Part shown: positions 1 to 37,752 of the stretch, piece after piece
Layout: every line of letters starts with the position of its first letter
Position numbering within the stretch: the first letter of the stretch is position 1
From: an uncultured Porphyromonadaceae bacterium
GTDB taxonomy: Bacteria; Bacteroidota; Bacteroidia; Bacteroidales; Muribaculaceae
DNA length: 37,752 nt
Direction of reading: 5' to 3'
Assembly (NCBI GenBank): GCA_947177365.1
Contig: CAMWUD010000002.1
Span: forward strand, 1 to 37,752
Translations under genes and position numbers: made by a program
Notes under the pieces: generated by a model
Told to the model about the DNA's origin: nothing
The model's input: only the letters and a program-made list of their open reading frames with translations
The model's database searches: none

Positions 1-181
1 TTGCGTGACTCTGCGCCCCAGCGTGAGATTTTTCATTCTATTGCTACGGTTTCACTCGCGAAAGTGAATAAATGATAAATGATAAGTGAAATGGCTGCGA
101 AAAATTAAACTCAAATCGGCAAAGATTTTGGACAGATGAGAAAAAAGTGTTAATTTTGCGATGGAATCCAACTATATTCAT

Positions 182-1018
182 ATGAAAATCATCGCAGAAA
201 GCAGTAGCACACGCACCGAATGGTCGCTTGTCGACGGAGACCGCATTGTAGAACACGCATTCACCATCGGACTCAACCCATACTTTCAGTCGCGTCGCGA
301 AATATCGCACAGCATACGCCTCGAACTTCCTGAGGCGTTTTTCCGCCGTCGCTGGGACCATGTCTATTTCTATGGCGCTGGATGTGCCAATATGGAGAAG
401 TGCAAGGTAATTGAATCATCGCTTGTGGCGCAATTCAAAACCCCGGTGACTGTAAAAAGCGACCTCCTTGGAGCTGCCCGCGGTCTGCTTGTGCGTGACC
501 CCGGTCTGGCCTGCATTTTAGGCACAGGCTCCAACTCCTGTTTCTACGATGGTGAGGAAATTGTGAAGAATGTAAGTCCGCTCGGCTATATACTCGGCGA
601 TGAGGGTTCAGGAGCCTATATGGGCAAGATTTTCGTGGCCGATGTTCTGAAAGGATTGGCGCCGTTGGAGTTGTCAGAGGCTTTCTATGAGCATTTCAAT
701 GTAAACCCCAACGTGCTCATGGACGATGTCTATACCAACTCGCTGCCAAACCGTACACTGGCCAGATACTCAACCTTCCTTGTGCAGCATGTCGACAACG
801 GCTATGTACGGCAGCTGGTGTATGACGCTTTCCGTCAGTTTTTCGAACGCAATATTGTGGCTTATGACTACAAATCGTTTCCGATCAATTTCGTAGGCTC
901 TGTAGCTGTGAATTTCCGCGAGCTGCTCATGCAGGCAGCCGCCGATTTCGGAGCTACTGTCGGAAAAATCACACGCTACTCTATGCCCGGACTTATAGAG
1001 TATCACAAGAACGACTGA
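182..1018 (+). CDS. BadF/BadG/BcrA/BcrD-type ATPase, N-acetylglucosamine kinase-like
   Basis: Translation MKIIAESSSTRTEW...GCANMEK...ACILGTGSNSCFYDG...GYILGDEGSGAYMG carries ASKHA sugar-kinase motifs. The ATG at 161 lies only 2 nt after a TAATTTTG -7 box (151-158), so the ATG at 182 is preferred. Confidence 0.85.
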   Translation: MKIIAESSSTRTEWSLVDGDRIVEHAFTIGLNPYFQSRREISHSIRLELPEAFFRRRWDHVYFYGAGCANMEKCKVIESSLVAQFKTPVTVKSDLLGAARGLLVRDPGLACILGTGSNSCFYDGEEIVKNVSPLGYILGDEGSGAYMGKIFVADVLKGLAPLELSEAFYEHFNVNPNVLMDDVYTNSLPNRTLARYSTFLVQHVDNGYVRQLVYDAFRQFFERNIVAYDYKSFPINFVGSVAVNFRELLMQAAADFGATVGKITRYSMPGLIEYHKND

Positions 1019-1026
1019 GTGCCGGC

Positions 1027-2172
1027 TCAGTAAAAAGCTATTTTCGCCGGAATATCGCCTGTGCGCTGCGACCATTTCAGCTTTCCGTCAGGAGAGAAGC
1101 AATAGAGCATGCCCGGATTCACATATGTGGTGGCATCACAGACGTAAATCTCTTTCGTCACCGGATTCACCGCCACACCGTAGGGAGTCTTGATTTTGCT
1201 GCCGCTTCCGTCGGTGATGAAATTGTCGCATTCCTTCTCCAGAGTGCGGGTGTTGAAGACAGCGAAACTGTGTTCGGTATTACCAGTATAATAGTTGAAT
1301 GACGATGATACTGTGTACAAAGAGTCTCCGTCAAGCCACATGCTGCTTACCGGGGAATCGAATGTCCTGACGGTCTCGCCGGAAGCGGGGTCACAGACAA
1401 AGAGCTGCGAAGGAGTATCGAAATAATCTCCGCGCGACGATACCCACAGTCGCCCGTCAGGAGCCGCCGCTATTTTGTCGAGGTTGATTGCTATCTCAAT
1501 GTTTTTTTCAAACTCCATCGTTGCCGCATCGATTACCGATACGGTATTCTCATAGTTGGGTACCATATATCCTCCAGAATTCGCCACATATATCTTGCCG
1601 CCGGCTATGGCTATGCCGTCCGGCTGGTAGCCTACTGTCGTGCGGGCTGTCTCCTGCAGGGTGAGAGTGTCGATGCGGGCCACAAAACCCCTCTGACGAT
1701 AGTCGGGATTGATTTCCACCGGCCCGGCATACGAAGTGACATAGGCATATGGGCCGTCGAAGGCAATATAGCGGCAGTTGGGTATGTCGACTTGTCCGAT
1801 ACGTCGGGCGGTCTTGAGGTCGAGCACTTCAACCTTGTTGGAACAGTTGATGACAGCCCACAGGCGCGAGCCGTACACAGCCAGGTCGTTGCCCACATCG
1901 CCGAGTTCTTTGGGCACGTCCGGGTTGGCATCGGCGTATATGTTGCGGGAGTATATGGCATCGGCGAAGGTGTATCGGTCGAGCGAAGCCTTGTTTGAGC
2001 CCATATTGCCTTCGTTGAGCAGATAGAAACCTGTGAGAGGAATCCGCTGGGCGGTGCCGGTCTGATTTTCGTCAGGCCTGTATATTTCAGCTTCATCGCG
2101 GCAGGAAGAAGCCGATAGAATCAGCAGTGCGGTGACTGCGGCGCAGTGTATTCTGGTTTTCAGAAAGTCCAT
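1027..2172 (-). CDS. YncE/DUF5074-like beta-propeller surface lipoprotein, BtuG-like cobalamin-binding candidate
   Basis: Lipobox-like LILSASSC; repeated propeller-like blades (VEVLDLKTARRIGQVDIPN, VSVIDAATMEFEKNIEI); directly downstream of a BtuB-like receptor in a cobalamin-riboswitch locus. Confidence 0.75.
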   Translation of the reverse strand: MDFLKTRIHCAAVTALLILSASSCRDEAEIYRPDENQTGTAQRIPLTGFYLLNEGNMGSNKASLDRYTFADAIYSRNIYADANPDVPKELGDVGNDLAVYGSRLWAVINCSNKVEVLDLKTARRIGQVDIPNCRYIAFDGPYAYVTSYAGPVEINPDYRQRGFVARIDTLTLQETARTTVGYQPDGIAIAGGKIYVANSGGYMVPNYENTVSVIDAATMEFEKNIEIAINLDKIAAAPDGRLWVSSRGDYFDTPSQLFVCDPASGETVRTFDSPVSSMWLDGDSLYTVSSSFNYYTGNTEHSFAVFNTRTLEKECDNFITDGSGSKIKTPYGVAVNPVTKEIYVCDATTYVNPGMLYCFSPDGKLKWSQRTGDIPAKIAFY

Positions 2173-4211
2173 GATGCAATTATTTTATAGTTTCGCCCGG
2201 GCATGGGGTAATTGCGGATTACCTCATACTGCTGGTCGGCGAGGTTGTTGATTTCAAGAGTGAGCCGGATGTCGCCTGTCCATAAGGGTAGGGAATAGGC
2301 GATGGAGAGGTCGGATGTATACCATGGTTGTACATGGTTAACCTCGATGTTGGATGAGTTGTCCCATCTCTCGCCTGCATATATCCAGCTGTAGTTCAGC
2401 TCGGCGCCACGCCAGTGCAGACCGGCGGCCACCGATCCGGAATGTACCGGTATATAGGCGATCTGGCCTTTGTAGGTGCCGGCTTCGTCGAGGCAGTCCG
2501 ATGGGTCGCTGTAGTCGCGGGCCTGCTGGAATGTATAGCTCAGTCTCAGACGTCCGCTGATGCCTGCAGGCAGATTCCACAGCGAAGTCGACGACAGATC
2601 AAGTCCGTTGATTCTCACTTTGCCGATGTTCATCATCATCCAGCGATACTGGCCGGTGCCTTTCGGAACGGCTATGATTTTATCGGTCACGCGGTTATGG
2701 TATGCGTCGGCGGAGATTTCAAGCATAAGCGGGTTTGAGGCGGTCTCAAGTCGCCAGGTGGCTCCGAGGTCGAACTGCTGGGTGCCTTCAGGATGCAGGT
2801 CGGCGTTGCCGATGTCGGTGTAATACAGGTCGTTGAACGTAGGCATTCTGAATGCCTTTTTCCAGAATGCGCGTATCTCCGGCAGATTGCGGCCCGATGG
2901 AGTCCATGCCAGAAATACCGCAGGCGTGAATCGGTGAAGCCGTCTCGATGTGCCCCTTGTCTCGTGAGGATATGTGCGGTCCATGACTTCGGTAAGGAGC
3001 ATCGACGCTCTGGCACGGAAGTCGCCGTAGTTCAGGGCCGTGGCTATGCTTGCAAGCAGCTGATGCCGACGGGGATACACAAACATGGTCATGTCGCTGT
3101 CGAGGGTGTTGTATTGCCAGTCGGCGGCAGCCGCTATATCCCACCATGAAAAGAGCGAATAGCGCCCGGTTGCCGACAGATAAAGCTCCTGCTGCATGAA
3201 CGAGTTGTCGATCAGCATCAGGGTGGTGTCAGGATTCAGATACCTCATATGGTCGCGGGCATATTTGGCGTTTACCATCAGCTCCGCTTTCCGGCCTATT
3301 TCTTTTCTGAACTGTCCCTGCGCGAAAAAGTTGCGGTCCCATTGCCGCTGTGAGTTTTTCCATACGTTGTTGACTATGGCTCCCGGAATTCCTCTCTCTG
3401 AATCGTAGTAGTAGACCTTGGCCATCCATGAGCCTGACGGAATGTATCCGAACACTCCGGCTTCGAGACGCAGCGCATGGAGGTCGCCGTTCCGGCGTAC
3501 GGCTGTGGTGTCCCAGGCCATTTCGCCGGAGGGCAGCCGCTTGCTGTAGCGGAATTTGTATTTGCCGGTAGCGTAGGTGTATTCGGCGTTCGCGGTGGCC
3601 GAGACAGACGGGGAGATTTTCCAGTCGAGCCGCGCCGATGGGTTTGCAAGACCAAAGGAACCGGTGCGGAAAGTCACGCCTCCGGCCACGCGTCTGCCCT
3701 CCTCGAATCTGGGCCGACGGCTGCGGATGTATATGGAGCCTGACGAGGCAAAATCTCTTGCCGGCTGGAAAATGGCCGATTTCTGTGCGTTGTACAGCGA
3801 TATTTCCTCGATGTTGTCGAGAGAGAATTTGCCAAGGTCAATCTGTCCGTTCTGCGCGTTTCCCAATGGCAGTCCGTCGTAGAACACCCCCATATGGTTG
3901 CTGCCCATGCTCCTTATGTCGAGGGTCTTTACACCGCCTACGCCGCCGTAGTCTTTCAGCTGTACGCCTGCGAAGTATCTTACGGCATCGGCCACACTGT
4001 GGGCGTTCAGACGCGTAAGCTCTTCTCCTCCCAGCACCTGCGGAGCCACAACCTCGCTTTTCCATTGGCTGCCATTGACGGTCAGCTCCATCAGCGTCGT
4101 CGCGGTGGAATCGGTCTGACAAGAGTCACCCTCCACCGCTGCGACGGCAGCGGTGGAGGGCAATATGTACAGGATGCCGGCGGCAATGCCGCGGAGAAGT
4201 CTTTTCGTCAT
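2160..4211 (-). CDS. TonB-dependent outer membrane receptor, BtuB-like
   Basis: 683 aa; plug domain (VADAVRYFAGVQLKDYGGVGGVKTLDIRSMGSNHMGVFYDGLPLGNAQNGQIDLGKF), C-terminal beta-barrel strand ending in F (NYKIIASWTF); downstream of a cobalamin riboswitch. Confidence 0.88.
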   Translation of the reverse strand: MTKRLLRGIAAGILYILPSTAAVAAVEGDSCQTDSTATTLMELTVNGSQWKSEVVAPQVLGGEELTRLNAHSVADAVRYFAGVQLKDYGGVGGVKTLDIRSMGSNHMGVFYDGLPLGNAQNGQIDLGKFSLDNIEEISLYNAQKSAIFQPARDFASSGSIYIRSRRPRFEEGRRVAGGVTFRTGSFGLANPSARLDWKISPSVSATANAEYTYATGKYKFRYSKRLPSGEMAWDTTAVRRNGDLHALRLEAGVFGYIPSGSWMAKVYYYDSERGIPGAIVNNVWKNSQRQWDRNFFAQGQFRKEIGRKAELMVNAKYARDHMRYLNPDTTLMLIDNSFMQQELYLSATGRYSLFSWWDIAAAADWQYNTLDSDMTMFVYPRRHQLLASIATALNYGDFRARASMLLTEVMDRTYPHETRGTSRRLHRFTPAVFLAWTPSGRNLPEIRAFWKKAFRMPTFNDLYYTDIGNADLHPEGTQQFDLGATWRLETASNPLMLEISADAYHNRVTDKIIAVPKGTGQYRWMMMNIGKVRINGLDLSSTSLWNLPAGISGRLRLSYTFQQARDYSDPSDCLDEAGTYKGQIAYIPVHSGSVAAGLHWRGAELNYSWIYAGERWDNSSNIEVNHVQPWYTSDLSIAYSLPLWTGDIRLTLEINNLADQQYEVIRNYPMPGRNYKIIASWTF

Positions 4212-4214
4212 AGT

Positions 4215-5399
4215 CTATGAGCCGGTTATAAGCTTTCTTCGGACATGCCCGGCGCTGACAATCAGCAGACAGCCCGGCGGGCAGTCCGGTTTTAATTCTG
4301 AGGTTCCTTCCGGATGCAGTCCGCAGTACAGCAGTCGTCCGTCGACAGTGCTTACTCTGACTTCCGCTGCTGTCGAAAGACGTATCTGAATTACGCCGTT
4401 TCTGACAGTGATTGCCGCAGCATCGGCTTGAAGAGAACACGGCAGCGAGGAATTGAACGGAGCATCAGGATGCAGGTCTTCGGCTCCGCATACCTCCGTA
4501 GAGGTCTCGCCGAGCCATCCGGCGTTCTGCAGCATTCCGCTCTGCACTTTTACAAAATCAATGGCCGGAAGCCGGACCGGATTGCCGTATTCGTCCACGG
4601 CCCAGTCTATTTTCAGCCCTTTGTCTTCGGTGTCCGGCAGATTGTCGGCATAGCCCTCGCCGAACGCGCACAGCACCCAGTTGCTGCCTTTGCCGCTGAC
4701 ATCGGTGGCATTCGGCGGAAGCAGAGTTCCTTCAAATACCAGAGTCTCGCCTTCAAGCCATTCGGGCCAGTAGCTCTGGCGATGGAACATGTTCTGCTGC
4801 AGATAGCCTTCGGCATATTCAGGGTTGTCGGAAGTCCATCTGATATAGCGGCTGTCGGTGATGGCTTTGTTGGCAGGGTCGGGCACTGGCGTATGTCCTG
4901 CTTCGGGACGGTGGTATGTAAGCCGGAATCCGTGTATAGTGGCCGGATTGGAGTATTCGCTGCCGGCGAGCTGATACCACTTGTCGTCGGGCAGTCCGTT
5001 GCCGTTCGTGTCGGCGCTGACCCATACCACACCGGGTTCGCAGCTGCCTCCGTAAGGCTCCTGGCTTGAGATTATCGCGTTGCCGTATATCTTGAAGTCA
5101 TACTCGCCTTCGACATTCACCACCGGATGGTCAAAGCCGAACACCACATAGCCGCCGAATGCCCCGAGGCATATCATGCCGGGCCGAGCCTCGCCGCAGA
5201 GCTGTTCGTTGGCCCGGTTCAGAATATCGGCGTAACTGTCGCCGTCGGAATATTCAGGCACAGTGTTGATAAACTGTCCGGGAGCCGGAACGTATTCGAA
5301 AACCCGCGATATATAAGGATTGCCGGCGTTGAGAGCCAGTGCCGTACTCAGTACGGCACTGGCAACGAAAAGCTTTCTATGCTGGCGTATGGCTGGCAT
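4215..5399 (-). CDS. Secreted/cell-surface protein of the cobalamin-uptake locus
   Basis: Signal-peptide-like N-terminus (LFVASAVLSTALALNAG), colinear between the BtuB-like and DUF4465-like genes; family call from sequence impression only. Confidence 0.6.
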   Translation of the reverse strand: MPAIRQHRKLFVASAVLSTALALNAGNPYISRVFEYVPAPGQFINTVPEYSDGDSYADILNRANEQLCGEARPGMICLGAFGGYVVFGFDHPVVNVEGEYDFKIYGNAIISSQEPYGGSCEPGVVWVSADTNGNGLPDDKWYQLAGSEYSNPATIHGFRLTYHRPEAGHTPVPDPANKAITDSRYIRWTSDNPEYAEGYLQQNMFHRQSYWPEWLEGETLVFEGTLLPPNATDVSGKGSNWVLCAFGEGYADNLPDTEDKGLKIDWAVDEYGNPVRLPAIDFVKVQSGMLQNAGWLGETSTEVCGAEDLHPDAPFNSSLPCSLQADAAAITVRNGVIQIRLSTAAEVRVSTVDGRLLYCGLHPEGTSELKPDCPPGCLLIVSAGHVRRKLITGS

Positions 5400-5401
5400 G
5401 A

Positions 5402-6421
5402 TTATCGGATTACCTTGCGTGAGCTGTCGCCAGCCTTCACCACATATATGCCGTGGCTGAGCGACGACAGAGAGAAGCTGCTGTCGTGAGCCGACATCAC
5501 ACAGTTGCCTGCGGCGTCATATACCATTGCGAAATCGGCGTTGCCGAGAGTCACGGTATTGGACTGACGGTCGTATGCTATAGTAGTCTTTGACGCCGGC
5601 GAAACATTGGCGACTCCGGAGGTATTGTCGTCAGAAGCCGGTTTTACCATGAGTTTGTCGAGGCAGAAATACGACGGAGTGTTGTCGCCATATGCGCCCG
5701 AATCGGTGCTCTTTACAGAGAACCATATGGTGTTGACATGTCCCAGAGGCGACAGGTCGACGTATTTCCATCCGCGTGTGGTGGTGAGGTCACCGTTGTC
5801 GAACGAAGCCAGTTTCACTTCCATCGACGATTCTTCGTCTTTGTTGTTCACTCCGTGTATGGTCACAGTGTAGGCGTCGCCGTTGGTGAATGCACGCGAG
5901 AAGCTGTCGCCGTCGGCCACAGAGTAATATGTATAGCTGTTGAGGCTCAGATACACTCCCACGGCCTCATGGTCCAGACCGTCCGACATGAATATTTCGG
6001 CAGGATGGTAGGCGAACATGGAGTTGGCGAAAGCTACAAGATAGGGAACATCGGCTGATACGACGGGTGCTCCGAATTCGTTGGTCTTGACAGTTCCGTC
6101 CTCATTGAGCACGATGCCGCCTTTGGGCATGGCGCTGTACTGATAGGTGATGAAGTTGTCGCGGAAGGAGTTGTCGCTGCTGTTCGATGCGGTGAACCCC
6201 CACCATGTATCCCAGTCCGACATGGAGTTGTGCAGGATGCAGAAAGTCTGGCTGTCGATGGTCACGGCATCGTCGTCGAAGGTGCCGGTCCAGGCTCCGG
6301 TCGCGGAGTCGAATTCGAGTTCGGTTTCAGCCTTTGTGAGGTCAAGGGTGATGATTTCGTCGGAAGCATACGCGCAGAAGGCGCTGCCAAGCAGAGTAGT
6401 GATGATGATTGCTCGATTCAT
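5402..6421 (-). CDS. DUF4465-like secreted protein with C-terminal sorting-like domain
   Basis: MNRAIIITTLLGSAFCAYASDEIITLDL...; 'WDTWWGFTASNSSDNSF', 'YFCLDKLMV'; C-terminal 'HGIYVVKAGDSSRKVIR' resembles T9SS-type sorting ends. Start placed at 6421 rather than the ORF start 6499. Confidence 0.65.
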   Translation of the reverse strand: MNRAIIITTLLGSAFCAYASDEIITLDLTKAETELEFDSATGAWTGTFDDDAVTIDSQTFCILHNSMSDWDTWWGFTASNSSDNSFRDNFITYQYSAMPKGGIVLNEDGTVKTNEFGAPVVSADVPYLVAFANSMFAYHPAEIFMSDGLDHEAVGVYLSLNSYTYYSVADGDSFSRAFTNGDAYTVTIHGVNNKDEESSMEVKLASFDNGDLTTTRGWKYVDLSPLGHVNTIWFSVKSTDSGAYGDNTPSYFCLDKLMVKPASDDNTSGVANVSPASKTTIAYDRQSNTVTLGNADFAMVYDAAGNCVMSAHDSSFSLSSLSHGIYVVKAGDSSRKVIR

Positions 6422-6587
6422 TTTGCAATGATTGAGGTTGGAAAAAAATAACAAATCCCGGTTGAGCTGACTGCTTGCGCTCAATCGGGAAACGTCCACA
6501 CCTTGCCTGGCCGGTCGGAGTCGGCATGCCTTGCCGTCCGGCTATGCACGGCACACCCACTTCCCGGGGCGTTCGCAATGCAGCGGA

Positions 6588-6785
6588 AAGGCAGGTCTTC
6601 TGACTCATCCCTGTCTGCCGCGCCTTCCCGGCCTTTACGGCCAGTGACATGTTGCGGTTGACTTTAGCCTGACGACTGCGCACATCTTCAGGCAGGAATT
6701 ACAGCAGCGGGTACTGTCGGGGATTCTCACCCCGTTCCCATTTAATGCCCGGACAGATGTCCTGAGCAACCATTCCGGCGACAAA
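6588..6785 (-). promoter_or_regulatory. Cobalamin (B12) riboswitch controlling the 6421->1027 operon
   Basis: Minus strand contains the B12-box-like AGTCAGAAGACCTGCC (+ strand ggcaggtcttctgact) plus a GTCACTGGCC segment and GC-rich stems characteristic of cobalamin riboswitches, located 5' of the surface-uptake operon. Confidence 0.9.
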
Positions 6786-6843
6786 ATTAGTGAAAATCCG
6801 CGATACGGCAAAACCGGCAGAGAAAATTATGGGAAATATGGAA

Positions 6844-6883
6844 AACCGGCTGTTGCAAAACGCCAATCTTGCAACAGCCGGTT
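6844..6883 (-). terminator. Candidate intrinsic terminator of the TerD/tubulin/actin operon
   Basis: Perfect 15-bp inverted repeat AACCGGCTGTTGCAA / TTGCAACAGCCGGTT separated by 10 nt; on the minus strand the hairpin ends in GGTTTTCC (short U run). Confidence 0.65.
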
Positions 6884-6902
6884 CAGTCTGGATATGCAGG
6901 GA

Positions 6903-7544
6903 TTAGAATACTCCCTCTTGCTTGAGCTGGTTCACACGGTTTTGGATTGCTCCGTAGCGGTCGCCAAGTCTGTTTTTGCGTTCTTGTCCGATACCGTATT
7001 CTCCACGGATTACCTTCAGGGCTTCAGCTTCGACATCATCCGATACATTGTTGTCAGCAACTGCGACAGCTTGAGCCGGAGTTTCAACAGGTTCCGTTGC
7101 TGCATCGGTAGTGGCGATTGAGGCATTCTCATCATTAGCAGCGTCGTCGGCGGATACGTTTTCATCGGCAGGCAGCGCTGGTTCTTCAGCTGCTTCCTCA
7201 TTCAAGCTGTCGGTAGGAACTACCACTTCTGTCGTAACATCTTCAGCCGATTGAGAGTCTGAATCATTGCCGGGATACAACCACCATACAAGCAGAACTA
7301 CAGCAATGATGGCCAGAATCAGCCAAAGCCATTTGTTGTTGCTCTTGTCTGTACTGTCCGCTGCTCCGGAAACGGTAGCTGTGCCTTGCGTTGCAGGTGC
7401 AACCGGGGCAGCAGGAGCAGGATTAGGAGCCGCAACCGATTCTTCGTCATCTTTGGAGAGATCGAATTTTCGTTTGCCACCCTTTGACATGTCAAAAGTA
7501 TGACCGGCACCTTTATTTAACTGGAATTTGTTTTTATCTGCCAT
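6903..7544 (-). CDS. Single-pass membrane protein with TerD-like N-terminal motifs and C-terminal CW_7 (Cpl-7-type) domain
   Basis: N-term KFQLNKGAGHTFDMSKGGKRKFDLSKDD; TM segment KWLWLILAIIAVVLLVWWLYPG; acidic low-complexity stalk; C-term ALKVIRGEYGIGQERKNRLGDRYGAIQNRVNQL matches the CW_7 repeat pattern (VIxGxxGNGxERxxxLxxxYxxVQxxVN). Confidence 0.75.
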   Translation of the reverse strand: MADKNKFQLNKGAGHTFDMSKGGKRKFDLSKDDEESVAAPNPAPAAPVAPATQGTATVSGAADSTDKSNNKWLWLILAIIAVVLLVWWLYPGNDSDSQSAEDVTTEVVVPTDSLNEEAAEEPALPADENVSADDAANDENASIATTDAATEPVETPAQAVAVADNNVSDDVEAEALKVIRGEYGIGQERKNRLGDRYGAIQNRVNQLKQEGVF

Positions 7545-7550
7545 AGCGGT

Positions 7551-8174
7551 TTATTCTTCAGTGTACATATCAACGAGTGTCTGCAGTCCGCCGTTATAGC
7601 CGTTGCCTACAGCTTCAAACTCCCATTCACCGTCATCATTGATTACGAATCGGGCTGCAACCAGAGCATCTTCCGATTTATAATCCTTGCTGAGTTCGTA
7701 GAAACATAAGGCATCGCCGGACTCCTCGTCAAAGACTGTGATTCTTGCGTTTTCAACTTCGCCAAAGGTCTCTACGTCATCATCGTTGGGAACGTAGACA
7801 GTGGCGGAAATTGCCACTTCCTGTACTTCGGGAGCAATCTTGCTCAGACAGATGTTGATAGTCTCGATACCTCCGGTCAACTCGTCTTTTGCTCCGAGGA
7901 CAGCACCATCGGCACTCATCGGACGAGTTTTTTCAAGATAGTTTTTCTTGTTTCCGAATTTGGCACGGTCGAATGCTTCGGTGCGATTGGCAGAGTTGTA
8001 GAATACGAAACCTTCATCGTTGACAATGGTTCCGTCGATGTTCAGCAACCATGCCTGCGCATCCAGATCGCCTTTCTGCCATGTCAGTTCCACACGTATA
8101 TTGTCAAGTCCCAGGTTCTTCGTTAGCGCGAATCTATCGCCGCCATCGAGTTTTTTAAGTTCGAATCTGCTCAT
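7551..8174 (-). CDS. TerD family protein (paralog 2)
   Basis: ELTWQKGDLDAQAWLLNIDG...FVFYNSANRTEAFDRAKFG...WEFEAVGNGYNGGLQTLVDMY; typical TerD core. Confidence 0.9.
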   Translation of the reverse strand: MSRFELKKLDGGDRFALTKNLGLDNIRVELTWQKGDLDAQAWLLNIDGTIVNDEGFVFYNSANRTEAFDRAKFGNKKNYLEKTRPMSADGAVLGAKDELTGGIETINICLSKIAPEVQEVAISATVYVPNDDDVETFGEVENARITVFDEESGDALCFYELSKDYKSEDALVAARFVINDDGEWEFEAVGNGYNGGLQTLVDMYTEE

Positions 8175-8182
8175 GGCCAGTA

Positions 8183-8821
8183 TTATTGATACATGTCGAC
8201 AAGAGTCTGAAGTCCGCCATCATAGCCTTTGCCGATAGCCTCGAACTCCCAGTCGCCTTCTTCGTTAAGCACGAGTGCTCCGGCAACAACGGCAGTCTCT
8301 GACGAGAAATGCTCCTTCAGGTTATAGGAACACAGCTCCTCGCCGGTTTCTTCATTGGAGATTACAATCTGGGGGTCGCGGACGTCCTTGAAGGTAGTTT
8401 TTTTGCCGCCTTCATTATAGATGGTGACGCAGAATACAATTTCTGTTACCTCAGGGCGAACTTTGGAGAGATCGACGTGCATGGTTTCACCGGCTTCGTC
8501 GTTGCCGCTTTCATCATCGCCCTCGCCCAGGTCATCGGCGGAGCCGACTACAGAGCCGTCGAAGCTGACGGGAACGGTGTTGTCCCGCCAGTTCTTTTTG
8601 CTTCCGTATTTTGCGCGGTCATATGCTTCGGAGCGGTTATTGGACTTATAATAGACGAAGTCGGCATCTTCGGAGATCACGCCGTCGTCGTTCAGCAGAA
8701 ACGCTGACGCATCAAGGTCGGCACCCGATTTCCAGTTGAGGTCGACTTGGATTGCAGAAAGTTCGTCACCCTTGCCGAGTGAAAACTTCTCACCTTTTGA
8801 AAGGTCAAATTTTTTTGCCAT
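8183..8821 (-). CDS. TerD family protein (paralog 1)
   Basis: MAKKFDLSKGEKFSLGKGDELSAIQVDLNWKSGADLDASAFLLNDDG...FVYYKSNNRSEAYDRAKYG...WEFEAIGKGYDGGLQTLVDMY. Confidence 0.93.
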   Translation of the reverse strand: MAKKFDLSKGEKFSLGKGDELSAIQVDLNWKSGADLDASAFLLNDDGVISEDADFVYYKSNNRSEAYDRAKYGSKKNWRDNTVPVSFDGSVVGSADDLGEGDDESGNDEAGETMHVDLSKVRPEVTEIVFCVTIYNEGGKKTTFKDVRDPQIVISNEETGEELCSYNLKEHFSSETAVVAGALVLNEEGDWEFEAIGKGYDGGLQTLVDMYQ

Positions 8822-8840
8822 GGTTTATTGTATTATGTTA

Positions 8841-10664
8841 TTAGATTTTTCTGTATTCAGCAAGCAGCTTTTTGTATTCAGCCGCATTTACACCGGCGCT
8901 TTCGCATAATCCGATAAAATCCTGGATTTCCTTGATTATACGGTTTATTTGTTCTCTGTTTTTCGTCTTGCGGTATTCGTCAATGCCGGATTGACGCAAG
9001 CGGACTCCTTTTTGAGTGCGGATAATCTCAGTCAGGATTCTTGCCTGAGTGTGATTTTGCTGTTCTCTATACCAGTCGCGGGCCTCTTTGAGTTTGCCTT
9101 GTTGCAGAAGGGTCCGGACGTTGTCTGGGTCTGTTCCTGAGTTAAGATTCTTTACAGCCTCATTCGCCTGCTTATGAATCCGGCCACCGATAGTACGCCA
9201 GTCTCCTTTACCTCCGGCAGCTGATGAAACCCATACCCACTTGCCATTGGGGTGGATGTCTCCATCCTTGTGTTTCTGTCTGGCAGGCTTGGGCTCCTCA
9301 TAGACAATCAGAGAAAGTTCTTTTTCTATTGATGCAATGAGAGCGTCAGCTCCGTTTTCTTTTTTTACGGTGTCCAGAAACTTATTCAGAGTGGTTCGTG
9401 CATCCGAAGAATTGCCGGAACGGATTTTCCCTTTCGCAGCGGCCTTGACTTCGCGCCACTGTCTTTCAAGAGCCTTGATTGCATCGTGATTGACTACCTG
9501 CTCCGGCATTTCAACAATTGTTTTGTTGTCGCTTACAGGAGCAGCAGTCATGATGTCCGGTATCTCAGGCACGATTAAATCCGCTTCTGCCGGCGGGATA
9601 ACTTCAGCAATAAGCAGGCTCATGGTGTTGTTGCGGAGCTTTTTGTCGGTTCTTATGGTTCTGGAGAACCCAGGACTGAGATTCCGCTCGAAATACGAAT
9701 TTCCGGCGGCATTGCCACGCAATAGCAAAAGCACACCCTCGCGATTTGCAATGTCGTTGTCTCTGAGAAATCGATCTAAAGATTCCCTTAATGAAACGCT
9801 GTCCGGGCTTTGGATGCAATCAATGGTGCTGCGGTTCAGACTGTAATGATACGTTCCACCGTCGGAGAGTGTCACCATGCCATTGACAAGCGGCTGGGAT
9901 GAACAGAGAAAGTCGGAAGCAAGCTTGTCGAGGGTATTCTCTTCGTTATCCCTTGGCAACCATTGGTTCTGATAGATGACGCTTTTCCAGATCATATCCT
10001 TGACATAGTCCTTCCGGGGGTCTATGCCTAAATTCTCATAGCATTGCACCACGGGCCCGGAGCCGTCATTTACATTAAAAAGCGAAAGAGTCAGATCGGC
10101 GCCTTCTGTCCATGCGACAAGCACGTTGTCACAGGCACATTCTTTTGACAACGACTCGCGTATGAATCTGCCTATGTATCGGTCGTATTCCACAACCTTG
10201 ACACGATTATAGCCACTGTCCTTGAAAAGCTCCTGAAGCAGAACGCGTTCATTGGGTCTGATGTCCGACTCGCATGCAATTACAAGAGGAACATTGGCAC
10301 GGTTGTCGCTCAAAGAGCCATAGCGGTTGAAGAGCACAAGGCGGAAAAAATCCGAGAATATCAATTCCGAGGCATCAAGCAGGAGATTCCTGATTGGTCT
10401 GGTCTGTCCGCCGATTGTGTAGGTGCTGTCTTCGACTATTCGTTTAAAATAATTGTCGAATGCGTTTGAGGTCCCGGCATGGGCGGCACGCAGGGCGTCT
10501 TCGCCTACTACTATGCCGGTATCCGAACAGTAAAAAGCCAACGGAGCCGGCCAATTGCCGCCAGGCATTGGCAATAGTCTGTTCTCACCGTCGCGTTGCC
10601 AGTATTCATAGGATACGCGGCGGTGAGATATCGAGATTATTATTTTGTAACTGTCTCCGGTCAT
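8841..10664 (-). CDS. Divergent Hsp70/actin-fold (ASKHA-like) protein with C-terminal KWVW...GDWR motif region
   Basis: N-term IIISISHRRVSYEYW...GIVVGEDALRAA resembles the Hsp70-like phosphate-1/adjacent region; 'FSDFFRLVLFNRYG', 'VLVAWTEGADLTLSLFNV' resembles phosphate 2. Start overlaps the upstream stop (ATGA). Confidence 0.55.
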   Translation of the reverse strand: MTGDSYKIIISISHRRVSYEYWQRDGENRLLPMPGGNWPAPLAFYCSDTGIVVGEDALRAAHAGTSNAFDNYFKRIVEDSTYTIGGQTRPIRNLLLDASELIFSDFFRLVLFNRYGSLSDNRANVPLVIACESDIRPNERVLLQELFKDSGYNRVKVVEYDRYIGRFIRESLSKECACDNVLVAWTEGADLTLSLFNVNDGSGPVVQCYENLGIDPRKDYVKDMIWKSVIYQNQWLPRDNEENTLDKLASDFLCSSQPLVNGMVTLSDGGTYHYSLNRSTIDCIQSPDSVSLRESLDRFLRDNDIANREGVLLLLRGNAAGNSYFERNLSPGFSRTIRTDKKLRNNTMSLLIAEVIPPAEADLIVPEIPDIMTAAPVSDNKTIVEMPEQVVNHDAIKALERQWREVKAAAKGKIRSGNSSDARTTLNKFLDTVKKENGADALIASIEKELSLIVYEEPKPARQKHKDGDIHPNGKWVWVSSAAGGKGDWRTIGGRIHKQANEAVKNLNSGTDPDNVRTLLQQGKLKEARDWYREQQNHTQARILTEIIRTQKGVRLRQSGIDEYRKTKNREQINRIIKEIQDFIGLCESAGVNAAEYKKLLAEYRKI

Positions 10665-13600
10665 TTCAGCATGTCCAACAAAGTTTTGTCATAAAATTTC
10701 ATGCCTTCAAGGATTATCACCGGGGCTACAAAACTGAAAGCTTTGCCTCCTTGCTGAGACTCCCTGACGGCGGCACGGAACTCCGGCATATTCTGCACAT
10801 ATCCTGAAATGCTCATTTCCCGACAGGCTGCTTCAAGCATGGCCGGGTTTACCTGCCATCCGAACAATTGACGCGCTGCCGAATAGAAGAAACCACAGAA
10901 TTCGGTGAATTTGTCTGCTTGCGGCCGGTTGTTGTCTGTACGCAGTCTGATTCCAATCTGTTCGAGCATGGCGGGTGTTATGGAATTTGTAAACTCAATA
11001 GGCCGTGCGATGTTGTCGTTGCCTGTGAGTTCGAATCCGGACTCGCCGATTATCTCTGACGGCTGCTGATTGCGGGGGCGCTGCAGGATGGTATCGCCCT
11101 TGGCCAGACCCTTCGACACCTCATATTTGATACTTGTGTCGTGAAGCTGCGGCAACTTGATCTGTTGCCAGCCGGCCAAAGTCTCTTTCATATGTTTTTC
11201 GCCATATCCCATCACGAACATCTGACCATAGTATTGCTTTGCGGCTTCGGAATTGATTGTGTCGAGCCACTGGAAGAGGCGGGAGCCCTTGCCGGCGAAT
11301 GTCACGCGTACGTTCGGTTTATTGCGTGACGGCCATTCGGTTTCGGGTGTCTTGTTCAAGTCGTCGATAAGCTTATGCGCCACCTGTCCGGCATAGTACA
11401 TGAGCAGACCGGTCACATACATGTTGACACACATCAGCTGAGGGCAGTCGGCTGCTATTCGCTGATAAAACTTTTCCAGCTGATTGTCGTCAAGGCGATT
11501 GACTATCTGGTCGAAGAAGTATGGCGCAGTGTGCTCATTGTAGGTGTCATTGCCGAAATTCAGCCCTACCATTTTGATATGGAACTCGGCGCAGATTGAA
11601 TTGAGAACATTTTTAAACTCAGGGAATCGCGACACAGACTGAGACACGCGCTGGGCGGCAAAACGCAGTGAGTTCTGTTTAATCATGGTAATGCCGCCTC
11701 TAAGATAAAACAGGGCAGAGATGTCGGTGGTACTTCCTCCTACGTCAAAGCAGAGATTCAGAACATTTGCCTCGGTACCATACTTCACGGAAATGAAATT
11801 GGCCACCGCTTCCGCCTCGGAAAGACTCGCATTGGATCTGGCATTGGCCATGGTGTACATAGGTTCCGGGTCGTAGGAAACCTCTTTGTCGGGATTGTCC
11901 GGCATAAAATCTTCCGCAGCTGTCGCGGATGGGACATGTGCCGGTTCTTCAGCAGAGGCGCCGAAAGCCGAATCTTCGCCGAATGTGTTCTGGCCGCCGA
12001 ATCCGCCGCCGAATCCGCCGCCGAATCCGCCGTTGCCATTGCCACCGAATCCGCCACCGAATCCGCTATTGCCATTTCCACCGAATCCCCCACCGAATCC
12101 ATTGTCGGCATCCGCTGAGGACTGACCGGTGGCTCCAAAGGCTCCGTTACCGATGTTTGCGCCTAACTGGCCGTTGCCAGTATACCGGCTGATGTTCAGC
12201 TCATATCTATCGCCATTCTCTTTAAGAACGGGAACCACATTTTTTATACTGTCCCAGATGGTCTGGTATGAATAAAGCAGCTGCCCGGCCATGGCCGACG
12301 GATATGACCACTTGATGCTTTCCGGCACAAAACCGTCGGCAAACAAGGTGGCATATACCTGAAGCATGAGTGTCCGCAGGAATGCGCTCTTGTAGGCTTT
12401 GTCATCGTCGGTATCCTCCCATTTCATGTTATGGATCTGCGTTACTTCTCCCACGCCGTTCGGATATCGCAGTGTGATTTTGTTCTTCTCTGAATTGGCG
12501 AAAGGCAGGTTGTCGGAGAAACTGGGGAAACCGCCAACTACCTCTTTCTCGTTTCTCATTTTAAGAGATTCTCCGGGTTTGAGCGCTGGCAGGCGCCGGT
12601 TGTCGTGGATTGTCAGTACACTCTTTATGGCGTTTGACATTACTGACGAACCCGCTCCCTGGAAGAAAAACACCTGGTTTTCCCTGGGTACAAGAGGTTT
12701 TCCGGGAAGCTCGTTCCCAAGAAGCGAGACTCGCTGGTTTCTGAAGATAAACCCTTGTTCCTGTGTGTTGTCGCTTGAATAGGCAATAGATGTGTTGGTA
12801 CTTCCGAAGTCAATGCCTAAACGGACAGGATTGAGCGATGAATGGGAGCCGGGGCGCATCCAGTCATGCGGCAGTCCGCTGTTTATTGCCGAACTGTAAT
12901 TTATCAGAAGGTAGCCCCCTTCTTTGTCGGTAGGGGAAAGCAGTCGCACTCCTTTGAACGGTTTGTCGGAACGATATATCTCGTATTTGTACGGATTGTC
13001 GGCGACTGCTTCATCGGATATTACCATCAGTTCCGACTTCACTACGTTTTCGGGTGCGACAATGCGTCCGTTCTCGCTCAGAAACACCGGTGCCTGTTCT
13101 TTGTCAACGATAATGCGGAAATAGTCGCCCTGCATGTCGCCGACGAACGGGAAGGCACGGTACGACGAGCTTGTCCCGTAATGCGGAAGTTCGTTGTACA
13201 TGAAGTAGGCATCCCATTGCCGGGAGATGAAATTCGGCCAGATAAGGATGTCCTTGTTCATGATTTCACAGTCAGATGTATATACTTTCTTGAACTGTCG
13301 GCGTATGCCGGAATCGGTGACAAGTGTAAGTACGACTTCAAGGTTGCCGCTGCGTACCATCGGGTCATACGTGGCTTTAAGTGTGGAAGCGATGGCGCTT
13401 GACGAGCCGGACATGCCCACAAGTGCCGCTACGTTCTTGCCGAATACGTTTAATCCCTGTGCACTCAGCGGGAGTGCGAAGTATGCCTTGTCCTGCATTC
13501 CTTTCACATCTGCGGTCAGAACCAGAATAGGCAGATTCACCATGTCGGCGGGACTGACATTCAGATTAAGCTTGGCAATACGCGCAGAGTCGTCGAGCAA

Positions 13601-14572
13601 TAGATTCTTTGGGTCGAACTCCACTCCGCCATTCATCTCATTTTCTGAAATGATGCCTTCGACGCCATTGAGAATATCCTTATGGCAGAACAATTTTTCA
13701 AACGGGCCTCCGAACGCCGCGCTTACAGGCGGAGTGCTGCCGATGGAAAGAGCTATGCCGTCGCGCTCGGCACGTTCTGCAATTTCCTCCTTCCACTTGC
13801 TCAGCAGAGTGCGGATTGAAGTATAGTTGACTCCTTCGCCGTCGGGAAGTGCCTTATAGTAGTCTTCCGCATTGCCGAGTCCATTCAGGATATGGCTGAC
13901 ATAAGCATGCAGGGTGGCAATCTGCATAGGCTTCATCGACGATTTGAGAGGGTCGATGAACTTACCGGTTACAACATCAATCCAAGGCAGTTCGTCGTCG
14001 GATTCGCATTTATAACCGGAGGATGTGAACAGCAGTGATTCGGGCGCAGTGGCTCCTACTACCGTTTTTCGGTATTTTATTACGTTTATAAACGGAGTCG
14101 CAGTCTGGTTGTCGGTGAGATTCTGGTCGCACCAGCGGTTCCTGCGGCGGAGCAGCATATTTCCGAATGCGCCTTTTGGCTCGTAGATGTTCTCTGTCTT
14201 GGCTGCTTCTTTGCCGTCGCTGTACGAAAGTTCGATTTTTCTTACGCTGATATGGGCATAGTCCAGAGCCATGCAGGCTATAAGTCCGCGCCATTCGTCA
14301 ACCAGCTGTGTGTAATAGCCTACGAGATTGTTTGCAGCATTGACGCTGCCACTTGTGGCTACATGGTCGATAGCGGTCTTGAACAGGTCGACACGGGCGA
14401 ATGCCGTGGGAATGCCTGAGACAAGTTGTCCGACATTAGTCTTTTTGCTTAATTGCGGTGTGATTATGTTTTTGATGAATACAGTGGTATTGCCAAGCTG
14501 GGACCAGTTGTCGAGTGAACCGGAGGGAATGGCAGATGTATTCACATCAATAGTGAGCGGTTTGTTGGCCAT
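10661..14572 (-). CDS. Large Hsp70/actin-fold ATPase-like protein with Gly/Phe-rich insertion
   Basis: 1303 aa; phosphate-1 motif RLGIDFGSTNTSIAYSS, phosphate-2 motif NLCFDVGGSTTDISALFY, 'VTFAGKGSRLF' adenosine-like motif; FG-rich tract between them; about 590-aa N-terminal region of unknown fold. Confidence 0.75.
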   Translation of the reverse strand: MANKPLTIDVNTSAIPSGSLDNWSQLGNTTVFIKNIITPQLSKKTNVGQLVSGIPTAFARVDLFKTAIDHVATSGSVNAANNLVGYYTQLVDEWRGLIACMALDYAHISVRKIELSYSDGKEAAKTENIYEPKGAFGNMLLRRRNRWCDQNLTDNQTATPFINVIKYRKTVVGATAPESLLFTSSGYKCESDDELPWIDVVTGKFIDPLKSSMKPMQIATLHAYVSHILNGLGNAEDYYKALPDGEGVNYTSIRTLLSKWKEEIAERAERDGIALSIGSTPPVSAAFGGPFEKLFCHKDILNGVEGIISENEMNGGVEFDPKNLLLDDSARIAKLNLNVSPADMVNLPILVLTADVKGMQDKAYFALPLSAQGLNVFGKNVAALVGMSGSSSAIASTLKATYDPMVRSGNLEVVLTLVTDSGIRRQFKKVYTSDCEIMNKDILIWPNFISRQWDAYFMYNELPHYGTSSSYRAFPFVGDMQGDYFRIIVDKEQAPVFLSENGRIVAPENVVKSELMVISDEAVADNPYKYEIYRSDKPFKGVRLLSPTDKEGGYLLINYSSAINSGLPHDWMRPGSHSSLNPVRLGIDFGSTNTSIAYSSDNTQEQGFIFRNQRVSLLGNELPGKPLVPRENQVFFFQGAGSSVMSNAIKSVLTIHDNRRLPALKPGESLKMRNEKEVVGGFPSFSDNLPFANSEKNKITLRYPNGVGEVTQIHNMKWEDTDDDKAYKSAFLRTLMLQVYATLFADGFVPESIKWSYPSAMAGQLLYSYQTIWDSIKNVVPVLKENGDRYELNISRYTGNGQLGANIGNGAFGATGQSSADADNGFGGGFGGNGNSGFGGGFGGNGNGGFGGGFGGGFGGQNTFGEDSAFGASAEEPAHVPSATAAEDFMPDNPDKEVSYDPEPMYTMANARSNASLSEAEAVANFISVKYGTEANVLNLCFDVGGSTTDISALFYLRGGITMIKQNSLRFAAQRVSQSVSRFPEFKNVLNSICAEFHIKMVGLNFGNDTYNEHTAPYFFDQIVNRLDDNQLEKFYQRIAADCPQLMCVNMYVTGLLMYYAGQVAHKLIDDLNKTPETEWPSRNKPNVRVTFAGKGSRLFQWLDTINSEAAKQYYGQMFVMGYGEKHMKETLAGWQQIKLPQLHDTSIKYEVSKGLAKGDTILQRPRNQQPSEIIGESGFELTGNDNIARPIEFTNSITPAMLEQIGIRLRTDNNRPQADKFTEFCGFFYSAARQLFGWQVNPAMLEAACREMSISGYVQNMPEFRAAVRESQQGGKAFSFVAPVIILEGMKFYDKTLLDMLK
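11986..12104 (-). repeat. In-frame GFGGGFGG(N)GN low-complexity repeat tract
   Basis: Repeated ccgccgaat units on the + strand; protein NGFGGGFGGNGNSGFGGGFGGNGNGGFGGGFGGGFGG. Confidence 0.9.
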
Positions 14573-14574
14573 AG

Positions 14575-16245
14575 TTATTCGTTGAAGTGCTGAGCGATAG
14601 TCACAGCGTTATACATCTGTGCGAGGAACTCCTCTTTCAGAGTTGTCGCCTGAGCTTCGACAGGGAGTGTGTCATCGCTTTTGAGAAGGCTTATCAGTGT
14701 ATTGAATCGCCGGTCGGCGGCGGAGTTGAAGACTGCGACTCCGGTTTTGTCCCAATGGTGAGCCTCGTCGTCGAATACTGTTCCCGGGTCTATGTTGTGC
14801 AGACCGTTTATATCTGTGATGAAGGCATCAGGGGAAAAGATGAATTTTCCGGCACCTACGGATTTGAAAATCTGATATATCCAGCCGAATACCACATTGC
14901 TTTTTACAAACTTGTATCCGAATTCCTTCAGATATTCATCGATTTCGGCGCACTGTGCATCCGACAATTCGTTGAAATTGCTGAACTTGGCAGAGTCAAG
15001 ATAGTTAAGCAACTGTGCGGTGCCGCACACTCCTTCATGTGCACCTTCGAACTTCGACAGAATGATGTGCGCAAGCGAAAGCAGGGCACCGAGCTTGTTC
15101 TCGAACACTTCACCGCGTTCCGCGCCCACAAAGCTCGCGCCGGACAGCTGCATGTTCCCATTGTCATCAACCGCCACCGTCCTGAAATCATATTCGGCAT
15201 CTCCGATTTGTTCGAGTTTCGCGCGGTCCTCATTAAAGAAGTCGTATGCGGCAACAGCACACATCAGCTCGGCCACATGGCAGTCGTTGCGCTGTTCATG
15301 GCCACCCGTGACAACGTTTCCTTCCTGACCGTCGGAGTAATTGATTTTCAGACTGCTCGGCCAGCCGATATGATACATTCGCTTGTATGTTTTCTTGACC
15401 GTAGTGTCATCGTTATAGAAACTGAGCGCGGCCTGAGAGTTAAGAGCGAAATTATTGGCGTCGGCTATGATTTTATCAGATGCAAGCTGGTCGTCGGCCG
15501 GTGTTTTGAACGTAAAGTAATCGGTAAGAAGAGTGGAGCCGAACAGAACCTTTTTTAGATTCAATTCGTTATTTCCGCCGGTAAGAATTTTCAGAGCCTC
15601 GCTTATGGCAATCGGCACTACTGGAATCGAGGAAGCTCCGGTGCCACCGAAAACACTGCCGAAAACAAACACTCGCGAGTTTGCCGCGTGCTTGTTGAGC
15701 AGTTCGAGATATTTGGCGAGCTCTTTTTCCTGCGTCTTGACCGTCTCGCCACCTTTCTTTGCATTTATGGCCGCTTCGATGATGCCATGATACATGAGCA
15801 TGGAACCAAGATGTGTCTGTGCCCTGTATCCGTGGTCAAGCTTGAATTGCTGTACCGAATCTTTTTCGAATAGCAGGTCTGACAAATCCTGATTGTCCTG
15901 ACGCTGTTCGTCTGAAAGATTCTTGGTGGCGGCAAGGGCGTGCAGCGTCATCCGGCTTGGAGTGGAGTAGTCGGTGAAGAAGCGGTAGAGCTTCAGTTTG
16001 GCTGAGAAAAAGGTGTTGCTTCGCTGTTCGCCTCCCTGATTTGAGGCATCGTTTGTCTTTACTTTGTTGTATAGCTCGATAAGGCTTTCGACTCTGTCCT
16101 TGTTGCCGTTGTTCTGGTCAGTGTCGAGTGTCAGGACCTCAATGGTCTGGTTGTCGAAGAGTCCGGCAGCACACAGATGCACAAAGGCTTCGAGACACCG
16201 CATTCCGGTACCTCCGATAGCAATCAGAAATAGTTTGTCGTCCAT
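14575..16245 (-). CDS. Tubulin-like (Tubulin_2-type) GTPase-fold protein
   Basis: N-term LFLIAIGGTGMRCLEAFVHL (nucleotide-binding glycine loop), 'VLTLDTDQNN', and 'VFGSVFGGTGASSIPVV' as a degenerate tubulin GGGTG(S/T)G signature. Confidence 0.72.
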   Translation of the reverse strand: MDDKLFLIAIGGTGMRCLEAFVHLCAAGLFDNQTIEVLTLDTDQNNGNKDRVESLIELYNKVKTNDASNQGGEQRSNTFFSAKLKLYRFFTDYSTPSRMTLHALAATKNLSDEQRQDNQDLSDLLFEKDSVQQFKLDHGYRAQTHLGSMLMYHGIIEAAINAKKGGETVKTQEKELAKYLELLNKHAANSRVFVFGSVFGGTGASSIPVVPIAISEALKILTGGNNELNLKKVLFGSTLLTDYFTFKTPADDQLASDKIIADANNFALNSQAALSFYNDDTTVKKTYKRMYHIGWPSSLKINYSDGQEGNVVTGGHEQRNDCHVAELMCAVAAYDFFNEDRAKLEQIGDAEYDFRTVAVDDNGNMQLSGASFVGAERGEVFENKLGALLSLAHIILSKFEGAHEGVCGTAQLLNYLDSAKFSNFNELSDAQCAEIDEYLKEFGYKFVKSNVVFGWIYQIFKSVGAGKFIFSPDAFITDINGLHNIDPGTVFDDEAHHWDKTGVAVFNSAADRRFNTLISLLKSDDTLPVEAQATTLKEEFLAQMYNAVTIAQHFNE

Positions 16246-16263
16246 TGATTGTGCTTTGAGTAA

Positions 16264-16605
16264 TTAGAACCAGGTTCCGACTTTTGAATTCGGGAACATC
16301 TTGCTGACGAGGAATCCGATGAAGATGAACAGCAGAACGCATACACCGGCGGCTATGCCCGAGTGCATGAAATATGCGCTTTGATTGCTCGGTACACTGA
16401 TGCCGCTTCCGATGATGAAGTTGATGATGAATCCCACGACACCGGCAGTGATGCACAGTATCCAGAAGCAGACTCTCCGTTTGGTGGTTCCGGGGTTGTT
16501 GGGTTTGAACAGAATGAGGTTTGAGATTATCACGGCAAGCAGAAATGCCACCACCATGACTACGATTGCCCACATATAGGCTGATGTGATTGATACTTGT
16601 TCCAT
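16264..16605 (-). CDS. Small integral membrane protein (three predicted TM segments)
   Basis: 113 aa with hydrophobic stretches MWAIVVMVVAFLLAVIISNLILF, VCFWILCITAGVVGFIINFIIG, SGIAAGVCVLLFIFIGFLV; colinear in the operon. Confidence 0.75.
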   Translation of the reverse strand: MEQVSITSAYMWAIVVMVVAFLLAVIISNLILFKPNNPGTTKRRVCFWILCITAGVVGFIINFIIGSGISVPSNQSAYFMHSGIAAGVCVLLFIFIGFLVSKMFPNSKVGTWF

Positions 16606-16621
16606 TGTATATAGTTTCGAT

Positions 16622-18133
16622 TTATTCAGAGATTGTCTTGATATAATAAGTGTAGAGGATGCGGCCTTGCGGATTCGACGAGGCGGCTGTCAGTGTTTCC
16701 TTGATTGAATTGGCAAGCGACGGATTGCCGGGACAACCGAAGAATGCATCGGCTTCGGCTATGCAGGGCATGGCTTTTGAAATCACGATGTTGGCTCTGA
16801 ACAGGTCTGTAGAATTTGTGTTCCCCGAGAACGAGCCATCGAACTGACCATCGAAATCAACATTGATTTCATTCCAGCCGGCGGGCATTTCCTTGACTGT
16901 GTGCATAGATGCGGTAAGGAACATATTCACCTCCGGTTTGTTGATGCGTTCTACTTCATCCGCAGAGATTGAGTCGCCTTTCTCCGATATGGCAAGCATG
17001 GTTTCAGCCATGTCAAAGACACGGATTTCCACATCGTCGATTCTGAAGCCGTCCTGAGCGCCAAAGTCAATATAAAGGTCGCTTAACAGATGCTCGTATC
17101 TGATGTCGTCGGGCACACCGGCCTCTTGCATGCGTTTTGCGTTGGTAATGGCATTTTTCCAGTTCACGCCAAGCGGATAATACTCGGCCAGCGCGCCAAG
17201 AGATACGTCGAGTGGCGCGTAGCCGCTTGAGGCTCCGCCGGCTGTGGCAAATGGTTTGCAGTAGCTGACATAGTCATTGGTTCCTCCATTTTCAATGACT
17301 GCGGTCACGAAGTCTGTTCCATTGTCGTTGTGATAGTTGCCGCCTTGTTTGAGGGAGATGTATTTTGTTGCGGTAGGATAGGCGAAATCATGGCTGCCCA
17401 GAACATATTTCGGAGTAGTAGGGGCTGTCATGCCCACCGCGTTTTCGACTAATGAATTCAGACGGTTGGCATTGTCATCGAATACAGCGAGAAACATGTG
17501 CTTGTCTTTGCCGTTCTCAGTAAAATCCCACTTGTAGAAAGTTATGTTATTGCCATTCGAAAGCCACTCAATAAAGTAACGTTTTGCATAAGCAGCCTTT
17601 TCAATACCGGCTCCTTTATATTCTTCAAAATCGGTCATCAGCAGAGCAGGCTGATTTTCAGAGACTATTTGTTGCAATGTGGCTTCAATCGGAGCTTTCT
17701 GCTTGTCGTAGGTGCGTGGGTTGAGCATGTAATTGTACAGCTGGGTGTGCGAATAGTCCAGCGGCTGTATCTTTTCGTCAGCCAATCCATAGAATCTGAT
17801 GGCTTGATTTGCTGCAAGTTTGTTTATAATCGCCTGCAGTATTTTCTTGCTTTCTTCGGTCGAATATGCGTAATTCATGCCGTCGGACATGTCGACGTAT
17901 ACTGATGCGCCGTCATTCAGCAGATGTGTGTCATGTGTAAGTTCGACGTAGCGGTCGAGTTGTACCCGCTGAAAAGTGTATGAAGGCGTTCTTGTCAGTA
18001 GCCATGCCAGCAGGCCGACAATCACTATGACACATGCCAGAGCACCTGCTATAAGGAATCGTGAGGTTGATTTTTTCTTTTTGCCATTACGTGAACGTGT
18101 AGACGAAGATGAATGTGATGACCTGCGAGCCAT
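16622..18133 (-). CDS. Membrane-anchored protein with VWA-like domain
   Basis: Basic/Ser N-terminus, TM FLIAGALACVIVIVGLLAWLL, then 'ASVYVDMSDGMNYAY' (MIDAS-like DxSxG) and 'ALLMTDFEEY'. Confidence 0.55.
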   Translation of the reverse strand: MARRSSHSSSSTRSRNGKKKKSTSRFLIAGALACVIVIVGLLAWLLTRTPSYTFQRVQLDRYVELTHDTHLLNDGASVYVDMSDGMNYAYSTEESKKILQAIINKLAANQAIRFYGLADEKIQPLDYSHTQLYNYMLNPRTYDKQKAPIEATLQQIVSENQPALLMTDFEEYKGAGIEKAAYAKRYFIEWLSNGNNITFYKWDFTENGKDKHMFLAVFDDNANRLNSLVENAVGMTAPTTPKYVLGSHDFAYPTATKYISLKQGGNYHNDNGTDFVTAVIENGGTNDYVSYCKPFATAGGASSGYAPLDVSLGALAEYYPLGVNWKNAITNAKRMQEAGVPDDIRYEHLLSDLYIDFGAQDGFRIDDVEIRVFDMAETMLAISEKGDSISADEVERINKPEVNMFLTASMHTVKEMPAGWNEINVDFDGQFDGSFSGNTNSTDLFRANIVISKAMPCIAEADAFFGCPGNPSLANSIKETLTAASSNPQGRILYTYYIKTISE

Positions 18134-18186
18134 AGATAGGTTTATTGTAGCTGCTCTATAGACATCTCCTGATTTGAGCGGGTACG

Positions 18187-18509
18187 AAAAAAGCGTGAGT
18201 GTCTGTACTTGTTGCTCGTCCCACTATCGGAGGCTTCTCGCATTGCCTATTGGAGTTGGACGGCAACGCAGAAGCCCACGCTTGAATATGTGACATTTGT
18301 ATTCAGCCATGGCTCCTCTCGGAGTACAATGCTGAATACGCATATATACATATCCACGGGCATCTACCGTTGCTTCATCCCTGACTCCAATGTGAATTTT
18401 GCGAGAATTCCCGATAGTCAAGAATCAAACGTCGAGTAAACGCTTACATTATGTAGTTGCATCCCACCTCTCTAAACCCCAGACCGGGGCTTCTGCTGTG
18501 CGGTCTGCA
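18187..18509 (-). ncRNA. Candidate structured RNA (independent ncRNA or leader of the 18133->6903 operon)
   Basis: Minus-strand -7 box TAACTTTG (18514-18521); hairpin arms 18232-18247/18262-18276 inside stem 18191-18197/18277-18283; hairpin 18299-18307/18331-18339; oligo-U end at 18187-18192; no convincing ORF. Confidence 0.6.
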
Positions 18510-18552
18510 TTTGCAAAGTTAAAAATATTTTTTCAAATAACAATACTATGTG

Positions 18553-19093
18553 TTAAGAAACATATCCGAACTGTCTGATTTCTTCGATTCCGTCATGATT
18601 ATGGAAGAATCCGCACACGAGGGTGAGGTATTCGGGCAGAAAGCCGTTGCTGCCCCATAGCAGTTCGATGCCGAAGAGTTCGGATGTGGTGCGTCCGATG
18701 TCGAAACCGTATGATTCAAGCGAGGGTCTGACCAGATCGGGATGCCGGCAGGGCTGGTTTTCAAGCCGTGAACAAGTGCCTTCAGGGCAATACAGGCAGC
18801 TCCCGGCATATGCGAAAGCCTTGCCGCCGTATGTCTTTCCCATGTCGCGCAGTTTCTTTTCAATGCGCAGACGTTCCGGACGAAAGAATCTGTCAACCTC
18901 GGAGAATGGTATTTCTTTGCCGTCGGGCGTGATTCTGGTTGCAAGCAAAAGCACACGGCTGTACTGGCGGAGTTCCGCCATAGTGTCGTGCGTAAACGGC
19001 GGACAGACCCAGACCTTGCCATAATTCCGGCTCTATATATTCATCAGTGGAGATTTCGGCTGTGAAATCCTGTACCTGATATGTGAATGTCAT
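18553..19093 (-). pseudogene. DUF2284-type predicted metal-binding protein, apparently frameshifted
   Basis: 5' part MTFTYQVQDFTAEISTDEYIEPE in one frame; remainder (RNYGKVWVCPPFTHDTMAELRQYSRVLLLATRI...GSCLYCPEGTCSRLENQPCRHPDLVRPSLESYGFDI) in another, with an in-frame TAG just before RNYGKVW. Confidence 0.65.
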
Positions 19094-19842
19094 TTTTCCT
19101 TCTGCCATAACATTTCTTCTAAACTGATATTCGGCGATGAGAATAGCCGTTGAATATGTCCGCTCTGTATCATTTCACTTACCGTGAGGTTGTAAAGTGT
19201 GCCGTTGTCAACCAGAGCTATACAGTCGCACTTCCGGAGCGCCACATCCAGCTCATGGGTTGAGAACAGCACGCATTTGCCTTTGTCGTGCGCCAGAGAG
19301 TGAAGAAGCGATACGAGTTCGTATCGGTTGGGCAAATCAAGGAAAGAGGTGGGTTCGTCAAGAAGTATGGCCGGTGTGTCCTGGGCCAGAGCACGTGCAA
19401 TCATTATACGCTGACATTCTCCGTCGCTCATGGTGTCCATCGTCCGCCGGGCATAGTTCTCCATCCCCACGGCGCTGATGGCATCCATTACTATTTGTCG
19501 GTCGCTTTCCTGCATCCGGCCGATCCAGTTGGTATAAGGCGCGCGACCGATGGCCACGACATCCTCGCACCGCAGATTGGGAATCCGTGTGCGCTCGGTG
19601 GTGACGAATGCAATCGACCTGGCGAGTCCGCCCGGTGAGAGCGAACGTATGTCTTTGCCGTCAAGTATGATTTCGCCCGAATATCGCCGGTTTAGTCCGG
19701 CGAGTGCTCTCAGAAGGGTGGATTTGCCGGAACCGTTACGCCCGATAAGGGCGGTCAGTTGCCCTTTGCCGAAAGAAGTGTTCACGTCCCGGAGCAGGGT
19801 GCGGGGACCGTAGCCTATTGAGAAGTCCTTCAGTTGTATCAT
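19090..19842 (-). CDS. ABC transporter ATP-binding protein (cobalamin/Fe-siderophore type, BtuD/FepC-like)
   Basis: MIQLKDFSIGYG...LTALIGRNGSGKSTLLRALAG (Walker A), MSDGECQRIMIARALAQDTPAILLDEPTSFLD (signature/Walker B); ATGA overlap with the upstream permease stop. Confidence 0.93.
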   Translation of the reverse strand: MIQLKDFSIGYGPRTLLRDVNTSFGKGQLTALIGRNGSGKSTLLRALAGLNRRYSGEIILDGKDIRSLSPGGLARSIAFVTTERTRIPNLRCEDVVAIGRAPYTNWIGRMQESDRQIVMDAISAVGMENYARRTMDTMSDGECQRIMIARALAQDTPAILLDEPTSFLDLPNRYELVSLLHSLAHDKGKCVLFSTHELDVALRKCDCIALVDNGTLYNLTVSEMIQSGHIQRLFSSPNISLEEMLWQKEK

Positions 19843-20840
19843 GCGGTAACGGATTTGTTGCGTAGCACCACCCAGACTACCACCGGGATACCGAGCAGTG
19901 CGGTGATTGCATTGACTGGCAAAGTGAATAGCTTGGAGACGAGATCGCAAAGCAGCAGCACGCAGGCTCCGGTAAGAACTGTTCCGGGTACGAGTATGCG
20001 ATGGTCGCTGTTGTCGAACAGCATCCGGGTGACGTGCGGCATGGCGAGTCCTATAAAGCCGATGGGGCCGCAGAATGCCGTTACTGTTCCTGCAAGCAAA
20101 GTCGTCGACAGAAACAAAAGGCTGCGGGAGCGCCGGATGTCCAGACCCATGGTCACGGCATATTCCTCACCGAAAAGGAGCAGGTTGAGCGCTTTGATGG
20201 TGATGACTGCCAGCGCCAGCCCTGCCGCTACGGCCGGGATAAGGATGTAGAGCTGGGCTACGGTCACATCGCCCAGCGACCCCATTGTCCAGATTACAAA
20301 TGCCTTGAGCGACTCTTCTTTGCTGAGATACTGAAGAATCTGCACTATCGCGCCGACTCCCGACGAGAACATCATGCCGAGAATGAGTATGACCATAATG
20401 TCTTTGATCCGGTGCCCGACAGCAGCTATGACTATTAGTACTGCGGCAGCGCCAATCCATGCGGCTCCGGCAATGCCGAGCGATGTGAAGGATGCCGACA
20501 TCCCGAAAAGCGGCGCGCCGAGAATAAACAGAGCCACACCGAGACTCGCGCCGGAGCTTATGCCGAGGACATAGGGTCCGGCGAGCGGATTGCGGAAGAG
20601 TGTCTGCATCTGGAGGCCGCTCACCGACAGTGCGGCTCCTGCAAGCAGAGCCACAACCGCCTTTATGAGCCGGATGTTGAGTATGATTTTTGCCGTTGTC
20701 CGGGGACAGTCGCCGCCGGTGAGTGCCGCCCACACATCGCGCAACGGCACAGCGACAGACCCCACCGACAGATCCAGCATAAACAGGAACAGAGTGAGTG
20801 CAGTCAGCACTGTGAAGAGAATCGAGGCTCTGGTACGCAT
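19839..20840 (-). CDS. FecCD/BtuC-family ABC permease
   Basis: RLIKAVVALLAGAALSVSGLQMQTLFRNPLAGPYVLGISSGASLGVALF; FCGPIGFIGLAMPHVTRMLF. Confidence 0.95.
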   Translation of the reverse strand: MRTRASILFTVLTALTLFLFMLDLSVGSVAVPLRDVWAALTGGDCPRTTAKIILNIRLIKAVVALLAGAALSVSGLQMQTLFRNPLAGPYVLGISSGASLGVALFILGAPLFGMSASFTSLGIAGAAWIGAAAVLIVIAAVGHRIKDIMVILILGMMFSSGVGAIVQILQYLSKEESLKAFVIWTMGSLGDVTVAQLYILIPAVAAGLALAVITIKALNLLLFGEEYAVTMGLDIRRSRSLLFLSTTLLAGTVTAFCGPIGFIGLAMPHVTRMLFDNSDHRILVPGTVLTGACVLLLCDLVSKLFTLPVNAITALLGIPVVVWVVLRNKSVTA

Positions 20841-22013
20841 TTATTTCAGTTGCTTATAGTACACGAAATCTTCTTCGACGAGTTCGGGATGGAAGATTTT
20901 GACGAGGTCGCGCAGCAGAATATCGGGATGCACCACAGCCGATTCATAATAGTCGTTGCCTCCGGCGGCATTTGTCCTGAGGGTGTTGTTCCAGACATTG
21001 CCGCTGCGGAAGCAGCGGGTGTCGGCGAACTTCGGACATGATGCCTTGAGTTCGTCAAGCGAGCCGGCGTTGCCTACGTTGAGCCACATGTCCGCTTCGG
21101 ATGTGAGGCGATATGCCTCTTCAAGGTCTATGGGCATTGATGTATTGCCGGTGTTCCTGTCATATATGTACTTGCCTCCGGCATCCTTGACAAGACGCGC
21201 TACATAATTCCGGGTCGAGGGCATGAACCAGGAGTCGCCATAAGGAGTGTTGAGCATCACGGCCGGAGCATCGGCTTTGCTGTCGGCCACTTTCTTTTTC
21301 AGCTCGTTGTACCTGGCCGGTATGCCGGCGAAAACCTCTTCGCCGTCGGCACGTCGGCCGACAAGCTCTGAAAGAGCGACTATCCATTCGGCTTTTCCAA
21401 GCGGCGATTCCTCGAGATAGTCGCCTACGTACATGAAGGGTATTCCCAGCTCTTTGAGTTTTCCTTCCATCGAACTTGCTCCGTTTACTCCGTACAGAAG
21501 CACAATGTCCGGGTCGAGTGAGAGGAGCAGTTCGTAGTTGATGTTGCCTTCGTAGCCTATGTCGCCTATGCTGTCGCGCTTTGCTACGATGACAGGATTG
21601 GAAATATAGTCGATGCCGGAGACACCGACCACGCGTCCGGCCTCGCCGATGGCATCAAGCATGGCGATATGCGTGGACGACATAGTCACGATACGGGAGG
21701 CGTCGCCTTCAATAATCTGACCGGTGAAACCTTCGGGAGCCGCCTCGCCGCCTCTGGCTATGAAGAGCTGAGTGCTTATACTGTCGGCGCCCTGCCACGG
21801 ATTTGTTATTGTAATGACGGAACTTTCGTATCCGTCGGCCCCCTTGATGTCGAAGCCGGAGGCATATTCGGGGGGATAGAGCTGTTTGCTGAAATCGCCT
21901 GACGGGGCTGTGCTCCTGCCATTGCAGGCCGCCAGCAGGGCGGTCAGCAGACACAGGCTCAGGAGGGATTTGCACTTTTGCATATTCAGATGAATTTTGG
22001 GTTGTTTCTTCAT
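20841..22013 (-). CDS. Periplasmic/lipoprotein metal-chelate substrate-binding protein (BtuF/FepB-like)
   Basis: Lipobox LLTALLAAC; IVTMSSTHIAMLDAIGEAGRVVGVSG...ELLLSLDPDIVLLYG; start overlaps the upstream stop (ATGA at 22010-22013). Confidence 0.88.
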   Translation of the reverse strand: MKKQPKIHLNMQKCKSLLSLCLLTALLAACNGRSTAPSGDFSKQLYPPEYASGFDIKGADGYESSVITITNPWQGADSISTQLFIARGGEAAPEGFTGQIIEGDASRIVTMSSTHIAMLDAIGEAGRVVGVSGIDYISNPVIVAKRDSIGDIGYEGNINYELLLSLDPDIVLLYGVNGASSMEGKLKELGIPFMYVGDYLEESPLGKAEWIVALSELVGRRADGEEVFAGIPARYNELKKKVADSKADAPAVMLNTPYGDSWFMPSTRNYVARLVKDAGGKYIYDRNTGNTSMPIDLEEAYRLTSEADMWLNVGNAGSLDELKASCPKFADTRCFRSGNVWNNTLRTNAAGGNDYYESAVVHPDILLRDLVKIFHPELVEEDFVYYKQLK

Positions 22014-23575
22014 AGCCCGAAGCATTCGGTCACGGCCTTGCGTATCTTTTCTGCTTCTGGCGACTGGCTGCGGAGTATGTCCAGTATAGTGGTGATGTAC
22101 TGTTCTTTGCCGTTGAGTCCGCAAAGACCGGCTACATTGCTGCCCGGAATCATCGACTTCTGGTTGTAGACCCGCAGCACGCTACGGTAGTCGTTGTCGT
22201 TGAGATACCTGCGGAATTCCTTGCAGAAACTCTCGTAGAGTCCGCGCGGGTTGATTTCGTGTTTCAGGGCGTCCATATGGGCTTCCAGCTGTCCGATGTT
22301 GGCGAAGCGTCCGTCGATACGGTATTCGACAGTCTGTTTCACCCGATGGCGTGTGTGCTGGAGCGCCTGGCGGTGAAGGTCGGTACGGAACTGCTGCATT
22401 ATGCTGTGTCGCACTTTGCCGAATACTTTGTCGGGATTGCGGTGGCAATAGCTGGCCACGGCTCTTACAATATCCTCGAGCATCAGTATGTTCTCTATTT
22501 CCGCCACATCGGGAACCATCACCCGCTTGCGGCGCAGGTAGGCTACCTCGCGCTCGTCGCGACGGTCGCGGTCGACTATGCCCACTGCATCGTTGTGGTG
22601 CATGGCGTTAAGGTCGTTGAATGTGCGTGTGGCTTCTATCACCTTGTTGCAGCTGCCCAGCGATTTCACGCTGTACTCTTTGAATATAAGCGGATAAAGC
22701 TTCGAGTCGATGCTGTGAACGCCATCGCCTTCGATAAACATCACCGGCTTGCGGGCTCCGATCAGGGCACGGTACATGTCGTCGGTGAGCGGAGAGTCGG
22801 GCGGCAGCAGCAGGTAGTCCCATTTCTGGGATGCGGCATCGAAGTCTCTTACCCATATCACCTGTGCTCCGGCGCGGGTGGAGGTGAATTCCAGATCGTG
22901 CGTGGTGTAGGCGAAGCGGCAGTCGGGGCGGAGAAGCTCTAGACGGTTCCACAGAGTCTGCATCATTGACGGGTGCAGGAATATCTCCGGAGAGTCTACG
23001 AAGATTATGCTACCTTTCGGCGCATAGAGGATAGCTCCGGCATAAAACAGCACAGCGCGCTCGCCGTCGCTGAGCCGCAGGGCGGAGTACGCGCTCTGGT
23101 CGAGTCCGCGTGCGAACAGCACCTTGCCGCTTTCAATCAGCACACGGCTGCCCGGAAACACCTCCTGCCACAGCGATATCACACTGTCGAGCCGGGTGGG
23201 GCGCAGACTGATTGCGCCATTTTTGCCGCCGGCCACCATGGCGAGCTTATAGCCAATGAGATTGAGCATCTCATCGTGCATAAGCATGGCGAGTATGCGT
23301 TCGAACTGGCTGCTGTCATCGCCGGAATTCTGCGGCATGCCCGCCTGTTCGTAGAGCGTGTCCACGGAGTTGGCCGTGATGTTGCGCCTCCGTCCGTACA
23401 GAGCCTCGAGAGCGGAGATGCGGAACGCCTTCTCTCCGAGGTCTTCGATAAGGCGGTTGGCAAAGCGTGATTTACCGGCGCCGTTGGCTCCGATAATCAC
23501 TATATCCCGGGTGTCGGAGCCGATGCTTTCGCGGCTGCCGTCGATGCGTTGCGGAAGAGAGAGAAGGCTGTTCAT
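22010..23575 (-). CDS. AAA ATPase with C-terminal DUF4435-like (TOPRIM-like) region
   Basis: Walker A VIIGANGAGKSRF; LSDGERAVLFYAGAILYAPKGSIIFVDSPEIFLHPS (signature/Walker B); C-terminal VMFIEGDGVHSIDSKLYPLIF...AVGIVDRDRRDE. Confidence 0.8.
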   Translation of the reverse strand: MNSLLSLPQRIDGSRESIGSDTRDIVIIGANGAGKSRFANRLIEDLGEKAFRISALEALYGRRRNITANSVDTLYEQAGMPQNSGDDSSQFERILAMLMHDEMLNLIGYKLAMVAGGKNGAISLRPTRLDSVISLWQEVFPGSRVLIESGKVLFARGLDQSAYSALRLSDGERAVLFYAGAILYAPKGSIIFVDSPEIFLHPSMMQTLWNRLELLRPDCRFAYTTHDLEFTSTRAGAQVIWVRDFDAASQKWDYLLLPPDSPLTDDMYRALIGARKPVMFIEGDGVHSIDSKLYPLIFKEYSVKSLGSCNKVIEATRTFNDLNAMHHNDAVGIVDRDRRDEREVAYLRRKRVMVPDVAEIENILMLEDIVRAVASYCHRNPDKVFGKVRHSIMQQFRTDLHRQALQHTRHRVKQTVEYRIDGRFANIGQLEAHMDALKHEINPRGLYESFCKEFRRYLNDNDYRSVLRVYNQKSMIPGSNVAGLCGLNGKEQYITTILDILRSQSPEAEKIRKAVTECFGL

Positions 23576-23576
23576 A

Positions 23577-24020
23577 TCAGTATGGAGTGAAGGTGAGGTT
23601 GTCGAGCGGGCCGGTTCCGGAGGTGGTGTATATCTCCATGTCGGGATAAGTGCCGGTGATGCTGTCGTACTGGTCCCACCAGCTGAATGTCCATATGGAG
23701 TTCATCGCGTAGTCGTAGTAGCTCAGGTAGAGCAGACCGCGGTTGTAGTCTACCGAGTATGTGCCGGCATAGGCCTCCATGCCCGGGATGATATATCCGT
23801 ATGAATCGCAGGGCGAAATCTGGAATTCGCCGTTGTTGTAGAAGTCGGCTACCCACAAGGCGTTGTACGACCCGGGGTAGGCGTAAGCGGCGAAACTGCG
23901 TCCGGCAAACCACGACGGGGTGTATGGGTTGTAGGGTTCGTCCTGGCAGCTTTGCATGGTCAGCGACATCACGGCGAATACCGCAGCGGCCCAGAAAGAA
24001 TTGATATCAGACTTTTTCAT
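23577..24020 (-). CDS. Hypothetical lipoprotein
   Basis: 147 aa, lipobox-like VMSLTMQSC, Tyr/Trp-rich small secreted protein; 1 nt upstream of the AAA/DUF4435 start. Confidence 0.65.
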   Translation of the reverse strand: MKKSDINSFWAAAVFAVMSLTMQSCQDEPYNPYTPSWFAGRSFAAYAYPGSYNALWVADFYNNGEFQISPCDSYGYIIPGMEAYAGTYSVDYNRGLLYLSYYDYAMNSIWTFSWWDQYDSITGTYPDMEIYTTSGTGPLDNLTFTPY

Positions 24021-24025
24021 AGTGG

Positions 24026-24033
24026 CAAATGTA
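24026..24033 (-). promoter_or_regulatory. Bacteroidota -7 promoter element TACATTTG for the 24020->18553 operon
   Basis: TAnnTTTG match on the minus strand immediately upstream of the ATG at 24020. Confidence 0.5.
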
Positions 24034-24095
24034 GTGAATAATTGTTATGAAAACAAATAAAGCGGAGCATTTGTGCATTTGCAGTGGATGATTTG

Positions 24096-24536
24096 TCAGA
24101 TATCATCGTCTTCATCATCGAAATCAAAGTCAAAGTCCCAGCCATCGGAGATGTCGGAAGTGAACTTGCTGAGTTCGCGTCCTTCGCGTTTGGTGGGGCG
24201 TCCGAGGCCTTTGCGGCGGTCGATGAAACCGGAAATTTTAACCACCTCAAGCAGGTCGAGCTGGCTTTGTGGAGTGATGTTCTCCATGTATTCGGGCACG
24301 AGCTTGGCGCCGAGGCGGTTTTCAGTCACGGCCAGCACGCGGAATGAGTATGTCACCGGTGGCTTGCGCACATTTACCACGTCGCCCGCCTTAATGGTTC
24401 GCGATGGTTTGATGGGCGTCGAATTGTCGACACCCACACTTACACGGCCTTTTTTGCAGGCCTCGGTGGCTATGGTGCGGGTCTTGAACACGCGCACGGC
24501 CCAGAGCCATTTGTCGATTCTTACTTCTGATGCCAT
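24096..24536 (-). CDS. hslR: S4-domain RNA-binding protein, Hsp15-like
   Basis: MASEVRIDKWLWAVRVFKTRTIATEACKKGRVSVG...AGDVVNVRKPPVTYSFRVLA; acidic C-terminal tail DFDFDDEDDDI. Confidence 0.85.
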   Translation of the reverse strand: MASEVRIDKWLWAVRVFKTRTIATEACKKGRVSVGVDNSTPIKPSRTIKAGDVVNVRKPPVTYSFRVLAVTENRLGAKLVPEYMENITPQSQLDLLEVVKISGFIDRRKGLGRPTKREGRELSKFTSDISDGWDFDFDFDDEDDDI

Positions 24537-24543
24537 GGCGAGA

Positions 24544-25107
24544 TTATTTGTTGTTGTATGCGCACATGGCGTTGCCAATGCCTGCAAGGGCGAATTCCTT
24601 TAGGGCGTCGATGGCGTGGCCGATACGCACCGGCAGCTGCTGGCGCTGGTCGAGAGTGAAGTTGCCCAGCACATAGTCTATCTGACAGCCGCGGGCGAAA
24701 TCGTTGCCGATGCCGAAGCGTAGACGGGGGTATGCCTGGGTGCCAAGCATCTGGGCTATATTTTTGAGACCGTTGTGGCCGGCATCGCTGCCCGAAGGCT
24801 TTATGCGTATGGCTCCGAAGGGCAGGGCGATGTCGTCGACCAGCACAAGGATGTGGTCGTTGTCGATGCCTTCCTTTTCTTTCCAATAGCGCACGGCGTT
24901 GCCGCTGAGATTCATGTATGTCGAGGGCTTGAGCAATACGAGCTGTTTGTTTTTCAGACGCATACGCGCAATGTCGCCATATCGTTCGGTGCTAAAAGAA
25001 ATATTGGATGCCTCGGCTAAGGCATCCAATATCATAAACCCGATGTTATGGCGGGTGTTGCGGTATTCGTCACCGATATTGCCCAGCCCCACAATCAGAT
25101 ATTTCAT
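24544..25107 (-). CDS. pth: Peptidyl-tRNA hydrolase
   Basis: [32 protein letters not shown]...[13 protein letters not shown]...[31 protein letters not shown]. Confidence 0.97.
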
Positions 25108-25135
25108 AACAGTGGAGTCCGGATAAGATAAGTGA

Positions 25136-25795
25136 TTACTTGCCTGCTGCTGCGGCAGCAGCTGCGGCGCCACGGGCGGCACGGGTGAGCTGAACGGCGC
25201 AGACAACAGCGTTCTTGGCGTTGACGAGTTCGAGTTTGTCGAAGCTGAGTTCGCCTACCTGAAGAGTCTTGCCGAGGCCGAGGTTGTCAACGTTGATTAC
25301 GAGACGTTCGGGTACATCGGTGTAGACAGCTCTTACTTTGAGCTTCTTCATCGAGAGGGCGAGCTTACCACCGGCTTTCACACCTTCGGCGTGGCCTTCG
25401 AGCTTCACAGGCACTTCGATCACAACGGGCTTCTGGTCGTTTACTTCGAGGAAGTCGAGGTGAAGGATGGTGTCTTTTACGGGGTGGAACTGGATGTCCT
25501 TGAGCACTGCCATACGCTTCTGACCGTTGAAGTCGAGTTCTACGGCGAAGATTTCGGGAGTGTAGATGAGTTTGCGAACGGCTTCGTTGCTTACTACGAG
25601 GTCGGTGGTTATCAGACCTTTGCCGTTGCCGATTTCAACGAGCTTTTCGCCGGCTTTGAGTTCGCCTTTGAAAGGTAGGTCGATTACTTCGCCGCCGTTG
25701 AGCACTACGGGGATTTTACCATCTTTGCGGAGAGCCTTGGTGGCCTTCTTGCCGAGATCGGTACGGGGCTCGGCTGCGAGCTGGAAAGTTTTCAT
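25136..25795 (-). CDS. rplY: 50S ribosomal protein L25/general stress protein Ctc
   Basis: [35 protein letters not shown]...; two-domain L25/TL5 organisation; Ala-rich C-terminus. Confidence 0.95.
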
Positions 25796-25880
25796 TGCTT
25801 TTTCCTGGTTTTTAATGTGTTACTCAAAATTAAGTTTGCTCTTAATTTCCCATCACACGCGGGATTTTTCTAAGCGACTG

Positions 25881-25888
25881 CAAAGTTA
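25881..25888 (-). promoter_or_regulatory. -7 promoter element TAACTTTG upstream of rplY-pth-hslR
   Basis: TAnnTTTG consensus on the minus strand about 86 nt upstream of the rplY ATG. Confidence 0.5.
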
Positions 25889-25937
25889 ACGTTTTTTTTT
25901 CACTCTGCCAAATTTTTCTCCAGCGGAGCAGCATTAG

Positions 25938-25970
25938 TCATTAATCATTAATCATTAATCATTAATCATT
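25938..25970. repeat. Heptanucleotide tandem repeat (TCATTAA)x4.7
   Basis: Four exact TCATTAA copies plus a partial copy, overlapping the stop codon of the GH36 gene. Confidence 0.95.
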
Positions 25971-28178
25971 TGTCATTTCTGTCAGCCGCAGTACCCGCGA
26001 GGAGTAGTCGCTGTTTTTATGATAGTCGACCTTGTGGGTGAGCGGCATTTCCAGACCGTTGGCCATCAGATAGCTGCCGCTGTACACCTTGCCTTCGCAG
26101 GGCAGGGGTTCGTTGTCGATGCGGTTTAGTTCCGTCACACGATAACGCTTGTCCGCATCCAGGCCTGCCATGGGTATGCGCGGAAGCTGCTGGTTCATGA
26201 ATGTCTCCGTCTTCCACCAGAAAAATACTGCGTCGTCTTTTTCGGGTGTGACATACATCAGCGATGCCACGCCTTTCTTGTCGAAGGGCGACTGCAGGCG
26301 GTAGAGGTCGCCGAGCTGCACTATAGGCCGGATCTGCTTGTAGTCGGTGATGGCACGGGCGCATACCGCGCGGTCTTCGTCGTTCATGTCGCGGGGCTGC
26401 ATCTCCAGACCGAGCCGTCCGCTCATGGCCACATCGGCGCGGAACTTGGCTGGGATGCGCCGGAATGTCTGATGGTTCGGAGCAGCCGAGATGTGCGAGG
26501 CCATGGCTATGGCGGGGAAGAAGTAGCTTGTTCCCCACTGCATGTAGATGCGCTGCAGGGCATCGTTGTTGTCCGAAGTCCAGAATTCATCGAACCAGGG
26601 CAGCACACCCCAGTTGGCGCGTCCGCCGCCGCTTGCGCATGCCTGGATGGTGACATCGGGGTGGGCGGCACGGATGCGGTCGAGTGTCTTGACGAATCCT
26701 TTGTGGTAGTCGATATACATGTGGCTCTGGTTGTCGGCGGTGAGATATTGCGAGCCATGTTCCATTATCGGGGCGTTTGCATCCCATTTTATATAATCTA
26801 TGTCAGGATACTTGGTCATGAGCGTGTCGACAACCTCAAACACCAGATCCTGAACCTTCGGGTTGGCCATGTCGAGTACCAGCTGTGTGCCACCGCGGCC
26901 TTTCACCACCGGACGGCCGGCTGCCTTGATGATATATTCGGGGTGTTTCTCGTAGAGTTCGCTGACAGTGTTGGTCATTTCCGGCTCAATCCATATGCCG
27001 AAGCTGATGCCGTTGCGGCGTGCTGCGGCGAGCAGTCCGTCGATGCCGTTGGGAAGTTTGCGGGTGTCGACAGTCCAGTCGCCCAGCGACGAGTTGTCGA
27101 CATCGCGCGGATACTTGACGCCGAACCAGCCGTCGTCCATCACGAACAGTTCGCCGCCCATTCCGGCGATATCCTCCATCATGCCGTACATGCCCTCCTC
27201 ATTTATGTCGAAGTAGACGCCTTCCCATGAGTTGAGCAGAATCTTCCGTTCTTTGTCGCCGGCGTGGAGGCGGTTGTCGCGTCCCCAGCGGTGGAAATTG
27301 CGGCTGGCTCCGGAGAGTCCTTCAGCGCTATAGGTGAGCGCCAGTTCGGGGGTGGTGAAGGTCTCGCCTTTTTTCAGGTGATACTCCGAGTTCTCCTCGT
27401 TGATGCCTGCGAAGAAATGATGGAAATCCGTGTCGTCGGTATCGACAAACAGCTTATAGTTGCCGGGATAGCACAGGGCGGCGCCTATCACGCGACCACT
27501 GTTTTCCATCGGTTTTCCGTCGAGCGAGAACATCACCTCGGCGTGTGCGGTATGCGAATTTCTCAGTCCGTCCTTGTTTTTTATCATTCTGACGCCGTGC
27601 GGCAGCGGTTCTTCGGTCAGCTGTGTCTCGTTGGCCCATGAGCCATAGAGGCTCGACATCCATACATTGCCGTAGCGTATCGGCAGATAGCCCGACATGA
27701 AGCGGTTGAGTGTCACCGGTCCTTTCTCCATATTCCTGATTTCGGCCCAGGTTTCAATCACATCGTATCCCGGGCGAACGCGATAGCATATGTCGACGTA
27801 TAGCGGATACACTTTGTCGCGCGTCGACACGGTGGTGGTTTCGGCTCCATCGCTCTGGCTGCGGCTGACACCGGTCACTTCCACATCGGTTGTGCGGTTG
27901 CCATCGGCATGTGTCACACTCAGTGCTGCCTCGGCCTGCGGATTGATGCCGTATACCGGATAGGCGTTGTGGTGCAGGTCGGGCGACTGCTGCAGATTGT
28001 CGAGGTCGCCCTGAGTCAGCGGGCTGCCGTAATAGAGGATTTTGAGAGCTTCGCCTTCGGTTGCGTCGAGTACGAGCGAACTTGAAGGAGTGGCGAGATT
28101 TATTATCTCGGCGCATACTCCCTGCGATGCCAGAGCCAGGACTATGGACAGCACCGCCGGGCGGTTGAAATGTAACAT
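25962..28178 (-). CDS. Alpha-galactosidase, GH36 family
   Basis: 738 aa; MGGELFVMDDGWFG, FGIWIEPEMTN, DIDYIKWDANAPI, IQACASGGGRANWGVLPWFDEFWTSDNND. Confidence 0.95.
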   Translation of the reverse strand: MLHFNRPAVLSIVLALASQGVCAEIINLATPSSSLVLDATEGEALKILYYGSPLTQGDLDNLQQSPDLHHNAYPVYGINPQAEAALSVTHADGNRTTDVEVTGVSRSQSDGAETTTVSTRDKVYPLYVDICYRVRPGYDVIETWAEIRNMEKGPVTLNRFMSGYLPIRYGNVWMSSLYGSWANETQLTEEPLPHGVRMIKNKDGLRNSHTAHAEVMFSLDGKPMENSGRVIGAALCYPGNYKLFVDTDDTDFHHFFAGINEENSEYHLKKGETFTTPELALTYSAEGLSGASRNFHRWGRDNRLHAGDKERKILLNSWEGVYFDINEEGMYGMMEDIAGMGGELFVMDDGWFGVKYPRDVDNSSLGDWTVDTRKLPNGIDGLLAAARRNGISFGIWIEPEMTNTVSELYEKHPEYIIKAAGRPVVKGRGGTQLVLDMANPKVQDLVFEVVDTLMTKYPDIDYIKWDANAPIMEHGSQYLTADNQSHMYIDYHKGFVKTLDRIRAAHPDVTIQACASGGGRANWGVLPWFDEFWTSDNNDALQRIYMQWGTSYFFPAIAMASHISAAPNHQTFRRIPAKFRADVAMSGRLGLEMQPRDMNDEDRAVCARAITDYKQIRPIVQLGDLYRLQSPFDKKGVASLMYVTPEKDDAVFFWWKTETFMNQQLPRIPMAGLDADKRYRVTELNRIDNEPLPCEGKVYSGSYLMANGLEMPLTHKVDYHKNSDYSSRVLRLTEMTND

Positions 28179-28235
28179 AATTATCAGGTTTGGATGGTCT
28201 ATTATATGGTCTGTTATTTTGATTCATGGTATTGG

Positions 28236-28259
28236 CCCGCAGCCGGCAACGGCTGCGGG
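28236..28259 (-). terminator. Hairpin downstream of hom
   Basis: 10-bp inverted repeat CCCGCAGCCG / CGGCTGCGGG with a 4-nt loop in the hom-GH36 intergenic region; no strong U tract on the minus strand. Confidence 0.45.
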
Positions 28260-28272
28260 TTTCCCTTGCGGG

Positions 28273-29502
28273 TCAGTTGTCTCTGTCAACAAAAAAACGG
28301 GTCATATTGGCGATGAACACATCGGGAGCATCGAGTGTGGCGCGATGCTTTATCAGGTCGCCCAGCACGATGTCGGCCACTACATAGTTGCCATCGGCCG
28401 ACAGATACTGCTCGTGCACACACTGCAGCGGCAGCAGGCCGGGAATGTCTGTCGAGCTGTAGCGTATATATACCCGCAGAGTCACATCGGTGGTGTAGGC
28501 GGGGCGGTTGATGTAGTCCATTTTCTTGTATTCGTAGCGGTAGCCGTGTAGACGCGCCATTACGTCGCTCAGAATGGATGATGCGGTAGGCAGGCCGCCG
28601 GCACCTTTGCCGAACATGAACTGGCGGTCGTAGCATTCGCCGCGGATCACCACACCGTTGTATTCGTTGTCGACGCTGTAGATGTATTTCCCCGGACTTA
28701 CGAACTCCGGCATCACGAACATGGTGAACTCCTCGTCGGATACTTTCACGACCTGGGCCACCAGCTTTATCTTCACACCTTTCTCCCGGGCATAGCGTAT
28801 GTCGGAGTCGTGGATGGCGTTGATGCCGTAGGTGAACACATCCTTCGGACTTACATACACGCCAAGGGCATGGACAGTGATAATGACAAGCTTGAACAGC
28901 GAGTCAAGGCCGCTGATGTCGAATGTGGGGTCGCTTTCGGCAAAACCCAGCCGCTGGGCCTTCGACAGAGCCGAGGCATAGTCTTCACCGTGGTCGAACA
29001 CCCGCGAGAGTATGTAGTTCGACGAGCCGTTGAGTATGCCTTTTACCTCAAGCAGCAGGTCGTTGTCGTAGTATTCCTCCAGATTGCGTATCACCGGAAT
29101 GGAGCCGCACGACGAGGCGTCGTAGAGCATCGCCGTGTCGTATTGCCGCTGCAGGCTGATGAGTTCAGGCAGGTTGGCGGCTATCATGGTCTTGGAGCCG
29201 GACACCACCGGGATGCCCCGGCGAAGGGCTGTAGAGGCGATACGCCAGGCCATCTCCGGGTCGCTCACCACTTCCACAATCAGATTTATCTCCGGATCGA
29301 GGAATATGTCGTCGGGATTGTCGGTGAGCAGGTTGCGGGGCACATCGATGCCTCGCGGCTTGGCAAGGTCTCTGACGCATATGCGACGTATTTCGGCATG
29401 GGCATTCGTGGCGCGGGCTATCACTTTGAAAAAGCCCTGGCCTACTACGCCAAGACCAAAAAGCCCTATTTTTATCGTAGGTTTCTTTATTGTAGGTTTC
29501 AT
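28273..29502 (-). CDS. hom: Homoserine dehydrogenase
   Basis: IKIGLFGLGVVGQGFFKVI; VVSGSKTMIAANLPEL; EVKGILNGSSNYILSRV; GFAESDPTFDISGLDSLFKL; C-terminal ACT-like region. Confidence 0.92.
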   Translation of the reverse strand: MKPTIKKPTIKIGLFGLGVVGQGFFKVIARATNAHAEIRRICVRDLAKPRGIDVPRNLLTDNPDDIFLDPEINLIVEVVSDPEMAWRIASTALRRGIPVVSGSKTMIAANLPELISLQRQYDTAMLYDASSCGSIPVIRNLEEYYDNDLLLEVKGILNGSSNYILSRVFDHGEDYASALSKAQRLGFAESDPTFDISGLDSLFKLVIITVHALGVYVSPKDVFTYGINAIHDSDIRYAREKGVKIKLVAQVVKVSDEEFTMFVMPEFVSPGKYIYSVDNEYNGVVIRGECYDRQFMFGKGAGGLPTASSILSDVMARLHGYRYEYKKMDYINRPAYTTDVTLRVYIRYSSTDIPGLLPLQCVHEQYLSADGNYVVADIVLGDLIKHRATLDAPDVFIANMTRFFVDRDN

Positions 29503-30509
29503 AAAAATGGAATCAATAATTCGTTAAGGCGGCCATGCTCCACAAGGAAGCCGTCGAGGCCGAAGTCTGAATCAATCTCGCGGTACTCCGCGCCCGGTAT
29601 GGCGGCGGCCAGACTGCGCATCTCCTCAGGTGTGAATATTATGTCGCTGCTTATGCCCACAACCAGGGTGCGGGCTTTTATCGCCGACAGAGCCTCGGCG
29701 GTGCCCCCGCGTCCGCGTCCGACGTCATGAGTGTCGAACGAATCGAGTATGGCCACATATGAATATGCGTTATAGCGGCGGCACAGTTTCAGCCCCTGAT
29801 ACTGCTGGTAGGTGCATGCGCGGTGCGGTTCGTCGGCTGTTCTGTCGTCGGCGTCCTGTTGCGAGCGGTTGTAGCCTTTGCCTCCGCGGTAGGTGAGCAA
29901 TCCTATGGCCCGGGCAGCAGCCAGACCGGCCATTGCAGCGTCAGGCCGGGGCTCGCCGAATGTGGGGTCGGCCTTTATGGCCATCCGCTGGGTCTCGTCG
30001 ATTGCTATTGTCCATGGCGAGGCCTTGGCATCGGTGGCTATCAGCACCAGACGGTCGAATCGCTCCGGCTGTCCGCAGATCCATTCCAGAGCCTGGAATC
30101 CGCCCACCGAACTGCCTACGAGGGCATGTATGCGGTCGATTCCGAGTGCGTCGGCAAGTATGGCATGGGCCCGGGCCATGTCGCGGATGGTCACCCGGGG
30201 GAAGTCGGCATAGTAGGGCCGACCGGTCAGAGGATTGTCGGACAGCGGCCCGGTGGTGCCGTAGTGCGAGCCTATGATATTGGCGCAGACCACAAAGAAA
30301 CGTTCCGGATCCAGGAAGCAGCCCTTCTCTACGGTATGCGGCCACCAGTCGGCCACATCGCTGCTTGCTGTCAGGGCATGGCACACCCAGACGGCATTGT
30401 CGCGGGCGGCGTTGAGCTGTCCGTAGCAGTGGTATGCTATCGTCAGTTCCGGAAGAATTTCTCCCGATTCAAGTACAAACGGCTTTGGGTGTCGGTAATA
30501 TCGAGTCAT
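29499..30509 (-). CDS. metX: Homoserine O-acetyltransferase (MetX-type alpha/beta hydrolase)
   Basis: LTIAYHCYGQLNAARDNAVWVCHALTASSDVADWW; VVCANIIGSHYGTTGPLS; LVGSSVGGFQALEW; ATGA overlap with hom. Confidence 0.92.
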   Translation of the reverse strand: MTRYYRHPKPFVLESGEILPELTIAYHCYGQLNAARDNAVWVCHALTASSDVADWWPHTVEKGCFLDPERFFVVCANIIGSHYGTTGPLSDNPLTGRPYYADFPRVTIRDMARAHAILADALGIDRIHALVGSSVGGFQALEWICGQPERFDRLVLIATDAKASPWTIAIDETQRMAIKADPTFGEPRPDAAMAGLAAARAIGLLTYRGGKGYNRSQQDADDRTADEPHRACTYQQYQGLKLCRRYNAYSYVAILDSFDTHDVGRGRGGTAEALSAIKARTLVVGISSDIIFTPEEMRSLAAAIPGAEYREIDSDFGLDGFLVEHGRLNELLIPFL

Positions 30510-30534
30510 AGGCGAAGATTATGTGAAATGCAGG

Positions 30535-31929
30535 TTAATCCGGCCAGCAGGGAGTGGAGCCGGCGATCTCGGGGTTTACTGATTTGTGATACTGCGGGTC
30601 TGCTCCGCATCGGCGCTGACGTCTGAAGTCATCGAGGCAGCGGCGGGCATAGCGTCCCAGCGGCACTATGGCGCAGAGGTTGCAGATGGCCATAAGGCTC
30701 ATGGTGATGTCGGCCAGCGACCAGACCACTCCGAGCGACGATATGCCTCCGGCCAGCACAAAAGCCGTGACCACACAGCGGTAGAGAGTCACCCACAGCG
30801 GGTTGCCGCTGATGAAACGGATGTTGGTCTCGCCGTAATAGTAGTTGGCCACTATGGACGTGAACGCGAAAAACAGTATGGCGATGCTCACAAACCATGC
30901 CCCGGCGCCCGGCAGCAGGCGGAATTCGGAGTCGAGTGCCTGCTGTGTGAGGCTTATGCCTCCGACGGTGGCATCGATATGCACTCCACTCAGGAGTATC
31001 AGCAGGGCTGTGGTGGTGCAGATGAGCAGGGTGTCGGTGAACACTCCGAGAGCCTGGACCAGACCTTGTTTCACGGGGTGGGATACATGTGCGGTGGCTG
31101 CGACATTTGGAGCGGAGCCTTCGCCGGCCTCATTGCTGAACAGTCCGCGGCGTATGCCCATGGCCATGGCGCCGCCGAGGGTGCCGCCCACAGCCTCATC
31201 GATGCCGAAAGCGTTTTCTACAATCAGCCGGAACACATCGGGGACACGTTCAAGATTCATCGCCACCACAACCATGGCCACAAGTATGTAGGCGATTGCC
31301 ATGACCGGCACGACCCACTGGCTGAAGCGGGCTATCGATTTCAGTCCGCCCCATATCACCCACGCCGAAAGCAGGCTCACCGCAGTGGCTGTGAGCCAGA
31401 CCGGAATCTGCCAAGAAGAGTGGAAAGCCTCGGCTATGGTGTTGCTCTGCACTGAGTTGTATGCCAGACCGAAGGTGACGGAAATCAGTACGGCGAAGAG
31501 CACGGCCCACCAGCGCGATTTCAGTCCGTGAAGTATGTAGTAAGCCGGGCCGCCGCGGAATCCTCCGAGTCCGTCGGGTACCTTGTAGAGCTGTGCGAGG
31601 GTCGACTCCACAAAGGCCGAGGCCGCGCCAAGGAGTGCCATCACCCACATCCAGAACACGGCTCCCGGGCCGCCGATGATTATGGCGGTGGCCACACCGG
31701 CAAGGTTGCCTGTGCCGACACGGCTGGCGATAGACACGGCGAAGGCCTGGAAGGAGCTTATGCCGGGGTGTGCGCTTCTGGCCGTCAGCTGGCGGCACAT
31801 CTCGCCGAACATGGTGAACTGCACGCCGCGCATGCGCAGCGTAAACCATATGGCTGCCGCCACAAGCAGCGGCAGCAGAAGCCAGTCGCTCAGACTGTCG
31901 CCTACAGTGCCAAGAATCTTCTCGAACAT
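30535..31929 (-). CDS. AGCS-family amino acid (alanine/glycine):cation symporter
   Basis: FEKILGTVGDSLSDWLLLPLL; SIASRVGTGNLAGVATAIIIGGPGAVFWMWV; RRGLFSNEAGEGSAPNVAATAHVSHPVKQGLVQALGVFTDTLLICTTTALLIL. Confidence 0.94.
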   Translation of the reverse strand: MFEKILGTVGDSLSDWLLLPLLVAAAIWFTLRMRGVQFTMFGEMCRQLTARSAHPGISSFQAFAVSIASRVGTGNLAGVATAIIIGGPGAVFWMWVMALLGAASAFVESTLAQLYKVPDGLGGFRGGPAYYILHGLKSRWWAVLFAVLISVTFGLAYNSVQSNTIAEAFHSSWQIPVWLTATAVSLLSAWVIWGGLKSIARFSQWVVPVMAIAYILVAMVVVAMNLERVPDVFRLIVENAFGIDEAVGGTLGGAMAMGIRRGLFSNEAGEGSAPNVAATAHVSHPVKQGLVQALGVFTDTLLICTTTALLILLSGVHIDATVGGISLTQQALDSEFRLLPGAGAWFVSIAILFFAFTSIVANYYYGETNIRFISGNPLWVTLYRCVVTAFVLAGGISSLGVVWSLADITMSLMAICNLCAIVPLGRYARRCLDDFRRQRRCGADPQYHKSVNPEIAGSTPCWPD

Positions 31930-31932
31930 AGG

Positions 31933-32349
31933 CTATGATGTTGCGTTACAATCTGGACATATGCCTTTGATCATTACACTCATGGCTGTCGGCTCGAAGC
32001 CCTCCGGCAGACCTACCGACGGCATGGCAATGTCCTGAAGGCAGAAATGGCGCTGGCACGAAGTGCAGTAAAAGTGCGGATGCATGTCGTCTATGCTGCA
32101 GTGGTCGTGTCCGGTGCAGACCTCGTAGCGGGTGATTCCGTCGACACCGTTTATGGCATGCGCCACTTCCTGTTCCACAAAGAGGTTCAGCACACGGAAT
32201 ATGCTTGATTTGTCGAGTGTGACAAGACTTGTCTCAAGCTCGCCGAGTGACATCGGTTGTCCGGCCTGCCGCAGTTGCCGGAGCACGAGTATTCTGTTCG
32301 GGGTCTCTTTCAGCCCACGTGACTTCAATATGTTGATTTCTTCAGACAT
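31933..32349 (-). CDS. Fur-family transcriptional regulator
   Basis: MSEEINILKSRGLKETPNRILVLRQLR...; HPHFYCTSCQRHFCL...GICPDCN gives paired CxxC motifs. The longer ORF to 32844 is not credible because its extension is antisense to the + strand hydrolase/GH29 gene. Confidence 0.88.
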   Translation of the reverse strand: MSEEINILKSRGLKETPNRILVLRQLRQAGQPMSLGELETSLVTLDKSSIFRVLNLFVEQEVAHAINGVDGITRYEVCTGHDHCSIDDMHPHFYCTSCQRHFCLQDIAMPSVGLPEGFEPTAMSVMIKGICPDCNATS

Positions 32350-32369
32350 GTTGCTCTTGTTTTGAACTA

Positions 32370-32389
32370 CAAAGTTACGTATAATTTTG
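32370..32389. promoter_or_regulatory. Divergent -7 promoter elements (minus TAACTTTG 32370-32377; plus TAATTTTG 32382-32389)
   Basis: TAnnTTTG matches on both strands between the Fur-family gene and the hydrolase-GH29 gene. Confidence 0.5.
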
Positions 32390-32421
32390 CGATATTGGAA
32401 AAAATTCGTACATTTGCCGAT

Positions 32422-34710
32422 ATGAAACTCAATCTCAGATATTTTGCTGTCGCTGCGGGAGTTGTGATGCTGTCGCATGGCCACGTCGCAGCTTTTGAAG
32501 CCCGCGACATCACTGTATATAACAAAAATGCCGGCATTTCGCTCGGCGGCACGCTTACTTTGCCCGAAGCCGCAGAGCCGAAGGCCGCTGTGCTGCTCGC
32601 CTCCGGAAGCGGCTCGCAGAACCGCGATGAGGAGGTGCTGGGACACCGCCCCTTCAAAGTGCTGGCCGAATATCTGTCGGACAACGGATATGCCGTATTG
32701 CGGCTCGATGACCGGGGGATAGGCGAAAGCGGCGGCGACCCTGCTGCTTCCACGTCCGATGATTATGCCTCGGACCTCGGCTGTGCCATGCAGAAGCTCG
32801 ATTCGATTCTCGGCCCGTCGCTTCCCAAAGGGGTAATAGGACATAGCGAAGGCGGATCGGTGGCCATTAAAATGGCAGTGGACAATCCGGCGTGCCGCTT
32901 CATAGTCACTATGGGCGCACCGGCCTGGCGTGGCGACTCCATAATAATGTCGCAGGCCAGAGCCATGGCCACAGCCATGACCGGCCGCTGGGACGGCGAA
33001 GAGGCGCAGCGGCGTCTGCTCGACCTTGTCGGCAGCGACCTTTCGCAGCCGGTGCTGTACGCAATGCTTTACACCGAACTTGCCGACAAGGTGGGAGGCG
33101 CTCCGACAGCCCAGGTGGCCCGGCAGCTTGAAAAGACTGCCGAAATCATGTCGGCGCCGTCATACCGCAGCATCGTCAAATACGACCCTGCGGCTGATAT
33201 AAGCCGTGTGGCGGTGCCTTGGCTTGCTCTCAACGGTGAGAAAGACATGCAGGTTCTACCCGGTAACCTCGCCACCATAGCGGAACTGAATCCTTCGGCC
33301 ACAACCCGGCTCATGGCCGGCCACAACCATCTGATGCAGCGCTGCACCTCGGGCATGGTTCAGGAATACAGCACCATCGTCGAGGATATATCCGAGGAGA
33401 CCCTCCGGACTATATCGTCATGGCTCGACGAAACCCCGCTGACTCCACGCTTCGACCCTTATGCCGGCGAATACACACCTTCGCCCGAGGTGCTCCGCAG
33501 CCGCCAGGAGTTCGCGGCCGACCGTTTCGGCATATTCATACACTGGGGAATATACAGTCTGTTTGGCCAGGGCGAGTGGTATCTCAACTATGGCCCGAAA
33601 CATCACGAATACGCCAAGTCCGCAAGAGCCTTCTATCCGGCCGATTTCGATGCCGATGAATGGGCCTCGGCCATACACGATTCAGGCGCCCGCTATATAT
33701 GCTTTACAACGCGTCACCACGACGGATTCTCAATGTACCGGACTGCGGAGTCCGACTACAACATAGTCGACGGCACTCCCTTCGGCCGAGATGTCCTGAA
33801 AGAACTCTCAGAAGCCTGCGGCCGGCATGACCTCAGCCTGCATCTCTATTACTCGCACCTCGACTGGGGACGCCAGGACTACCCGCAGGGACGCACCGGC
33901 CATCTGACCGGACGCGACTCGACAGTAAACGACTGGAATTCATACTACGCCTTCATGAACCGGCAGCTCACCGAACTGCTCACCGGCTACGGTCCGATAA
34001 GAGCCGTATGGTTCGACGGATGGTGGGACCACGATGAAGACAAAGTGCCCTTCAACTGGCAGCTCGACGAGCAATACGCCATGATACACCGTCTGCAACC
34101 CTCCTGCCTTGTGGGCAACAACCACCACGAGAACCCCTTCCCGGGCGAGGACATACAGATTTTCGAACGCGACATACCGGGCCAGAATACGGCAGGCTAC
34201 TCCAAGCAGGATATATCCAAACTGCCGCTCGAAACCTGCCAGACCATGAACGGCATGTGGGGCTATAAGCTCATCGATACCGATTACAAGGATACGCCCA
34301 CACTGATCCGTTACCTTGTGGGCACAGCCGGTATGGGCGCCAATCTGCTGCTGAACATCGGTCCGCAGCCAAACGGACAGTTGCCCGCCACAGCTCTGGA
34401 ACGTCTGCGCGACATGGGGCAGTGGATGCGCCGCTACGGTGAGACTATCTACGGTACCGAAGGCAGTCCGTTCCCGGCTCAGGAGTGGGGTACTTCCACC
34501 CGCAAAGGCAATCGTCTGTTTGTCCATATCCTCACCGCTGACACAAGCGACATCCACGTGCCGCTGGATGCAAAGGTGAAACGCGCCTTTGCTTTTGAAA
34601 GCCGTGAAAAGGTGAAATTCAGCCGCTGCAAGGACGGCGGCATAATCCTGCATCTCAATGAGGTGCCCGACGACATAGACCATATCATAGAACTTGAAAT
34701 AAATGACTGA
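32422..34710 (+). CDS. Fused alpha/beta-hydrolase (esterase-like) and GH29 alpha-L-fucosidase
   Basis: Signal peptide; VLLASGSGSQNRDEE, GVIGHSEGGSVAIKMA (Ser), LNGEKDMQV (Asp), MAGHNHLMQ (His); then EFAADRFGIFIHWGIYSLFGQGEWYL, ICFTTRHHDGFSMY, AVWFDGWWD (GH29 nucleophile region), GANLLLNIGPQPNG. Confidence 0.92.
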   Translation: MKLNLRYFAVAAGVVMLSHGHVAAFEARDITVYNKNAGISLGGTLTLPEAAEPKAAVLLASGSGSQNRDEEVLGHRPFKVLAEYLSDNGYAVLRLDDRGIGESGGDPAASTSDDYASDLGCAMQKLDSILGPSLPKGVIGHSEGGSVAIKMAVDNPACRFIVTMGAPAWRGDSIIMSQARAMATAMTGRWDGEEAQRRLLDLVGSDLSQPVLYAMLYTELADKVGGAPTAQVARQLEKTAEIMSAPSYRSIVKYDPAADISRVAVPWLALNGEKDMQVLPGNLATIAELNPSATTRLMAGHNHLMQRCTSGMVQEYSTIVEDISEETLRTISSWLDETPLTPRFDPYAGEYTPSPEVLRSRQEFAADRFGIFIHWGIYSLFGQGEWYLNYGPKHHEYAKSARAFYPADFDADEWASAIHDSGARYICFTTRHHDGFSMYRTAESDYNIVDGTPFGRDVLKELSEACGRHDLSLHLYYSHLDWGRQDYPQGRTGHLTGRDSTVNDWNSYYAFMNRQLTELLTGYGPIRAVWFDGWWDHDEDKVPFNWQLDEQYAMIHRLQPSCLVGNNHHENPFPGEDIQIFERDIPGQNTAGYSKQDISKLPLETCQTMNGMWGYKLIDTDYKDTPTLIRYLVGTAGMGANLLLNIGPQPNGQLPATALERLRDMGQWMRRYGETIYGTEGSPFPAQEWGTSTRKGNRLFVHILTADTSDIHVPLDAKVKRAFAFESREKVKFSRCKDGGIILHLNEVPDDIDHIIELEIND

Positions 34711-35449
34711 TCCCATACTTGAAGTCTGCTGTGGCGACATCGACAGTGTACTTGCCGCAGCAGAAGGTGGAGCTGCTCGCGTGGAGCTCTGCTGCGGTCT
34801 GGCCGAAGGCGGCTTCACGCCGTCTGCCGCACTTATAGAAGCCGCCGTACAGTGCGGCATAAAAGTGAATGTGCTCATACGTCCCCGAGGCGGCGACTTC
34901 CTTTACTCCCGCCGGGAAAAAGACATGATGCTGCGCGATGCCGGGTTTGCAGCCGGGGCAGGCGCCAACGGAATAGTATGCGGAGCACTGCTGTCCGATG
35001 GCAGTGTCGACACCGCTTTCTGCCGAGAACTGGCGCAGTGCTGTTCCGCTACGGAGCTTACCTTCCATCGCGCCTTCGACCTCTGCGCCGACCCGCTGAA
35101 AGCACTCGACGCGATAGCCGACTTGGGTTTCAGCCGCATCCTGACCTCAGGCCTGGCTCCAAGCGCCCTTGAAGGCGCGCCGATGCTGGCCCGGCTTTCA
35201 GACTATGCCGGAGGACGCATACGTATACTTGCCGGAGGAGGTGTCAATCCCGGCAATGCGGCCCGGATTCTGAGCCTGGGCAAAGCCGACGAACTGCATG
35301 CTTCGGCCAGAGCCGCAATTGCCAGCGATATGGAATACCGGCGTGCGGGTGTGTCGATGGGAGTACCCGGTGCAGACGAATACAGCCGTCTGTCGACCTC
35401 CGCCGAGATTGTCCGACAAATTGTCAATGCCATGAAATCAACCATATGA
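34703..35449 (+). CDS. cutC: Copper homeostasis protein CutC
   Basis: LEVCCGDIDSVLAAAEGGAARVELCCGLAEGGFTPSAALI; VNVLIRPRGGDFLYS; TFHRAFD; RILTSG; IRILAGGGVNPGNA. Confidence 0.96.
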   Translation: MTDPILEVCCGDIDSVLAAAEGGAARVELCCGLAEGGFTPSAALIEAAVQCGIKVNVLIRPRGGDFLYSRREKDMMLRDAGFAAGAGANGIVCGALLSDGSVDTAFCRELAQCCSATELTFHRAFDLCADPLKALDAIADLGFSRILTSGLAPSALEGAPMLARLSDYAGGRIRILAGGGVNPGNAARILSLGKADELHASARAAIASDMEYRRAGVSMGVPGADEYSRLSTSAEIVRQIVNAMKSTI

Positions 35450-37752
35450 AACAACTACTTTATGCACTTGCAGCATCGTCGCTTGTCGTTCCGGCAATAG
35501 CCTCGGACTACAGCGACCGTCTCGCAACCATACCTTGCCAGCACCCGATCGCCTTGATGGACAGCACCGGAGTGATGAACCAAAAAGAACGCGAGGCCAT
35601 GGAATTTCTTTATTCCTACATGCCTTTCCCCGACATAGCCTGTCATCCGGCTTCGTTCTATCTCGACAATGTGCGCGCTTCGTTGCAGGCACGGGCCGAA
35701 ATGCCCTGGGGCGCCACAGTGCCGGAACGTGAATTCCGGCATTTCGTCCTTCCGGTACGTGTCAACAACGAAGACCTTGACTCAAGCCGCGTGGTGTTCT
35801 ATCGCGAACTCCGCGACCGGGTCAAAAACCTGTCGATGAAAGATGCCATACTGGAAGTAAACCACTGGTGTCATGAAAAAGTGGCCTATCAGCCGTCCGA
35901 TCCGCGGACTTCATCGCCTCTCGCCACCGTACGCACGGCTCTCGGACGCTGCGGCGAGGAGTCGACATTCACCGTGGCCGCTCTCAGATCGGTGGGCATT
36001 CCTGCACGTCAGGTGTACACACCACGCTGGGCGCATACCGACGATAATCACGCCTGGGTAGAGGCCTGGGCCGACGGACAGTGGTACTTTCTCGGAGCAT
36101 GTGAGCCGGAGCCTGTGCTTGACCTCGGATGGTTCAACTCTCCGGCATCGCGCGGCATGCTCATGAACACCAAAGTGTTCGGCCACTACGACGGTCCGGA
36201 AGAAGTGATTGAGCGCCAGCCTACAGCCACAGTCATAAATGTGACATCGAAATATGCCCCGGTAGCTGAGACTCATGTCAGAGTCACCGATGCCGAAGGT
36301 CATCCGGTGGAAAACGCCACAGTGGCTTTCCGCCTGTATAACTATGCCGAATATTTCCAGCTGGCAGCGAAGAAGTCGGATGCCGGCGGCATGGCGTCGC
36401 TCACATCGGGAAAGGGCGACATTATTGTATGGGCCTCGAAGGACGATGCTTTTGGCTTTGCCAAAGTAAGCGCCGGCGATGGCGCCACAGCCGAGGTACG
36501 GCTCGACAAGTGCGCCGGATTCAGCGGCGAGTTCGATTTCGACATCGTGCCTCCGGCGGGAGGCGGTCTGTTGCCACAGACCACAGCCGCCCAGGTGGCT
36601 GAGAACGACCGGCGAAAGCAATATGAAGACTCGGTACGCAGCGCGTATGAAGCCACGTTTGTCACAGACGACGCACTGCTGTCACGGACAAGAGGCAACC
36701 ATGCCGCAGTAAGCGCCTTCCTGAGTCATCCCTCGGTGACCGACAGAGAAAAGGCCATGGCGCTCCTCTCTGCAATAAGCGACAAAGACCTTCGCGATGT
36801 ACCTCTGGAGGTGCTGCTCGACCATTATGTCAACAGCCCGGCATCCGACTCGCCGCTTTTTGCCGAATATGTGCTTAATCCGCGGGTGGAGTTTGAACTG
36901 CTCACGCCATACCGCAGCTATCTCCAGTCGAATATGGCCCAATACGGCATATCGTCGCCAGGACAGCTTGTATCGTGGGTATCCGACAATATCGCTATCG
37001 ACAGCATATGGAATCCGATAGGCCTGCGCATGAGTCCGCAAGCCGTCTACGAGCAGCGTCTGGCCGACTCCCGCTCGCGCGACATATTCTTTGTGGCGGC
37101 GGCGAGAAGCCTCGGATTCCCCACGCGAATCGACCCGGTGACAGGCAAGACCCAATATGCCGCAGGCGGCGACTGGACCGATGTGAGATTCGGAACAGCA
37201 GCCGACAGCGGTGTTTCCGCTCCGAAAGGCACATTGAAAATCAATTACAAGAAAAGCGGGCGTATCGACGATCCGGCCTATTTCTCCCACTTTACAATAT
37301 CGGCTATTGACGGCGGTCAGCCTCGCCTGCTTGAGTTCGGCGATTTTGCTCCGCTGTCGGAAATTGCTCCGGACGGAATGCTCACACTTGATCCCGGGGA
37401 CTATGTGCTCACAAGCGGACAGCGTCTGGCCAGCGGCGGTGTCCTCGCCCGTTCTCAGTTTTTCAGCATCGCGCCATCCGACACCCTGCGGCTCGAAATG
37501 TCAATCCGGCAGGATACGACTGCCGTTCAGGTCATAGGTTCGTTCAACTCCGAAAATCTCTATCACGACCTTGCGTCCGCCACCGGCAAGAGCCTGCTTT
37601 CCACCACAGGCCGGGGATATTATGTGCTGGGGCTTATCAACCCCAACCACGAGCCTTCGTCGCATGCGTTGAACGACATAGCTGCCCGTCGCGCCGAGTT
37701 CGAGGCCTGTGGACTGAAGCTGATGCTCCTCTTCCCTGACGCAGCCGCAGCC
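35446..37752 (+). CDS. Secreted transglutaminase-like domain protein (C-terminus beyond window)
   Basis: Open frame from ATG at 35446 (ATGA overlap with cutC) to window end, 769 codons with no stop; MKQLLYALAASSLVVPAIA signal; TALGRCGEESTFTVAALRSVGIPARQVYTPRWAHTDDNHAWVEAWADGQWYFLGACE (Cys-His-Asp transglutaminase core). Absent from the ORF track because no stop occurs. Confidence 0.9.
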   Translation, partial: MKQLLYALAASSLVVPAIASDYSDRLATIPCQHPIALMDSTGVMNQKEREAMEFLYSYMPFPDIACHPASFYLDNVRASLQARAEMPWGATVPEREFRHFVLPVRVNNEDLDSSRVVFYRELRDRVKNLSMKDAILEVNHWCHEKVAYQPSDPRTSSPLATVRTALGRCGEESTFTVAALRSVGIPARQVYTPRWAHTDDNHAWVEAWADGQWYFLGACEPEPVLDLGWFNSPASRGMLMNTKVFGHYDGPEEVIERQPTATVINVTSKYAPVAETHVRVTDAEGHPVENATVAFRLYNYAEYFQLAAKKSDAGGMASLTSGKGDIIVWASKDDAFGFAKVSAGDGATAEVRLDKCAGFSGEFDFDIVPPAGGGLLPQTTAAQVAENDRRKQYEDSVRSAYEATFVTDDALLSRTRGNHAAVSAFLSHPSVTDREKAMALLSAISDKDLRDVPLEVLLDHYVNSPASDSPLFAEYVLNPRVEFELLTPYRSYLQSNMAQYGISSPGQLVSWVSDNIAIDSIWNPIGLRMSPQAVYEQRLADSRSRDIFFVAAARSLGFPTRIDPVTGKTQYAAGGDWTDVRFGTAADSGVSAPKGTLKINYKKSGRIDDPAYFSHFTISAIDGGQPRLLEFGDFAPLSEIAPDGMLTLDPGDYVLTSGQRLASGGVLARSQFFSIAPSDTLRLEMSIRQDTTAVQVIGSFNSENLYHDLASATGKSLLSTTGRGYYVLGLINPNHEPSSHALNDIAARRAEFEACGLKLMLLFPDAAAA

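Follow-up and report, generated by a model that had tools for sequence, protein, structure and literature searches.

The window, a stretch of 37,752 nucleotides from the genome of an uncultured Porphyromonadaceae bacterium, carries at positions 6903-18133 eight closely packed ORFs, all on the minus strand, and every one of the eight consecutive genes proposed in the first-pass annotation was found at its coordinates and with the type of protein claimed. The intergenic spacings, in operon order, are 16, 18, 2, -4, 19, 8, and 6 nt, including the 4-nt overlap at 10661/10664 and the 2-nt gap at 14573-14574 that had been pointed out earlier. The same gene order was found in dozens of loci, so it is not due to chance, and the eight-gene cassette is a real unit.

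Core proteins of the cassette

The first gene of the operon (16622..18133, minus strand, as are all those below) encodes a vWA-like protein of 503 aa with a basic N-terminus, a single TM helix at about residues 21-51, and then a domain predicted to be periplasmic. Its AlphaFold model is confident (pLDDT 90.6) and matches mainly vWA/I-domains in the PDB, with E values of 0.03-0.3. A MIDAS-like motif is made up of D81-x-S83 and T167-D168, and in the family D81 is kept in 37/38, S83 in 34/38, and D168 in 38/38 members, such that the initial description as a TM plus VWA-like protein is upheld, with a weak fold match. The second gene (16264..16605) encodes a small protein of 113 aa, for which hydropathy gives the three TM helices expected and which has homologues at the corresponding position in over 50 loci. 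The third (14575..16245) encodes the tubulin-like GTPase (556 aa), and the GGTG motifs on which attention had been drawn are the glycine loops of the FtsZ/tubulin superfamily, located at residues 11-16 (GGTGMR) and 200-205 (GGTGAS); GGTGMR and GGTGAS(S) are invariant in 35/35 homologues. Pfam Tubulin_2 matches the protein of the window weakly (5e-4, under cut-off) and is matched by 25 of the 35 family members, at best with 5e-7.

The fourth gene (10661..14572) encodes a Hsp70/ASKHA ATPase of 1303 aa, recognised by motif conservation and synteny. Its ASKHA motifs are intact (GIDFGSTN at 586-593, DVGGST at 943-948, and GKG at 1094-1096), and the phosphate-1, phosphate-2, and adenosine motifs of the family are invariant in 32 homologues. 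The ASKHA part is preceded by an N-terminal region of about 580 aa, in which the fold was not recognised, and is interrupted at about residues 820-860 by a Gly/Phe-rich insert visible as DNA repeats at 11992-12112. Hsp70 matches of its profile in the PDB were weak (E 0.05 and worse), and in PDB searches neither the profile of this family nor those of the vWA and tubulin families returned anything decisive. The fifth gene (8841..10664) encodes a protein of 607 aa with a Hsp70-type nucleotide-binding domain (about residues 1-355) and a helical C-terminal half; its AlphaFold model has a pLDDT of 87.6, and the best Hsp70 match with Foldseek has an E value of 2.7e-13. The catalytic phosphate-1, phosphate-2, and adenosine motifs were found to be degenerate or lost, and the protein is probably a pseudo-ATPase, not an ATPase. 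Hence, of the two ASKHA/Hsp70-fold ATPases originally suggested, the larger is borne out by its invariant motifs and the smaller by the fold of its model, but probably not as an ATPase. Regarding the tubulin and actin folds, the Hsp70 nucleotide-binding fold is present in the 607-aa model and the tubulin is identified by its invariant motifs.

No core protein was recognised by PADLOC, which gave only weak, composition-driven matches among the eight operon proteins. We discarded the hits of PD-T4-6 on the Pro/Ala-rich TM protein, which was weak and composition-driven, and of PDC-S21 on the vWA protein, also weak (E 0.014). A MoxR AAA+ ATPase, the marker of the vWA-MoxR ternary (VMAP) systems, was not found among the eight operon genes.

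TerD proteins and their putative tether

Downstream of the core lie the two TerD paralogs that had been noted, TerD protein b (212 aa, 8183..8821; Pfam TerD 6.4e-43, PDB 2kxt/2kxv E 2.5e-21) and TerD protein a (207 aa, 7551..8174; Pfam TerD 9.1e-34). In protein b, the acidic residues D35, D37, D88, D96, and E112 fall in invariant columns. Three further TerD genes lie together at another, separate locus of the host genome. The last gene of the operon (6903..7544) encodes a TM protein of 213 aa with a TM helix at about residues 68-94 and, as anticipated, a CW_7 wall-binding domain at its end (residues 175-207; Pfam CW_7 1.3e-10). Across loci, the outer wall-binding end is either CW_7 or OmpA, the latter taking the place of CW_7 in L030, L033, and L070. 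Matches of this protein to SrfA (NCBIfam 4e-4), far under cut-off, and to the gliding protein GltJ, also under cut-off, covered mostly the low-complexity region and were rejected.

The cytoplasmic tail of the 213-aa protein contains three repeats resembling the TerD N-terminus, FQLNKG, FDMSKG, and FDLSKD. When tails were matched with the TerD N-terminus of the same locus, the mean score was 41.0 versus 27.7 (sd 1.9) for shuffled pairs, with 0/20000 as high; however, the loci are related by descent, so that the test overstates their independence, and the matching of tail and TerD is backed by four independent switches only. The tail class changes along with its own TerD in 4/4 of these independent pairs, the classes of tail and TerD being assigned by eye. 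The TerD proteins of the cassette, which are of the calcium type, thus seem to be held at the cell wall.

Distribution, module exchange, and genomic setting

The vWA-3TM-tubulin-Hsp70-pseudo-Hsp70 core keeps its order across Bacteroidota, as gene-neighbourhood analysis showed in dozens of loci. Among 94 scanned loci, some of them near-duplicates, the downstream block is of the TerD type in 38, of the GTPase type in 11, and labelled kinase/PP2C in 6. In the 11 GTPase-type loci, one of them from the genus of the window itself, the TerD block is replaced by DO-GTPase and GAP1-N2 genes (DO-GTPase2 and GAP1-N2 by Pfam), and none of the 94 loci combines TerD with DO-GTPase/GAP1 in one downstream block. 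The Hsp70 tree, interpreted without row L172 (end branch 8.8), rejects monophyly of the GTPase type (p-AU 7e-35) and forces at least five module changes; as the GTPase type does not have a single origin in the core tree, the modules have been exchanged repeatedly. Many TerD-type loci also contain genes for a P-type cation (Ca2+-type) ATPase, TerB-like proteins, and cation channels; K+-channel-like genes occur in four loci, and PP2C/kinase genes are present in related loci. A homologue of the pump, 77% identical, is encoded elsewhere in the genome of the window.

The cassette is patchy within the genus and occurs in 11/393 genomes of the order and 16/247 of the family. Its GC content is lower (0.495 versus 0.54 and 0.57), and in the sister genome G028 the flanking genes are 431 bp apart, that is, a nearly empty site. 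An integrase adjoins the operon in L020, L071, L074, L129, and L175, accompanied by a relaxase in L020 and L129. A PARIS AriAB homologue is located 4 kb upstream, and Mokosh, AbiL, Mads, and candidate defence systems are neighbours of some loci, a raw listing without a background set and thus no proof. Plasmid records yielded no homologue of the large Hsp70, and phage records none of the tubulin-like protein. The one match in IMG/VR, L129, has a relaxase and an integrase adjoining the operon and looks like an integrative element instead of a phage; in the IMG/VR contigs that bear TerD, the TerD matches were all distant (29-38% identity), and the TM/CW_7 protein of the window had no relative. 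The 'phage' record MT836648 (three TerD genes, the start of a P-type ATPase) was set aside as phage evidence since its genes look bacterial. Cultured carriers exist (Phocaeicola sartorii, Prevotella jejuni, and Segatella copri); therefore, experiments in laboratory strains are possible.

Relation to known systems and possible function

GTPase-centric conflict systems of the GAP1-N2 type with tubulin and HSP70 were predicted from sequence, with the tubulin theme placed in Firmicutes and Actinobacteria and TerD named solely among the domains that other systems contain (Kaur, Burroughs, Iyer, Aravind 2020, eLife 9:e52696, PMC7159879). The cassette shares with them a tubulin-like GTPase, HSP70 proteins including one with only the nucleotide-binding domain, and wall-binding domains on some components; their membrane protein with an extracellular vWA may have its counterpart in the one-TM, vWA-like model, with fold matches at E 0.03-0.3 only, and relatives of the core carry DO-GTPase2 and GAP1-N2, as those systems do. 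However, there was no DO-GTPase match in the window ORFs, no GAP1 protein in the window, although sister loci have one, and no Pfam match to a FNIII-repeat protein among the window proteins scanned; TerD and the putative TM/CW_7 tether stand in place of these three, and relatives add a P-type cation ATPase. The view of an uncharacterised system has to be qualified: the tubulin/Hsp70/membrane-vWA make-up was predicted in 2020 (PMC7159879), with DO-GTPase and GAP1-N2 in relatives of the core, whereas the TerD cassette itself is not known to have been studied.

The cassette also recalls the SrfABC operon (SrfB Hsp70-like) in having a large Hsp70-like protein and a TM protein, but there was no match to Pfam SrfB or SrfC at E 0.1; to our knowledge, neither TerD nor tubulin is expected in SrfABC. 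Ter (tellurite/stress) systems comprise TerD, TerB, TerC, TelA, and the vWA proteins TerF/TerY, of which the cassette has TerD paralogues and a vWA-type protein, with TerB-like and PP2C/kinase genes in related loci. No TerC match was found among the window proteins, and TerB and TelA are absent from the window. The earlier statement that TerC, TerB, or TerZ-type neighbours are lacking is thus correct for the window, but not for related loci, with their TerB-like proteins and P-type cation ATPase. The cassette differs from Ter systems in the predicted periplasmic location of its vWA, in the central place of tubulin and Hsp70 proteins, and in a TerD that is apparently wall-tethered by a mimic tail. 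Jug (jumbo gut) phages of Bacteroides/Phocaeicola have the same pair as relatives of the cassette, TerD genes and a calcium P-type ATPase, and their TerD is close to that of Bacteroides, Phocaeicola, and Prevotella; in contrast to the cassette, the pair is phage-borne, not described as one operon, and without reported tubulin/Hsp70 partners (PMC12363816).

Of the original proposal, an assembly that depends on nucleotides, is associated with the membrane, and includes a wall-binding element is supported, as are the tubulin and Hsp70 folds and conserved synteny in Bacteroidota; envelope stress and phage or toxin defence are candidate functions. We propose, with a probability of about one half, that the cassette is an accessory, horizontally exchanged, envelope-anchored conflict/stress system, in which TerD marks a variant of the predicted immune systems with tubulin and Hsp70 (GTPase-centric). 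Because relatives exchange the TerD half for a predicted-immune GTPase module, it would probably act against phages or in membrane stress.

A rather unlikely, though serious, competitor is an envelope/Ca2+-homeostasis machine without a role in immunity, in which TerD would buffer or sense Ca2+ at the membrane, the P-type pump would export it, and, under osmotic or ionic stress, a tubulin/Hsp70 scaffold would organise the wall. The wall-binding domains, the invariant TerD acidic residues, the P-type cation ATPase adjoining TerD in many loci, the K+-channel-like genes in four, and the 77% identical pump homologue in the same genome agree with it, and TerD with the pump could equally act in ion homeostasis; however, the cassette is patchy, lower in GC, missing from a nearly empty site, linked to mobility genes, and exchanged with a predicted conflict module, a pattern unlike that of a housekeeping role. 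Two TerD genes, and TerB-like partners in relatives, would also be expected of a classical tellurite/xenobiotic resistance (Ter) operon plus extra genes, but this is improbable given an operon without TerC or TelA, a separate three-TerD locus in the same genome, and a core common to loci without TerD. More improbable still is a cytoskeleton for DNA/plasmid segregation or of the phage-nucleus kind (TubZ-type), placed beside TerD by chance: despite the tubulin-like protein and the mobility genes near relatives, no DNA-binding adaptor or centromere-like gene was seen, the linkage with Hsp70, vWA, and membrane proteins is steady, and phage and plasmid records lack the tubulin and Hsp70 homologues, respectively.

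In the envelope-anchored conflict/stress system that we favour, the vWA domain in the periplasm and the TM/CW_7 protein bound to the wall would report on or grip the envelope. The cytoplasmic tail of the TM/CW_7 protein, which copies the N-terminal part of TerD, would capture or nucleate TerD beneath the inner membrane. The tubulin-like GTPase would assemble into a scaffold close to the membrane, under the control of the active Hsp70-type ATPase and its regulatory partner, the pseudo-Hsp70. TerD, probably Ca2+-driven and often assisted by a linked pump of the P-type cation (Ca2+-type) class, would be an exchangeable sensor or output module replacing the DO-GTPase/GAP1 module. We infer from sequence that the tail binds TerD, that polymers form, that the system depends on Ca2+, and that its purpose is defence or protection of the envelope.

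A bolder and quite doubtful extension is that gut and environmental Bacteroidota possess a new class of cytoskeletal immune system, anchored in the wall and responsive to calcium, with TerD captured under the membrane by a co-evolving mimic-tail TM protein and TerD or DO-GTPase/GAP1 used by tubulin/Hsp70 as interchangeable triggers or effectors; if so, the TerD and calcium pump of Bacteroides jumbo phages would serve as a countermeasure or be a copy that the phages have stolen. The shared core links TerD stress proteins with GTPase/tubulin/Hsp70 conflict systems, families known mostly by genome context. Since TerD and DO-GTPase/GAP1 replace each other on this core, the role of TerD becomes testable: whatever service DO-GTPase/GAP1 gives to the core would be expected from TerD too, and the mimic tail offers a concrete, falsifiable hint at the way TerD may be recruited to the envelope.

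Layout and proteins of the operon

The eight genes proposed in the first-pass annotation were all found in place on the minus strand, from the gene of the vWA-like protein (16622-18133) to that of the TM/CW_7 protein (6903-7544). In this order, the intergenic spacings are 16, 18, 2, -4, 19, 8, and 6 nt, and are therefore compatible with a single transcription unit. The model of the vWA-like protein reached a pLDDT of 90.6; vWA and integrin I-domains make up most of its best PDB hits (E 0.03-0.3), and across 38 homologues the protein shows conservation of a MIDAS-like D-x-S and T-D. A basic N-terminus precedes its one TM segment, which by the positive-inside rule would put the vWA-like domain in the periplasm.

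On its own, the tubulin-like protein falls under the Pfam cut-off; Tubulin_2 is matched by 25 of its 35 homologues, and all 35 keep the two GTP-binding glycine loops unchanged. The 1303-aa protein carries three ASKHA ATPase motifs, all invariant among 32 homologues, and its profile gave weak Hsp70 matches in the PDB. The region of about 580 aa ahead of these motifs has no known domain. Between two of the motif regions lies a Gly/Phe-rich (FGGGFGG) low-complexity insert (aa about 820-860; window 11992-12112) that is missing in the shorter homologues aligned. The model of the 607-aa protein (pLDDT 87.6) resembles nucleotide-binding domains of Hsp70 (E 2.7e-13); as this predicted fold is kept while the protein has lost the phosphate-1 aspartate as well as the phosphate-2 motif, we call it a putative pseudo-Hsp70. 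Pfam identifies both TerD proteins (7551-8174 and 8183-8821) and the CW_7 end. The TerD encoded at 8183-8821 matches the solved Klebsiella TerD (2kxt/2kxv) at 2.5e-21, and the TerD alignment shows no variation at the acidic residues D35, D37, D88, D96, and E112.

Distribution and genomic setting of the core

A search with the 1303-aa family in 85,462 species genomes gave 80 loci, nearly all from Bacteroidota, with Phocaeicola sartorii, Prevotella jejuni, Segatella copri, Hufsiella, and Xanthocytophaga as cultured carriers. Conserved synteny had been set at first pass as one test of the operon, and with iterated profiles the order vWA-3TM-tubulin-Hsp70-pseudo-Hsp70 was found in dozens of loci, mainly of Bacteroidota. 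The large Hsp70 occurs in 4 of 61 close relatives by direct search, in 11/393 genomes of the order and in 16/247 of the family. The operon is real, conserved, and patchily inherited.

Its GC content is 0.495 vs. 0.54 and 0.57 on the two sides, and the flanking genes, DUF4465 and an AriAB homologue, lie 431 bp apart in the sister genome but 15.5 kb apart in the window; this interval also holds ABC-transporter genes (18546-22124), so that the operon is not the sole difference. Integrase genes were found immediately upstream of the operon in L020, L071, L074, L129, and L175; L020 and L129 also have a relaxase gene close by, and L013 encodes a relaxase-cluster protein upstream. Locus L129, an IMG/VR contig of 17.8 kb on which a K-type TerD operon adjoins relaxase and tyrosine integrase genes, probably represents an integrative element that was classed as viral. 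The fused AriAB (PARIS-type anti-phage) homologue of the window (22010-23575, minus strand; PADLOC E 8e-94) is encoded 4 kb upstream of the operon, and its counterpart in the sister genome is 84% identical. On the other side, a Cobalamin riboswitch (RF00174; 6573-6789, minus strand; 100 bits, E 2e-24) precedes a B12-uptake operon of DUF4465, 394-aa, TonB receptor, and DUF5074 genes, to which the ABC transporter across the TerD operon likely belongs.

The TM/CW_7 protein as a putative TerD tether

The 213-aa TM/CW_7 protein starts with three repeats (FQLNKG, FDMSKG, and FDLSKD) similar to the N-terminal sequence of the adjoining TerD proteins (KFDLSKGEKFSLGKG). Across loci, the class of this tail tracks that of TerD: F-type tails occur with F-type TerD, K-type tails (MVELKRKVTLK) pair with a divergent family starting MAEVTLKKKITLRKK that matches TerD by profile (probability 90), and in P. 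sartorii the odd tail IFTEADFDK adjoins an odd TerD start, LFSDADFDK. Own pairs of tail and TerD N-terminus scored 41.0 vs. 27.7 (sd 1.9) for shuffled pairs, with 0 of 20000 shuffles as high. Because the relatives in this score are not independent, class switches were counted on the tree; the 4/4 independent pairs were concordant, the classes being assigned by eye and four pairs alone being too few to reach significance. The outer end of the protein is CW_7, or OmpA in L030, L033, and L070, and as both are associated with wall binding, they support the idea of a tether. It is plausible that the TM/CW_7 protein is a new tethering device for TerD. The counterpart of this protein in L034 contains a weak TerB match. 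A second ter locus of the window's genome (L127, G000:C11:14000-23746) has three TerD genes and, divergently oriented, a gene for a TM/CW_7 protein that lacks the TerD-like tail.

Proposed alternative modules and kinship with predicted conflict systems

We scanned the block downstream of the core in 94 loci, a few of them near-duplicates of one another. It was of the TerD type in 38, contained DO-GTPase and GAP1 (DO-GTPase2 and GAP1-N2 by Pfam) in 11, and was labeled kinase/PP2C in 6; the others were truncated, had other genes, or held the tubulin/Hsp70 pair only. TerD and GTPase blocks occurred together in none of the 94. One GTPase, in L026, has an SH3 domain by Pfam, and L010, a GTPase-type locus, is from the window's own genus. 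On a quick tree of the large Hsp70, with some long branches, the GTPase loci are scattered at several places among TerD loci, supported branches force at least five module changes, and constraining the GTPase loci as one group was rejected (p-AU 7e-35). Most simply, TerD and DO-GTPase/GAP1 would be alternative input/output modules of one machine.

A third neighborhood beside the core, with a PP2C phosphatase and/or a Ser/Thr-kinase cluster protein, was seen in L042, L045, L048, L079, L081, and L100, and a possible fourth module, of unassigned genes of about 330, 140, and 510-616 aa, follows the core in L022 and L025. The GTPase-type loci L060, L066, and L067 encode a TM protein whose N-terminus is TIR-like by eye only; the TM protein of L060 (12980-14422) is SH3-like (PDB 2kq8, E 3e-4).

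Further genes of the TerD-type loci point to a possible link with Ca2+. Many of these loci encode TerB-like proteins, and many have a P-type cation ATPase just downstream, that of P. sartorii matching E1-E2_ATPase, Cation_ATPase_N, and Cation_ATPase_C by Pfam; a cation channel gene follows in L014, L019, and L030. All three are absent from the window. On another contig of the same genome (L128, G000:C127), a P-type cation ATPase 77% identical to the TerD-operon-linked pumps of relatives adjoins an AIM24-family gene. The same pair, TerD and a calcium P-type ATPase, is reported in a 2025 preprint (PMC12363816) to be present and transcribed in Jug phages, which are predicted to infect Bacteroides/Phocaeicola.

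GTPase-centric conflict systems were described by Kaur et al. (2020; PMC7159879). Their GAP1-N2 neighborhoods contain tubulins, membrane vWA proteins, and HSP70s, one of these reduced to its nucleotide-binding domain, and the authors proposed cytoskeleton-like assemblies; the tubulin theme was assigned to Firmicutes and Actinobacteria. TerD is mentioned there solely as a domain within other systems. Members of these systems are among the loci that share the core of the window locus; however, the defining DO-GTPase and GAP1 are missing from the window locus, which by that measure is not a member. The first-pass proposal of an uncharacterised system stands in part: our literature search found no report of TerD joined with these core proteins, a mention in a 2012 paper on Ter systems being possible, but the core itself is kin to systems already predicted. 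The best reading of the window operon is that of a predicted type of membrane conflict system in a TerD version.
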